64,000 nt of DNA, from positions 496,001-560,000 of the forward strand of contig NZ_JAIVMG010000001.1 in NCBI RefSeq assembly GCF_020177335.1, written 5' to 3'. The first letter of the stretch is position 1; the number at the start of each line of letters is the position of its first letter. Shown piece by piece: positions 1 to 64,000 of the stretch. The notes beneath the pieces were generated by a model, which did no database searches, was not told the DNA's origin, and worked only from the letters and a program-made list of their open reading frames with translations. The DNA is from Stappia indica (GTDB taxonomy: Bacteria; Pseudomonadota; Alphaproteobacteria; Rhizobiales; Stappiaceae). A program made the translations under genes and the position numbers.

Positions 1-3217
<3,217 letters not shown>

Positions 3218-3374
3218 TGAAGCGGCGACCCAACACGGCCAAACCGCCTTTCGGCCAAGTTTCCGACGTTGCCCCCCCGCTGTCGAGCAACCCACGGCGC
3301 GCGGTCCCCAGACAAACCTGGTTTATCCCCCACCCATCCGTGTCGGCAGCGACCCGCTGCCCATCCACCGATCC

Positions 3375-3491
3375 TCAGGGGCGCAAAACCTCGGCGATTG
3401 CATCGCTCCACAGCAGCATCGTCATGCCGAACAGCGACAGCGAGCCGAGCGCCACCAGATCCCTAACCGTTTCGCGCACCAGATGAAACAT
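3375..3491 (-). CDS. 38-residue putative inner-membrane microprotein under a LexA box
   Basis: A short frame of 38 codons plus stop, preceded by a GGGGGAA ribosome site seven bases before the ATG. The product begins MFHLVRETVRDLVALG and ends AIAEVLRP, with one hydrophobic stretch at residues 13-28 (LVALGSLSLFGMTMLLW) that should cross the inner membrane. A perfect GTTC-N7-GTTC sits 39-53 bases upstream of the ATG, between candidate -35 and -10 hexamers. The gene lies between lolD and dnaE on the same strand. I do not recognise a named family. Size, topology and SOS control recall SidA of Caulobacter, a 29-residue SOS-induced division inhibitor acting on FtsW/FtsN. That functional link is inference only. 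Confidence 0.7.
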   Translation of the reverse strand: MFHLVRETVRDLVALGSLSLFGMTMLLWSDAIAEVLRP

Positions 3492-3524
3492 GACATTCCC
3501 CCGTTGATCGAGCCTGATGCGTCC

Positions 3525-3553
3525 ATCATGTTCTCGTTTTGTTCTTTATGCAA
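3525..3553 (-). promoter_or_regulatory. Candidate sigma70-type promoter of the 38-residue microprotein
   Basis: On the minus strand TTGCAT (3553-3548) and CATGAT (3530-3525) are separated by exactly 17 bases. The LexA box at 3530-3544 lies within the spacer, so bound LexA would block polymerase. The match to consensus is moderate (TTG core at -35, four of six at -10). Confidence 0.45.
3530..3544 (-). promoter_or_regulatory. LexA box GTTC-N7-GTTC
   Basis: On the plus strand GTTC at 3530-3533 and GTTC at 3541-3544 have seven bases between them. This is the direct-repeat SOS operator known in alphaproteobacteria. It lies just upstream of the 38-residue microprotein gene and about 310 bases upstream of dnaE. 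Chance occurrence of this eight-base pattern is roughly once per 65 kb per strand, so its position in a predicted promoter is the main support. Confidence 0.7.
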
Positions 3554-3629
3554 CCCCACCCTTCCGGGAAAAACCATCAAGGTTAGCAAAGGGTGAAGCG
3601 TATCCTGAGGCGCCGACGCCTCGGGACGA

Positions 3630-4349
3630 TCAGATCTCGACGACCTGGCGGTCCCTCAAGGTGATCCGCCGGTCCATCTTCGACGCCAGGTCGAGATTGT
3701 GCGTGGCGATCAGCGCCGCCAGCCCCGACGCGCGCACCAGCGCCACCAGGGCATCGAACACATAGGCAGAGGTCACCGGATCGAGGTTCCCGGTTGGCTC
3801 GTCGGCCAAGAGAATACGCGGCGCATTGGCGACCGCACGGGCAATGGCCACCCGTTGCTGTTCACCGCCCGACAGTTCCGAGGGGCGATGATCGGCGCGC
3901 GGCCCGAGCCGCATGTAGTCGAGAAGCTGCCGCGCCCGCGCCCGAGCCTCGGCCTTGTCGAGACCGCGAATGAGCTGCGGCATCATCAGGTTTTCCAGCG
4001 CGGTGAACTCCGGCAGGAGATGATGGAACTGATAGACGAAGCCGAGCCGGGTGCGGCGCATCCGCGTGCGCTCCGCATCGTCCATGCTGCCGCAGGGCAC
4101 ACCGTCGATGTAGATCTCACCTTCGTCGGGACGTTCCAGCAGACCGGCGATATGCAGCAGCGTCGACTTGCCGGCCCCGGACGGGGCCACCAATGCCACC
4201 AACTCTCCCGGATGAAGCGCGAGATTGGCATTGCTGAGGATATCGAGCCGTCCGGCCCCCTCGCGAAAGCCCCGGCTGATGCCTGCCAGCATCAGGGGCA
4301 GCGGTGCGTTCTCTCCGGCCATGGTCGTCGCGTGATCCATCATCGTCAT
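3630..4349 (-). CDS. lolD: Lipoprotein-releasing ABC transporter ATP-binding protein
   Basis: ATPase of the LolCDE complex, which extracts lipoproteins from the outer leaflet of the inner membrane for transfer to LolA. The 239-residue protein has Walker A APSGAGKS (about residues 56-63), a Q-loop at VYQFHHLL, the ABC signature LSGGEQQR and Walker [10 protein letters not shown] with the H-loop ATHN. Its ATG overlaps the lolC stop codon (ATGA), so the two are translationally coupled. The N-terminus has three closely spaced ATGs (4349, 4343, 4340) that cannot be separated by eye. Confidence 0.95.
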
Positions 4350-5635
4350 TCGTATCGCAGCGCCTCGACCGGATCGAGCCGGGCCGCGCGCCAGGCCGGA
4401 TAGAGCGTCGCCAGCAGCGACAGGACCATGGCCATGATGACCACGGTGGCGGTCTCGCCACTGTCCATATCCGCCGGCAGACGGCTCAGGAAGTAAAGCT
4501 CCGGCGAGAACAGTTCGGTTCGCGTCAGCCAGGAGATGCCCTGACGGATCGGCTCGATGTTGAGACAGACGACAAAGCCGAGGATGAACCCGGCCAACGT
4601 GCCGACCACGCCGATGCTGGCCCCGGTGATGACGAAGACCCGCAACACCGCGCCACGGGTTGCCCCCATGGTGCGCAGGATGGCGATATCCCGGCCCTTG
4701 TCCTTCACCAGCATGGTCATGCCGGAAATGATGTTGAGTGCGGCGACGATGACGATCAGCATCAGGATCAGGAACATCACGTTGCGCTCCACCTCAAGGG
4801 CGGAAAAGAACGTGACATTGCGTGTGCGCCAGTCGGTGACATAGGTCGGCCGCCCGGCCCCCTCCTCCACCAGCGGCTTCAACCGGCCGACGTCGTCGGG
4901 GTTCTCGGTGAACACCTCGATGCCGGTAACGATGCCTTCCTGGTTGAAGTAGCGCTGCGCCTCGGCCAGCGGCATGAAGGCGATGGTGCCGTCATACTCG
5001 GACATGCCGATTTCAAACACGGCAACCACCGGATAGCCCTTCACTCGGGGGGTGACGCCCATCGGCGTGACATTGCCGCGCGGACTGACCAGCGTCACCG
5101 TATCCCCGACATTGACGCCAAGCTGCTGGGCCATCCGTGTGCCGATGGCGATGCCGGTTCCCTCGTCGAACTTGTCGAGCGTTCCGGTCACGACCGTGTT
5201 GGCGACCAGCGGCTGGCGCATCAGGTCGCCCTCGCGCACACCGCGCACCAGAGCACCAAACGCGCCCGAGGGACCGGAGACCAGCGTCTGCCCCTCCACG
5301 AACGGCAAGGTGAAGGTGATGCCGTCGAGGTTTTCCAGGCGCGCGGCCACCGCGTCATAGTCGTCAAGCTCGCTGCCGATCGGCTGCACCAGCAGATGAC
5401 CGTTGATGCCGAGGATCTTGGACAGAAGCTCGCCGCGGAAGCCGTTCATCACCGCCATGACGATGATCAGGGTCGCAACCCCCAGCATGATGCCAAGAAA
5501 GGAGAACCCCGCGATCACCGAAATGAAGGTTTCCCGCCGGCGCGAGCGCAGGTAGCGCCCGGCAAGCATCCATTCGAACCCGGCGAACATGCGCGTATCA
5601 CCGGATGATCGGGAAGCTTTGACGCCTATTTTCAT
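4346..5635 (-). CDS. lolC: Lipoprotein-releasing ABC transporter permease (LolC/LolE family)
   Basis: Membrane subunit of the lipoprotein-release transporter. The N-terminus [17 protein letters not shown] leads into the first membrane helix ([20 protein letters not shown]). A large periplasmic MacB-like domain follows, then three C-terminal helices ([50 protein letters not shown]), giving the FtsX/LolC 1+3 topology. I chose the ATG at 5635, preceded by AGAGACAGG. An upstream ATG at 5692 would overlap proS, and a later one at 5590 is possible. With only one permease gene here, the complex may use LolC/E homodimers, as in many alphaproteobacteria. Confidence 0.93.
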
Positions 5636-5672
5636 ACCTGTCTCTTGCCTTGCATGGGGCGAACGGCCCGTC

Positions 5673-7001
5673 TCAGGAGGACAGCTCGCCAATCAAGCGA
5701 TTGACCGCTTCTTGCGGCGAAAGCGTGGCGCGCTCGCCGCTTGCCCGCGCCTTCACCTCAACCACACCGTCCTTCAGCCCGCGCGGGCCGACGATCAGCT
5801 GATACGGCAGGCCGATCAGATCCATGGTCGCGAACTTCGCACCGGCCCGACTGTCGACATCGTCGACAAGCACGTCGAGACCGGCTTTCGTCAACTGGGC
5901 GTCGAGATCGGCGCAGGCCGCATCCGTGGCCGCATCGCCCGGCTTCAGATTGATGATGCCCACATGGAACGGCGCGACCGACGCCGGCCAGACGATGCCA
6001 TCGTCGTCGTGATGCGCCTCGATGATCGCACCGAGCAGGCGGGACACGCCGACACCATAGGAGCCCATGTGCACCGGCACCTCGGCCCCGTCCGGGCCGG
6101 TCACCTTTGCATTCATCGGCTCGGAATACTTGGTGCCGAAATAGAAGATATGACCAACCTCGATGCCGCGCGCGGACATGCGCTCCGCTTCCGGAACCGC
6201 CTCGAAGGCGGCAGCGTCATGCATTTCGTCGGTGGCGGCATAAGGCGTCGTCCAGTCGGTGATGACCGGGCTCAGGTCGGCGGTGAAGTCCGTGTCCTCA
6301 CCGGGAATCGGCAGGTCAAGGATCGCCTTGTCGCAGAAAACCTCGCTCTCGCCGGTGGAGGCGAGAATAATGAACTCGTGGCTCATGTCGCCGCCGATCG
6401 GGCCCGTATCGGCGCGCATCGGGATCGCCTTCAGCCCCATGCGGGCGAAGGTGCGAAGATAGGCGACGAACATGCGGTTGTAGGCGTGGCGCGCGCTTTC
6501 CTTGTCCAGGTCGAAGGAATAGGCATCCTTCATCAGGAACTCGCGGCCGCGCATCACGCCGAAGCGCGGCCGCACCTCGTCGCGGAACTTCCACTGGATG
6601 TGATAGAGATTGAGCGGCAGGTCGCGGTAGCTCTTCACCGACGCACGGAAGATGTCGGTGACCATCTCCTCGTTGGTCGGGCCGAACAGCATCTCGCGCT
6701 CGTGGCGGTCGGTGATGCGCAGCATCTCCTTGCCATAGGCATCGTAGCGCCCGCTCTCGCGCCACAGGTCGGCAGGCTGCACCGTCGGCATCAAGAGTTC
6801 CTGCGCCCCGGCCCGGTTCTGCTCCTCGCGCACGATCTGCTCGATCTTGCGCAAGACCCTGAGCCCCATCGGCAACCACGCATAGATACCCGCCGTTTCC
6901 TGACGGATCATGCCGGCGCGCAGCATCAGCCGGTGCGACACGATCTCCGCCTCTTTCGGCGTTTCCTTGAGAATGGGGAGGAAGTAGCGGGACAGATGCA
7001 T
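5673..7001 (-). CDS. proS: Prolyl-tRNA synthetase, short alphaproteobacterial form
   Basis: Charges tRNA-Pro with proline. The class II motifs are visible: motif 2 near [20 protein letters not shown] and motif 3 in the [15 protein letters not shown] segment, followed by a C-terminal anticodon-binding domain ([11 protein letters not shown] onward). At about 442 residues it lacks the ~180-residue editing insertion found in E. coli-type ProS, which is normal for this order. The ATG at 7001 gives [13 protein letters not shown], matching the family N-terminus. A GTG four codons upstream (7013) is the alternative. lolC follows after 37 bases, so proS-lolC-lolD probably form one transcript. Confidence 0.96.
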
Positions 7002-7057
7002 AGGGGGCGTCACTCGGTTGGCGCGCGGGAGAAAGCGGCGGGGTCTTGGCCGGCGCG

Positions 7058-7077
7058 GATTCCCCGCGCGGGGAATC
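7058..7077. repeat. Perfect 20-bp palindrome
   Basis: The ten-base arm GATTCCCCGC is followed immediately by its exact reverse complement. It lies in the gap between the proS start and the end of the desaturase gene. It could be a dimer operator upstream of proS or part of a repeat family; no T-tract follows, so it is not a simple terminator. Confidence 0.85.
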
Positions 7078-7175
7078 TCAGGCTTCGGCAGTCAAAGCGC
7101 ATCAGCCCCAAAAACACAAGCCCCGCCACGCATGTACCCCATGGTGACCCCGGCTTTCGGCAGCATTCCGGAAAA

Positions 7176-7205
7176 GCGCTGGCAGGAAAGGCGCTGGCAG
7201 GAAAG
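7176..7205. repeat. Two tandem copies of a 15-bp unit
   Basis: The unit GCGCTGGCAGGAAAG occurs twice head to tail with no mismatch. It lies in the 259-base proS-desaturase gap. I see no credible gene in that gap. Confidence 0.9.
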
Positions 7206-7260
7206 GCTCTCGCGACCAATGGCGCGCGGACCGTCCGCCGCCTCGCGGGCAAGACGCCAG

Positions 7261-8361
7261 TCAACTGGCCCGCGGGCAGCGCACGCTCTGGTCCTGCCGC
7301 TGCAACGGGTTGCGGCGGGAGGTGAGGAAGTCACCCCGAACATGCGCCCACCAATAACCAAGATAGGAGCGCTCCGCCCGGCTGTTGAACACCTCCGGCG
7401 CCTCGGCGGTCAGATGCGGCAGGCGGCTCCACGCCACATTGGGGAAGGTGTGATGCTCGTTGTGATAGCCGGTGTTGAACAGAAACCGGTTGATCCAGCC
7501 ATAGGTGGAGCGGGTCGGCGCCTGATCATTGTCGCCGGGATGCTCGCTCAACGACTGCCCCAGATTGCTGATGCCGCATTTGCCGAGGAAGATCGACAGC
7601 GCCCAGTTGTGGTAGAGCCAGCCATAAAAGCCGAACAGCCAGAACAGCAGGGCATTCACCGCCAGTGACCAGCCAATGAACAGGCGCTTCTGCCAGACTG
7701 GCGCCGAGGTTGCCTGGATGTGCCGCTGCCAATCCTTCGCCGCCCGCCCGGTCAGGCATTGATAAAGCCGGGGAAAGATCTCGTCGCTGATGATGAAACC
7801 GAACGGCAACAGATGAACGACCAGCGTGGCTATGGTCAGCACGCGCTGCAATCGGGGCCGCCCCTCGATCAGCATCTCCCGCGCCTTGAAGGCGCAAAGA
7901 TCCTCATGCTCATAGTCGCGCTCATAGTCGCCGATATACGGGTGATGGCTCGACAGATGCTCGTGCTGGTAGGTCAGCTGCCTGGCAAAGGAGCCGAGAA
8001 TCGTCTCCAATCCGAGATCGAAGGCAAGCTTGGCCCTCTCCCCGCGAAAGATCAGCCGGTGCGCGGTCTCATGCACCAGGGCGCCGGCCGCATGGATCAC
8101 GAACTGACCGACAAGAAAGGCAGCAAGAAAGACAACCAGCAAATTGCTTTGCGAAACGGCCGCGGCGACCGACCAATGCAAGCCAAGAAGCACCGGCAGA
8201 GCGAGGACGGTTCGCCAGTCCGGGCCGGCCAGCGCCCGCAGCTGCGGATGAGCAGCCAGAGCGTCCTTGCGCATCTGCAGGTGGCGCCGCGACTGCGGCG
8301 ATATTCCATCCCGGCGGGAGGCCGCAGTTTCCTCCGCATTCAGTTCCAACCGATCAGCCAT
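7261..8361 (-). CDS. Fatty acid desaturase family protein, similar to sphingolipid delta-4 desaturases
   Basis: A membrane di-iron desaturase of about 366 residues. The three histidine boxes are present: HETAH, HLSSHH and HNEHH. The last sits in YHNEHHTFPNV, which resembles the DEGS/sphingolipid desaturase signature more than the acyl-lipid DesA signature. Hydrophobic segments flank the boxes (VLALPVLLGLHWSV; LLVVFLAAFLVGQFVIH; IATLVVHLLPFGFII; FIGWSLAVNALLFWLFG). It stands alone on the minus strand with no lipid-synthesis neighbour. The start is uncertain: TTG 8379, ATG 8370 or ATG 8361; I chose 8361, giving MADRLELN. Substrate (ceramide or fatty acyl) is not determined. Confidence 0.8.
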   Translation of the reverse strand: MADRLELNAEETAASRRDGISPQSRRHLQMRKDALAAHPQLRALAGPDWRTVLALPVLLGLHWSVAAAVSQSNLLVVFLAAFLVGQFVIHAAGALVHETAHRLIFRGERAKLAFDLGLETILGSFARQLTYQHEHLSSHHPYIGDYERDYEHEDLCAFKAREMLIEGRPRLQRVLTIATLVVHLLPFGFIISDEIFPRLYQCLTGRAAKDWQRHIQATSAPVWQKRLFIGWSLAVNALLFWLFGFYGWLYHNWALSIFLGKCGISNLGQSLSEHPGDNDQAPTRSTYGWINRFLFNTGYHNEHHTFPNVAWSRLPHLTAEAPEVFNSRAERSYLGYWWAHVRGDFLTSRRNPLQRQDQSVRCPRAS

Positions 8362-8520
8362 GCAAGACATCCGTTTCAAGGGTCGCCGCAGACTAGTCGA
8401 TGCCGCATCGGCAGAAAAGCACCAAGGACCGACAGAGTGCCCCCTGCCGCCCCCCTCCTTGGGCGCTGCAATGCAGGGACAGGCCGCATCTGGAAGACAA
8501 AGAATATCCCCGCCATTTCA

Positions 8521-8638
8521 TGATTAAATTTTTAGAAAAATACGAATAGAATAAACTTGTACATTTTCAAATCCAATAGCTTCTTAAATCTTCCTTCACA
8601 TAATAAGATAACAATATTATTAAATACTGGAGCGTTCA
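8521..8638. other. AT-rich leader upstream of the Cache/GGDEF-EAL operon
   Basis: About 118 bases with long A/T runs in an otherwise GC-rich window. It ends at the GGAG ribosome site of the next gene. It probably holds the promoter and possibly binding sites for a nucleoid protein. No specific promoter could be fixed. Confidence 0.5.
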
Positions 8639-9148
8639 ATGAGGGTCTTAATTCCATCCTTGGTTGCGTTGATGCTTTACCCACCGCCCGCCCAGAGTCT
8701 GGACGCGAAGGTGACGAGCTTGCACGCCCGCGCGGCCGGATCGGACCTTGAGGCACTTCAGCGAGACGTAACGGGCCTGGCCGCCTTGGCCCGTCGGCAT
8801 GTTCGGGCGGTCGGTCTGGAAGCCGCGCTGGCGGACTTCGGTACAGCTCCCTGGAAACGAAAGGCCAATGGCCTGCATCTATGGGGAGTAACCACCGATG
8901 GTCTGAGCTGGTTCGACGCCGGGCATCCGGATATGGTTGGAACCAATGTCAACAACATAACGGACATCGAAGGTCGCTTTTGGGCCGCGCTCGCGAAACA
9001 ATCGGCGGATGGCACCGGTGAAACGGTGTTCTCGCTGCTGTTCCTTCATCCTGAGACCGGGCGCTCGGCCCGCGGCCTTCATACCTGCTTCTTTCTGGAT
9101 GACGGGAAACGCATCCTCTGTGCCGGCGCCTTCCAAGATGACTACTGA
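8639..9148 (+). CDS. Secreted single Cache-like sensor protein
   Basis: A 169-residue exported protein. A signal peptide (MRVLIPSLVALMLYPPPAQS) is followed by a helix and a compact domain containing HLWGVTTDGLSWFDAGHPDMV and GTNVNNITDIEG. This resembles small-molecule-binding Cache domains (aromatic/DG turn, then HPDxxG-N). It has no membrane anchor or output domain of its own. Its last 11 bases overlap the start of the GGDEF-EAL gene, so it is probably co-translated with it and may pass a periplasmic signal to that protein. The ribosome site is GGAG seven bases before the ATG. The Cache assignment is by pattern and moderate. Confidence 0.6.
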   Translation: MRVLIPSLVALMLYPPPAQSLDAKVTSLHARAAGSDLEALQRDVTGLAALARRHVRAVGLEAALADFGTAPWKRKANGLHLWGVTTDGLSWFDAGHPDMVGTNVNNITDIEGRFWAALAKQSADGTGETVFSLLFLHPETGRSARGLHTCFFLDDGKRILCAGAFQDDY

Positions 9149-11300
9149 CGCCTTGATACAACGCATCAGACTGGCCAATTGGCCCATTCTCCTGAAGGTG
9201 ATGGCCGCCCCGCTGGCGACGCTCGGCTTCCTGGCGCTCCTGTCCGTCCACGGCTGGCAGACGCTCAAGACCCAGCGCGCGGTCCTTACCGCCGGCTACG
9301 AGGAGTTCGCCCCGGTCCTGGCCCATGCCTATGAGATACCGCAGTCCCTTGCACGGATCGACGCCCATCTGTACCGGCTCTCGGTCTGGAGCCAGATCGG
9401 CGTCAAGGGCGCTGAGTTGGAACGAACCCTCAAGTCCATCCACGAGGCGCTCAGGCAAGCCGATGGCGGCATCCAGATGCTGGAAGCCGCCGGCGTGGCG
9501 GGCACAGACCGATTGCGCGATGCCTTCAACGCTTACCGGGACAACACCTCGCAGGTGATGCTGCTCATTCTGCGCAATGCCACGCTTGGCGCGGTTGCCG
9601 CGCGCGGCGGAGATACCATCTTCAGCCGGGTGGAATCGCTGGCGCAAGAGGCCGCAGCCAATGCGTCTCAGCATTTCCGGCAAAAGGCCAACCGCGCCAG
9701 CCGCGACGCGCGGGAACTGGCACGCAAGTTCATCTGGCAATCGCTTCTCGCCGGCTCCCTCGCCGTCGTTGCCAGCTATCTCGCCTCCCGAGCGATCATC
9801 CGCCCGATCCGGGAACTGGTGCAAACCATCAACCGGCTGCTTCACGGCAAGCTCAAGGGAGAGGTGCCCTACACCGAGCGCTCGGACGAGATCGGCAGCA
9901 TTTCCCTCTCGGTTCGAGAGCTTCAGCGGGTGCTGATCGAGAATCGGAGACTGGAGGAGGAGCGCGAGGAAAAACGGGTAAAGCTGGAGTATTTGGCCCT
10001 GCATGACGGCCTGACCGGCCTCGCCAATCGCAAGGCCTTAGACCTGCTCCTGGAAGAGGTGATCCGTGCGCCGCACAGGGAAAAAGACAATCTGATCTGC
10101 CTCTTGATCGACCTGGACAGTTTCAAGCCGATCAACGACACCTACGGCCACGAGGCCGGGGACGCAGTGCTGAAGGAATTGGCGCGGCGCTTTTCGCTGC
10201 TGGCGCGCCCCGGCGACATGGTCGCGCGGATCGGCGGTGACGAGTTCGGCATCGCCATTACCTCGGATGACCGCCCGCTCGACGCGGCGTCGATCGCCAC
10301 ACGGTTTCTCGATGCCACCCGCGACCCGATTGATCATGACGGCAAGGTCCTGCGTGTCGGAGCCAGTATCGGCGCCGTGCGGCTGAACGACATCGACGGA
10401 GACGGAGAAGCGCTGATGGCGGCTGCGGATCAGGCCATGTACGCAGCCAAGCAGGACAAGCGCCCCTCCTTTTCGGTCTTCACCCGGAACACGACACCGG
10501 AGCGGGTCGGGGTGCATGACCGGGAGGAACTGGAAGAGGCCCTGCGCAGCGGCGCCTTCGTGCCCTACTACCAGCCGAAGATCGACCTGCGGAGCAAGAC
10601 CCATGCAGGGTTCGAGGCGCTGGCCCGCTGGCACCACCCGACACGGGGCGTTCTGACACCGGAGGATTTCCTTCCCCGAATCAGCCGCTTCGGCCTTCAG
10701 GGCGACTTCACGGGAGCCATCACCACCCAGGTCCTTGCCGACCTCGATGGTTTCCTGAAACAGGGTCTCGCCCCCGGCGGCGTCGCGATCAACATCGAGG
10801 AAGCGACCCTTGCCAGCCACAGCGGGCTCGACGATCTGTGCCGGCTGATCGAAAGCATGCCGCATCTGGCGCCCCTGATCACCCTGGAGATCACCGAAGA
10901 CGTTTTCATTGCCCGAGCGGCCGAGATGATCCGTCAGAACGTGGAAACGCTTGCGGCCATGGGGGTTCGTATCTCCATGGATGATTTCGGCACCGGCTAC
11001 GGTTCGTTCCAGCATCTGCGCCAGTTCACCTTCCACGAGATGAAGATCGACACCGAGTTTGTCGCGGGAATCGGCAAGGACCGCTCCTCCGAAGTCATCA
11101 TCGAGGGCTTCCTGTCGATCGCCAACGGCCTCGGCGCCGACGTGGTTGCGGAAGGCATCGAGACGGAGGCTCAGGAACGCTATATGCGCCAGCGCGGCTG
11201 CCATTTCGGTCAGGGATACCGCTTCGGCGCGCCGATGCCACGGGCAACGGCGGAGATCTATCTGCGCGATGACAAGGCGACGCGGCAAGCTTCCTCTTGA
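9138..11300 (+). CDS. Membrane-bound GGDEF-EAL c-di-GMP signalling protein with HAMP linker
   Basis: A 720-residue bifunctional-type cyclic-di-GMP enzyme. The order is: membrane helix 1 (about 18-38), periplasmic four-helix-like region, helix 2 (about 198-218), HAMP, coiled coil, GGDEF domain with an intact GGDEF near residue 366, and EAL domain with EAL near residue 493. In the EAL domain the metal and catalytic residues look present (N in INIEE, E in LEITED, DDFGTGY, the lysine in MKIDTEF, AEGIE). Both synthesis and hydrolysis are therefore possible. The ATG at 9138 overlaps the Cache-like gene. A PilZ receptor gene lies 1.3 kb downstream. Confidence 0.95.
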   Translation: MTTDALIQRIRLANWPILLKVMAAPLATLGFLALLSVHGWQTLKTQRAVLTAGYEEFAPVLAHAYEIPQSLARIDAHLYRLSVWSQIGVKGAELERTLKSIHEALRQADGGIQMLEAAGVAGTDRLRDAFNAYRDNTSQVMLLILRNATLGAVAARGGDTIFSRVESLAQEAAANASQHFRQKANRASRDARELARKFIWQSLLAGSLAVVASYLASRAIIRPIRELVQTINRLLHGKLKGEVPYTERSDEIGSISLSVRELQRVLIENRRLEEEREEKRVKLEYLALHDGLTGLANRKALDLLLEEVIRAPHREKDNLICLLIDLDSFKPINDTYGHEAGDAVLKELARRFSLLARPGDMVARIGGDEFGIAITSDDRPLDAASIATRFLDATRDPIDHDGKVLRVGASIGAVRLNDIDGDGEALMAAADQAMYAAKQDKRPSFSVFTRNTTPERVGVHDREELEEALRSGAFVPYYQPKIDLRSKTHAGFEALARWHHPTRGVLTPEDFLPRISRFGLQGDFTGAITTQVLADLDGFLKQGLAPGGVAINIEEATLASHSGLDDLCRLIESMPHLAPLITLEITEDVFIARAAEMIRQNVETLAAMGVRISMDDFGTGYGSFQHLRQFTFHEMKIDTEFVAGIGKDRSSEVIIEGFLSIANGLGADVVAEGIETEAQERYMRQRGCHFGQGYRFGAPMPRATAEIYLRDDKATRQASS

Positions 11301-11388
11301 AGGCCCTTCCGCCGGCAACGCCCCTGTTCATCGGCGCCGCGATCCGCGATCATACAGCCCACACAGCCACGAATCGCCGGAGCGCCCG

Positions 11389-12585
11389 ATGATCCGCATG
11401 CCCCTGACCCTCGCGTCCGCCTGCCTTGCGGCTTTCCTCGCCGCCCCCCCGACCGCCAACGCGGCCGGCGCCCCCTGCGGCGGCGATTTCGGATCCTTCC
11501 TCGATGGCGTGCGCCGCGACGCGCGGGCCGAGGGCCTGTCCGATGCCGCCATCTCGCGAACGCTGGCCAATGCGCGGATCGACCGCAAGGTGCTGGCGCG
11601 CGATCGCGCGCAAGGGGTGTTCAAGCAGACCTTCCTCACCTTTTCCAAACGGGCGGTCAGCGGCTACCGGCTGAAGCACGGCGCCGGCAATCTGTCGAAA
11701 TACGCCAAGGTTTTTGCCCGTGCCGAACGGGACTACGGGGTGCCGGGGCCGGTGATCACCGCATTCTGGGGGCTGGAGACCGACTACGGCGCGGTTCAGG
11801 GCGACTTCAACACGGTCAGTGCTTTGGCGACCCTTGCCCATGACTGTCGGCGGCCCGAGCTGTTTCGCCCACAATTGCTGGCCGCCATCCGGATGGTGGA
11901 ACATGGCGATCTCGACCCCGCGCGCACCACGGGCGCCTGGGCCGGGGAAATCGGCCAGGTGCAGATGCTGCCGCAGGACATCATCCGCTTCGGCGTCGAT
12001 GGCGACGGCAACGGACATGTGGACCTGAAGAAAAGCGCGCCCGACACCATCCTCACCGCCGCCCGTTTCATTCAGAGCCTCGGCTGGCGCGCCGGCGAGC
12101 CCTGGCTGCAAGAGGTTGTCCTGCCTGACACGCTCACCTGGGAAAAAAGCGGCGTGCAGTTCGAGTTGACAACCGGCGACTGGGCGGCGCAGGGGGTGCG
12201 CGCCCGCTCCGGCCAGCTGCCGGAGGGCCGGCTGCCCGCCGCGCTCCTGCTGCCGCAGGGGCGGAAAGGGCCGGCGTTCCTCGCCTACCCCAACTACCGG
12301 GTCTATCTGGAGTGGAACCAGTCGTTCATCTACACGACAACGGCGGCCTATTTTGCAACCCGTCTCGCAGGTGCGCCGCGCTATCAGGCCGGCTCCCCCG
12401 AGCCCGGACTTTCGGATGCGCAGATGAAGGCCTTGCAGACGCGGCTGCGCGAGCGGGGATATGACGTTGGCAAGATCGACGGCATTCTCGGCTCCGGAAC
12501 CCGCGCCGCCGTGCAGGCCGAGCAACTCCGTTTCGGCATCCCGGCGGATGGCTGGCCGACAGAGGCCCTGCTCAACCGCCTTTAA
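11389..12585 (+). CDS. Lytic murein transglycosylase, MltB-type with peptidoglycan-binding domain
   Basis: Cleaves the glycan strand of peptidoglycan to give 1,6-anhydro ends. The 398-residue protein has a signal peptide (to about AANA, residue 25), an SLT_2/MltB domain with the catalytic glutamate in FWGLETDYG (about residue 130) and the downstream GEIGQVQMLP motif. A C-terminal peptidoglycan-binding repeat (LQTRLRERGYDVGKIDG, residues about 345-398) follows. The export signal has no lipobox, so it is probably soluble in the periplasm. The ATG at 11389 gives a clean signal peptide. Confidence 0.92.
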   Translation: MIRMPLTLASACLAAFLAAPPTANAAGAPCGGDFGSFLDGVRRDARAEGLSDAAISRTLANARIDRKVLARDRAQGVFKQTFLTFSKRAVSGYRLKHGAGNLSKYAKVFARAERDYGVPGPVITAFWGLETDYGAVQGDFNTVSALATLAHDCRRPELFRPQLLAAIRMVEHGDLDPARTTGAWAGEIGQVQMLPQDIIRFGVDGDGNGHVDLKKSAPDTILTAARFIQSLGWRAGEPWLQEVVLPDTLTWEKSGVQFELTTGDWAAQGVRARSGQLPEGRLPAALLLPQGRKGPAFLAYPNYRVYLEWNQSFIYTTTAAYFATRLAGAPRYQAGSPEPGLSDAQMKALQTRLRERGYDVGKIDGILGSGTRAAVQAEQLRFGIPADGWPTEALLNRL

Positions 12586-12613
12586 CCTCCGGCCAGTTAC
12601 GCGCGGGCCGCGT

Positions 12614-12934
12614 CTACGGCGCGTCCACGTCGACGGTTGTCACCCCGGAAGGGGCGTCGGCCGGCCGTTCGTGGTGGAAGCGCAATCCCGCTTCCTCGCC
12701 GTTGATCCACACGAGTTCGGCGGCAACGCGAATTCCGCGACCTGAGAACTCCAAGGTAAAACTCTCGCTGAGCAACGCCCGGCGTGGCAAACGCACCCGG
12801 CATCCGGAAATGCTGAGGTTCTCGATGACGCAGGCGATGTCCATGCCCCTGTCATGCAGAACGGCGGGAATCGAGCAATCCGCCCGCGGAACAGCACGGA
12901 TTTCGCCGCGCACCGTTGGTTTGTCAGCCGTCAT
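12614..12934 (-). CDS. PilZ domain protein
   Basis: A 106-residue single-domain c-di-GMP receptor candidate. It carries both ligand-binding signatures: RxxxR (RAVPR, about residues 13-17) and N-x-S-x-x-G (NLSISG). These are followed by beta strands ending in LVWINGEEAGLRF. It is convergent with the transglycosylase gene and close to the GGDEF-EAL gene, suggesting a local signalling cluster. Its target is unknown. Confidence 0.85.
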   Translation of the reverse strand: MTADKPTVRGEIRAVPRADCSIPAVLHDRGMDIACVIENLSISGCRVRLPRRALLSESFTLEFSGRGIRVAAELVWINGEEAGLRFHHERPADAPSGVTTVDVDAP

Positions 12935-13104
12935 TGACCTTCAGACTCCCCGACCGACACAACTCATGGTAAGCACCTGTTTTCACAGAGCTTTACATCA
13001 TCGTGAAGTAGAACGCCGGAGCATTCAAGCCCCGAAAACAGCAAGGGACGCCTTGTCGCATTCGCGGCGCAGTCCAAGCGGCGGCCCGACGGGCGGCTGC
13101 CGTC

Positions 13105-14250
13105 TTATCCCAGCTTTGAGATATCGCCGCGCGCCCAGTTTTCGCGTGTCTCGTTGCGGAAATCCTCGAACCGTCCCGCCTCGATCGCCTCGCGAATGCC
13201 CTTCATCAGGCTCTGGTAGTAGGCCAGGTTGTTCCAGGTCAGCAGCATCGCGGCCAATCCCTCCCCTGCCTTCACCAGATGGTGCAGATAGGCGCGGCTG
13301 TAGTCCCGGGCCGCCGGGCACTCCGCCTCCTCGTCGAGCGGACGATGGTCTTCCGCATGACGGGCATTCTTCAGATTGACCTTGCCGAACCGCGTATAGG
13401 CAAGGCCATGGCGACCGGCGCGGGTCGGCATCACACAGTCGAACTGGTCGATACCGCGCGCGACGCTTTCCAGAATATCCTCCGGCGTGCCAACGCCCAT
13501 CAGGTAGCGCGGCTTGTCCTGGGGCATGGCCGGGGTGGTTTCCTCCAGCATCCGCAACATCACGTCCTGCGGCTCGCCGACGGCAAGGCCGCCGACCGAA
13601 TAGCCTTCGAAAGGCATGGCGCCGAGTTCGGTTGCCGAGATCACCCGGAGGTCGGGCACATCGCCGCCCTGGACGATGCCATAGAGCGCCTGCCCCCGCT
13701 GCGGGCCGCCCATCTCCTCGAACTTGCGCCGGGAGCGCTCCGCCCAACGAAGCGACAGGCGCATGGCCCGCTCCACATCGTCACGCGCCGCCGGCAGGGC
13801 AATGCATTCATCGAGCTGCATCTGGATATCGGAGCCGAGCAGTTGCTGGATCTCGACCGAGCGCTCTGGCGTCATCTCGTGACGGCTGCCGTCCACATGG
13901 CTCTGAAAGGTGACGCCATTTTCCGTCAGTTTGCGGAGCTGAGCCAGCGACATCACCTGAAAGCCGCCGGAATCGGTGAGGATCGTGTGCGGCCAATTCA
14001 TGAACTTGTGCAAGCCCCCCAGACGCGCAACCCGCTCCGCCGTCGGCCGCAGCATCAGGTGATAGGTGTTGCCGAGCACCACGTCGGAGCCGAGCGCACG
14101 TACCTGTTCCGGATACATCGCCTTGACGGTTCCTTGCGTGCCGACCGGCATGAACGCAGGGGTCTGCACCGTCCCGTGCGGGGTACGGATCTCGCCGCGC
14201 CGCGCCGCGCCGTCGCGCGCCAGCAACCTGAAGGCAAAACGATCGGTCAT
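13105..14250 (-). CDS. tgt: tRNA-guanine transglycosylase with a degenerate zinc site
   Basis: Exchanges guanine 34 for the queuosine precursor in GUN-anticodon tRNAs. The 381-residue length is usual. The substrate-pocket motifs are present ([32 protein letters not shown]). The usual zinc ligands CxCxxC...H are mostly lost: the segment reads [19 protein letters not shown] and later [11 protein letters not shown], leaving one of three cysteines and asparagine in place of the histidine. This could be a lineage trait rather than loss of function. The gene overlaps queA by four bases (queA stop inside tgt start), matching joint queuosine synthesis. Confidence 0.95.
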
Positions 14251-15335
14251 GAAACATCCTTGGGAAACAGCAGCGACGCATCGCCGTAGGAATAGAAACG
14301 GTAGCCGCCGGCAATCGCATGGGCATAGGTCCGATGCATGGTCTCAAGCCCGGCAAAGGCGCTGACCAGCATGAACAGGGTCGAGCGCGGCAGGTGGAAG
14401 TTGGTCATCAGGGCATCGATGGCCCGAAACCGGTAGCCCGGGGTGATGAAGATCGAGGTTTCGCCGCAGAAGGCCTCAAGTCCGCCCTCGCCCGCCGCAG
14501 CGCTCTCCAGAATGCGCAAGGACGTCGTGCCGACAGCCACCACCTTGTTGCCCCGCGCCCGCACCTGGCGCAGCGCCTCGGCGGTTTCCGCGCTCACCTC
14601 GCCCCGCTCCGCATGCATCTTGTGGTCGGCGGTGTCATCCACCTTGACCGGCAGAAAGGTGCCAGCGCCCACATGCAGGGTCACCAGATGCCGCTCAATG
14701 CCGCGCGCATCGAGCGAGGCAAGCAGGTCGGGGGTAAAATGCAGCCCGGCGGTGGGGGCCGCGACCGCGCCGTCCTTGTCCGCGAAGATGGTCTGGTAAT
14801 CGGCCCTGTCGGCCGCGTCTTCCCCGCGCTTGGCGGCGATATAGGGCGGCAGCGGAATATGACCGACGGCGGCAATCGCCGCATCCAGGTCCGGTCCGGC
14901 AAGGTCGAACACCAGCAACACCTCGCCGCTGTCGCGCTTTTCCGCAACCGTCGCATCGAGGCTGCCGAGCAGACAGGCGTTGTTCGCCCCATCTCCGAAA
15001 TTGACCCGATCCCCAACCACGAGCTTCTTGGCCGGGCGCACGAAGGCCCACCACCGGTCATCGCCGGCGCGCAGGTGCAAGGTCGCGCCGATCCGCGCTG
15101 TAACCTCGCCCCGGGTGCGGCGGCCCTCAAGCTGCGCCGGAATCACCTTCGTGTCGTTGAAGACCAGCGCATCGCCCGGTTCGAGCAGCGCGGCAAGATC
15201 CGACACCCCCGCATCCGAGAGTTCCGGCTGGCCGCCGGGGCGCACCACAAGCATCCGCGCGGCATCGCGCGGGCGGGCGGGCCGCAGGGCAATACGCTCG
15301 GGCGGAAGTTCGAAATCAAAATCGTCGACGCGCAT
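14247..15335 (-). CDS. queA: S-adenosylmethionine:tRNA ribosyltransferase-isomerase
   Basis: Transfers and isomerises the ribosyl group of SAM onto 7-aminomethyl-deazaguanine in tRNA to make epoxyqueuosine. The 362-residue protein starts [19 protein letters not shown]. It contains the family segments [39 protein letters not shown] and [15 protein letters not shown]. The start at 15335 is set by the conserved N-terminus. It is the first half of a queA-tgt pair. Confidence 0.97.
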
Positions 15336-15363
15336 GGCCGCTCTGGATCTTCTGGGGCGAATG

Positions 15364-15762
15364 TCAGAGATCCCAGGCCCGGTTCTGGAAGACGAGCCGG
15401 TAGCCGTCGGGATCCTCGAAGGTCTTGCCCACCACGTCCCAATAGGGGTTCTGGGCGGGCACCGGCTCATACCCGTGCGCCGTCATCCGGTCAACCGCAA
15501 CGCGCCATTCGTCCGGGTCGGGCAGGTAGAGAACGAGAAGCTGTTCCGGGCTGCCGGCACGCGGGGCGATCTGCCCGTCCTCTCGGATCAGCTCCAGATG
15601 CCAGGGCGCCTTCGGGTATCCAAGAACGATGCCGGTAAATCCGTCGTGCCCCTGGAAAGCGGCAAGGCGCCGGAAGCCGGCGCCTTGCATGTAGAAGCGC
15701 TCAAGCGGCGCAAGATCGTTGGTCGGCCGCGCGACTCGAAGGATTGGAACGCTGTTGCTCAT
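15364..15762 (-). CDS. VOC (glyoxalase/bleomycin-resistance) superfamily protein
   Basis: A 132-residue single-domain vicinal oxygen chelate fold protein. It begins [22 protein letters not shown] and ends [16 protein letters not shown], with the paired beta-alpha-beta repeats of the family. The usual metal ligands are only partly evident (H in WHLELI; E in TFEDPDGY region), so catalytic function is unclear. A GTG at 15771 is an alternative start. It sits between queA and the cyclophilins on the same strand, with no functional link apparent. Confidence 0.8.
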
Positions 15763-15788
15763 CGTGCTCACGTTCCGATCCCTTCCGC

Positions 15789-16259
15789 TTACGCGTCGGC
15801 TGCGACCTTCAGCGAGGTGATCTTGTCCGGGTTCACGACCGGCTCGCCGCGCTTGATCTTGTCGACATTGTCCATGCCCTCGATCACCTCACCCCAGGCG
15901 GTGTACTGGCCGTCGAGCCAGGGCGCATCGGCGAAGCAGATGAAGAACTGGCTGTCGCCGGAGTTCGGGTCCATGGCGCGGGCCATGGAGCAGGTGCCGC
16001 GCGTGTGCTTGTGCGCGTTGAACTCGGCCTTCAGCTTCTTGCCCGAGCCGCCGGTGCCGGTGCCCTGCGGGCAGCCGGTCTGGGCCATGAAGCCATCGAT
16101 CACCCGGTGAAAGACGATGCCGTCGTAAAAGCCATCACGCACCAGTTCCTTGATGCGGGCGACATGCTCCGGTGCCAGCTCCGGCTTCATCTCGATGACG
16201 ATCGGCCCCTGCGTGGTTTCCATCAGCAGGGTGTTTTCCGGATCCTTGTAATCAGCCAC
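15789..16259 (-). CDS. ppiB: Cytoplasmic cyclophilin-type peptidyl-prolyl isomerase
   Basis: Catalyses cis-trans isomerisation of prolyl bonds. The 156-residue protein has no signal peptide and carries the cyclophilin core: FHRVIDGFMAQTGCPQGTG, the SMARAMDPNSGDSQFFI segment and the terminal GEVIEGMDNVDKI. It is a paralogue of the next gene upstream, which is exported, so the pair serves cytoplasm and periplasm separately. The two genes share long stretches of protein identity and probably arose by tandem duplication. Confidence 0.93.
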   Translation of the reverse strand: MADYKDPENTLLMETTQGPIVIEMKPELAPEHVARIKELVRDGFYDGIVFHRVIDGFMAQTGCPQGTGTGGSGKKLKAEFNAHKHTRGTCSMARAMDPNSGDSQFFICFADAPWLDGQYTAWGEVIEGMDNVDKIKRGEPVVNPDKITSLKVAADA

Positions 16260-16316
16260 GCGCTTTCTCCTTGTTGGGTCGCGAGTTGTCGGGTCGTTTC
16301 ATCCCAGGTCCCGGGA

Positions 16317-16859
16317 TCAGTTGGCGTCCGCCGCGACCTGCATCTTGATAATCTTATCCGGGTTCTGGACGGGCTCGCCGCGCTTGATCTTGTCGACGAG
16401 GTCCATGCCCTCGACCACCTCGCCGAAGACGGTGTACTGGCCATTCAGCCAGTCGCCATCGTCGAACATGATGAAGAACTGGGAATTGGCGCTGTTGGGG
16501 TCCTGTGCCCGCGCCATGCCGAGCGTGCCACGCTTGAACGGCGCGTCGGAAAACTCGGCGGCAAGATCGGGCAGATCGGATCCGCCCGTGCCGGTGCCGG
16601 TGGGATCGCCGGTCTGGGCCATGAAACCGTCGATCACCCGGTGAAAGACGATGCCATCGTAAAAGCCGTCGCGGGTCAGCTTCTTGAGCCGCTCCACATG
16701 CTTGGGCGCAAGGTCCGGACGCAGCCGGATCACAACCCGCCCATCCTTGAGATCGAGATAAAGCGTATTCTCAAGGTCCGGCGCCTGGGCGCTGGCGCTG
16801 AACGCAAGCCCCACGGCAAGGGCGGCAGCGCAGATCAGGGACGTCAAACGGGCTATCAT
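16317..16859 (-). CDS. Periplasmic cyclophilin-type peptidyl-prolyl isomerase
   Basis: A 180-residue cyclophilin with an N-terminal signal peptide (MIARLTSLICAAALAVG, cleavage after SASA about residue 26). The catalytic core is FHRVIDGFMAQTGDPTGTG with the downstream GMARAQDPNSANSQFFI and GEVVEGMDLVDKI segments. The ATG at 16859 follows a good GGAGAG ribosome site and begins the signal peptide. It lies between coaD and the cytoplasmic paralogue, all on the minus strand. Confidence 0.93.
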   Translation of the reverse strand: MIARLTSLICAAALAVGLAFSASAQAPDLENTLYLDLKDGRVVIRLRPDLAPKHVERLKKLTRDGFYDGIVFHRVIDGFMAQTGDPTGTGTGGSDLPDLAAEFSDAPFKRGTLGMARAQDPNSANSQFFIMFDDGDWLNGQYTVFGEVVEGMDLVDKIKRGEPVQNPDKIIKMQVAADAN

Positions 16860-16896
16860 GTTCTCTCCAGAAATACTGCGGCCGGTCTGCCGGCGC

Positions 16897-17403
16897 TTAC
16901 GCCGGCTCGGCCAGTCGCTGCCGCAGACAGGCCACGACATGCGACGGGACGAAGGGGCGCACATCGCCCCCCATCTTCGCGATCTGCCGCACCAGAGTGG
17001 CGGTGATATGACGAACATCGGGCGAAGCTGGCAGGAACAGCGTGCGCACTTCAGGCGCCATCGCTCCGTTCATACCCGCCATCTGCATCTCGTAATCCAG
17101 GTCGGTGCCGTCGCGCAGCCCGCGCACGAGACAGTCCGCCCCGGCGCTGCGTGCTGCCTCGACCACCAGCCCGTCGAAGGAGATCACCTCCAGGCGCGCC
17201 GCATCGGCAGCGCCGAACGCCTCGCGCGCCACCTCGGCGATCATCTCAACACGCTCCTCGAAGGGGAACAATGGGGTCTTTCCGGGATGGATACCAATGG
17301 CGACGACAACGCGGTCGGCCAGATCCAGCGACTGGCGCAGGATGTCGATATGGCCATTGGTGACCGGGTCAAACGAGCCTGGGTAGAGGGCGATACGAGT
17401 CAT
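16897..17403 (-). CDS. coaD: Phosphopantetheine adenylyltransferase
   Basis: Catalyses the adenylyl transfer that makes dephospho-CoA. The 168-residue protein has the nucleotidyltransferase motif [16 protein letters not shown] (TxGH form) and the second ATP motif [25 protein letters not shown] matches the family substrate loop. It precedes the cyclophilin pair. Confidence 0.97.
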
Positions 17404-17561
17404 GCGCCATCTCTACCCGCGCACACGCGCCGAGACAAGAGAGGCCGGCGCGCACGCAGGTTTCCGGGCAATCATGTTGCGTAATAATCACACACAACGA
17501 TTTTATTTTACCCAACGTCATTTTCTGCTAGGGTGTGGCCAATAAACACAAGGAGGCGAAG

Positions 17562-17852
17562 ATGAAGAGTGTAGTGGGGGCCTGGACCCTTGGCATTATT
17601 GCCGCTGGCGCTGCTCTGTTCATCGCCACCACGGGAACCACCATGCTGGGCGGCGACAGCGCTACCGCGCGCAAGGGCGACCGACAGCAAAGAGTGGTTC
17701 ATGTGGCTTGTGCAACGACGGTGACGGATTCCGTCACCGGGTGCGCGGAGCTTGCGCGTTCGGTCGACCCCGATGCCAAACCGGCCTTCACGACCGTTGC
17801 CAGAACCACCAGTTCGATGACGGAGCTGATCCGCATCCCCGTTACAGAGTGA
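17562..17852 (+). CDS. Small exported protein with a cysteine pair, copy 1
   Basis: A 96-residue protein of unknown function. The N-terminal hydrophobic helix (WTLGIIAAGAALFIATTG, about residues 8-25) should act as a signal or membrane anchor. The outer part has two cysteines spaced C-x10-C (VACATTVTDSVTGCAEL), and the C-terminus ends SSMTELIRIPVTE. An AAGGAGG ribosome site fixes the start at 17562. Two similar small genes follow on the same strand. The layout recalls small rhizobial exported proteins with a C-x(10-12)-C pair, but I cannot name a domain. Confidence 0.75.
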   Translation: MKSVVGAWTLGIIAAGAALFIATTGTTMLGGDSATARKGDRQQRVVHVACATTVTDSVTGCAELARSVDPDAKPAFTTVARTTSSMTELIRIPVTE

Positions 17853-18060
17853 TCCGATACCCTGACCTCGGACCTCTCGTGCGACGCGGTGGTGAGTTCC
17901 CCGACTCATCACCGCGTCTCCGTTTCGGCGGCCAAAATCAGATGACTGCCGAGCATCCACAGCCTCGGCCAGGTCACCGGCTCACCGAAAGCCGGCACAC
18001 ATAACAAAAATATGACAGGGCCACGGCTTCAACCCGTTGCCAGAAGGCGATCCATGATCC

Positions 18061-18396
18061 ATGTATGCGCCCATGATGACGATTCACAAAATTTATCAGC
18101 CGTCCACCCCACTTGCCTTCTGGCTGGCTGGCGTGGTGGCGTTTACCGCCGTTCTGGTCAGCGGCGTGGCCTATACCGACCGACAGGCGTCTGCCGATCG
18201 GACCCATTCAACCTATGCGACGACAGAGGAAACCATTGGGGTCGAGGCTGCAGCCGAGGCTTGCGACGGCGTCATTTTCCGCGATGAGGACCCGTCCTGT
18301 TTCGGCCTTCGGGAAACGCAGATGCGTGCGCCCGTTCTGGTCACCCCGTTGGGCACCGGACGTCAGTACAGCCTGCTGCAAACATTCGGATCGTGA
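18061..18396 (+). CDS. Small exported protein with a cysteine pair, copy 2
   Basis: A 111-residue protein with one membrane helix (LAFWLAGVVAFTAVLVSGVAY, about residues 18-38). A short acidic segment leads to EACDGVIFRDEDPSCFGL, a C-x11-C pair, and the C-terminus VTPLGTGRQYSLLQTFGS. Starts at 18061, 18073 and 18076 are all possible; no strong ribosome site decides. The shared order of helix, linker and cysteine pair links it to its two neighbours. Confidence 0.65.
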   Translation: MYAPMMTIHKIYQPSTPLAFWLAGVVAFTAVLVSGVAYTDRQASADRTHSTYATTEETIGVEAAAEACDGVIFRDEDPSCFGLRETQMRAPVLVTPLGTGRQYSLLQTFGS

Positions 18397-18467
18397 TACC
18401 CGTCACGGCTTTCCCCGTCGGTCCTGACAAGATGGAGGCATCAACAACGAAGCAGGGATGACCTCAA

Positions 18468-18827
18468 ATGACCTTTGTCCAGCAGCCCTCGGAACAGCAC
18501 TTCCGCAACCTGGCCATTGCCACTGTCGCCGCCGCCGCCATTCTTGCCGGTGTGGTGAGCCTTTCTCAGTCGCTGACCAGCGCACCGGCTGCGGCGGATC
18601 CGGCAACGGCCGAAACGGTGATCTCCAATCTGGAAGCCAAGACCAATCGGCAGACCAAGCCGTTGCCGGCGGCCTGTGAAGGACAGAGCTGGGGCAACTG
18701 GTCGAGCGACTGCATCAACGCCCTGGAGGGCAACCGGGCCTCGCGGCAGATCCGTTTCGAGACCCACGAGGACCGGTCGGTCAGCAATCGCACCTCGATC
18801 CTGACCCGCGTGCCGATCAGCACCTGA
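18468..18827 (+). CDS. Small exported protein with a cysteine pair, copy 3
   Basis: A 119-residue protein with a hydrophobic helix at about residues 14-34 (LAIATVAAAAILAGVVSL). After an Ala-rich, probably cleavable region comes PAACEGQSWGNWSSDCINAL (C-x11-C with tryptophans). The C-terminus SNRTSILTRVPIST is close in style to copy 1. A strong hairpin follows at 18862. The W residues between the cysteines fit the rhizobial pattern C-x-x-Q-x-W...C-L, known only as a conserved hypothetical family. Confidence 0.75.
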   Translation: MTFVQQPSEQHFRNLAIATVAAAAILAGVVSLSQSLTSAPAAADPATAETVISNLEAKTNRQTKPLPAACEGQSWGNWSSDCINALEGNRASRQIRFETHEDRSVSNRTSILTRVPIST

Positions 18828-18861
18828 CCCTCCGCGCCAACGGCGCTGAACACCTCACTGC

Positions 18862-18898
18862 AAAAGGCGACGCCCTGATCCTTCAGGCGTCGCCTTTG
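18862..18898 (+). terminator. Hairpin terminator after the third small exported gene
   Basis: The arms AAAGGCGACGCC and GGCGTCGCCTTT form a perfect 12-base stem with an 11-base loop, 35 bases past the stop codon. The following T-run is short, so efficiency is uncertain. It may work in both directions. Confidence 0.65.
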
Positions 18899-18959
18899 CC
18901 GTTTCAGGGCACAAATCGCCAGCCTCGCCCCTTCCCTTCGACACCATCCCCCGGACACG

Positions 18960-18992
18960 AAAAAGGGCGCATGGAATGCCCCACGCGCCCCT
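18960..18992 (-). terminator. Intrinsic terminator of gyrA
   Basis: On the minus strand GGGCGC and GCGCCC arms with an inner TGG/CCA pair form a hairpin followed by TTTTT. It begins about 30 bases after the gyrA stop codon. Confidence 0.75.
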
Positions 18993-19023
18993 TCAAAGCT
19001 CTATCAGAGCAGCGTCGAGCCGA

Positions 19024-21846
19024 TTACTCTTCCGCCGCCCCGTCCTCCGCCGACCCGTTATCCCCGGTCTGACCCGGATCCTCGGAGGTCACCGCATCGG
19101 ACGCGCCCTCGCCGCCGAGAACGTCGTCGTCGTCCCCCTCGTCGGAGACCCGCTCGACGGAGACCACTTCCTCGCCTTCTGCCGTCTTGAAGACGATCAC
19201 ACCCTGGGTGGCACGGCCCGCGATCCGGATCCCGTCGACCGGGCAGCGGATCAACTGACCACCGTTGGTCACCAGCATGATCTGGTCGCTGTCGTCGACC
19301 GGGAAGGAGGCGATCAACGGCCCGTTGCGCTTGGTCACCGCCATGGCGGTGATGCCCTTGCCGCCGCGTCCGGTCACCCGGTACTCGAAGGACGAGGAGC
19401 GCTTGCCATAACCGTTCTCGGAAATGGTGAGGATGATCTGCTCGGCGGCACTCATCGCCGCGTAGCGATCCAGCGGCAACTCACCTGCATCCACCTCTTC
19501 CTCATCTCCCGGAACCGGCTCGACGCTCTCGTCGGTCTCGCCGCGCATCAGCCGCCGGCGACGCAGATAGGCCGCGCGCTCCTCCGCCGTGCAATCGAAG
19601 TGGCGCAGGATCGACATGGAGATGACATGATCCCCCTCGGCCAGATTGACACCGCGCACACCGACCGAATTGCGGCCGGCAAAGACACGCACATCGGTCA
19701 CCGCGAAGCGAATGCACTGACCGAGCGCGGTGGTCAGATGCACATCGTCATGCTCGGTGCAGGTAAAGACGCCAACGATGCCGTCGCCGTCCTCCAGCTT
19801 CATGGCGATCTTGCCGTTCTTGTTGATCTGCGCGAAATCGGACAGCTTGTTGCGCCGGACCGTACCGCGACGGGTGGCGAACATCACGTCCAGCTCGGAC
19901 CAGCTGTCTTCGTTCTCCGGCAAAGGCAGGATCGAGGTGATCTGTTCGCCCTGCTCCAGCGGCAACATGTTGACCAGCGCCTTGCCGCGCGACGTCGGGC
20001 CAGCGAGAGGAAGGCGCCAGACCTTCATCTTGTAGGCGATGCCGCGCGAGGAGAAGAACAGCACCGGCGTATGGGTGTTGGCGACGAACAGCCGGGTGAC
20101 GAAATCCTCGTCCTTGGTCGACATGCCCGAGCGACCCTTGCCGCCGCGCCGCTGCGCCCGGTAGGTATCGAGCGGCACCCGCTTGATGTACCCGGCGTGG
20201 CTGACGGTGACCACCATGTCCTCGCGCTGGATCAGGTCCTCGTCTTCCAGATCGGCGCCGCCTTCGACGATCTCGGTCCGGCGCGGGGTCGCGAATTCGT
20301 CGCGGATTTCCGTCAGCTCGTCGCGGATGATGTCGAGGATCCGCTCGCGCGAGCGCAGGATTTCCAGATAGTCGCGGATTTCCTCGCCGATCTTGTTGAG
20401 TTCATCGGCGATCTCATCGCGCCCAAGCGCAGTCAGGCGCTGCAGGCGCAGCTCGAGGATGGCCCGCGCCTGCTCCTCGGACAGGCGATAGGTGCCGTCC
20501 TCCTGCACCATGTGGCGCGGGTCGTCGATCAGGCGAATGAGCGGCTCCACATCGCGGGCCGGCCAGTTGCGTTCCATCAACTGGGCCCGGGCGGTCGCCG
20601 GATCGGGCGCGGTCCGGATCAGATGGATCACCTCGTCGATATTGGCCACCGCGATGGCCAGACCGACCAACAGATGCGCCCGGTCGCGCGCCTTCTTCAG
20701 AAGGAAGCGGGTCCGCCGGCCAATCACCTCCTCGCGGAAGGCGATGAAGGCGCTCAGCATTTCCTTCAGGCCGAGCTGCTCCGGGCGACCGCCGTTCAGC
20801 GCCACCATGTTGGCGCCGAAGGTCGATTGCAGCGACGAATAGCGGTAGAGCTGGTTCAGCACCACATCGGCGACCGCGTCGCGCTTCAGCTCGATCACCA
20901 CCCGCATGCCCGAACGGTCGGACTCATCGCGAATGTCGGAGATGCCCTCGATCCGCTTTTCGCGAACATGCTCGGCGATCTTCTCGATCATCGTCGACTT
21001 GTTCACCTGATACGGGATCTCGGTGACGATGATCGCGAAGCGGTCCTTGCGGATTTCCTCCACCTCGGCCCGGCCGCGCATCACCACCGATCCGCGCGCG
21101 TTCTCATAGGCGGAACGAATGCCCGAGCGGCCGAGGATGATGCCGCCGGTCGGGAAGTCCGGGCCCGGCACGATCTCCATCAGCTCCGCCAGAGACATGT
21201 GCGGATTGTCCATCAGGGCGATGGAGGCGTCGATCACCTCGCCCAGATTGTGCGGCGGAATGTTGGTCGCCATGCCCACGGCGATGCCGCCGGCGCCATT
21301 GACCAGGAGGTTCGGAAATTTCGCCGGCATGACCACCGGTTCGCTTTCCGAATTGTCGTAGTTGTCCTGAAAGTCGACCGTATCCTTGTCGAGATCGTCG
21401 ATCAGGCGCTGGGTGACCTTCTGCAGGCGACATTCAGTGTAACGCATCGCCGCGGCCGGATCGCCGTCGACCGAACCGAAATTGCCCTGCCCGTCGATCA
21501 ACGGCAGCCGGAGCGAGAAATCCTGCGCCATGCGCACCAACGCGTCATAGATCGCGCTGTCGCCATGGGGGTGATACTTACCCATCACGTCACCGACGAC
21601 GCGCGCAGACTTGCGGTAGGGCTTGTTCCACTCGTAGCCGTTTTCATGCATCGAGTAGAGGATCCGCCGGTGGACCGGCTTCAGTCCGTCCCGGACATCG
21701 GGAAGCGCACGGCTGACGATCACGCTCATGGCGTAATCGAGATAGCTGCGCTTCATTTCGTCGGTGATGGAAACAGGCCGGATATCGGACGGTAGCCCGC
21801 CCGACGGTGCGCTCGTATCCTGATCTGACAAGGAGGTGTCTCGCAT
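19024..21846 (-). CDS. gyrA: DNA gyrase subunit A
   Basis: Breakage-reunion subunit of gyrase, which introduces negative supercoils. The 940-residue protein has the winged-helix/tower core with the catalytic tyrosine in [10 protein letters not shown]. The quinolone-resistance region reads [15 protein letters not shown], with the sensitive-type Ser and Asp. The C-terminal beta-pinwheel contains the GyrA-box-like [10 protein letters not shown]. An acidic insertion and tail ([12 protein letters not shown] and the final [19 protein letters not shown]) is typical of alphaproteobacteria. It is divergent from marC. Confidence 0.98.
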
Positions 21847-22053
21847 TCTGTTGAATTCGCTGGTTTCTTATACCCGATTTCGCCCTGCGCGACAAATTCA
21901 CGACAGCAAAACGGGAACTGCATTTCCCTGCGAATTCAAATGGTTGGGACAGCTCCCTGTGAATTGTCGCAAGAACGCGGGAAGTCGCTGGCCGACATTG
22001 GCCCGTTTCATTGATATAAAGAGGCATCCGAGTCGGGAGCCGAAGCGCCGCAC

Positions 22054-22686
22054 ATGCTGGCAGAATTCCTCGTCAACGCCTTTGCCACACTGTTCGTGAC
22101 GATCGATCCGGTCGGCCTCGCGCCGATGTTTCTCGCCATCACCGCCGGTGCGACCGCGCAGACGCGCAAGCGCATCGCCGTGCGGGCGACCCTGATCGGC
22201 GGCGCGATCCTGTTCCTGTTCCTGGTGGCGGGAAAGAGCGTTCTCGGCGTGCTCGGCATCTCCGTGCCGGCCTTCCAGATCGCCGGCGGCCTGCTGCTCC
22301 TGATGATCGCCGTGGAAATGGTGTTCGAGAAACGCAACCGGCGGAAATCGGAAAGCGCGGAAAAGGCGGTCGCCCATCAGGACGAGCTGCACGCGGTGGC
22401 CGTGTTTCCGCTGGCCATTCCGCTGATCGCCGGCCCCGCCGCGATCAGCGCCGTGATCCTGCTCAGCTCCCAGGCGCCCGACAGCCTTTCCATGGCCGGT
22501 CTGGTGTCGGTGATCCTCGTGATCATCGGCAGCTGCTTCGTTTCGTTCCTGCTGGCCGACCGGATCGAGCGGCTGATGGGCGACACGGCGGCGATGGTCG
22601 TGACCCGCCTTCTCGGCGTCCTGCTGGCCGCCCTTTCGGTGCAGTTCATCGCCGATGGCGTTCGTGCGCTGATCGCCGCCGGCTGA
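22054..22686 (+). CDS. MarC family integral membrane protein
   Basis: A 210-residue protein with six predicted membrane helices (for example ILFLFLVAGKSVLGVLGIS, AVAVFPLAIPLIAGPAAISAVILL and VVTRLLGVLLAALSVQFIADGV). The motifs FVTIDPVGLAPMFLAIT and PLAIPLIAGPAAIS are characteristic of the family. MarC proteins were once linked to antibiotic resistance, but their transported substrate is unknown. It is divergent from gyrA. Confidence 0.93.
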   Translation: MLAEFLVNAFATLFVTIDPVGLAPMFLAITAGATAQTRKRIAVRATLIGGAILFLFLVAGKSVLGVLGISVPAFQIAGGLLLLMIAVEMVFEKRNRRKSESAEKAVAHQDELHAVAVFPLAIPLIAGPAAISAVILLSSQAPDSLSMAGLVSVILVIIGSCFVSFLLADRIERLMGDTAAMVVTRLLGVLLAALSVQFIADGVRALIAAG

Positions 22687-22714
22687 ACGCCGCACGGAAC
22701 CGCAAGCGCCGCTT

Positions 22715-23566
22715 TCAGCCCAATTCCAATGTCGTGATGCCGTAGGTCCGCGCCAGATCGAGAACGGGCTTCTCGCCATGATACATGCGCGCGGTCTCGA
22801 ACTCCGGCGAGAGCTCGTAGGTCTCGGCCAATGCCATCGCCGCCGCGTTGCACTCAGGCACATCGAGCCAGACCATCTGTCCGCGCACCTGCCCCGCCAG
22901 CGCGCGAAAGAGCGTGTCGGCCACCTCCGGCGTGTCGGCGAAGAGCGGACCGATCTTGAAACCTTCGCGGCACTGGCGGATCACGCCGTAGCCGCGCAGC
23001 TCGCCGCCTTCCACGAAGACGCACCCACGCCGCCCCTTCGCCATCGGCGAGCACCAGGACGCCAGGAAGGCATCGCGCACGGCCGGAACGAACGGACGGT
23101 CATAGGCGAGCACCGTGGGCAGGATGCCCTGTCCGAGCATCGAGACGCGCGGGTCGGACGGCTGTTCGGCCATCGAGAGCCCGCCATGGCGGATCGTGTG
23201 ATAGTCGCTCTCAAAGCCCGATGAGCGATAGGTGGCTTCCTGGGCGAGGACCGCATCGAGACCGATCGTACGCCCCTCCAGATAGGCCATGGCATGATCC
23301 CAGATGGGCTTGCCATACCCCTTGCCGCGCCAATCCGGGTGGCAGATGTAGAAGCCGATGAAGCCGTAACCCTCGCCGTAGCGCACCGCCGATATGCAAG
23401 ACACCGGCTCTCCCTCGCACTCACCGACAAAGAAGCCTTCCGGATCGCTCGCCAGAAACGGCGTGCCGTCGTCGACACCCGGGTTCCACCCCTCGTCCGC
23501 AGCCCAGTCGAGCGCACGTTCCAGATCCGCGGGCTTCATGCGGCGAATGGCAAGGCGTTGGGTCAT
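22715..23566 (-). CDS. GNAT family N-acetyltransferase with a second C-terminal domain
   Basis: A 283-residue acetyltransferase-like protein. The N-terminal GNAT domain contains the acetyl-CoA loop HPDWRGKGYGKPIWDHAMAY. The C-terminal half (YGVIRQCREGFKIGPLFADTPEVADTLF) matches YitH-type second domains. The ATG at 23566 gives MTQRLAIRRMKPADLERAL, a typical GNAT start. Substrate unknown. It is convergent with marC. Confidence 0.88.
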   Translation of the reverse strand: MTQRLAIRRMKPADLERALDWAADEGWNPGVDDGTPFLASDPEGFFVGECEGEPVSCISAVRYGEGYGFIGFYICHPDWRGKGYGKPIWDHAMAYLEGRTIGLDAVLAQEATYRSSGFESDYHTIRHGGLSMAEQPSDPRVSMLGQGILPTVLAYDRPFVPAVRDAFLASWCSPMAKGRRGCVFVEGGELRGYGVIRQCREGFKIGPLFADTPEVADTLFRALAGQVRGQMVWLDVPECNAAAMALAETYELSPEFETARMYHGEKPVLDLARTYGITTLELG

Positions 23567-23592
23567 GGACGGGCTCCGGCTCAGCGAGGCAC

Positions 23593-23628
23593 AAAAAAGG
23601 CGGCCTCCCGTGATACGGAGGACCGCCC
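23593..23628 (-). terminator. Intrinsic terminator downstream of dsbB
   Basis: On the minus strand GGCGGTCCTCC and its near-complement GGAGGCCGCC form a stem around an eight-base loop, followed by six T residues. It lies about 60 bases after the dsbB stop codon and upstream of the GNAT gene. Confidence 0.8.
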
Positions 23629-23687
23629 GCAGCGTCAATCAATGCGCGAGTGCGTGGGTACCCGGCCACGGACACCCACAGCGCATC

Positions 23688-24260
23688 TCAGGACCCCGAC
23701 GGGGTCAGAAGCTGGTACGTCACCGGATCGTCCGGGCAAGTCGCAAATCCGCATTCCAGCGTGGTCGAGAGCGTATTCGCTGCCGCCATGAGAATGACGA
23801 GCAGGATACCGATGCGTCCGAGCGCGCTGCCCGCAGCGGCGCCGACCTGCGCCTCATCGGCCTTTTCGCCATCAGGCTGGCGCAAGACCAACATCAGCGC
23901 ACTCGCGGCAATGGCGACGACGAACACCACGAAGGCCCAGGTGTAGAAATGCAGCCCCAGGAAAGGCGCGCCGTAGCCGGCATCCCCCGGCGCAATGTGC
24001 AGCAGGATCTGGCGCATGGCGAAGCCCGCGCCGGCGAGACCGGCCAGGATGGTCACGCCGTAGTAGGCGGCCCGGGGCCCGCGCGCGACAGCCATGACCG
24101 GGCCGATCGCCAGGAGCAGGAAGCCAGCCCGCTGCAGCAGGCAGAGCGGACAGGGCAACTCGCCGTTCACGAGCTGGTCGAAGAAGGCCACGCCAAGCAC
24201 GGCGGCGATGGCGTAGAGGGCGAGCGCGTTCAGCGTCGTTTCGAGCGTACGGGAGATCAT
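23688..24260 (-). CDS. dsbB: DsbB-family disulfide oxidoreductase with a C-terminal cysteine pair
   Basis: Inner-membrane protein that passes electrons from DsbA-like partners to quinone. The 190-residue protein has the redox motif ELPCPLC (Cys37/Cys40) in the first periplasmic loop, followed by LLQRAGF. Five membrane helices are predicted. The usual cysteine pair of the second periplasmic loop is absent; instead two cysteines (ECGFATC) follow the last helix, which should place them in the periplasm. ATG 24260 is preferred; a TTG at 24272 is possible. It is coupled to the DUF5993 microprotein 8 bases upstream. Confidence 0.85.
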   Translation of the reverse strand: MISRTLETTLNALALYAIAAVLGVAFFDQLVNGELPCPLCLLQRAGFLLLAIGPVMAVARGPRAAYYGVTILAGLAGAGFAMRQILLHIAPGDAGYGAPFLGLHFYTWAFVVFVVAIAASALMLVLRQPDGEKADEAQVGAAAGSALGRIGILLVILMAAANTLSTTLECGFATCPDDPVTYQLLTPSGS

Positions 24261-24268
24261 GGCGGGCC

Positions 24269-24427
24269 TCAAAACGACAGAGGAAGCGAGTCGGAGGCGT
24301 GATGGAAATACACCAGCCCCGCCGCGACAAAGGAAACAACGGTCAGCCCCACCGTCCAGCGCGGCGACCCATAGGCGGCGCTGGCGAGCGTTGCCGTCAG
24401 CAGCAGGAACAGCAATCCAAGATACAT
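24269..24427 (-). CDS. DUF5993 family small membrane protein
   Basis: A 52-residue protein with two hydrophobic helices (YLGLLFLLLTATLASAA and VGLTVVSFVAAGLVYF) and the C-terminus HHASDSLPLSF. The HHA(S/T)DSL ending is characteristic of DUF5993, usually found next to dsbB. It lies immediately upstream of dsbB on the same strand, consistent with a shared transcript and a possible accessory role in disulfide formation, which is inference. Confidence 0.8.
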   Translation of the reverse strand: MYLGLLFLLLTATLASAAYGSPRWTVGLTVVSFVAAGLVYFHHASDSLPLSF

Positions 24428-24558
24428 GTCAGCCCCCGGGAATCGACTTTTGATAGAGTTCTCATATTCCCTGTTTTTTAAAGCAAAAACAATTACCTAT
24501 CTCTTCCGCTTCATATTCGGTCACAAGCCCCGTCGTCTCGCCCCGCGCGGAGCAATTC

Positions 24559-24978
24559 TCAAGGCAAGTTCAAGAGATAGCGCCGCTCCCCCCATCCGTG
24601 GACCGTATCGCGCACCCGGATTTCGACCCGATCGAGACCTTCCGGGATCGCCACCCCGGCCAGCGACCGGGTGAAAGGCTGTTCGTTCACATGCGGATGG
24701 GCGAGGACCCGGCGACCAAGCACCCGACCATCGGGCGCCAGCACCTCCCACAGATCGGCATAGTGATCCCAGCCGGTGTCGGCATGGGAGACGGTCACCT
24801 CGAAACGCCAGCTCCCATCCGTGGATTGCCGCGCGCGGGCATCGACCACCTCGGCCTCCCCGGCGCACGCAGGACTAACCGTGCCAAGAAGAATGAAGGC
24901 CACCAACAGACTTGCCGACCGTCGCCGAAACGGTCTCCCTGCCGCAGCGTCTTGAGCATTTGGAACACGCCGCCGCAT
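24559..24978 (-). CDS. Conserved periplasmic protein of unknown function
   Basis: A 139-residue protein with a signal peptide (ASLLVAFILLGTVSPACA, mature start about residue 40). The mature part is beta-rich, with WDHYADLWEVLAPDGRVLG, HPHVNEQPFTRSL and VHGWGERRY. The pattern resembles a small immunoglobulin-like periplasmic domain seen in related bacteria, without known activity. It stands alone upstream of the dsbB pair. Confidence 0.75.
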   Translation of the reverse strand: MRRRVPNAQDAAAGRPFRRRSASLLVAFILLGTVSPACAGEAEVVDARARQSTDGSWRFEVTVSHADTGWDHYADLWEVLAPDGRVLGRRVLAHPHVNEQPFTRSLAGVAIPEGLDRVEIRVRDTVHGWGERRYLLNLP

Positions 24979-25154
24979 GGTTTTTCCTCCCCTTCTCCCA
25001 CCTCTGCCCGCTTGCGACAGGTTGCAGAGCCGTCCTCAATTGACTACCCCGAAACAGAACGTGCTCTCGAGTCACATCCGCGTCAGATGTGCCAGGCGCA
25101 TTCGCGGATTGTCGCCCCACGTCAGCAGACCGACCGGCAGGAAAGGAAAACGCC

Positions 25155-26114
25155 ATGGCAGCGACCGGCTCCAGGAAAGTCATCTACGCCGCGCTTGCCG
25201 GCAACGCCCTCATCGCCGTGACCAAGTTCTTCGCCGCAGCCTACACCGGCTCCTCGGCGATGATGTCGGAAGGGATTCACTCGCTGGTGGATACCGGCAA
25301 CCAGGGACTCCTTTTGCATGGCCTGAGGAAAGCCCGGCAACCTGCTGATGAAAAACACCCTTTCGGATATGGAGCAGAACTCTACTTCTGGTCCTTCGTG
25401 GTTGCCATCCTGATTTTCGCCGTGGGCTCCGGCATCTCGATCTACGAGGGCGTCCAGAAGATCCTGCATCCGCATCCGGTTACCTCGCCCATCGTCGCCT
25501 ATGTGGTGCTGGGCCTTGCCATCGTGTTCGAGGCGGGCGCCTGGTGGATCGCCTACAAGGAGTTTTCCAAGGTGCGCGGGCGGCAGGGATTGTTGCAGGC
25601 CGTGCGCGACAGCAAGGATCCGGCGGTCTTCACCGTTCTGTTCGAGGATACGGCGGCCATGCTCGGCCTGCTGGTTGCCCTCACCGGCCTGCTGGCAGCG
25701 CAATATCTCGGCCTTCCGTGGCTCGATGGCGCCGCCTCGGTCGCCATCGGCGTGATCCTGGCGGCCACGGCCGCGTTCCTTGCCTATGAGACCAAGGGTC
25801 TTCTCGTGGGCGAAGCCGCCGCGCCGGAGGTGGTGGAGACCATCCGTGCCGTCGTCGAGGCGACGCCGACCGTCTCGCGCCTCAACGAGATCCGCACCCT
25901 GCACCGGGGACCGGAGGACGTGCTGCTCGCCCTCTCCATCGACTTTCAGGACAACCTCACGGTCGGCAAGGTGGAAGAGGCGATCTATGCGCTGGAGATC
26001 GCGATCAAGCAGCGCTTTCCCATTGTGCGCCGGGTCTTCATCGAGGTGCAGGCCACCCGGCACCATGAGGAAATGCTGGCGGCCAGCAAGTCCCGGGACA
26101 CGGACCCGGCCTGA
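25155..26114 (+). CDS. Cation diffusion facilitator transporter, SLC30A9/ZnT9-like
   Basis: A 319-residue CDF protein with about six membrane helices and a C-terminal cytoplasmic domain. Helix 2 keeps the metal-site spacing H-x3-D (EGIHSLVDTGNQ). In helix 5 the usual H/D-x3-D site is replaced by FEDTAAMLG, typical of the ZnT9-like branch, so classic zinc antiport is uncertain. The histidine-rich loop is absent. AGGAAAGGAAAA precedes the ATG at 25155. A strong terminator follows. Confidence 0.88.
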   Translation: MAATGSRKVIYAALAGNALIAVTKFFAAAYTGSSAMMSEGIHSLVDTGNQGLLLHGLRKARQPADEKHPFGYGAELYFWSFVVAILIFAVGSGISIYEGVQKILHPHPVTSPIVAYVVLGLAIVFEAGAWWIAYKEFSKVRGRQGLLQAVRDSKDPAVFTVLFEDTAAMLGLLVALTGLLAAQYLGLPWLDGAASVAIGVILAATAAFLAYETKGLLVGEAAAPEVVETIRAVVEATPTVSRLNEIRTLHRGPEDVLLALSIDFQDNLTVGKVEEAIYALEIAIKQRFPIVRRVFIEVQATRHHEEMLAASKSRDTDPA

Positions 26115-26171
26115 GATCCCATCGCACCGCGTGCGTTGCCCTACGGCACGCCGCTGCGCGCACCAGACATG

Positions 26172-26206
26172 AAAAAACCCGGCGCGGGTTTCGCGCCGGG
26201 TTTTTC
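26172..26206. terminator. Bidirectional intrinsic terminator between CDF gene and ssb
   Basis: AAACCCGGCGCG and CGCGCCGGGTTT arms form a perfect stem with a five-base loop. A-run on the left and T-run on the right allow it to stop the convergent transporter and ssb transcripts. Confidence 0.9.
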
Positions 26207-26247
26207 GTTGTCCGGTTCAGCCTGCCTCACAAAGACAGGACATCGCC

Positions 26248-26778
26248 TCAGAACGGAATTTCATCGTCCATGTCGCCGGGACCACCGGAACCGCCGTAGC
26301 CCCCGCCACCGCCCTGCTGCGGCGCGTCATAGCCGCCGCCACGCGAACCGCCGCCAAAGCCGCCACCCGATGCCGACCCGCCAGACGGGCCGCCAAGCTC
26401 ACGACCGCCGCCGCCAGCGCCTTCGCCGCGGCCATCCAGCATGGTCAGCACAGAGTTGAAGCCCTGCAGCACGACCTCGGTGCTGTAGCGATCCTGGCCG
26501 GACTGATCCTGCCACTTGCGCGTCTGCAACTGGCCTTCCACATAGATCTTGGAGCCCTTGCGCAGGTAGTTCTCGGCGACCTTGGCCAGCCCCTCGTTAA
26601 AAATCACCACCCGGTGCCATTCCGTCCGCTCACGCCGCTCGCCGGTGTTGCGGTCACGCCAGTTCTCCGAGGTGGCGATGCGCAGGTTGACGACCGGACG
26701 GCCATCCTGCATCCGCCGCACTTCCGGATCGGCGCCGAGATTGCCCACCAGGATCACCTTGTTGACGCTACCCGACAT
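26248..26778 (-). CDS. ssb: Single-stranded DNA-binding protein
   Basis: Binds single-stranded DNA in replication, recombination and repair. The 176-residue protein has the OB fold ([40 protein letters not shown]). A glycine-rich linker and the acidic tip MDDEIPF, which recruits partner proteins, follow. It is divergent from uvrA, with two LexA boxes in the 476-base gap. Confidence 0.98.
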
Positions 26779-26913
26779 TGTCGCTCTCCTCGTTCGTCTT
26801 CATTCAGCGCCCGCCGAATGTCCGGCCGCGTCGGGGGACCATATGGGTTTGGTGCCAGCGATGCCGTGGATTTTTGCCGTTTTTCCACAGTCGGCGCCGA
26901 AAGGTCCGACCGC

Positions 26914-26928
26914 GTTCCCTATTCGTTC
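26914..26928. promoter_or_regulatory. LexA box GTTC-N7-GTTC, ssb side
   Basis: GTTC at 26914-26917 and 26925-26928 with seven bases between them. It lies about 136 bases upstream of ssb in the divergent ssb-uvrA gap. It is a perfect match to the alphaproteobacterial SOS operator. Confidence 0.75.
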
Positions 26929-27055
26929 CATATCCACGGCGCGATTTCAAGAGCCTCTCTTGCCCCTCGCGCGGGACGCTCCCTCCGGCCATCGCGAGGG
27001 CAACCGAACAGGAAATTTCGCCGCCGCGCCGCAACGGACTTGCCACCCAGGCAAT

Positions 27056-27070
27056 GTTCTTATTATGTTC
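27056..27070. promoter_or_regulatory. LexA box GTTC-N7-GTTC, uvrA side
   Basis: GTTC at 27056-27059 and 27067-27070 with the AT-rich seven-base spacer TTATTAT. TATTAT (27061-27066) could be the uvrA -10, with ACTTGC at 27038-27043 as -35 and a 17-base spacer, so LexA would cover the promoter. It lies about 185 bases upstream of uvrA. Confidence 0.8.
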
Positions 27071-27254
27071 GTGCAATCGGACTTCCACGCCAATACGTAT
27101 AGACATCAACCCCGCGCCGGGTCGCGTTCGGCAATCGACGCATCCGCCGTCATAGCGTAGAACGGCGCGGCGTGACGGATCCTCGATCCGGGACCGCATC
27201 GCCCGGAACTCCTGAATAACTCCGGCACCGCAACGCCAGGGATTGCAGACACCA

Positions 27255-30227
<2,973 letters not shown>

Positions 30228-30408
30228 GCCAAGTTCGGCGCAAAACCGGGCAATTGGGCAAGGGCATGATGGTGCAATGCACAATCCGCACCCCTGCCAT
30301 GCACAAATCGCACTTTTTTTCATCACCTGGAAAATCTATCTACCGGTCATCGAATTGACGCGGCGCTGACGCGAAACGGCAGCGGCGCAAATCTGGCGAG
30401 GCCATCCG

Positions 30409-30558
30409 ATGTTTGAGTCACTTACGCGCAAGTACCGGTCCTGGAAGAGCTACCAGAGCACGGTTTCCGAGCTGTCGCGCTTGACGACGCGCGAACTTGA
30501 CGACCTTGGCATTGCACGCGGCGACATTCCCTTCATCGCCAAGCGCGTAAGCCGATAA
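30409..30558 (+). CDS. DUF1127 microprotein, copy 1
   Basis: A 49-residue basic protein, MFESLTRKYRSWKSY... ending FIAKRVSR. It contains the DUF1127 core ELSRLTTRELDDLGI-ARGDI. Members bind RNA in Rhodobacter (CcaF1) and affect sRNA maturation. Its 3' end is followed within 13 bases by a three-hairpin RNA with CUCCUCCC loops, the same arrangement as ccaF1-ccsR in Rhodobacter. It is closely related to copy 2 at 30886. Confidence 0.92.
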   Translation: MFESLTRKYRSWKSYQSTVSELSRLTTRELDDLGIARGDIPFIAKRVSR

Positions 30559-30560
30559 GA

Positions 30561-30692
30561 GATCACGTTCAAAGGGATAGACCTCCTCCCCTGTCCCTTT
30601 AGCGTGCCCGGCGAGGCATCCTCCTCCCAGCCTCGTCCGGAAATAGCGTCGCCCGCCGGTTCTCCTCCCTCCGGTGGGCGATCGCTTTTTTG
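30561..30692 (+). ncRNA. Predicted CcsR/cuckoo-type small RNA 1 with three CUCCUCCC loops
   Basis: Three hairpins follow the DUF1127 stop codon. Hairpin 1: a 10-bp stem (30571-30580 with 30591-30600, one G-U) and loop ACCUCCUCCC. Hairpin 2: an 8-bp stem (30610-30617 with 30630-30637) and a loop holding CUCCUCCC at 30621-30628. Hairpin 3: an 11-bp stem (30649-30659 with 30671-30681), loop UUCUCCUCCCU, then a T-run at 30686-30691, so it is also the terminator. CUCCUCCC is complementary to strong Shine-Dalgarno sequences. Known CcsR/cuckoo RNAs carry this motif in loops. It is probably made as the 3' UTR of the DUF1127 mRNA and then processed. Confidence 0.85.
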
Positions 30693-30731
30693 AAAGACCT
30701 TCGCGGCGTGTCCCGCCGCACCGGACGCCCT

Positions 30732-30774
30732 TGTTTCAGCTCAGCGGCCAGCGCGGCCCAGCCATGCTGAAACA
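30732..30774. repeat. Inverted repeat upstream of DUF1127 copy 2
   Basis: TGTTTCAGC at 30732-30740 is exactly complementary to GCTGAAACA at 30766-30774, with an inner GGCC/GGCC pair. It could be an RNA hairpin in the leader of the second DUF1127 gene or an operator. No T-run follows. Confidence 0.6.
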
Positions 30775-30885
30775 CCGTCTTCCGAAGGCCGAAAGGCAGC
30801 TTATATCCACCCTATCGAGCGATTGTCGCGCCGCAACATCGGCGGGTGTTCGCTCACCGAAACGTCAGACCGAAAGAGCGAAACC

Positions 30886-31032
30886 ATGTTCGACACCCTC
30901 GTGCGCAAATACAATTCCTGGCAGAAGTACCGGCAGACCTATTACGAGCTGTCGCGGCTGTCCAACCGTGAACTGAGCGATCTCGGCATCGGCCGTGGCG
31001 ACATCGACTTCATCGCCCGCACCCATCGCTGA
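30886..31032 (+). CDS. DUF1127 microprotein, copy 2
   Basis: A 48-residue basic protein, MFDTLVRKYNSWQKYRQTY..., with core ELSRLSNRELSDLGIGRGDI and ending FIARTHR. It is a clear paralogue of the gene at 30409. A standard terminator follows, without the CUCCUCCC loop. The probable role is RNA binding, by family. Confidence 0.92.
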   Translation: MFDTLVRKYNSWQKYRQTYYELSRLSNRELSDLGIGRGDIDFIARTHR

Positions 31033-31066
31033 TCTCGCCCCGCCGTCAGGCGGGTCCGAACAAAAA

Positions 31067-31099
31067 GCGCCGCCCGAAGCCTCGGGAGGCGCTTTTTTC
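31067..31099 (+). terminator. Terminator of DUF1127 copy 2
   Basis: AGCGCC and GGCGCT arms, with inner complementary bases around GAAGCC, are followed by TTTTTT. It is 35 bases past the stop codon. Confidence 0.8.
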
Positions 31100-31119
31100 G
31101 TTTCCACACCCGCGCTGCG

Positions 31120-31698
31120 TCAGTCTTCAGAATCGCCGTTCGCCCCGATGCCCGTTCGGGACCTGCCAATGATCGCACGCAGGCTCGTTGCCCGGCCGGG
31201 CTCCTGTTGCGCCTTGGGATAGGCGCTTTCAACGAACAAGCGAAAACTATAGGGGGCAGCGCCACATAGCCCCTTCCGCGCCTTCAGGGCGAAATAGGCC
31301 GTATAGAAGAGCCCATCCGCATCGCGTCGGCTCGCATCATAGCTGCCGTAGTTGCGGTCGCCCCGGGTGGCATAGATCCGTTTGTGCGGCAGATCCCGCA
31401 TCAATTCCGGCAGTTCCAACGAGGCCGCATAGCGCGCGGGGTCAAAGGCGCGCGCCCGCCCACGATCCATGATCCGGATTCCGCCGTCATGGAGTGCCTC
31501 ATCATACTTGCTGGTCCAGCAATGACAGGAATAGCGGATCAGAACGCCGATCTCGCCCAAGCCCCCCAGCTCATAAGTTTCGACACGTGGGGCCAGATGA
31601 GGCACAAGAATCTCGGCCGCATCGACGTCCGGCAGTGGATAACTGGAACCATCAGCCTGAACAATGAGACCGGCGGAGGTGAGACGGCAGGGCTTCAT
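31120..31698 (-). CDS. Conserved hypothetical protein with a CHC motif
   Basis: A 192-residue protein that I do not recognise. It contains RYSCHCWTSKYDEAL, then IRIMDRGRARAFDPARYAASLEL, and a Tyr-rich middle (RGDRNYGSYDASRRDADGLFYTAYF). There is no signal peptide or membrane helix. The Cys-His-Cys cluster could bind metal. It lies antisense between the DUF1127 pair and the second CUCCUCCC RNA, in a somewhat AT-richer stretch that may be accessory DNA. Confidence 0.65.
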   Translation of the reverse strand: MKPCRLTSAGLIVQADGSSYPLPDVDAAEILVPHLAPRVETYELGGLGEIGVLIRYSCHCWTSKYDEALHDGGIRIMDRGRARAFDPARYAASLELPELMRDLPHKRIYATRGDRNYGSYDASRRDADGLFYTAYFALKARKGLCGAAPYSFRLFVESAYPKAQQEPGRATSLRAIIGRSRTGIGANGDSED

Positions 31699-32007
31699 CC
31701 TCTTTTGATATCATGTGTTCGCGCCTGCCAGCCAGCGCAAGCACCAGTGAGAAAGGCGCGCGTGTCTGAGCCAGGAGGCAAAATCCGGCTCCAGGAATTC
31801 TTGATATCCCTTATATTACAGTATGTTATCTTGAGATCCGGACAAACCCCTCCCGCGCATTGCCAAGGGCGAGACGTGGCTTGAAGCACCGCTCATTTTG
31901 CGCTGCACACAAAATGGCGCGAAAATTTGTGCAGTGCCCTGCGCTGGGATCAGAGCTGATATGCAACCTCGGCTCTGGCAATCAGGGGCCGACTCCCCCA
32001 TATGTCT
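31699..32007. other. Intergenic region ahead of the second CUCCUCCC RNA
   Basis: No credible gene. The AT-rich 31800-31830 stretch may hold the promoter of the minus-strand gene ending at 31120. Just before the RNA, CTGGCA (31975-31980) and CCATAT (31998-32003) are 17 bases apart. The block CCCCCATAT resembles a heat-shock sigma -10 element. This would start RNA 2 near 32010, but it is only a pattern match. Confidence 0.35.
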
Positions 32008-32140
32008 CTCAACGGCGCCGGACACTCCTCCTCCCAACGTCTGGCTCCGTTGTACAACCGGTGCACCTCCTCCCAGCATCGGTTGCCAATAAATGGCGCC
32101 CACCGGTTCTCCTCCCTCCGGTGGGCGTTATTTATTTCTG
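32008..32140 (+). ncRNA. Predicted CcsR/cuckoo-type small RNA 2 with three CUCCUCCC loops
   Basis: Three hairpins again carry the motif. Hairpin 1: outer AACGG/CCGTT and inner GCCGGAC/GTCTGGC stems (32011-32051), with CUCCUCCC at 32028-32035. Hairpin 2: a 9-bp stem (32056-32064 with 32076-32084) and loop ACCUCCUCCCA. Hairpin 3: a perfect 10-bp stem (32097-32106 with 32118-32127), loop UUCUCCUCCCU and a T-rich tail. Hairpin 3 shares 25 identical bases with hairpin 3 of RNA 1, so the two are paralogues. This copy has no adjacent DUF1127 gene and may have its own promoter. Confidence 0.85.
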
Positions 32141-32248
32141 GCCCCGGCTTTCCCCCACACCCAACACACGATCATGCAGCCGGCAGCGGTTCGCCTGACG
32201 CGCTCCCTTGCGGTCTGAACGAGATCGCGACGTGTTCGGCGCAAGGCT

Positions 32249-32557
32249 TTACTTTTCGGATTTCGGGGCAAGCGCGTCCAGATAGGCCTTCTGCATCTCG
32301 GCGATACGGCCGGCCACCCGTGCATTGGCGGTATAGGCGTTTTCAGCCTCAATCATCCCCACCATCGCGGTGGCCATGTCCGGTGAGAAACCGGGTCGCG
32401 GCGCGCCAATGGCGGCCTCGGCTCCGGCGGCGGGAGTCTGTCCCGCATCCTCTGCACCCTGCCGAACCGTTCCCGCTGAGACGATCTGACGGGCGGAGGT
32501 TTCAAATCTGGCACCGGCGCGTTGCAGGCCGGAAAGGGAGATGGATAGAGCGGACAT
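32249..32557 (-). CDS. Small flagellar rod/hook C-terminal-like protein
   Basis: A 102-residue protein starting MSALSISLSGLQRAGARFETSA, like the N-terminus of FlgB/FlgC-type rod proteins. Its end, ATAMVGMIEAENAYTANARVAG and ...MQKAYLDAL, matches the Flg_bbr_C coiled segment. The middle domain is missing, replaced by an Ala/Gly/Pro-rich linker. No other flagellar genes are nearby, so it may be a stand-alone remnant or an accessory protein. Confidence 0.7.
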   Translation of the reverse strand: MSALSISLSGLQRAGARFETSARQIVSAGTVRQGAEDAGQTPAAGAEAAIGAPRPGFSPDMATAMVGMIEAENAYTANARVAGRIAEMQKAYLDALAPKSEK

Positions 32558-32759
32558 AGGCGCCAGTATGATGCACGCGCCCTTAACGATCAATGACACG
32601 AACCGGGCGAATTCTCAGGAGTTCTCCTGTCACCGCATTTGAAAACCTTTGCGGCCCGGTCTGGAAGGGCTGACAAGGAAAGTCTCTGCGCCCATATAAT
32701 GGAGGTCCCCATTTCCGGTGACCTCTCACCCCCTTCCTTCCCGCAGACGGAACCCATTC

Positions 32760-34811
32760 ATGTCCGATATTGCAAATCCGCTTCTTGCCCGCTGGGACAC
32801 GCCCTTCGGTCTTCCCCCTTTCGGCCAGATCGAAGCGGGTGACTTCGCCCCGGCGTTCGACACGGCCCTGGCGGAAGCAAAGGCGGATATCACGGCCATC
32901 GCCGAGCGGACGGACGCACCCGACTTCGCCAACACCATTGAGGCACTGGAGCGGGCCGGTGAGCAGCTCACCCGAGTCGCGTCGGTGTTCTTCAATCTCA
33001 CCGGCGCCCACACCAGCCCCGCCTTGCAGGCCATCGAGCGCGACATGGCGCCCCGGCTTGCCCGCCACCACAGTGAGACCATGCTCAACTCGGCGCTGTT
33101 CCGGCGGATCGAGCAGCTGTGGCAGCAACGGGAGAGCCTTGGCCTCAATGCGGAGCAGTTCCGGGTTCTGGAGCGCTATCACACCCTGTTCCGCCGCGCC
33201 GGGGCCGGGCTCGATGACGCCGCCAAGGCACGGATGAGCGAGATTACCCAGCGGCTGGCCGTGCTGGGCACGGCATTCTCCCAGAACGTTCTGCGCGACG
33301 AAGCGGAGTATGCGCTCGTTCTTGAAACGGAAGCGGATCTTGCCGGGCTGCCAGACTTTCTGCGGGCGGCAGCGGCCGAAGCGGCGCGCGAACGCGGACG
33401 CCCGGGCAAGCATGTGATCACCCTGTCCCGCTCGCTGATCGAGCCGTTCCTGCAATTCTCCGCAAGACGCGAGTTGCGCGAGGAGGCCTTCGCCGCCTGG
33501 ATCCGGCGCGGCGAGATGCCAGGCGAGACCGACAACCGCGAGATCATTGCCGAGACCCTGAAACTGCGTGCCGAGCGCGCACAGCTTCTCGGGTTCGACG
33601 ATTTCGCCAGCTTCAAGCTCGACGACACCATGGCTGGATCGCCGGCGGCGGTACGCGAGCTGCTGGAGGCGGTCTGGAACCCGGCACGGGCCCAGGCTGG
33701 CGCGGAAGCCGCCGCGCTGCAGGAAATCGCGGCGGCTGAGGGCGACAACCTTGAAATCGCCCCTTGGGACTGGCGCTACTATTCGGAAAAGCTTCGCCAG
33801 CGCGACTACGCCCTCGATGATGCCGAGCTGAAACCCTATTTCCAGCTCGACCGGATGATCGAGGCGGCCTTCCACACAGCCAACCGGCTGTTTGGCCTGA
33901 CGTTCCAGGAGGTCAAAGGGCTCGATCCTTATCACCCCGATGTACGTGCCTTCGAGGTGAAGGACCGGAGCGGCCAGCATCTGGGCCTGTTCCTTGGCGA
34001 TTATTTCAATCGGGCCTCCAAGCGCAGCGGCGCCTGGATGAGTGCCTTCCGGCGCCAGCAGAAGCTCGATGGCGACATTCGCCCGATCATCGTCAACGTG
34101 ATGAATTTCGCCAAGGCCGCCCCCGGCGCGCCGACATTGCTGACCTTCGACGATGCCCGCACCCTGTTTCACGAGTTCGGCCATGCCCTGCATGGGTTGA
34201 TGTCGAATGTCACCTATCCGCTGATCGCCGGCACCTCCGTTGCGCGCGATTTCGTCGAACTGCCGTCGCAACTGTTCGAGCATTGGCTCAGCGAGCCTGA
34301 AATCCTGTCGAAATTTGCCGTCAGCGCCCATGACGGCCAGCCCATGCCGCAGGATCTGCTCGACCGCCTGCACGCGGCCCGCAACTTCAATCAGGGGTTC
34401 TCCACCGTCGAATATCTCGCCTCGGCGATCTTCGATCTCGATGTGCATGACGGCCAGCCGGCGGACGGTGCGGACGTCGCCGCGCTTGAGGCGGCCACCC
34501 TGTCACGCATCGACATGCCGCGCGAGATCGTCATGCGGCATCGGCCGACCCATTTCGCCCATGTGTTCTCCGGCGATGGCTATTCGTCCGGTTACTACAG
34601 CTACATGTGGTCGGAGGTGATGGACGCGGACGCCTTTACCGCCTTTGAGGAAACCGGCGACGCGTTCCATCCGGACACCGCCGAGCGGCTCGGCAAGTGG
34701 ATCTACTCCGCCGGCGGCAGCCAGGACCCGAAGGACGCCTATATCGCCTTCCGCGGCGCATTGCCGTCGGTCGATGGCCTGCTCAAGAAGCGCGGGCTGA
34801 TCGCCGACTGA
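32760..34811 (+). CDS. M3 family oligopeptidase
   Basis: A zinc metallopeptidase of 683 residues (oligopeptidase A/Dcp-like) that degrades short peptides in the cytoplasm. The active site is FHEFGHALHGLM (HExxH). The downstream family segments FVELPSQLFEHW and SGYYSYMWSEVMDADAF are present. No signal peptide. The ATG at 32760 begins MSDIANPLLARWDTP. It ends 37 bases before the duplicated soxG fragment, with which it is convergent. Confidence 0.95.
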   Translation: MSDIANPLLARWDTPFGLPPFGQIEAGDFAPAFDTALAEAKADITAIAERTDAPDFANTIEALERAGEQLTRVASVFFNLTGAHTSPALQAIERDMAPRLARHHSETMLNSALFRRIEQLWQQRESLGLNAEQFRVLERYHTLFRRAGAGLDDAAKARMSEITQRLAVLGTAFSQNVLRDEAEYALVLETEADLAGLPDFLRAAAAEAARERGRPGKHVITLSRSLIEPFLQFSARRELREEAFAAWIRRGEMPGETDNREIIAETLKLRAERAQLLGFDDFASFKLDDTMAGSPAAVRELLEAVWNPARAQAGAEAAALQEIAAAEGDNLEIAPWDWRYYSEKLRQRDYALDDAELKPYFQLDRMIEAAFHTANRLFGLTFQEVKGLDPYHPDVRAFEVKDRSGQHLGLFLGDYFNRASKRSGAWMSAFRRQQKLDGDIRPIIVNVMNFAKAAPGAPTLLTFDDARTLFHEFGHALHGLMSNVTYPLIAGTSVARDFVELPSQLFEHWLSEPEILSKFAVSAHDGQPMPQDLLDRLHAARNFNQGFSTVEYLASAIFDLDVHDGQPADGADVAALEAATLSRIDMPREIVMRHRPTHFAHVFSGDGYSSGYYSYMWSEVMDADAFTAFEETGDAFHPDTAERLGKWIYSAGGSQDPKDAYIAFRGALPSVDGLLKKRGLIAD

Positions 34812-34848
34812 CCAAGCCTGAAACCGGAGCGTGGGGGCGTGCAAGGCG

Positions 34849-34947
34849 TCACAGCCCCCGCGCTCCCTCCGCCAGCAGTCCCTCGATGTAGGGGGCAAAG
34901 CTGCGCCAGCATTCCAGGGCGAAGGCCTCGTCCCCGAGCCGCCAGAG
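34849..34947 (-). pseudogene. Detached 3' fragment of soxG (duplicate)
   Basis: These 99 bases match the last 99 bases of intact soxG (35830-35928) at 94 positions. In the soxG frame they encode LWRLGDEAFALECWRSF... to a stop, 32 residues, without any start. Five substitutions, two of which change residues (V to L, L to A), suggest divergence or a related-strain origin rather than an assembly artefact. With the second copy it brackets the Abi-like gene. Confidence 0.9.
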
Positions 34948-35091
34948 CACAACTCTTGCAATCTGGAGTGGATTTCGGTCTAATTTTCGGAAGTTCGATT
35001 TGCCCGCACAATAGACGAGAAACGCCCAGAATCAAAAACCCCGGGCGCATACCATATGGCAGAGGCGGGTCCGGGGCGAACAACGGAGATT

Positions 35092-35814
35092 ATGGCTATC
35101 GACCACTCCGAAGTCAAGGAATTTGGCCTGCCAGACTCTCTGGATGAGTTATCGGCATCCTTGTCCCATGATCGCTTGGCGACGTATACGAATGCCACAT
35201 CAGGCAATCGTGTGGACGCCATGCGGCTTTATGCATGGAACACAGCAGTCAGCGCTGCTTTCTACGGCCCCTTGCAAGCATTGGAAGTCGCCCTTCGCAA
35301 CTCCATGACTTCGCAGTTGGCACTGGCCTATGGCGCCTCTTGGTACGAGAACCCTGCCGCCGGCCTCGACCATGGCTGTCGGCAAAGGATCAGGGAAAGC
35401 AGGCGAAAGCTTGCAAGAGAGCGATATCCGGACGACTCGCCCCATATCGTCGCTTCCTTGTCGTTCGGCTTCTGGGTCTCGCTCCTGGGGCGAGGAGGTC
35501 TTTTAGATCAGCGGAGCGGAGTTAAGGCGAATTACGAAATGACCCTTTGGCGCCCGGCCTTGCGAGGAGCCTTTCCCCATGCGGACAAAGTCTCCAGAAA
35601 ACGGGTCCACAAACCGCTCTACAATCTAAGAATACTCCGCAATCGGATCGCGCATCATGAGCCGGTTTTCATGCGCGACCTTCGAGACGACTATCAATCC
35701 ATTCTGACAATCGCGGACTGGATCGCACCACGAAAAAGCAGATGGATCGCCGCCCACAGTCGCCTGCCCGAGGTCCTGGCAACACCCCGAGATTCCAGCC
35801 AGATCAAATTCTGA
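35092..35814 (+). CDS. Abi-family (Abi-like, HEPN-fold) putative phage-defence protein
   Basis: A 240-residue protein. The C-terminal half has HKPLYNLRILRNRIAHHEPVF, the Abi_2/AbiD-type signature. It includes the HEPN RNase motif R-x4-H (RNRIAH). The N-terminal region has AWNTAVSAAFYGPLQALEVALRNSM, also typical. HEPN Abi proteins abort phage infection by cleaving RNA; that role here is inferred. GGAG six bases before ATG 35092 sets the start; an earlier ATG (35056) lacks one. Codon and base use are more AT-rich than the flanking sox genes. No antitoxin partner is visible. Confidence 0.85.
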   Translation: MAIDHSEVKEFGLPDSLDELSASLSHDRLATYTNATSGNRVDAMRLYAWNTAVSAAFYGPLQALEVALRNSMTSQLALAYGASWYENPAAGLDHGCRQRIRESRRKLARERYPDDSPHIVASLSFGFWVSLLGRGGLLDQRSGVKANYEMTLWRPALRGAFPHADKVSRKRVHKPLYNLRILRNRIAHHEPVFMRDLRDDYQSILTIADWIAPRKSRWIAAHSRLPEVLATPRDSSQIKF

Positions 35815-35829
35815 CGCAGATGATTTGGC

Positions 35830-36387
35830 TCACAGCCCCCGCGCTCCCTCCAGCAGCAGCCCCTCGATGTAGGGGGCAAAGCTGCGCCAACATTCCACGG
35901 CGAAGGCCTCGTCCCCGAGCCGCCAGAGGATGATTTCCGCCTTGGCAAACAAGGTGCGCGTCGCCATTCCCACCGGGAAGGCCGCAAGGTCGAGGTCGAG
36001 AAACACCTGGGTGTTGAGCAGACGCGCCGCCCGCTCGCCTTCCACCAAAAGCGCCAGATTGCGCTCCGAAACATCGACAAGAGCATGCGGCACATCTGCC
36101 AGAGCCGCTTCGATGCCGGCGGCGATTGCCGCTGGGGGCTCATCGGCGGCGAGCAGCAGCCATTCATCCGGCCCGAGCCACAGCGCGGCGCGGGCGGCGA
36201 CCTGGTTGGCGGCAAGCGGGGTCATCGGCAGGGACGCGCCGAAAGCCGCGCCGGCCTTGCCGGCGGCAGCCGCGTCGCCGCGAAAGGCGAAGCGCGCGAC
36301 GGGCCGGGTGCGAGAAACGCGCAGCCCCGGGGCGGCGAGCACCGTTTCGGTGTCACCATCGGCGGAATAAAGGATTGCCTCAGACAT
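35830..36387 (-). CDS. soxG: Sarcosine oxidase gamma subunit
   Basis: Small subunit of heterotetrameric sarcosine oxidase. The 185-residue protein is related to the GcvT fold and has the family segment ALWLGPDEWLLLAADE and HALVDVSERNLALLVEGERAARLLNTQVFLDLD. The C-terminus LWRLGDEAFAVECWRSF is the part duplicated at 34849. Its start overlaps the soxA end by eight bases. It is the last gene of soxBDAG. Confidence 0.93.
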   Translation of the reverse strand: MSEAILYSADGDTETVLAAPGLRVSRTRPVARFAFRGDAAAAGKAGAAFGASLPMTPLAANQVAARAALWLGPDEWLLLAADEPPAAIAAGIEAALADVPHALVDVSERNLALLVEGERAARLLNTQVFLDLDLAAFPVGMATRTLFAKAEIILWRLGDEAFAVECWRSFAPYIEGLLLEGARGL

Positions 36388-39385
36388 TGAGCCGCGCTCC
36401 TTCGGGATCGACGAACACCGGTGGGACCACCTCGACGGTGATCGCGCCTTCCGGCATCGGCACATGCAGGGTTTCGCCCATCCGGGCCCGGCCATCGGCG
36501 ATCATCGCCAGGGCAATCGGCCGGCCAGCGGCGGGTGAAACATAGGACGAGGTCACATGACCAAGCGCGGGGGTCTTCAGCGCGGGCACCGCCTCGCGGG
36601 TGATCTGCGCCCCCTCCTCCAGGAGCGCCGTGCCGTCCCTGGTCAACAGGCCGACCAGTTGCTTGCGCCCCTCGGCCACGAGATCCGGCCGGGCCAGCGA
36701 ACGCATGCCGACGAAGTCGCGCTTCTTCTTGCCGATGGCCCAGCTCATGCCGACATCGTCCGGGGTGACGGTACCATCGGTCTCCTGACCAACGATGATG
36801 TAGCCCTTTTCCGCCCGCAGCACATGCATGGTCTCGGTGCCATAGGCGCAACCGCCAAGCTTCTCGACATTGGCCCAGACCGCCTCCCAGACCTCGCGGG
36901 CGCGCGAGGGCGGCACGTTGAGCTCATATCCGGCCTCGCCGGTGAAGCTCATGCGGAACAGCCGGCAGGGAATGCCGCCCATCACGTGCCCTTCGCGCAT
37001 GGACATATGCGGCAGCGCCTCGGTCGCAAGGTCGATATCATCGACAAGCGGCGCGATCGCCTCCCGCGCCTTCGGCCCCTGCACCGCGATCACCGCCCAT
37101 TGTTCGGTGGTGGAGGTCAGCCAGACCTTGAGGTCCGGCCATTCGGTCTGGAGATAGTCCTCCATATGGGCGAGCACACGCGGCGCACCGCCGGTGGTGG
37201 TGGTCACATGGAACCGGTCCTCGGCCAGCCGGCCGACGACACCGTCATCCATGATGAACCCGGCCTCGTTCAGCATCAGCCCGTAGCGCAGGCGGCCTGG
37301 CCCGAGCTTCAGCCACGGATTGGTGTAGATCCGGTTGAGGAATTCCGCCGCATCCGGTCCGACGACCTCGATCTTGCCCAGGGTGGAGGCGTCGAACAGG
37401 CCGACGCTTTCGCGCACCGTGCGGCACTCCCGCTCCACCGCGCGGTGCATGTCCTCACCGCCGCGCGGGAAATACCAGGCGCGCTTCCACAGGCTGACAT
37501 CCTCGAAGGCCGCGCCCTGCCCCGCCGCCCAGCCATGGATCGGCGTCTTGCGGACCGGATCGAACAGATCGCCGCGCGAGGTGGTGGCGAGCGTTCCGAA
37601 ACTGACCGGCGTATAAGGCTGGCGGAACGTGGTCAGCCCCACCTCCGGCACCGGCCGGTTCAGCGCGGTGGAGGCAATCGACAGGGCGTTCATGTTCGAC
37701 AGACGCCCCTGATCGGTCGCCATGCCGGTGGTCGTGTAGCGCTTGATATGCTCGATGGAGTGCATGCCCTCGCGCACCGCCAGCTTGACGTCCTTGGCGG
37801 TGACGTCGTTCTGGTAGTCGACAAAGGCGCGCACCCTGGCCGCATCCCGGTCGTGCGGCAGCGCGCCCAGCACCCAGCCAATACCGGCCTCACCGCCCTC
37901 GGCGACGATCTGGCGCGGCGCATGCGCCGTGCCCGTGGCCTCTCGGGCTGCCTCCGCGCCGGCATGGGCGCCATCGGCAAGCACCGCCGCAAGCCCGTCG
38001 ACCCCGGCGCAGCTCCCGGCGGAGCGCTCCGCCTGCACGGCCGCTCCGGGCAGATAGGCCCCGCGCTCCGCGTCCCAGACGAGCTTTCCGCGTGACTGGG
38101 AGTGCAGGCTGACATTCGGCGTCCAGCCGCCGGACATCAGCAGGCAATCGGCATTCACGGTACCGGCCGCTGTAACGCTGCCCGATCGCAACCGGCCCAG
38201 CAGAACGCTGCGCACGCGCTTGCGGCCAAGCACCCCGGTGACGACGCAGGAGGTCTCGACGCGGATGCCTGCCGCCCGCGCTTCGGCGACAAGCGCCTCA
38301 TCGGGCCGCTCCCGCAGGTCGGCGATGACCGCGATGGAGCCACCCGCCGCATGGATGTCGAGCGCTGCGCGATAGGCCGTATCGCAGGCGGTGGCGACCG
38401 CGATGGATCTGCCCGGCAACACCCCATAGCGGTTGGCATAGATACGCCCCGCCTCGGCCAGCATCACACCCGGGCGGTCGTTTTCCGGAAACACCAGCGG
38501 GCGCTCAATCGAACCGGCGGCGATCACCACCTGACGGGCGCGAACCTGCCACAACCGTTCGCGCGGCAAATCCGGGTCCGGCACGGCAAGATGGTCGGTG
38601 ACCCGTTCGCCGAGCGCGATATAGTTGTGATTGAAATAGCCGAACGCGGTGGTGCGCAGCAGCAGGGTGACGCGCGGATTGGCGGCCAGCTCCGCCAGCG
38701 CCGCTTCCAGCCAGCGGTCAGCCGGCTGGCGCTCCACCGTCGCGCCGGTCTCATGCAGCAGCGCCCCGCCCATTTCCGCCTGCTCATCGGCCAGGATCAC
38801 CCGCGCGCCCACCTCAGCGGCGGACAGGGCAGCGGCGATGCCCGCCGGACCGGCGCCGGCGATCAGTACGTCGCAGTGGGCATAGCGGTTGGCATAGCGG
38901 TCGCGATCCGGCGCGGTCGGCGCGACCCCGAGGCCGGCGGCCGCCCGGATGAACGGCTCGTAGACCCGATTCCAGAAGCTCTTCGGCCACATGAAGGTCT
39001 TGTAGTAGAAGCCCGCGACAAACAGCGGCGACAGCAAATCATTGACCGCGCCGATGTCGAACCCGAGCGAGGGAAAGCGGTTCTGGCTGCGGGCGGACAG
39101 CCCCTCATGGAGCTCAACCTGGGTGGCGCGCAGGTTCGGGGTGCCGGAGCCCGGCGACCGGGTGACGCCGACCAGCGCGTTCGGCTCCTCCGAGCCGGCG
39201 GTGAGGATACCGCGCGGCCGGTGATACTTGAACGAGCGGCCGACAAGATGCTCGTCATTAGCCAGAAGGGCGGAGGCGAGCGTATCTCCGGCAAAGCCGG
39301 TCAGCTCCCGGCCATCGAAGGTGAAACGCACCGGCTGCGACCGGTCGATACGGCCGCCGGAGCGGGTGCGGCGGATCTGGGTCAC
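36380..39385 (-). CDS. soxA: Sarcosine oxidase alpha subunit
   Basis: Large subunit of the enzyme that oxidises sarcosine to glycine, H2O2 and methylene-tetrahydrofolate. The 1,001-residue protein has an N-terminal 2Fe-2S-like domain fold (RFTFDGRELTGFAGDTLASAL), a NAD-binding domain with CDVLIAGAGPAGIAAALS, and a C-terminal aminomethyltransferase-like folate domain (ESVGLFDASTLGKIEVVGPDA; FTGEAGYELNV). It starts with GTG at 39385, overlapping the soxD stop (GTGA), which indicates coupling. This length is normal for the family. Confidence 0.96.
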   Translation of the reverse strand: MTQIRRTRSGGRIDRSQPVRFTFDGRELTGFAGDTLASALLANDEHLVGRSFKYHRPRGILTAGSEEPNALVGVTRSPGSGTPNLRATQVELHEGLSARSQNRFPSLGFDIGAVNDLLSPLFVAGFYYKTFMWPKSFWNRVYEPFIRAAAGLGVAPTAPDRDRYANRYAHCDVLIAGAGPAGIAAALSAAEVGARVILADEQAEMGGALLHETGATVERQPADRWLEAALAELAANPRVTLLLRTTAFGYFNHNYIALGERVTDHLAVPDPDLPRERLWQVRARQVVIAAGSIERPLVFPENDRPGVMLAEAGRIYANRYGVLPGRSIAVATACDTAYRAALDIHAAGGSIAVIADLRERPDEALVAEARAAGIRVETSCVVTGVLGRKRVRSVLLGRLRSGSVTAAGTVNADCLLMSGGWTPNVSLHSQSRGKLVWDAERGAYLPGAAVQAERSAGSCAGVDGLAAVLADGAHAGAEAAREATGTAHAPRQIVAEGGEAGIGWVLGALPHDRDAARVRAFVDYQNDVTAKDVKLAVREGMHSIEHIKRYTTTGMATDQGRLSNMNALSIASTALNRPVPEVGLTTFRQPYTPVSFGTLATTSRGDLFDPVRKTPIHGWAAGQGAAFEDVSLWKRAWYFPRGGEDMHRAVERECRTVRESVGLFDASTLGKIEVVGPDAAEFLNRIYTNPWLKLGPGRLRYGLMLNEAGFIMDDGVVGRLAEDRFHVTTTTGGAPRVLAHMEDYLQTEWPDLKVWLTSTTEQWAVIAVQGPKAREAIAPLVDDIDLATEALPHMSMREGHVMGGIPCRLFRMSFTGEAGYELNVPPSRAREVWEAVWANVEKLGGCAYGTETMHVLRAEKGYIIVGQETDGTVTPDDVGMSWAIGKKKRDFVGMRSLARPDLVAEGRKQLVGLLTRDGTALLEEGAQITREAVPALKTPALGHVTSSYVSPAAGRPIALAMIADGRARMGETLHVPMPEGAITVEVVPPVFVDPEGARLNV

Positions 39386-39702
39386 CGGCCGGTCTCCTTG
39401 TTCGGGGCAGCAGGCGCCGACACCTCGATAGCGGGGCGCGGCTCGCCGGCCTTGTAGACGGCGAGGAAGCGGTCGCTGACCGTATCGCGCAGGGCATTGA
39501 AGAACCGGCCGCACCCATGCACATGGCGCCAGCGTTCGGCCATCACGCCCTTCGGGTTGCTGCGCATGTAGAGAAAATCGGCCCATTGCTCATCGGTCAG
39601 TTCCGACGGGCTCTCGGGGCGGGCGATATGCGCCTCGCCGCCATAGCGGAATTCGAGCTCGGGGCGCTCCACCGCGCAATAGGGGCACTGGATCAGCAGC
39701 AT
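39382..39702 (-). CDS. soxD: Sarcosine oxidase delta subunit
   Basis: A 106-residue zinc-binding subunit. It starts MLLIQCPYCAVERPELEF, with the CPYC zinc knuckle, and continues to a second site with WRHVHGCGRFFNALRDT (H and C). It lies between soxB and soxA with close spacing and overlap, as in the standard soxBDAG operon. Confidence 0.96.
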   Translation of the reverse strand: MLLIQCPYCAVERPELEFRYGGEAHIARPESPSELTDEQWADFLYMRSNPKGVMAERWRHVHGCGRFFNALRDTVSDRFLAVYKAGEPRPAIEVSAPAAPNKETGR

Positions 39703-39711
39703 GAACCTACC

Positions 39712-40965
39712 TCAATGGGCGACGGCGGCGGCTGCCGCCTCGTCGATGAGCCGGCCCGTGCGGAACCGGTCGAGGGTGAAGGGCGCATTGATCGGATGCG
39801 GGTCGTCGCGGGCGATGGTGTGGGCGAAGACATGCCCCGACCCGGGCGTTGCCTTGAACCCGCCAGTGCCCCAGCCGCAATTGACAAAAAGCCCCGGCAC
39901 CGGCGTCTTGCCGATGATCGGCGAGCGGTCCGGGGTCACGTCGACGATGCCGCCCCAGTTGCGCAGCATCCGCATGCGGCGGAACATCGGGAACAGCTCA
40001 CAGATGGCATCGACCGTGTGGGTGGTGATCTGCAATCCGCCGGTCTGGCTGTAGGAGACATACTGGTCGGTGCCGGCGCCGATCACCAACTCGCCCTTGT
40101 CCGACTGCGAGACATAGGCATGCACCGTGTTGGACATGACCACGCAAGGGAAGCAGGGTTTGACCGGTTCGGAGACCAGCGCCTGCAGCGGATTCGATTC
40201 CAGCGGCATGCGCACGCCGGCCATGTCCATCACCGTGCTGGTATGCCCGGCGGCGACAACGCCCACCTTCTTCGCGCCGATGAAGCCGCGCGAGGTCTCG
40301 ACCCCGGCGACCAATCCATCGGCATTCCGGCGAATGCCCGTGACCGCGCAGTTCTGAATGATATCGACGCCGTACTTGTCCGCGCCGCGCGCGTAGCCCC
40401 AGGCCACCGCGTCATGCCGGGCGACGCCGCCCTTGCGCTGCAAGGCGGCGCCGAGCACCGGATAGCGGATGTTCTTGCCGATGTTCAGCGGTGGACAGAA
40501 GGCCTTCGCCTCTTCGGCGGTCAGCCATTCGTTCTGTACGCCGGCCAGCCGGTTGGCGTGCACATGGCGCTTGAACACCTGGATGTCATGCACCGTATGC
40601 GCCAGCATCATCACGCCGCGCGCCGAATACATGACGTTGTAGTTCAGCTCCTGCGACAGGTCCTGCCACAGGTCCATGGCATGGTCGTAGAGCGCTTCGC
40701 TCTCCTCCCAAAGGTAGTTGGAGCGAACGATGGTCGTGTTGCGCCCGGTGTTGCCGCCGCCGAGCCAGCCCTTTTCCAGCACGGCGACGTTGGTCACGCC
40801 GTGCTCCCTGGCCAGGTAATAGGCGGTCGCCAGCCCATGGCCGCCCGCGCCGATAATGAGCACGTCATAGGCGGGTTTCGGCTCGGGCTTGCGCCACTGA
40901 TCGCCCCAGTCCTGATGGGCGTTCAGCGCCTTGCGCGCCAGCTCCCAGAAGGAGAAACGGGTCAT
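39712..40965 (-). CDS. soxB: Sarcosine oxidase beta subunit
   Basis: Flavoprotein subunit with the active site for sarcosine oxidation. The 417-residue protein has the FAD Rossmann motif DVLIIGAGGHGLATAYYLA and the later VAAGHTSTV and NCGWGTGGFKATPGSGHVFAH segments. The C-terminal half belongs to the DAO fold. The ATG at 40965 gives MTRFSFWELARKAL, the family start. It is the first gene of soxBDAG. The operon links choline/betaine breakdown to one-carbon metabolism. Confidence 0.96.
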   Translation of the reverse strand: MTRFSFWELARKALNAHQDWGDQWRKPEPKPAYDVLIIGAGGHGLATAYYLAREHGVTNVAVLEKGWLGGGNTGRNTTIVRSNYLWEESEALYDHAMDLWQDLSQELNYNVMYSARGVMMLAHTVHDIQVFKRHVHANRLAGVQNEWLTAEEAKAFCPPLNIGKNIRYPVLGAALQRKGGVARHDAVAWGYARGADKYGVDIIQNCAVTGIRRNADGLVAGVETSRGFIGAKKVGVVAAGHTSTVMDMAGVRMPLESNPLQALVSEPVKPCFPCVVMSNTVHAYVSQSDKGELVIGAGTDQYVSYSQTGGLQITTHTVDAICELFPMFRRMRMLRNWGGIVDVTPDRSPIIGKTPVPGLFVNCGWGTGGFKATPGSGHVFAHTIARDDPHPINAPFTLDRFRTGRLIDEAAAAAVAH

Positions 40966-41073
40966 GCGAACCTCGGCTTCCTGTCGCGATCGCGAACCGG
41001 CGCGACCATCCATGGCATTGTTGTGCCGCCGTTTCCAGCGCGCGGCTTGTGCAAATCCGACATGCTGTCGCGC

Positions 41074-41487
41074 CTAAGCGCCACGCTCGCTTTCACCGGA
41101 GCGCAGCAGCGCCGCACCTGTGAGGATCACACCAAGCCAGGCAGCGATCAACAGGCTGCCGCCAAGCGGCGCGGCGAAGGGAAACAGCCGCACGCCGCCA
41201 TAGGCGCGAAACAGCAGATCGCCGCAAAAGAGCGCCAGACCGGCAACAAGCACAAAAAGCGCTCCGGTCCCCATCGCCAGAACGCCGGAGGGCACACCGC
41301 GCCCGCGCCAGAGAAAGAGCAGGGACAGGCTGAGAAACAGCGGCGCGTGGAACAGCAACATCTGTGCCGCCGGCCGAAGCAACTCGGTTGCAGCCGAATG
41401 GGTAGCCGCCGCCGACAGCGCCACGCCGCCCGCTCCGGCCATCCCTCCAAGGATGAACCCCAAACCCGCTCGCCGTCCGATCCCCAT
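41074..41487 (-). CDS. DUF423 family membrane protein
   Basis: A 137-residue protein with four membrane helices: LGFILGGMAGAGGVALSAAA, LLFHAPLFLSLSLLFLW, ALFVLVAGLALFCGDLL and GGSLLIAAWLGVILTGAALL. The Gly-rich helices and the CGDLLFR...GGVRLFPFAAPLGG segment are typical of DUF423. Function unknown. The ATG at 41487 fits the family start. It lies 108 bases upstream of soxB on the same strand. Confidence 0.88.
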   Translation of the reverse strand: MGIGRRAGLGFILGGMAGAGGVALSAAATHSAATELLRPAAQMLLFHAPLFLSLSLLFLWRGRGVPSGVLAMGTGALFVLVAGLALFCGDLLFRAYGGVRLFPFAAPLGGSLLIAAWLGVILTGAALLRSGESERGA

Positions 41488-41602
41488 GACTTTCCTTAAG
41501 TTTTTCGCTGCGGCGGCCGGCCCGTACCGGCCCGCTCTCCATGTGGCTGCCGTTATACCCCAAACCCAGCCCGATGGCGCCATCGCCGCGAGAGAATTCG
41601 GC

Positions 41603-41636
41603 TTTACAAGCGCATAAGCTGCGTTAGGTTACGTAA
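41603..41636 (+). promoter_or_regulatory. Candidate promoter of the tungstate transporter operon
   Basis: TTTACA (41603-41608) and TAGGTT (41625-41630) are 16 bases apart. The palindrome TTACGTAA (41629-41636) overlaps the predicted start and could be a repressor site. tupB starts at 41668. Confidence 0.35.
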
Positions 41637-41667
41637 AGGCATTCATTTTCGGAAACCGCGCGGGATT

Positions 41668-42375
41668 ATGCAGGATTTCGCAAACTCCTTCTCGCTGGCC
41701 TTTGAGTTGCTGTGGCGGTTTGACCCGGCGCTGGGCGAGATCGTGTTCCTGTCGCTGCGCGTCACCTTCGCCGCGGTTCTGATCGCCTGTGCCATCGGCC
41801 TGCCAATCGGCGCCGCGCTGGCGATCCTGCGCTTTCCCGGACGCGGGCTGTTCGTCGTTCTCTTCAACACCTTGATGGGCCTGCCGCCGGTGGTGGTTGG
41901 CCTCCTGGTCTATATGCTCTTGTCGAATGCCGGACCGCTTGGCGTTCTCCGGCTGCTCTACACCCCCGGCGCGATGATCATCGCACAATCCGTTCTGGTC
42001 ACCCCGATCATCGTCGCCCTCACCCACCAGGTCCTGAGCGATCTCAACGCCGAATACGCGGACACCTTCCGCTCCATGGTGGTTCCCTGGCACAAGGCCG
42101 CCGTGACGCTGCTGTGGGATGCCCGCTATGCGCTCTTGACCGTAGTGCTTGCCGGCTTCGGCCGGGCCATCGCCGAGGTTGGCGCCGTCATCATTGTCGG
42201 CGGCAACATCAACCACGTCACCCGCGTCATGACCACAGCCATCGCTCTTGAGACATCGAAGGGCGATCTGGCATTGGCGCTGGCGCTGGGCCTCGTGCTC
42301 CTGATGATCGCGCTGGCGGTCAACGCTGCCGTGATGGCCGTCAGGGCGAGCGCGCGGAGGATGGCCTATGCCTGA
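41668..42375 (+). CDS. tupB: Tungstate ABC transporter permease
   Basis: Inner-membrane subunit of a tungstate-specific importer. The 235-residue protein has five to six helices and the MetI-type coupling loop EYADTFRSMVVPWHKAAVTLLW with RAIAEVGAVIIVGGNI. The family signature FNTLMGLPPVVVGLLVYMLLS fits TupB. It is first in a tupB-tupC-tupA operon; its end overlaps tupC by eight bases. Tungsten use by a cofactor enzyme (for example formate dehydrogenase) is suggested but not shown here. Confidence 0.9.
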   Translation: MQDFANSFSLAFELLWRFDPALGEIVFLSLRVTFAAVLIACAIGLPIGAALAILRFPGRGLFVVLFNTLMGLPPVVVGLLVYMLLSNAGPLGVLRLLYTPGAMIIAQSVLVTPIIVALTHQVLSDLNAEYADTFRSMVVPWHKAAVTLLWDARYALLTVVLAGFGRAIAEVGAVIIVGGNINHVTRVMTTAIALETSKGDLALALALGLVLLMIALAVNAAVMAVRASARRMAYA

Positions 42376-43132
42376 CCCCCGCGTCCTGCCCTTCCCCACA
42401 AGCCCAGGCGAAGCGCGCCCGGCCGCCCGGCTGCCGCTGACCATTCGCGGGCTCGGCTTCGTCGCCGATGGCACCCGGATCCTCGACGGCATCGATCTCG
42501 ACCTGGCGGACAACCGGCTGACGGTGATCATGGGCCCAAACGGCGCAGGCAAGAGCGTGCTTTTGAAGCTGCTGCACGGGCTTCTGGCCCCCTCGGCGGG
42601 ACGGATCCTCTGGGGCGGGCGGGAGCTCGACCGGCAAACGCGCCAGCGTCAGGCGATGGTGTTCCAGAAACCGGTGCTGTTCAGACGCTCGGTACGCGCC
42701 AACCTCCAGTTTGCGGTCAACTTGAAGAAGTCGCCTGAAGCCACTGAGCTTCTGTCCATTCTCATGGATGACCTTCATCTCAATGACCTGGCCGACCGAC
42801 CGGCGCGCCTGCTATCAGGCGGTGAGCAGCAACGGCTGGCGCTTGCCCGCGCCCTGCTTCTGGCCCCGGATATCCTGTTCCTCGACGAACCGTGTGCCAA
42901 TCTCGATCCGGCTTCGGTGTTGCTGATCGAGGAGACCCTGCACAAGGCGCGGGCCGGCGGCACCAAGGTCCTGCTCGTCACCCACGACCTGCACCAGGCC
43001 CGCAGGCTGGCCGAAGACGTGGTCTTCCTGCATCGCGGCCGGCTGACCGAGCACAGCGACGCCGACAGCTATTTCGACACACCGGCCTCCCCCGAGGCCC
43101 GGGCCTATCTCGCCGGCCAGATCCTGCTCTGA
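42368..43132 (+). CDS. tupC: Tungstate ABC transporter ATP-binding protein
   Basis: ATPase of the tungstate importer. The 254-residue protein has Walker A GPNGAGKS, a Q-loop at MVFQKPVLFRRSV, the signature [13 protein letters not shown], Walker B ILFLDEP and the H-loop VTHD. A short Pro/Ala-rich N-terminus precedes the domain. It overlaps tupB and is followed after 30 bases by the binding protein. Confidence 0.9.
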   Translation: MPDPRVLPFPTSPGEARPAARLPLTIRGLGFVADGTRILDGIDLDLADNRLTVIMGPNGAGKSVLLKLLHGLLAPSAGRILWGGRELDRQTRQRQAMVFQKPVLFRRSVRANLQFAVNLKKSPEATELLSILMDDLHLNDLADRPARLLSGGEQQRLALARALLLAPDILFLDEPCANLDPASVLLIEETLHKARAGGTKVLLVTHDLHQARRLAEDVVFLHRGRLTEHSDADSYFDTPASPEARAYLAGQILL

Positions 43133-43162
43133 ATTTTCCGCCAAGACCCGAAGGGAGATCCC

Positions 43163-44005
43163 ATGCTCACACGTTTCTTCTCCGCATCCGCCGCCGCGGT
43201 CCTCGCGCTGGGCGTTGTCGCCACGGCACCGGCTCTCGCCGACGATGATCGTTTCATCATCGTCCAGTCGACCACCTCGACGCAGAACTCCGGCCTGCTC
43301 GATGCGATCCTGCCGCAGTTCAAGGAGAAGAGCGGCATCGAGGTCCGTGTCGTCGCCGTCGGCACCGGACAGGCGCTGAAGAACGCCCGCAACGGCGATG
43401 GCGACGTGCTTCTGGTCCACGCCAAGCCGGCGGAGGAGAAATTCGTCGCCGATGGCTTCGGCGTGAAGCGATCCGACGTGATGTACAACGACTTCGTGAT
43501 CGTCGGGCCCAAGAGCGATCCGGCAGGCATCAAGGGATTGTCCGACGCACCGCTTGCCCTGCGCAAGATCGCTGACAGCAAGGCACCCTTCGCCTCGCGC
43601 GGCGATGATTCCGGCACCCACAAGAAGGAGCGCGCGCTCTGGAAAATGGCCGAGGTCGACATCGGAGAGGCGTCGGGTAGCTGGTACCGGGAAACCGGCT
43701 CGGGCATGGGCGCGACGCTGAACGCAGCCGCCGGTATGGGCGCCTACACCATGTCGGACCGGGCCACCTGGATCGCCTTCAAGAACAAGGGCGAACTGGC
43801 GATCCTGACCGAGGGCGACGACCAGCTGTTCAACCAGTATGGCGTCATTCTGGTCAATCCGGAGAAGCATGCGGCGGTGAAGAAAGACGACGGACAGGCC
43901 TTCATCGACTGGCTGATCGGCGCGGAAGGCCAGAAGGCGATTGCCGCCTACAAGGTCGATGGTCAGCAGCTGTTCTTCCCGAACGCTGTCAAGGAAACCA
44001 ACTGA
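43163..44005 (+). CDS. tupA: Tungstate ABC transporter substrate-binding protein
   Basis: Periplasmic tungstate receptor. The 280-residue protein has a signal peptide (to ALA, about residue 26). The oxyanion-binding motif is VQSTTSTQNSGLLDAILP; TTSTQNSGL is diagnostic of TupA. Later segments FASRGDDSGTHKKE and GMGATLNAAAGMGAYTMSDRATW complete the site. The ribosome site GAAGGGAGAT precedes the ATG. Confidence 0.95.
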   Translation: MLTRFFSASAAAVLALGVVATAPALADDDRFIIVQSTTSTQNSGLLDAILPQFKEKSGIEVRVVAVGTGQALKNARNGDGDVLLVHAKPAEEKFVADGFGVKRSDVMYNDFVIVGPKSDPAGIKGLSDAPLALRKIADSKAPFASRGDDSGTHKKERALWKMAEVDIGEASGSWYRETGSGMGATLNAAAGMGAYTMSDRATWIAFKNKGELAILTEGDDQLFNQYGVILVNPEKHAAVKKDDGQAFIDWLIGAEGQKAIAAYKVDGQQLFFPNAVKETN

Positions 44006-44026
44006 TCCGCCGAGGGTCCCGCATCG

Positions 44027-44060
44027 GCCGCCCTCGCTTGCCTGGCGGGGGCGGCTATTC
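44027..44060 (+). terminator. Possible terminator of the tup operon
   Basis: GCCGCC (44027-44032) and GGCGGC (44050-44055) arms, with further inner pairing, are followed by TATTCTGATT. The T-run is weak. Confidence 0.4.
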
Positions 44061-44088
44061 TGATTGACGCCACAGCGACTGGCCGCCT

Positions 44089-44988
44089 TCAGGCCTTGCG
44101 CAGCGTCACGCCATCGGCGCGCCAGTTGCCCGGCCAGACCTCGGCCCCGCCGGCACGCAGTGCCCGGATCTCACCGACCGGCACATCCACCACCAGAAAC
44201 GGCTCTTCCCCGGCCTTGCCGTCGACCGGCGGCAGCGCCGCACCGACACCGTCATAGCCAAGCGCCGGTTCGCATGGAAGATAGAGCGCGGCACCGGAGA
44301 CGGTTTCCTCGTTCTGCGTGGTGCCCGGCGTACTGCCGACCGTGCCGCAGACCGCCACCGCGCCCATCAGTTCCACCGCCCGTGCCTTGGCGCAGCCGAA
44401 CACCCGGCTATACCCGGCAAGGCTCGAGGTCATCGACGGCACCAGCAGCAATTCGGGTGCCTCGGCGGCCATCAGGCAGGACAGGGCCGGCATCTCCACA
44501 TCAAGACAGATCAGCATCGCCATGCGGATGCCGTCCAGTTCGAACAGCGTCACCGCATCGCCCGGGTAAAGGTCCCAGGTGTCCCGGTCCTGCTCATCCG
44601 GGGTGAGCGCCAGCTTGTCGTGATGAATGGTCCGGCCGTCACGTAGAAACGCGGTTGCCCGGTTGGTGAACCGCCCCTCGCCGGCCGCATGAGGCATCGA
44701 CCCAGCCACCAGCGAAACCCCGGTGCGGGTGACAAGTTCGCGAAGCTGGGGAAGGATCCGGTCCGCCTCCCCCGCCATCCAGGCGATCTCGCCATCGGGG
44801 GACAGCCCTTCCGGGCGCCAGGCGAGGAAACACTCGCTGATGTATTCCGGCAGCAGCAGCAGACGCGCGCCCGCCTCCCGCGCCCGCTCCATATGGCGGG
44901 CAATGGCCGCGACGAAGTCACCGGGGGTCTCCCCACCGTGACCAAGGTTCAGCGCGCATAGCGCGATACGATAGGAATTGGTGCTCAT
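44089..44988 (-). CDS. Carbon-nitrogen hydrolase (nitrilase superfamily)
   Basis: A 299-residue amidase-type enzyme. The catalytic triad is visible: Glu in LLLPEYISE (about residue 48), Lys in HHDKLALTPDEQ and Cys in MLICLDVEMP. The family is broad (amidases, ureidases), and the substrate is unknown. It is convergent with the tup operon. Confidence 0.88.
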   Translation of the reverse strand: MSTNSYRIALCALNLGHGGETPGDFVAAIARHMERAREAGARLLLLPEYISECFLAWRPEGLSPDGEIAWMAGEADRILPQLRELVTRTGVSLVAGSMPHAAGEGRFTNRATAFLRDGRTIHHDKLALTPDEQDRDTWDLYPGDAVTLFELDGIRMAMLICLDVEMPALSCLMAAEAPELLLVPSMTSSLAGYSRVFGCAKARAVELMGAVAVCGTVGSTPGTTQNEETVSGAALYLPCEPALGYDGVGAALPPVDGKAGEEPFLVVDVPVGEIRALRAGGAEVWPGNWRADGVTLRKA

Positions 44989-45062
44989 GGGCGGCGATGC
45001 TGCCGCCAGTACCGGGGAAATTCAACCGCAAAATCAGCGGCTCCCCCGGCTTCCGCGCGGGA

Positions 45063-45263
45063 TCACCCTTGCGCGAAAAGGACCTTGGCGGCCATCAGCA
45101 GGCTGGCGAGAATGAGGCCATGGCGCAGGGGCGCGGCCACCTCGGCGGCGTCGACGCAGCGCACATCGGGTCCGACCTGCACGCGCCGCAGCGCCACATG
45201 CGCCCTGTCCGCCGCCTGGTCGACGTCGCTCATCAACCGGCGCAGCTGTGCCCGAGGTGTCAT
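45063..45263 (-). CDS. Possible small membrane-anchored protein
   Basis: A 66-residue frame with a soluble Arg/Val-rich part and a C-terminal helix (GLILASLLMAAKVLFAQG). It lies between recJ and the hydrolase. The ribosome site is weak (GGGATTG). No family was recognised; coding status is uncertain. Confidence 0.4.
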   Translation of the reverse strand: MTPRAQLRRLMSDVDQAADRAHVALRRVQVGPDVRCVDAAEVAAPLRHGLILASLLMAAKVLFAQG

Positions 45264-45361
45264 TGGTTCAATCCCGTCATCATCATCCGCCCTCAGGGTA
45301 AGGCCGACGGGATTACATCTTGGTTAATCGAGGGAAATTTTTGCCTAGTTGACGGCCTGCT

Positions 45362-47179
45362 TCAAGGCCGGCAGGTGCGCGGATCCGCAGCGTCGATCAC
45401 CCGCACCTGAACCTGCTCGCGGCCCTGCCAGGTATCGAGCGACAGGGACCCGGCCAGATGCAGGGTCTGCCCGCGCTTCGACAGCAGCATCTCTCCCAAG
45501 GGGGTCTGCTCCGCCTTGAAGGCGATCGCCTTCAGGCTGCCTCCGGCGCCATCGCCAAGGGTCAGGCGCACATGCCCCTTGCCGACCACATCGGCGAATT
45601 TCACCCGGTGGGCGGGAAAGGCGAACACCGGTTCCGAATGGCCGGCGCCGAACGGCCCAGCGTCCTCCAGGAGATGCAGGAGATCGACGCTTGCAGCGCT
45701 GGCGGTCAGCACGCCATCGACCTTCAGGGTGTTGCCGGCGCGGGCGGCGGCCACCTCATCCGAAAGCTCGGCCCGGAAAAATTCCTCAAGCTCGGTCATC
45801 CGGTCACGCGCCACGGTCAGGCCAGCGGCCATGGCATGGCCGCCGCCCTTCTCCAAGATCCCGAGGTCGACCGCCTTGCGCACCGCCCCGCCGAGATCGA
45901 CGCCCGGAATTGAGCGGCCGGACCCGGTGCCGACACCGCGCCGCTCGTCGAAGGCAATGGCGAAGGCCGGACGGCGGTAGCGTTCCTTCAGGCGGGAGGC
46001 GACCAACCCGACCACGCCCGGATGCCAGCCATCGGAGCCGGAGACCAGCACCGGCGGATCGTTCCGCTCCACCGCGATCAGCGCGGCGGCATCGGCCTCC
46101 TCCAGCATGATCGCCTCGATGGCCTGCCGTTCGCCGTTCAGCCGTTCGAGTGTCTCGGAGATCGACCGCGCCTCATCCCCGTCAAGGGTGGTCAGCAAAC
46201 GGGCGCCGAGCGCCGCATCGCCAATCCGCCCGCCGGCATTGATGCGCGGACCGATGAGGAAGCCGAGATGATAGGGCGTGGCCGGGCCGTTGACCCGGGC
46301 CGTGTCGCACAGCGCGGCAAGACCAATGTTGCCACGCGCATGCAGCGCCAGCAGCCCCTTGCGCACGAAGGCCCGGTTCAACCCCTTGAGCGGCACCACG
46401 TCGCAGACGGTGCCGACGGCGACCAGATCGAGCAGGGCCAGAAGGTCCGGCTCCCGCCGCTGACGGAAGACACCCCGGCGACGCAGCTCGCGATTGAGCG
46501 CGACAATGAACAGAAAGGCGACCCCGACGGCGGCCAGATGGCCGAGACCGGACAGGTCGTCCTGCCGGTTGGGGTTGATCAGGGCATGAGCGCGGGGCAG
46601 CGTCTCGCCGACCTGATGATGGTCGATGACCAGCGTTTCCAGCCCCACGGCGGCGGCTTCCTCCAGCGCCTCGAACGAGGTGCTGCCGCAGTCGACGCAG
46701 ATCAGCAGCCCGGCGCCGGCGTCCTTCAGGGCGCGAATGGCGGGGCCGTTCGGGCCATAGCCCTCGATAATCCGGTCGGGAATGTGGATGCGGCAGGAAA
46801 CGCCAAGCGCGGAGAAGTAGCGCGACAGCACCGCCGAGGAGGTGGCGCCATCCACATCGTAGTCGCCGAAGATGGCGATCTCGTCCCCGGCGAGAACCGC
46901 ATCGGCGGCCCGGGCCGCACCCGCCTCCATGTCCTGAACCACGGACGGATCCGGCATCAGGCTCTTGATTGTCGGGTCGAGAAACGCGGTGGCCGCGTCA
47001 AGGGGCACATCGCGCCCCGCCAGCACCCGGCCCACCACTTCCGGCACGCCAAGCCGCTGGGTAATCGCCATGGCAACGCTGGCCTGGCGCCGGTCGAGCC
47101 GCTCCTGCCAGATGCGTTCACCAGCGGAGCGCACCACGCCAAGAACCGTGCGCCGCGTGCCCTCGTCCATGCCTGTCAT
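45362..47179 (-). CDS. recJ: Single-stranded-DNA-specific exonuclease RecJ
   Basis: A 5'-3' exonuclease of recombination and mismatch repair. The 605-residue protein has the DHH-family motifs IFGDYDVDGATSSAVL, CVDCG, LVIDHHQVG and the DHHA1 segment GGHAMAAGLTV. The C-terminal OB domain ends VQVRVIDAADPRTCRP. ATGs at 47179 and 47170 compete. It is followed upstream by glpX, hom and alaC on the same strand. Confidence 0.95.
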   Translation of the reverse strand: MTGMDEGTRRTVLGVVRSAGERIWQERLDRRQASVAMAITQRLGVPEVVGRVLAGRDVPLDAATAFLDPTIKSLMPDPSVVQDMEAGAARAADAVLAGDEIAIFGDYDVDGATSSAVLSRYFSALGVSCRIHIPDRIIEGYGPNGPAIRALKDAGAGLLICVDCGSTSFEALEEAAAVGLETLVIDHHQVGETLPRAHALINPNRQDDLSGLGHLAAVGVAFLFIVALNRELRRRGVFRQRREPDLLALLDLVAVGTVCDVVPLKGLNRAFVRKGLLALHARGNIGLAALCDTARVNGPATPYHLGFLIGPRINAGGRIGDAALGARLLTTLDGDEARSISETLERLNGERQAIEAIMLEEADAAALIAVERNDPPVLVSGSDGWHPGVVGLVASRLKERYRRPAFAIAFDERRGVGTGSGRSIPGVDLGGAVRKAVDLGILEKGGGHAMAAGLTVARDRMTELEEFFRAELSDEVAAARAGNTLKVDGVLTASAASVDLLHLLEDAGPFGAGHSEPVFAFPAHRVKFADVVGKGHVRLTLGDGAGGSLKAIAFKAEQTPLGEMLLSKRGQTLHLAGSLSLDTWQGREQVQVRVIDAADPRTCRP

Positions 47180-47253
47180 GCCCGTTCGAGGCTCCCCGTC
47201 GGCGCCGGTGCGGGGCCGGCCGTTCAGCCGTCCGGCCCGCGCTTCGTTTTCAG

Positions 47254-48249
47254 TCAGCCCAGATGGAACTTGTCGAGATGGGTATGCCGCGCCTTGATGT
47301 AGCGAACGGTCCCGGTGGTGGAGCGCATCACGACGGTGTGGGTGGTGATGTCGCCACGCCCGAAGCGCACACCCTGCAGGAAGTTGCCGTCGGTGACGCC
47401 GGTGGCCGCGAACAGCACATCGCCGGTGGCCATCTCTTCCATGGTGTACTTGCGCTTGATGTCCTTGATGCCCATGCGATAGGCGCGCTCGACTTGCTCT
47501 TCGCGGGTGATCACCAGACGGCCCTGCATCTGGCCGCCGATGCAGCGCAGGGCGGCGGCCGCCAGCACGCCTTCCGGCGCACCGCCAATGCCCATGTAGA
47601 TATCGATGCCGGTCTCGTCCGGATCGGTGGTGTGGATCACGCCGGCCACGTCGCCATCGCCGATCAGGCGAATGGAGGCGCCGGTGGCGCGCAAGCCCTC
47701 GATCAGGCTGGCATGGCGCGGACGGTCGAGCACACAGGCGGTGATTTCCGCCACCGGCACGCCCTTTTCCTTGGCCAGCGCGGCGATGTTCTCTTCCACA
47801 GGCGCATCGAGATCGACGATCCCCGCCGGGTAACCCGGACCGACCGCGATCTTTTCCATGTAGCTGTCCGGAGCGTTCAGCAGCCCACCCTTCGGTGCCA
47901 TCGCAATCACCGCCAGCGAATTCGGCAGGTTCTTGGCGCAAATGGTCGTGCCTTCGAGCGGATCGAGCGCGATATCGACCGCCGGTCCCTCACCGGTGCC
48001 GACCGTCTCGCCGATGTAGAGCATCGGCGCCTCGTCACGCTCGCCCTCGCCGATCACCACGGTGCCGGCAATCGGCAGGCAGTTCAGTTCGCGGCGCATG
48101 GCGTCAACGGCGGCCTGGTCGGCAGCCATCTCGTCGCCGCGCCCGCGCAACCGGGCAGCAGCCACGGCAGCACGCTCGGTGACACGGGCCAGTTCCAGGG
48201 CCAGGATACGGTCGAGCGCATCGCTCTTGGCGGCTTCGGTCTTCGACAT
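47254..48249 (-). CDS. glpX: Class II fructose-1,6-bisphosphatase
   Basis: Hydrolyses fructose 1,6-bisphosphate in gluconeogenesis. The 331-residue protein has the metal-binding motifs VIGEGERDEAPML and ALDPLEGTTICA, and the substrate segments GDGDVAGVI and MGIGGAPEGVLAAAALRC. It lies between recJ and hom, a common order in the Hyphomicrobiales. Confidence 0.96.
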   Translation of the reverse strand: MSKTEAAKSDALDRILALELARVTERAAVAAARLRGRGDEMAADQAAVDAMRRELNCLPIAGTVVIGEGERDEAPMLYIGETVGTGEGPAVDIALDPLEGTTICAKNLPNSLAVIAMAPKGGLLNAPDSYMEKIAVGPGYPAGIVDLDAPVEENIAALAKEKGVPVAEITACVLDRPRHASLIEGLRATGASIRLIGDGDVAGVIHTTDPDETGIDIYMGIGGAPEGVLAAAALRCIGGQMQGRLVITREEQVERAYRMGIKDIKRKYTMEEMATGDVLFAATGVTDGNFLQGVRFGRGDITTHTVVMRSTTGTVRYIKARHTHLDKFHLG

Positions 48250-48283
48250 GAATGGTCCTCAGATCAATGGTACGGTGCACGGA

Positions 48284-49597
48284 TCAAGCGAGTTTCTCGA
48301 TCCGGATCAGTTGGGGGGTGCCGTCGACCAGGTTTTGCGCCTCAATCGTCGCAAGGGCCCGCTTCACGGCGGCTTCTGTTGTTTCGTAGGTTATCAGGAT
48401 CACCGGTTGCGGCGAACAGCCCTTACCGGCCGCAGCTGGCGCCCGGCCGTGCTGCACGATCGACTCCAGCGAAATCTCCTCATCGGCCATGATACGCGCG
48501 ATCTCGGCGAAAGCGCCCGGACGGTCGAAGACGGAAAGGCGGATGTAATATCCCCCCTCATGCCGGCGCATCCGCGCCGCGCGATAGGGGGCCAGTTCGC
48601 CGACCGGTGCGCCAAGCGCCGGGCGCATCTGCCCGCGGGCCACATCGGCAAGATCGGCGATCACAGCGGACGCGGTGGCGTTGCCGCCGGCACCGGGGCC
48701 GACCAGCACCACCTCCCCGACCGTATCGCCATCCACCGCGACCGCGTTCAGCACACCGTCGATGCGGGCAATCGCCGAGGAGCGCGGAACCATGGTCGGG
48801 TGCACCCGCTGTTCGATGCCGCTGTCGGTGCGCAGCGCCACGCCCAGGAGCTTGATGCGATAGCCCAGCTCGCTGGCCGCCTCGATATCCGCCTTGCTGA
48901 TCGAGCTGATGCCCTCGACGTAGATCGCATCCATGTCGATCTCGCAGCCGAAGGCGAGCGAGGTCAGGATCGCCAGCTTGTGCGCCGTGTCGAACCCTTC
49001 GATGTCGAAGGTCGGATCGGCCTCGGCATAGCCGAGACGCTGGGCATCGGCGAGGCATTCGGCAAAGCCGAGCCCTTCCTGCTCCATCCGGGTGAGGATG
49101 TAGTTGCAGGTCCCGTTCATGATGCCATAGACGCGGGTAACGTCATTGCCCGCCAGCGCTTCGCGCATGGTCTTGACGATGGGAATGCCGCCGGCCACCG
49201 CCGCCTCGAAATTGAGGCTGACGCCGTTCTTCTCGGCAATCGCCGCCAGCTCGACGCCGTGGCGGGCGAGCAAGGCCTTGTTCGCCGTCACCACATGCTT
49301 GCCGGCCTCAAGGGCGGCCCGCACACTGTCATGCGCCGGCCCCTCGTCGCCGCCGATCAACTCCACGAACACGTCAATCGACGGCGAGACCGCGAGCGCG
49401 CAGGGGTCGTCGAACCATTCGCAGCCGGACAGGTCGAGCCCGCGATCGCGCGTCCTGTCGCGGGCGCAGACCGCGACCGTCCGCAAGGGACGGCCGCACC
49501 GGGCCGCAAGCGCGTTCGCTTTCTTGTCCAGCAGTCCGACGAGGGACGCGCCGACCGTTCCAAGGCCCGCGACACCGACGTGCAATTCAGTTGCCAT
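48284..49597 (-). CDS. hom: Homoserine dehydrogenase
   Basis: Reduces aspartate semialdehyde to homoserine in threonine and methionine synthesis. The 437-residue protein starts with the Rossmann motif GVAGLGTVGASLV. The catalytic segment GIMNGTCNYILTRM and the substrate site FAECLADAQRLGYAEADPTFDIEGFDTAHKL (around 48960-49050) are standard. The C-terminal ACT domain (DRPGAFAEIARIMADEEISL) suggests feedback inhibition, probably by threonine. Confidence 0.97.
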   Translation of the reverse strand: MATELHVGVAGLGTVGASLVGLLDKKANALAARCGRPLRTVAVCARDRTRDRGLDLSGCEWFDDPCALAVSPSIDVFVELIGGDEGPAHDSVRAALEAGKHVVTANKALLARHGVELAAIAEKNGVSLNFEAAVAGGIPIVKTMREALAGNDVTRVYGIMNGTCNYILTRMEQEGLGFAECLADAQRLGYAEADPTFDIEGFDTAHKLAILTSLAFGCEIDMDAIYVEGISSISKADIEAASELGYRIKLLGVALRTDSGIEQRVHPTMVPRSSAIARIDGVLNAVAVDGDTVGEVVLVGPGAGGNATASAVIADLADVARGQMRPALGAPVGELAPYRAARMRRHEGGYYIRLSVFDRPGAFAEIARIMADEEISLESIVQHGRAPAAAGKGCSPQPVILITYETTEAAVKRALATIEAQNLVDGTPQLIRIEKLA

Positions 49598-49630
49598 ATG
49601 AGATGCAATCCGTTTGTAAGCGCGACCGTC

Positions 49631-50848
49631 CTAGCGGGACGCTCCGATGGGGACCACGTTGTGCAATGTTTTGTCCGCCGTTTCAAGGAAGCGGCGGAGA
49701 CTGCGCGCCGCCTGGCGGATGCGCTGTTCGTTTTCCACCAGCGCGATGCGCACATAACCGTCGCCATGCTCGCCGAAGCCCAGCCCCGGGGCGACCGCCA
49801 CCTCGGCCTTCTCGATCAGCAGCTTGGAAAACTCCACCGAGCCCAGCTCGCGGAACTTCTCCGGAATCGGCGCCCAGGCGAACATGCTCGCTTCCGGGGC
49901 CGGCACATCCCAGCCCGCCCGGCCGAAGGCATCGACCAGAGTATCGCGCCGCTTGCGATAGATCGCCCGGGTCTCGGCAATGCAATCGTCCGGACCGTTG
50001 AGCGCGGCGGTGGCCGCCACCTGAATCGGCGTGAAGGCGCCATAGTCCAGATAGGACTTCACCCGCGCCAGGGCGGCGATCAGCCGCTCGTTGCCGACGG
50101 CAAAGCCCATGCGCCAGCCGGGCATGGAGTAGGTCTTGGACAGGGACGTGAACTCCACGGCGACATCCATCGCGCCGGGCACCTGCAGCAAGGAGGGCGG
50201 CGGCGTATCGCCGAAGTAGATCTCCGAATAGGCCAGATCGGACAAAACGAAGATATCATGCTTCTTCGCGAAGGCGACGATGTCCTTGTAGAACTCGAGA
50301 TCGGCCACATAGGCGGTCGGGTTGGCCGGATAGCACAGGATCAGAGCGATCGGCTTGGGCACCGAATGGACAATCGCACGCTCCAGCGCGTGGAACACCT
50401 CCGGGCCGGGCTCGGCGGGAATGGAGCGCAGGGCCGCGCCGGCCATCAGGAAGCCGAAGGCGTGAATCGGATAGCTCGGGTTCGGCACGAGCACCACATC
50501 GCCCGGCGCGGAAATCGCCTGGGCCATGTTGGCGAAGCCTTCCTTGGACCCGAGCGTGGCGACCACCTGGGTTTCCGGGTCGAGCTTTACGCCGAAACGG
50601 CGCTCGTAATAGGCCGCCTGCGCGCGGCGCAGCCCCGGAATGCCCTTGGAGGAGGAATAGCGATGGGTCCGCGGGTTCTGGACCGTTTCGACCAGCTTGT
50701 CGACAATGTGCTGGGGGGTGGGCACATCCGGATTGCCCATGCCCAAATCGATGATGTCCGCCCCTGCCGCGCGTGCCTTTGCCTTGAGCCGGTTCACCTG
50801 TTCGAAGACATAGGGCGGCAAACGCCGCGTCTGGTAGAACTCTTCCAT
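49631..50848 (-). CDS. alaC: Alanine/glutamate-pyruvate aminotransferase, AlaC type
   Basis: PLP enzyme that transaminates pyruvate with glutamate. The 405-residue protein starts MEEFYQTRRLPPYVFEQVN, the characteristic AlaC start. The PLP lysine lies in TSLSKTYSMPGWRMGF. Other motifs include DLGMGNPDVPTP and CYPANPTA. A GAGGTG ribosome site precedes ATG 50848. It sits next to hom, as in many related genomes. Confidence 0.93.
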   Translation of the reverse strand: MEEFYQTRRLPPYVFEQVNRLKAKARAAGADIIDLGMGNPDVPTPQHIVDKLVETVQNPRTHRYSSSKGIPGLRRAQAAYYERRFGVKLDPETQVVATLGSKEGFANMAQAISAPGDVVLVPNPSYPIHAFGFLMAGAALRSIPAEPGPEVFHALERAIVHSVPKPIALILCYPANPTAYVADLEFYKDIVAFAKKHDIFVLSDLAYSEIYFGDTPPPSLLQVPGAMDVAVEFTSLSKTYSMPGWRMGFAVGNERLIAALARVKSYLDYGAFTPIQVAATAALNGPDDCIAETRAIYRKRRDTLVDAFGRAGWDVPAPEASMFAWAPIPEKFRELGSVEFSKLLIEKAEVAVAPGLGFGEHGDGYVRIALVENEQRIRQAARSLRRFLETADKTLHNVVPIGASR

Positions 50849-51135
50849 GACACACCTCTTGCACGGCGCAGGGAACTCTTCGATCATCCGGAGGCGGCAC
50901 CTGCGAAAACGCTTCCGGCCCGCTTCGCCTGCCCTTCCCCCTTGCCTTCGCGCGAATGCGGAACGGTCGGGAGACGGGATGTCAGGCGGCACGGCAGCGC
51001 GGATGTTTACCAGCGAACGCGGCGCCTTGCATCGGCAAAATCACGTTCATGACGCTCATCTTGCGGTCTTCCCCGCCGAAGCGGGTAGAAAGAACGGGCA
51101 CCTGCGGTCAAACCGCCCGGCTACCCCAGTCCATT

Positions 51136-51660
51136 CTAGTCCTCCGCACCCGCTTCGATTTCGCGAATGGCACGCTGACCATGCTCGGCACCGAGACGGC
51201 GCAGGGCCTCGGCTCCCGATTGTGCCGGCGCGGGAGGCGATGCCCCCGCCCGCCCTGCAGCGATATCCAGGAGCCGGCGGCGCGTCGCTTCCTGCTCCTC
51301 AAGGGACAGAAGCTGCGAATCGAAGTCGTAGGGAGTGAAAAACGCCGTTGCCGGCGTCTCCGGCCGGGAAGCGTCGGCGTTTGCCACCGGCGCTGATGCC
51401 GCGGTCGCACTCCCGGCAAGGCGCTCGGCCGTGGTCCCCTGCTCACCGGCGGTTGCGCTTGGGCGCGCCTCGGCACCGGAGGCCGCCCCCCCACGCGCCG
51501 GCACCGGTTCGAAGGCGTCAACCAGCGTGCCGGAAGGCGCGTAGGCGCAAGCGCCAACGATTAGCGCCATTGCAGTCGCAAGTGGTGCTGCCGACATCGA
51601 ACGGTACGCGGTCCGACCCTGTGGCCGATCCCTTCGTGCAAAGGTCATCGGATTCAACAT
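51136..51660 (-). CDS. Putative small lipoprotein, Ala/Gly-rich
   Basis: A 174-residue protein of low complexity. A hydrophobic start (MSAAPLATAMALIVGACAYAP) contains a possible lipobox VGAC. The rest is Ala/Pro/Ser-rich with a helical end (LLSLEEQEATRRRLLDIAAG). ATGs at 51660, 51648 and 51597 are possible; the last gives the cleanest lipoprotein signal. Similar Ala-rich proteins occur beside phaC in related bacteria, function unknown. Confidence 0.6.
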   Translation of the reverse strand: MLNPMTFARRDRPQGRTAYRSMSAAPLATAMALIVGACAYAPSGTLVDAFEPVPARGGAASGAEARPSATAGEQGTTAERLAGSATAASAPVANADASRPETPATAFFTPYDFDSQLLSLEEQEATRRRLLDIAAGRAGASPPAPAQSGAEALRRLGAEHGQRAIREIEAGAED

Positions 51661-51681
51661 TCCCCCGGTTACGACACACTA

Positions 51682-51727
51682 AGCGCTTTGTCCATCTTGT
51701 CATGCCGGCCTGATAAAGCGCTATTAT
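51682..51727 (+). promoter_or_regulatory. Candidate phaC promoter with an inverted repeat
   Basis: AGCGCTTT (51682-51689) and its complement AAAGCGCT (51715-51722) flank TTGTCA (51697-51702) and overlap TATTAT (51722-51727). The 19-base spacer is long. It may be an operator for phaC, which starts at 51839. Confidence 0.35.
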
Positions 51728-51838
51728 GCCAGTTGAGCTTCGTCGGTCCACACCCGCCATGCACGGACCGGCGCCAGGGACCGACACCAGCGGCGGCAGA
51801 CATCAATTTCCGGAATGCCAGTGGAGGGCACAGCGCGG

Positions 51839-53644
51839 ATGCAGAACGATCAACACAACCCACTTCTGCAGTACATCGTGAACAATCCGGAAGCCTTTGC
51901 GCAGAACCTCGCCAAGATCATCGAAAACGCCGGCAAAGCCATGGCCGCCTATGTCGAACCGCGCGAAAAGGGGGAGATCAAGTCCGAACTGGCCGATGAA
52001 CTGACGGGAATCGTCAAGACCCTCAGCCAGGTCGGTGAGTACTGGATGTCCGATCCGCAGCGCGCGATCGAAGCCCAGAGCCGTCTGTGGACCCAATATA
52101 TCGGCCTTTGGAACTCCTCGCTCAAGCGCATGATGGGCGAGCCCTCCACGCCAGCGGTCACACCGGATCCGCGCGACAAGCGGTTCGGCGACCCGGAATG
52201 GAGCGAGAATCAGTTCTTCGATTTCGTCAAGCAGCTCTACCTGATCACCTCGCAATGGGCGGAGCAGCTCGTGGTCGAGGCCGCGGACCTCGACGACCAT
52301 ACGCGCCACAAGGCGGATTTCTACGTCAAGCAGATCGCCAACGCGCTGTCGCCGTCGAACTTCGTCCTGACCAATCCGGAGCTGCTGCGCGAGACGCTGG
52401 AATCGAACGGCGAGAATCTGGTGCGCGGCATGAAGCTGCTGGCGGAGGATATCGAGGCCGGCAAGGGCGAGTTGCGCCTTCGCCAGTCGGATCCGACCAA
52501 GTTCAAGGTCGGTGAGAATCTGGCGCTGACCCCCGGCAAGGTGATCGCCCAGAACGACGTGTGCCAGGTCATCCAGTACACCCCGACCACCGATACCGTT
52601 CTCAAGCGGCCGCTGATGATCGTGCCGCCCTGGATCAACAAGTTCTACATTCTCGATCTCAATCCGGAAAAGTCGTTCATCAGATGGGCCGTGGAGCAAG
52701 GACACACGGTGTTCGTCGTTTCCTGGGTCAATCCCGATGAACGCCAGGCGAAGAAGAGCTTCGAGCACTACATGCGCGAGGGCATCCTGGAGACCCTCGA
52801 CGTCATCAAGCGCGCCACGGGCGAGGAAGAGGTCAATGCCATCGGCTATTGCGTCGGCGGCACCCTGCTGGCCGTGACGCTGGCCTACATGGCGGCCACC
52901 GGCGACGAGCGGATCCAGAGCGCCACCTTCTTCACCACCCAGGTCGATTTCACCCACGCGGGCGATCTGAAAGTGTTCGTCGACGAAGAGCAGATCGAAG
53001 CGCTGGAAAAACGGATGGAGGAAAAGGGCTATCTCGATGGCTCGAAGATGGCCTCCGCCTTCAACCTGTTGCGGTCGAACGATCTGATCTGGCCCTATAT
53101 GGTCAACAACTACCTGAAGGGGCGCGAACCTTTCCCCTTCGACCTGTTGTTCTGGAATTCGGACTCCACCCGGATGCCGGCGGCCAATCACTCCTTCTAT
53201 CTGCGCAACTGCTACCTGGAAAACCGCCTCTCCAAGGGCGAGATGGAAATCGCCGGCGAACGGCTGGACCTGGGGAAGGTGACGATCCCGGTCTACAACC
53301 TCGCCACCCGCGAGGATCACATCGCTCCGCCGGAATCGGTGTTTCTCGGCTCCAGCTTCTTCGGCGGCAAGGTGGACTATGTGCTCTCCGGCTCGGGGCA
53401 TATCGCCGGGGTGGTCAATCCGCCCGCCAAGAAAAAGTATCAATACTGGGTCGATGGTCCGCCGACGGGCTCACTTGAGCACTGGATCGCCCAGGCGAGC
53501 GAACATCCCGGTTCCTGGTGGCCGCATTGGGACGCCTGGATCCGCGCGCAGGACGACACCACTGCCAAGGCGCGCAAGCCGGGCGCCCGGCGCATGAAGA
53601 TCCTGGAGGATGCGCCCGGCAGCTACGTCAAGACGCGCTCCTGA
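51839..53644 (+). CDS. phaC: Class I poly(3-hydroxyalkanoate) synthase
   Basis: Polymerises 3-hydroxyacyl-CoA into storage granules. The 601-residue protein has the lipase-like box GYCVGG with the catalytic Cys, the Asp region [10 protein letters not shown] and the His in [10 protein letters not shown]. The N-terminal region is the class I type ([20 protein letters not shown]). GGAGG lies 11 bases before ATG 51839; an in-frame ATG at 51815 is less likely. Its neighbourhood with hom-alaC is typical. Confidence 0.97.
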
Positions 53645-53826
53645 CCGTCCGCATCCGACGCCTCCATCCTGCCCCAGCCTTGGCATGGGGCGGGAAAATG
53701 CGGTATGACTGAAAAGGCTCTCGCAGGCACCTTCCGGCGCCTCGGAGCACCGATCGCGCTGGGTCTGGCCGCGTCATCGGGTATCCGCTTCAGTCGCTGA
53801 CAGGTTCAGCCGAATACAGGCGCATC

Positions 53827-54456
53827 ATGCCGCACACTCCGCAGCGGACCGGCACGCCGGCCGCAAAATACTCCGTTTACAGGCCCATGGACGCAGGAAA
53901 GATTCCGGCGCTGGGCATGGATGCGGATGTCTGGCGGCGCCACGCCAGCGGCTGGAGTGTGTGGACCCGCTTCGCCACCCTGCCCCTGCTGCATCTCGCC
54001 GTCTGGTCGCATGCCTGGTACGGCTGGCCGGTGGCGCTTGCCGCTATCGCGCTGGTGTGCATCTGGTTGTGGCTGAACCCGAGGCTCTTCCCACCGCCCA
54101 GACGGTTCGACAGCTGGCACGTGCGCGCGACCTTCGGCGAACGGGTGTGGCTCAACCGGCTGATGGTCCCGATCCCCGACGCCATCAACCGCCGGGCCAT
54201 GGTGCTGTCGCTGGTCACCGGCATCGGCTTCGTCATCGGACTGTGGGGCGCGGCGACCACCAGCCTGGTGCCGCTCGTCATCGGTCTGGTTCTGACCTAT
54301 ACGGGGAAGATGACCTTCCTGCAGACCATGGTCGGGCTCTACGACGAGATGCGCGACGCGCATCCCGTCTACCGCTCCTGGAGCGTCACTCCGGACAACG
54401 ACAACGCTGCCAGCCACCAGACCGGCAAGCAGACACGTCGCCAGACAGGGTCCTGA
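53827..54456 (+). CDS. DUF6653 family membrane protein
   Basis: A 209-residue protein with about four membrane helices (VALAAIALVCIWLWLN; VLSLVTGIGFVIGLWGAA; LVPLVIGLVLTYTGKM). The family segments HASGWSVWTRFATLPLL and WLNPRLFPPPRRFDSW are present, and YDEMRDAHPVYRSW follows. Function unknown. It is convergent with rocD. Confidence 0.8.
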   Translation: MPHTPQRTGTPAAKYSVYRPMDAGKIPALGMDADVWRRHASGWSVWTRFATLPLLHLAVWSHAWYGWPVALAAIALVCIWLWLNPRLFPPPRRFDSWHVRATFGERVWLNRLMVPIPDAINRRAMVLSLVTGIGFVIGLWGAATTSLVPLVIGLVLTYTGKMTFLQTMVGLYDEMRDAHPVYRSWSVTPDNDNAASHQTGKQTRRQTGS

Positions 54457-54473
54457 CTGAACGCGCGGGCGCC

Positions 54474-55685
54474 TCAGCCCCCGCGCGTCAGAACCTTGTC
54501 GAACCGCTCCAGTGCCCAGTCGACATCCTCACGGCCCAGCACCAGCGGCGGCGCGATGCGAATGGTGTCTTCATGGGTGTCCTTGGCCAGGATCCCCTCA
54601 TCGCGCAGCGCCTCGCAATACCCCCGCGCGCCGCCGGCTTCCGGATGCAGCTCCACGGCAATCATCAGGCCGCGCCCGCGCACCTCGCGCACCGCATTGG
54701 AGCGGATTTCCCCCAGTCCTTTGCGGAAATACGCCCCTTGGGTTTCCGCATTGTCGATCATCCCCTCCTCGACCAGCACCTTCAGCGCCATGCGGGCGAC
54801 GGCACAGGCGAGCGGATTGCCGCCAAAGGTCGAGCCATGCTCGCCCGGCTTCAGAACGCCGAGAACCTCCGAGTTGGAGAGCACCGCTGAAACCGGATAG
54901 AAGCCCCCGGACAGCGCCTTGCCGACCAGCGTCACATCCGCCTCGACCCCTTCATGCTCTTCCGCCAGCAGCCGCCCGGTGCGCCCGAGGCCGGTCTGGA
55001 TCTCATCGAGAATCATGGTGATGTTGCGCGCGGTGCACAGCTCCCGCGCCTTGCGAAAATACCCTTCGGGTGGAAGGAGAATGCCAGCCTCGCCCTGGAT
55101 CGGTTCGGCGAGAAAGGCGACCGTATTGTCGGTGACTGCCGCTTCCAGCGCCTCATAGTCGCCGAACGGGACCACCTTGAACCCGGGCGCGAAGGGACCG
55201 AACCCGGCGCGCGCCGTCGGATCCGTCGAGAAGCCGACGATGCCCAGGGTGCGACCATGGAAGTTGTTGGCGCAAACGATGATTTCCGCCTTGCCCGCCG
55301 GCACGCCCTTCACCTCGTAGCCCCATTTACGTACCGCCTTGACCGCCGTTTCCACCGCCTCGGCGCCGGAGTTCATCGGCAGGATCTTGTGCGCGCCGGT
55401 CAGGGCCGAGAGATCTTCATAGAGAAGCGCAAGCTGGTCGTTGTGAAAGGCCCGGGAGGTCAGCGTCAGCTTGCCGGCCTGCTCTACCATCGCATCGCGG
55501 ATGCGCGGATGGCAGTGCCCCTGGTTGACGGCTGAATAGGCGGAGAGGCAATCGAGATAGCGCCGCCCCTCCACATCCCACAGCCAGACGCCCTCGCCTC
55601 TCGTCAGGACGACGTCCAGCGGCTTGTAGTTATGCGCACCCAAGCGGTGTTCGGCGGCGATGTAGTCTTCCGGCAACCGGCTCAT
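54474..55685 (-). CDS. rocD: Ornithine aminotransferase
   Basis: Converts ornithine to glutamate semialdehyde in arginine breakdown. The 403-residue class III PLP enzyme has [32 protein letters not shown] and the PLP lysine in [15 protein letters not shown]. It starts [20 protein letters not shown], the family N-terminus. It lies next to the arginase gene, on the same strand, with which it probably shares a transcript. Confidence 0.96.
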
Positions 55686-55750
55686 GCGGGCCTCCTCGGA
55701 TCAAGTGATGCAAAAGTCAGTGAACGGGTGGTCGGGGCGCGTTCCTTCGC

Positions 55751-56704
55751 TTACCCGAACGGCTGGGTGGGCCGGTCCATGATTTCCTGCCCGAACAGGC
55801 TGGCCACCAGCTCGGCAAGCACGAGCGCGCTGCGACCGCGGTCATCGAGAAACGGGTTCAGCTCGACCACGTCGAGCGAGCCGACGCAGCCCGCATCCTC
55901 CAGAAGCTCCATCACCAGATGGGCCTCGCGATAGGTGGCGCCGCCCGGTACGGTGGTGCCCACGCCAGGGGCGACCGTGGGGTCGAGGAAATCCACGTCG
56001 AGCGATACGTGCAGCACGCCGTTTTCGGCGGCGACACGGTTCAGGAACCGGTGCAGCAGAACCGAGACACCATGTTCGTCGATCTGCCGCATGTCGACGA
56101 TCGACACGCCGCGCCGGCGCAGCAGATCGCGTTCTCCCGGGTCGATCGAGCGGGCGCCGAACACGCACATGCGCTCCGGCGGAATGGATGTGGTCGGGTC
56201 ATCACCGAACACCGGCCGCAATTCCTCTTCACCGGCGAGCAGCGCCAGCGACATGCCGTGCATGTTGCCCGAAGGCGAAATCGAGGGAATGTTGAAATCC
56301 GCATGGGCATCGAGCCAGAGGACGAACAGCGGCCTGCCCTCCTCCTCCCAGTGGCGGGCAACCCCCATGACCGAGCCCATCGCCAACGAGTGATCGCCGC
56401 CGAGAAACACCGGCAGCGTGCCGGCCTTGCACAGATCGTAGGATTGGCGGGCAAGCGGTCGCACCCAGCTCGCCACCCGCTCCGGGCTGTGGGCGGCGCC
56501 GGCGAAGGTCAATGGCCCCAAAGCTCGTGCATCCAGTTGCACCACATTGCCATGGTCGGTGACATCCCGGCCAAGGGCGACCAGTCGGGCTTCCAGTTCG
56601 GCGACGCGCAAGGCCTCCGGCCCCATACCCGCCCCGCGACGGCCCGTTCCCGCCTCCACCGGCACGCCAAGCAAACCGATCCGCCGCGCCCCGTTTCCGC
56701 TCAT
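55751..56704 (-). CDS. rocF: Arginase
   Basis: Hydrolyses arginine to ornithine and urea. The 317-residue protein has the manganese-binding motifs GGDHSLAMGS, LDAHADFN and SLDVDFLDP. The ending ELNPFLDDRG matches the ureohydrolase family. GGAGG six bases before the ATG at 56704 decides the start over the adjacent ATG at 56707. It is divergent from the Lrp-type regulator. Confidence 0.95.
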   Translation of the reverse strand: MSGNGARRIGLLGVPVEAGTGRRGAGMGPEALRVAELEARLVALGRDVTDHGNVVQLDARALGPLTFAGAAHSPERVASWVRPLARQSYDLCKAGTLPVFLGGDHSLAMGSVMGVARHWEEEGRPLFVLWLDAHADFNIPSISPSGNMHGMSLALLAGEEELRPVFGDDPTTSIPPERMCVFGARSIDPGERDLLRRRGVSIVDMRQIDEHGVSVLLHRFLNRVAAENGVLHVSLDVDFLDPTVAPGVGTTVPGGATYREAHLVMELLEDAGCVGSLDVVELNPFLDDRGRSALVLAELVASLFGQEIMDRPTQPFG

Positions 56705-56858
56705 CATCCGCCTCCCCGCATCCTGGTGCCGGAGATGGGAGACGCCCTCCCTTCCCGGTCGTTTCACAAAGGATGCGCCGATTGCGCGGTGGCAAATAGA
56801 TGGATTTTCGGCGATTTGTTCAGGAATTCTGCCATAGTGGCAGGCTCAATGGAGCAAT

Positions 56859-57290
56859 GTGACAGATATGGATGATCTCGACCGGAAGCTGATCGCCCTG
56901 CTGCGCCACGATTCCCGCCTGCCGGTTGCCTCGCTCGCCGCCGAGCTCGGCACGTCCCGGGCCACGGTTCGGGCGCGGATGGACCGGCTGGTGGCCGATG
57001 GCACCATTCAGGGCTTCACCCTTCGCCTGCGCAGCGATGCGACGGGCCGGCCGATTCGCGCGGTGATGATGATCGAGGTCGAGGGACACCGGGCCGATGC
57101 GATCGTGCGCCGGCTCTATGGCTTTCCGGACGTGCGCGCGCTGCACACCACCAACGGGCGCTGGGATGTGGTCGCGGAGATCGAGGCGGACACGCTGGAG
57201 GCCTTTGACCGGCTGCTGTCGACCATCCGCGGCCTCGACGGCATCGCCTCCTCCGAAACCAGCATCCTTCTCGCCTCGCGCAAGGGATAG
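56859..57290 (+). CDS. Lrp/AsnC family transcriptional regulator of the arginase operon
   Basis: A 143-residue regulator with an N-terminal helix-turn-helix (LDRKLIALLRHDSRLPVASL; LGTSRATVRARMDRL) and a C-terminal RAM domain (VMMIEVEGHRADAIVRRLYG; WDVVAEIEADTLEAFDRLL). It starts with GTG at 56859, preceded by GGAG four bases upstream; ATG 56868 is the alternative. Divergent placement suggests it controls the arginase-rocD operon in response to arginine or a product, an inference. Confidence 0.9.
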   Translation: MTDMDDLDRKLIALLRHDSRLPVASLAAELGTSRATVRARMDRLVADGTIQGFTLRLRSDATGRPIRAVMMIEVEGHRADAIVRRLYGFPDVRALHTTNGRWDVVAEIEADTLEAFDRLLSTIRGLDGIASSETSILLASRKG

Positions 57291-57340
57291 GCCGCGCATC
57301 TATCGCCGGGACGCGGCAGGCCGGCACAAACCGCCCGACA

Positions 57341-57366
57341 AACGCAAAACGGCCCGCCAAAGGGCG
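57341..57366. repeat. 26-bp direct repeat, left copy
   Basis: AACGCAAAACGGCCCGCCAA continuing to AGGGCG is identical to 57533-57558. The right copy forms part of the rpsI terminator; this one lacks the second arm, so it looks like a partial duplicate. Confidence 0.85.
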
Positions 57367-57379
57367 AAGACGCCTCCCC

Positions 57380-57511
57380 CGTCCTCCCCGGGCAAGCCTT
57401 GGCGCGACCCGGGATCGGGGAGCCGATGGGCCTGCATTTTCAAGGAGCAGGACTCGAGAGGTCGTGGCTCTCCGGTCCCGGATCTCCGCTTGCGCTTCGT
57501 CCGGGAGGACG
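57380..57511. mobile_element. MITE-like element with inverted ends
   Basis: The ends CGTCCTCCCCGG and CCGGGAGGACG are inverted copies with one extra C. The 132-base body has no gene and further GC-rich inverted segments (CCCGGGATCGGGG). It lies between two 26-bp direct repeats that may represent a duplicated target. No transposase is present. Confidence 0.5.
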
Positions 57512-57532
57512 CCCTGAGAAGGGGCTTGTCAT

Positions 57533-57558
57533 AACGCAAAACGGCCCGCCAAAGGGCG
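57533..57558. repeat. 26-bp direct repeat, right copy
   Basis: Identical to 57341-57366. It includes the first arm of the rpsI terminator. Confidence 0.85.
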
Positions 57559-57566
57559 GGCCGTCG
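57540..57566 (-). terminator. Intrinsic terminator of the rplM-rpsI operon
   Basis: On the minus strand ACGGCCCGCC, a four-base loop and GGCGGGCCGT form a perfect 10-bp stem followed by TTTTG. It begins about 30 bases after the rpsI stop codon. Confidence 0.8.
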
Positions 57567-57593
57567 TGTTTCTTGCAAGAACCGATCCGGAGA

Positions 57594-58076
57594 TCAGCGC
57601 TTGGAGAACTGGAAGCTCCGGCGCGCCTTGCGCTTGCCGTACTTCTTACGCTCGACAACGCGGCTGTCGCGGGTCAGGAAGCCTTCCTTCTTGAGCACAC
57701 CGCGCAGCTCCGGCTCGTAATGGGTCAGAGCCTTGGAGATGCCGTGACGCAGCGCGCCGGCCTGGCCGGACAGGCCGCCACCGGTGACGGTGGCGATCAC
57801 GTCATACTGGCCGTCGCGATCGGTCAGAACGATCGGCTGACGCAGGATCATCTGCAACACCGGACGCGCGAAATACTCCACGAAGTCCTTCTTGTTGATG
57901 GTGATCTTGCCGGTGCCCGGCTTGATCCAGACACGTGCGATCGCGTCCTTCCGCTTGCCGGTCGCGTAGGCGCGGCCATGGGCGTCAAGCTTCTGGACAT
58001 GCACAGGAGCTTCGGACTGGCCGGCGTCGATGGCGCCGCCGAGTTCTTCGAGGGACTGCAGCTCAGCCATGGTCAA
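57594..58076 (-). CDS. rpsI: 30S ribosomal protein S9
   Basis: A 160-residue ribosomal protein. The core [20 protein letters not shown] and the C-terminus [17 protein letters not shown], which contacts the P-site tRNA, are present. The extended N-terminus is normal for alphaproteobacteria. It overlaps rplM by four bases. Confidence 0.98.
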
Positions 58077-58540
58077 GCCCTCTTTCCGTCGTTCTTCGCG
58101 TTGAAGGCCTTGAAGTCAACCGTGACCGGCGTCTGGGCTTCATGCGGATGGGTGGACCCGGCGTAAATCCGGAGATTCTTCAGCTGCTGGCGGCTCAGCG
58201 GGCCACCCGGCATCATGCGCTTCACGGCCTGCTCCAGAACGCGCTCGGGGAACTTGCCCTCGATGATGGCGCGCGCGGTGCGTTCCTTGATGCCACCGGG
58301 ATAACCGGTGTGCCAGTAGTACTTCTTGTCCTGCAGCTTGTTGCCCGTCAGAACCGCCTTGTCGGCGTTGATGACGATGACATTGTCGCCGCAGTCGATG
58401 TGCGGGGTGAAGGTCGGCTTGGTCTTGCCGCGCAAAGTGTTGGCAATGAAGGCGGCCAGGCGGCCGACGACAACGCCCTCAGCGTCGATCAAGATCCACT
58501 TTTTCTCGACCTCGGCCGTCTTGGCAGAATAGGTCTTCAT
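58073..58540 (-). CDS. rplM: 50S ribosomal protein L13
   Basis: A 155-residue ribosomal protein starting [19 protein letters not shown], with [20 protein letters not shown] and [21 protein letters not shown]. It is first in the rplM-rpsI operon. The AT-rich 200 bases upstream (58541-58782) hold the promoter region and no gene. Confidence 0.98.
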
Positions 58541-58782
58541 GGGTGCGATCCGTTTTTGTCGCGAACCGGACATTGCCAGATGTCAGCCAAGCCGGTCCGA
58601 ATGCCATGCAAAACGGCCCCAAACGGGACCGCGTGCTGTCGAAGGGTATTTACGCGTGGCGGAACAACCTGTCAATCAACATTATTCGCACCGCCCTCGA
58701 GATTTGCCAAATAAAACAATGCATTATAAAAACGGTATGATATTACCACATAAATTCCTCACCCAAACCGCCCTGCGCCGGC

Positions 58783-59214
58783 TCAGCTTTCCCGTGGCGG
58801 GATCGAATAGGTCGCGGTTGCGTGGGAAACCAGCTCCTCGCTGCCACGGCTGCGGATACCGCATTCGGTGACGGCCAGCCGCTTGCCGAGCTTCAGCAGC
58901 GAACAGGTGGCGATCAGCTCGCCGGGCTCGGGCTTGCGCAGGAAGTTGATCGACTGATGGGTGGTCACCGCAAGCCCCACCGGCCCGATATGGGCGAGAA
59001 TCACGATATAGGCGGCGAGATCGGCGAGCGTCATCTGAGTCGGGCCGGACACCGTCCCCCCGGGGCGCAAATGCCGGTCCTGCGGGGTGATCGACACCAC
59101 CGCCTGCCCCGATGACAGGTCCTCGATGGCATAGATCCGCCCATCCACATGCACTTGCGGAAACTCCCGGTCGATGAACTCGTCCAGTTCCGCGATACTC
59201 ATGATCGGCTGCAA
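58783..59214 (-). CDS. PaaI-type hotdog-fold thioesterase, TTG start
   Basis: A 143-residue acyl-CoA thioesterase-like protein. The family region GGTVSGPTQMTLADLAAYIVI and the strand HQSINFLRKPEPGELIATC fit the PaaI/4HBT fold. A GGAGGG ribosome site lies six bases before a TTG at 59214; the next ATG (59202) is 18 bases from it, so TTG is the likelier start. It is divergent from the crotonase gene, suggesting acyl-CoA metabolism. Confidence 0.85.
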   Translation of the reverse strand: MQPIMSIAELDEFIDREFPQVHVDGRIYAIEDLSSGQAVVSITPQDRHLRPGGTVSGPTQMTLADLAAYIVILAHIGPVGLAVTTHQSINFLRKPEPGELIATCSLLKLGKRLAVTECGIRSRGSEELVSHATATYSIPPRES

Positions 59215-59346
59215 GATATTCCCTCCCTCGCGTATCTCCCCTTTCCGTTTACGGAATGCGACCTTGCATCACAAGGCCCACGCGGCGCTTTGTCGGCGCC
59301 GGCCGCTCCGCTATAACGGGCAGACACGTCAAGGAGACCGCTCGCC

Positions 59347-60156
59347 ATGCTGCAAGCGCAAGATGCCACCCCACCGATCGCCCAGGACCGCCAGGGCGGC
59401 GTTCTGACCCTCACCCTGCAACGGGAGGCAAGCCGCAACGCGCTGTCGGAGGAGATGATGGCCGCGCTTCAGTCGGCGCTCGAGGGTGCGGCAGAGGATC
59501 CCGAGGTGCGGGTGGTCGTGCTCAGGGCAACGGGCGCGGTGTTCTGCGCCGGTCACGACCTGAAGGAGATGACCGCGGCCCGCGCAAAGGCCGATGGCGG
59601 CCGGGCCTATTACACGGATGTGATGGGGCGCTGCTCACGGCTGATGCAGACCATCGTCACTCTGCCCAAGCCGGTGATCGCCGAGGTGGGCGGCATGGCA
59701 ACCGCCGCCGGGCTGCAGCTGGTTGCCTCCTGCGATCTGGCGATTGCCAGCGACACGGCCCGGTTCTGCACCCCCGGCGTCAATATCGGCCTGTTCTGTT
59801 CCACGCCGATGGTGGCGCTGTCGCGCAATGTCTCGCGCAAGCAGGCGATGGAGATGCTGCTCACCGGCGAAATCATCGACGCCTCGACCGCCCGCGAATT
59901 CGGGCTCGTCAACCGGGTCGTGCCGGAGGCCTATCTCGGTCAGGTGGTGGCGAAATATGCCGAAACCATCGCCGCCAAATCGCCGCTGACGCTGAAGACC
60001 GGCAAGGAAGCGTTCTATCGGCAGATCGAGATGCCGCTTGCCGAGGCCTATGACTACTGCGCCCAGGTGATGGTCGACAACATGATGGCCCGCGATGCGG
60101 AGGAAGGCATCGGCGCCTTCCTGGAAAAGCGCTCGCCCGATTGGACCGGGGAATAA
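59347..60156 (+). CDS. Enoyl-CoA hydratase/isomerase-family protein lacking catalytic glutamates
   Basis: A 269-residue crotonase-fold protein. The CoA-binding oxyanion segments VFCAGHDLKEM and GGMATAAGLQLVASCDLAIA are present. The two hydratase glutamates are replaced: Q in the LQLVASCD segment and G in TPGVNIGLFCSTP. This matches the ECHDC3-like group, whose activity is unclear, so it may not be a classic hydratase. It is followed by the CoA-binding protein gene. Confidence 0.9.
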   Translation: MLQAQDATPPIAQDRQGGVLTLTLQREASRNALSEEMMAALQSALEGAAEDPEVRVVVLRATGAVFCAGHDLKEMTAARAKADGGRAYYTDVMGRCSRLMQTIVTLPKPVIAEVGGMATAAGLQLVASCDLAIASDTARFCTPGVNIGLFCSTPMVALSRNVSRKQAMEMLLTGEIIDASTAREFGLVNRVVPEAYLGQVVAKYAETIAAKSPLTLKTGKEAFYRQIEMPLAEAYDYCAQVMVDNMMARDAEEGIGAFLEKRSPDWTGE

Positions 60157-60201
60157 CCCTTCCCCGCGCCCGCCGCCCTGCCCTTACCGGAGCCCCTTGC
60201 C

Positions 60202-60738
60202 GTGAACCATGACAGCTACTCGGACGCCTATATCCGCGACATCCTCGACGGGGTGAAGACCATTGCCCTGGTCGGCGCCAGCGCCAACACCGTGCGGCCG
60301 TCCTACTTCGTTCTGAAATACCTGCTGTCCAAGGGCTATGAGGTCATCCCGATCAATCCGGGACAGGCCGGCAAGGAGATTCTCGGCCAGACCGTCCATG
60401 CCTCACTGGCGGATGTCCCCGTTGCCATCGACATGGTCGACATCTTCCGCAATTCGGAGGCGGCCGGCGCCGTCGTTGAGGAGGCCTTGCGGCTCCCGAC
60501 GTTGCCCAAGGTCATCTGGATGCAGCTTTCCGTGCGCAATGACGCGGCGGCCCGGCTGGCGGAGGACAAGGGTCTCAAGGTGGTGATGGATCGCTGCCCG
60601 AAGATCGAATACGGGCGCCTTTCCGGCGAGATCGGCTGGACCGGCGTCAATTCGCGCAACCTGTCGGCCAAGCGTCCGGTGTTGAAGAGCGGCTATCAGC
60701 ATCGCGGACTGGCGACGAGCAAACCGCCTCAGGACTGA
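60202..60738 (+). CDS. CoA-binding Rossmann-fold protein, YccU type
   Basis: A 178-residue protein that starts at a GTG (60202). The nucleotide-binding motif TIALVGASANTVRPSYFV and the later YEVIPINPG and PKVIWMQLSVRND segments define the CoA-binding domain. The conserved end VVMDRCPKIEYGRLSGEIGW matches the YccU family. Role unknown; in related genomes it neighbours the O-acetylhomoserine sulfhydrylase gene, as here after four genes. Confidence 0.9.
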   Translation: MNHDSYSDAYIRDILDGVKTIALVGASANTVRPSYFVLKYLLSKGYEVIPINPGQAGKEILGQTVHASLADVPVAIDMVDIFRNSEAAGAVVEEALRLPTLPKVIWMQLSVRNDAAARLAEDKGLKVVMDRCPKIEYGRLSGEIGWTGVNSRNLSAKRPVLKSGYQHRGLATSKPPQD

Positions 60739-60876
60739 GCCCCCAGGAGGGGGCGAGCGTCGCCCGACACCCCCGCCCGGAACGGGAAAGCCTGTCAAAC
60801 AAGGCGTTTGACGAGGTGCCCGCCCCGGGTGCACTCTGCAAAAGGTGACCGCGCGCCGATTGGCGGCCCGCGGGAC

Positions 60877-61449
60877 ATGGCAGCACACGAGACAGGCAAG
60901 GTGACCACTTCGCGCAAGTCCGGGAGCCTGCAACCGGATGGGCCGGCAAGGCTCAAACGTCCCCAACCCCAGCCCGACATCATCGGCTGGCGGGAGATCG
61001 TCTCCCTGCCGGACCTTGGTATCGCCACGCTCAAGGCCAAGATCGACACTGGCGCGCGCACCTCCGCGCTTCATGCGGTCGACCAGCAGCTGTTCGAGCG
61101 CGAAGGCCGCAAGTGGGTGCGTTTCAAGGTCCCCGCCTCGGCCGCGCACAAGACCATCCCGGTCGAGACCCCGCTGATCGACGAGCGCGACATCAAGAAC
61201 ACCAGCGGCATTCCCGAACGGCGCTTCGTGATCCGCACGACGCTGCTGCTCGGCCGTCATCACTGGTCCATCGAGGCATCGCTCGCCAATCGCGCGAAGA
61301 TGGAATTCGATCTGATCCTTGGACGTTCGGCAATCCGCCGGCGCGGCGTCCTTGTCGATCCTGGGCGTTCCTATGTCGCCGGAGCTCCAAGCAGCCAGTT
61401 TCACGTTGGGGCACCGATCGTGCCACCGCCATCCGGAGACATACCATGA
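60877..61449 (+). CDS. RimB-like retropepsin-fold protease (ATP-dependent zinc protease family)
   Basis: A 190-residue protein with the aspartic-protease-like motif [15 protein letters not shown] and the second segment [19 protein letters not shown]. This is the family annotated as putative ATP-dependent zinc protease, called RimB in Pseudomonas. Starts at ATG 60877 or GTG 60901 are possible. Its stop overlaps the RimK-like start (ATGA), so the two work as a pair, probably in processing poly-glutamate tails. Confidence 0.85.
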
Positions 61450-62351
61450 AGATCGCCATGATGGCCCGCAACCCGGACCTTTACTCGCATCGCCGGCTCA
61501 AGGAGGCCGCCGAGGAACGCGGGCATGAGATGCAGATCGTCAACACCCTGCGCTGCTACATGAACATCGCCTCGCGCCGGCCGGAAATCTATTATAACGG
61601 CGAGAAGCTACCGCTCTTCGATGCGGTGATCCCGCGCATCGGCGCTTCGGTCACCTTCTACGGCCTGGCCGTACTGCGTCAGTTCGAGATGATGGGCGTG
61701 TTCCCGCTCAACGAATCCGTCAGCATCGGCCGTTCGCGCGACAAGCTGCGATCGATGCAACTGCTGGCTCGCGATGGGGTCGGCCTGCCGGTCACCACCT
61801 TCGCCCATGACCCGAAGCAGACCGAGGAAGTGTTGAAGCTCGCCGGGGGCGCGCCGCTGGTGATCAAGCTGCTGGAGGGCACCCAGGGCATTGGCGTCGT
61901 CCTTGCCGATACCCACCGCTCGGCGAAATCCGTGATCGAGGCGTTTCGCGGCGCCGGGGTCAACATTCTCGTGCAGGAGTTCATCAAGGAAGCCGGCGGC
62001 ACCGATATCCGCGCGCTGGTGGTGGATGGCAAGGTGATCGCCGCGATGAAGCGTACCGGCGCTGAAGGCGAGTTCCGCTCAAACCTGCATCGCGGCGGCA
62101 GTGCGGAGCCCACCCGCATTTCGCCGGAGGAGCGGCAGGCCGCCGTTCGCGCAGCCAAGACCATGGGGCTCAATGTCTGCGGTGTCGACATGCTGCGGGC
62201 CAATCATGGCCCCGTGGTGATGGAGGTGAACTCCTCCCCCGGGCTGGAAGGGGTGGAAAAGGCCACCGGCATCGACGTTGCCGGCAAGATCATCGAATTC
62301 ATCGAGAAGAAAGCCAAACCGGGCAAGACCCGCACCAGGGGGAAAGGGTGA
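61446..62351 (+). CDS. rimK: RimK-like ATP-grasp ligase
   Basis: ATP-dependent glutamate ligase that modifies ribosomal protein S6 in E. coli. The 301-residue protein has the N-terminal pre-ATP-grasp fold ([20 protein letters not shown]), the segment LIRIG-like [14 protein letters not shown], and the ATP-grasp core ([36 protein letters not shown]). The substrate here is not proven to be S6. It overlaps both neighbours by four bases, so all three genes are coupled. Confidence 0.93.
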
Positions 62352-63433
62352 CGCCGCCGACGGCCTCACAGCCGGCACGGCCCCGGGGCGGAGCGGAGCC
62401 GCGTCCGCCCTTCGCGATCGGATCCTTCACGATCGCCCCGGGGGAGCGGCGCACCATCGACCTTCCGGTCAGCGTGTTGTCCGACCACACGCCGGTTTCC
62501 ATGTCGGTGCATGTGGTCCATGGCGCACGCCCCGGACCGACGCTGTTCGTCAGCGCGGCGATCCATGGCGACGAAATCATCGGCGTGGACATTGCCCGCC
62601 GGGTTCTGCGCCAGCCGGCGCTGGAGAACCTGCGCGGAACCTTGCTGGTGGTCCCGATCGTCAATGCCTTCGGCTTCCACAGCCATTCCCGCTACCTGCC
62701 GGACCGGCGCGACCTCAACCGCAGCTTCCCCGGCAGCCCGCGCGGGTCGTTGGCCGCCCGCCTTGCCCATCTTTTCATGACCGAGGTGGTGGCGCGCGCC
62801 GATATCGGCATCGACCTGCACTCCGCCGCCATTCACCGGACCAACCTGCCACAAATCCGCGTCTCACCATCCAAGCCCGAAACCCTCGCCCTTGCCGAAA
62901 CCTTTGGCGCGCCGGTGATTCTCACCTCGCCGCTGCGTGAGGGGTCACTGCGGCAGGCGGCGCAGCAGCATGATGTCGACATCCTGTTGTTCGAGGGCGG
63001 CGAGGGTCTGCGTTTCGATGAATTCGCCGTGCGGGTCGGCGTCAGCGGCATCCTGCGGGTGATGCGCCAGCTCCACATGATCGGCCCGAAGGGCGTCACC
63101 AGGCCGAAGGCGCCGCCGATCAAGGTCGGCTCCAGCACCTGGCTGCGCGCGCCGGCCGGAGGATTGCTGCGCGCGTTCAAGACCATCGGCGACACGCTGA
63201 CGCCGGGCGATCTGCTCGGCACCGTCTCCGATCCCTTTGGCGAGGTGGAACAGGATGTCGTCGCCACAACCGCCGGCCTGATCATCGGTCGCACCAACCT
63301 GCCGGTGGTGAACGAGGGCGATGCATTGTTTCACATCGCAGCCATGCCCCATGACGATGCCCTGAGCACCATCGACAGCCTGACGGAACAACTCGGCAGC
63401 GATCCGCTGTTCGATGAGGATGAAATCATCTGA
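62348..63433 (+). CDS. Succinylglutamate desuccinylase/aspartoacylase-family zinc hydrolase
   Basis: A 361-residue M14-like carboxypeptidase-fold enzyme. The zinc motif is HGDE ([11 protein letters not shown]) with the later IDLHSAA and [10 protein letters not shown] arginine motif. It starts with GTG at 62348, overlapping the RimK-like stop. In marine alphaproteobacteria this gene often follows rimB-rimK. It may remove or recycle glutamyl groups, an inference; it is not the arginine-pathway AstE by context. Confidence 0.88.
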
Positions 63434-63519
63434 CCAAGGCCTGAGGCGGATCTGTTTTCTTTGACCGCCTCCGCGCCTTCGGCCAGTATGCCGCGCATTC
63501 ATCCACGGTGGAGGATTCC

Positions 63520-64000
63520 ATGACTGACCGCATTCCCGGCTTCTCGACGCTCGCCATTCACGCGGGCGCCCAACCGGACCCGTCCACCGGCGCGCGCACC
63601 ACGCCGATCTACCAGACGACCTCCTTCGTGTTCGATGACGTCGACCATGCCGCCTCGTTGTTCGGCCTGCAGGCGTTCGGGAACATCTATACCCGGATCA
63701 CCAACCCGACCACGGCGGTGCTGGAAGAGCGGGTCGCCGCGCTTGAGGGCGGCACCGCCGCGCTTGCCGTCGCGTCCGGCCATTCCGCGCAGTTGCTGAC
63801 CTTCCACGCCATGATGACCCCGGGCGACAACATTGTCGCGGCGAACAAGCTTTATGGCGGCTCGATCAACCAGCTCAACCATTCGTTCAAGAGCTTCGGC
63901 TGGAACGTCAAATGGGCGGATGCGGAAGACCCGCAGAGCTTCGCCGATCTGATCGACGACCGCACCCGCGCCGTGTTCATCGAGAGCCTGGCCAACCCGG
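63520..64000 (+). CDS. O-acetylhomoserine aminocarboxypropyltransferase/sulfhydrylase (partial, runs off window)
   Basis: PLP enzyme of methionine or homocysteine synthesis. The first 160 residues are present: GFSTLAIHAGAQPDPSTGAR, TPIYQTTSFVFDD, the PLP-phosphate site YTRITNPT, and ASGHSAQLLTFHAMM. The pattern is MetY-like. A GGAGG ribosome site precedes ATG 63520. The PLP lysine lies beyond the right edge. Confidence 0.93.
   Translation, partial: MTDRIPGFSTLAIHAGAQPDPSTGARTTPIYQTTSFVFDDVDHAASLFGLQAFGNIYTRITNPTTAVLEERVAALEGGTAALAVASGHSAQLLTFHAMMTPGDNIVAANKLYGGSINQLNHSFKSFGWNVKWADAEDPQSFADLIDDRTRAVFIESLANP

Follow-up and report, generated by a model that had tools for sequence, protein, structure and literature searches.

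In Caulobacter crescentus, SidA, a peptide of 29 aa, resides in the inner membrane and acts on FtsW (PMC4211646), and its gene is CCNA_02004 (PMC10769358). The same bacterium produces DidA, a small one-helix membrane division inhibitor that is likewise induced by DNA damage but differs in being 71 aa long, in its SOS-independent control (DriD), and in interacting with FtsN (PMC4211646). SOS-induced division inhibitors have also been described from another phylum, namely YneA of Bacillus subtilis and SosA of Staphylococcus aureus, and YneA was reported to interact with FtsW (PMC13396833, PMC6851548). Escherichia coli has SulA, an SOS-induced division inhibitor that differs in that it disrupts the polymerization of FtsZ (PMC4211646). 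A term search of the open-licence PMC literature, supplements aside, found no description of SidA outside Caulobacter, nor any of a division halt after DNA damage in rhizobia or in many other alphaproteobacteria; where the string "SidA" occurs in two of the papers (PMC11031950, PMC9638019), it is the word Sidak and carries no SidA content.

The gene discussed here lies in a 64,000-nucleotide stretch of the Stappia indica genome (contig NZ_JAIVMG010000001.1, positions 496,001 to 560,000), which is called the window below. Its predicted product resembles SidA in being a very small one-helix membrane peptide, its predicted control is by LexA, and its place relative to dnaE1 is also alike, the dnaE side of the Caulobacter gene being deduced from locus numbers; the sequence signature was compared via Caulobacteraceae frames. 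The window peptide is longer than SidA (38 vs 29 aa), the alignment showing four residues inserted near the N-terminus and an extended C-terminal part, and its upstream neighbor, presumably lolD, is unlike that of SidA. Identity with DidA is excluded both by length (38 vs 71 aa) and by control (a LexA box vs SOS-independent induction). The likeness to YneA and SosA is one of description, and we know of no relation of either protein to the window peptide; SulA is soluble and is not known to be related to it.

Gene layout and control region

The window contains a 38-codon frame at positions 3375-3491 of the minus strand, as the initial annotation had claimed. The encoded 38-aa peptide, MFHLVRETVRDLVALGSLSLFGMTMLLWSDAIAEVLRP, has a hydrophobic stretch and is predicted by AlphaFold2 (single sequence) to form one helix spanning residues 2-36, with a mean pLDDT of 95.5. 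No match was found in Pfam for the window peptide, nor in NCBIfam for the peptide and four relatives, which rules out a known family model among the members scanned; at the nucleotide level, no Rfam model scored up to its gathering threshold over the peptide locus.

The gene order in the window is lolD, peptide gene, dnaE1, all on the minus strand. The upstream neighbor (3630-4349) encodes an ABC-transporter ATPase (PF00005) that we take to be LolD from its gene position, and beyond it lies a permease gene (4346-5692, minus strand, first listed start TTG) with FtsX and MacB_PCD domains, presumably lolC or lolE. The gene that follows the peptide gene on the same strand was said to be dnaE, and it can be specified as dnaE1, encoding DNA polymerase III alpha. 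It occupies positions 1-3217 and extends past the window edge; the assignment, made by eye and from gene place, is accompanied by a PHP domain and by a 1187-aa open frame in the genome. The ATG of dnaE1 is at 3217 or at 3199, which places it 157 or 175 nt, respectively, past the peptide stop. The observation of an SOS-type microprotein gene before dnaE is confirmed.

When the coding strand is read in the downstream direction, the elements succeed one another in the order TTGCAT, LexA box, CATGAT, GGGGG, and ATG. The LexA box, GTTCTCGTTTTGTTC at positions 3530-3544 (GAACAAAACGAGAAC in the coding-strand reading, minus strand), is situated 38 nt 5' of the ATG. It is flanked by TTGCAT (3553-3548), a likely -35 element recognized by eye and in the genus alignment, and by CATGAT (3530-3525), a likely -10 element recognized by eye, with a spacer of 17 nt between the two. 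The box was claimed to be perfect and to sit within the promoter spacer: the first part holds, and the second holds by eye, with a one-base overlap between box and -10 hexamer, but a stricter consensus scan detected no promoter at the locus. The same scan detected no terminator-like site between the frame and dnaE. The ribosome-binding site, GGGGG at 3502-3498 (minus strand), 6 nt 5' of the ATG, is present as well and is graded as fair, and the relatives are G-rich at the equivalent place.

A bare LexA box is in itself no evidence, because exact GTTCN7GTTC sites in the host genome (50+61) are no commoner than sites of the reversed pattern (52+60). The genome does have a lexA gene, with a box 60 nt ahead of its DNA-binding domain, and other boxes precede recA-, tag-, comM-, and mmcB-like genes, these names having been given by eye. 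Within the window, an exact LexA box at 27056-27070, between divergent ssb-like and uvrA-like genes (also named by eye), provides a classical SOS target for comparison, and an additional exact GTTCN7GTTC, perhaps another ssb operator, was noticed near it, at 26914-26928. Elsewhere in the window, two matches to the alphaproteobacterial small RNA ar14 (RF02344) were found on the plus strand, at 30564-30686 and 32007-32133, about 1.4 kb apart.

Conservation of the frame and of its box

A search of related genomes for a conserved frame with a LexA box had been put forward as the check on which the initial annotation could fail. It did not fail: both are conserved in the 14 genomes of the genus and beyond. 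The peptide is matched in 14/14 same-genus genomes, own included, with a worst E value of 4.2e-5, and the exact box and the TTG that precedes it are retained in every one of them. For the peptide frame, mean pS is 0.51 and mean pN is 0.23, with pN below pS in 90 of the 91 genus pairs, which are mutually non-independent, whereas the two alternative frames have pN above pS (pS 0.27 and pN 0.31 for one, pS 0.19 and pN 0.35 for the other). Purifying selection therefore acts, of the three frames, on the peptide frame only, and the pN of 0.23 against the pS of 0.51 indicates that it is the amino acids that are selected.

At a loose threshold (E<=10), the peptide search gave a match in 43 of 61 relatives, although many of the weaker ones have E values over 0.1 and not all of them belong to the family, L035 at least being outside it. 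Thirty of the relatives' loci were fetched, and dnaE was in reach in 29 of them, own included; L035 is the one without it and was dropped. The family frame precedes dnaE in all 29 loci and the exact box is found in 28. Because frame, box, and place are conserved together, more than chance is involved.

The distribution in the order was determined with a profile, A1, made of 32 members, including order members and seven Caulobacteraceae, and having the consensus MxxxxxDxxALxSLxxFxxxxxxW. Applied to 149 genomes of the order, A1 produced 62 matches at E<=0.01, and 28 of the best-scoring loci among the 62 were examined (L350-L377, own included), two other top-scoring loci, L013 and L016, having been examined earlier. 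In each of the 28, the family frame is intact, is 31-38 aa long, lies on the dnaE strand, and ends 26-674 nt before dnaE, and stops flagged inside three A1-aligned stretches fall outside the intact frames. An exact box lies 27-71 nt 5' of the start in 25 of the 28; as judged by eye, two of the remaining three differ by one letter in the second half-site and the third is without an evident box. Because A1 contains order members, the agreement within the order is partly built in, but the adjacency to dnaE is not.

A survey that is independent of the peptide was made by searching 290 Alphaproteobacteria with the dnaE1 N-terminus, which matched 285, and by examining the region upstream of the 150 best-scoring matches, own included. 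Three of the 150 upstream stretches end early at contig ends, one of them (L074) consisting of 250 bases. An exact box was present within about 430 nt before dnaE in 24 of the 150 class loci, spanning 13 families, where about one box would be expected by chance in 150 such stretches, as estimated from the site density of the host genome. In all 24, the box is followed by a small hydrophobic frame. A1 matches 22 of these frames, two of them weakly (L066 and L179), and leaves L113 and L142 unmatched; conversely, every one of the 22 A1-matched frames among the 150 class loci has an exact box. At L164 and L171, boxes occur about 0.9 and 1.1 kb from dnaE and are not accompanied by a small hydrophobic frame, and in 126 of the 150 class loci neither the family frame nor the box was found near dnaE.

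Relation to the Caulobacteraceae frames and to SidA

The relation between the window-side frames and those of the Caulobacteraceae was assessed with a profile built solely on 20 peptides of the window's family and run against 1629 small dnaE-upstream frames from other groups. The 25 top-scoring frames are, without exception, the dnaE-adjacent family frame: 16 were positive by the box rule, and nine, first labeled negative as they have no exact box or no ATG, were recognized by A1. With this profile, comparison with 259 membrane-like frames gave an AUC of 0.89, and comparison with the frames' own shuffles gave AUCs of 0.92 and 0.88. The scores of single frames are weak, with only the top three at E < 0.001 and the Caulobacteraceae frames at E 0.03 or worse, and the best shuffle, at 10.3 bits, comes near the best Caulobacteraceae frame, at 10.7 bits. 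When the two sets were compared directly by hhalign, the probability was 0.7%, which is not significant; comparison of each set with an intermediate set gave 69% and 73%, values that come with no shuffled control. The signature (R/K)(D/E)xxALAS....F is common to the window peptide and the Caulobacteraceae frames, and a one-helix signature persists from family to family. With place, control, and signature all shared, common descent nevertheless remains the reading that fits best.

Among the Brevundimonas-like loci of the Caulobacteraceae, which were matched with the DnaE of G264, a genome of the class survey, and of which the 80 best were considered, the family frame precedes dnaE in 79, one example of the peptide being MSRLVRDMLSLASCGGFVWMVWQAALLAS, and the exact box is found in 69. 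Two exact GAAC-N7-GAAC boxes, whose starts are 18 nt apart, lie before dnaE in 33 of these 80 loci (L210-L289), an arrangement that perhaps provides tighter LexA control. In the Caulobacteraceae, the frame occurs in all 30 loci examined, which are the top-scoring among 39 matches from 40 genomes, and many of the frames are exactly 29 aa long, the length of SidA. Seventeen of the 30 loci have an exact box, and the rest have what by eye are near-boxes, mostly GAAC-N7-GAAT or GAAC-N7-CAAC. Seven of the A1 members come from the Caulobacteraceae, so that these counts are in part built in; the search led by the box is independent of A1. The genus of G368 was taken as Caulobacter, and 60 of its 61 genomes yielded a match at E<=1, with E values under 1e-6 in 59.

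The bridge to SidA itself was built from locus numbers and neighbors. CCNA_02005, next in number to sidA, is an inosine-uridine nucleoside hydrolase (PMC3667746). The C. crescentus dnaE gene is CC1926 and lexA is CC1902 (PMC1839093), and lexA is also CCNA_01979 (PMC11535069); from the offset between the two lexA numbers, dnaE should therefore be CCNA_02003. The Caulobacter-type genome G409 has dnaE1, a 29-aa frame, and a divergent nucleoside hydrolase (PF01156, E 8.3e-80) in this order, which corresponds to that of CCNA_02004 and CCNA_02005 beside the deduced dnaE number, and the window peptide gene is situated beside dnaE1 too. The former number of sidA is presumably CC1927. G409 is only one of 36 genomes of the genus to show the hydrolase neighbor, and it was found with a pattern widened after narrower ones had found none; its boxes are variants only, GAAC-N7-GAAT and GAAC-N7-CAAC. 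The narrow patterns revealed no nucleoside hydrolase near the Caulobacteraceae frames in one scan of 30 loci or in the 26 of 30 loci listed in a further scan, and in 12 Caulobacteraceae loci a narrow pattern found only a stretch inside DnaE.

Because place and box are conserved, the signature is shared, and the neighbors of Caulobacter sidA are published, the window peptide gene is very probably a SidA ortholog, the bridge consisting of length, neighbors, and locus numbers and not of the named SidA sequence. On the same grounds, the suggestion of a SidA-like peptide made by the initial annotation finds support, its size and single helix being predicted and its LexA control being predicted from an exact box in the promoter region of 14/14 genus genomes, own included.

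Proposed working and alternative readings

The preferred reading, to which a probability of about 80% is given, is that the gene is a sidA ortholog encoding a LexA-repressed, damage-induced membrane peptide that inhibits FtsW/FtsI/FtsN, with division paused until the damage is repaired. In undamaged cells, LexA would occupy the GAAC-N7-GAAC box of the promoter spacer, and the gene would thereby be silent. Upon DNA damage, RecA would become active, LexA would be cleaved, and the 38-aa peptide would be made. The peptide would enter the inner membrane as one helix, its charged N-terminus probably being cytoplasmic, and would keep the late division complex FtsW/FtsI/FtsN inactive, as was proposed for SidA of Caulobacter. 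By transfer from the same organism, the cells would be expected to elongate undivided (filamentation) until repair is complete. The division-inhibitor role of the window peptide is thus one that we infer by analogy. The host encodes one protein of the FtsW/RodA/SpoVE family, which aligns with one of the Caulobacter-type members.

The place of the gene before dnaE1 would reflect common descent, and the SOS promoter may also read through into dnaE1: a joint SOS rise of dnaE1 is conceivable because the adjacency to dnaE1 is steady and no terminator-like site was found. A bolder extension, which we consider doubtful, is that SidA is an ancestral alphaproteobacterial checkpoint gene tied to dnaE1, such that a single LexA promoter would stop division and raise the replicative polymerase.

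The emphasis could also be placed on the polymerase, with the LexA promoter mainly raising dnaE1 in the SOS response and the small frame acting as a leader, important more through its translation than through its product. The occurrence of the frame ahead of dnaE, and on its strand, in 28/28 best-scoring order loci would agree with such a role, as would the lack of a terminator-like site between the window frame and dnaE in the consensus scan and the gap of 157 or 175 nt here and of 35-60 nt in many Caulobacteraceae. However, this reading is improbable in view of the selection on amino acids (pN 0.23, pS 0.51), the one-helix signature kept across families, and gaps to dnaE that reach 674 nt in some genomes; furthermore, the word "dnaE" is absent from the main text, supplementary tables aside, of a paper on the Caulobacter SOS regulon (PMC12700426). 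A low probability of the same rank is assigned to an SOS-induced one-helix peptide of another kind, toxic for instance and not a divisome inhibitor. E. coli DinQ, a toxic peptide with one helix and under SOS regulation (PMC3567139), shares the size class and the SOS control, but the signature and the neighbors favor SidA, and an Rfam search, which bears on an antisense RNA, revealed no family at gathering score at the locus. Finally, the possibility that frame and LexA box are both products of chance, for which one could invoke the exact boxes being no commoner than the reversed pattern in the host genome, has a negligible probability and is refuted by the preservation of frame, box, and place in 14/14 genus genomes and well beyond, including 28/28 order loci.

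With the gene read as a SidA ortholog, what appears to be new is the breadth of SidA, its usual location upstream of dnaE1, and the profile of the family. Because relatives occupy the same place in other alphaproteobacteria, the SidA-type brake is probably more ancient and more widespread than the Caulobacter example in which it was studied. For the damage-induced division halt, the locus offers a concrete and easily overlooked candidate gene that comes with a profile and usually lies before dnaE1, and the tens of divergent natural variants have conserved residues that may indicate contacts with the division machinery.

Some genomes have more than one such peptide. In G563 and G493, which belong to one family, two family-like peptides are present in each: the dnaE1-side copy has a near-box (GAACAAAACAAATAC), and the second copy, at which no box was seen, adjoins a dnaN-like gene in G563 and is near an ssb-like gene in G493 (gene names by eye). 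G368 has a second SidA-like peptide, MTRLIRETLAFAAAATFVWAVCVGALVVGDLFRSLPA, at C3:315111-315185 (E 0.004), with no exact LexA box near, and its start apparently overlaps the end of the upstream frame.
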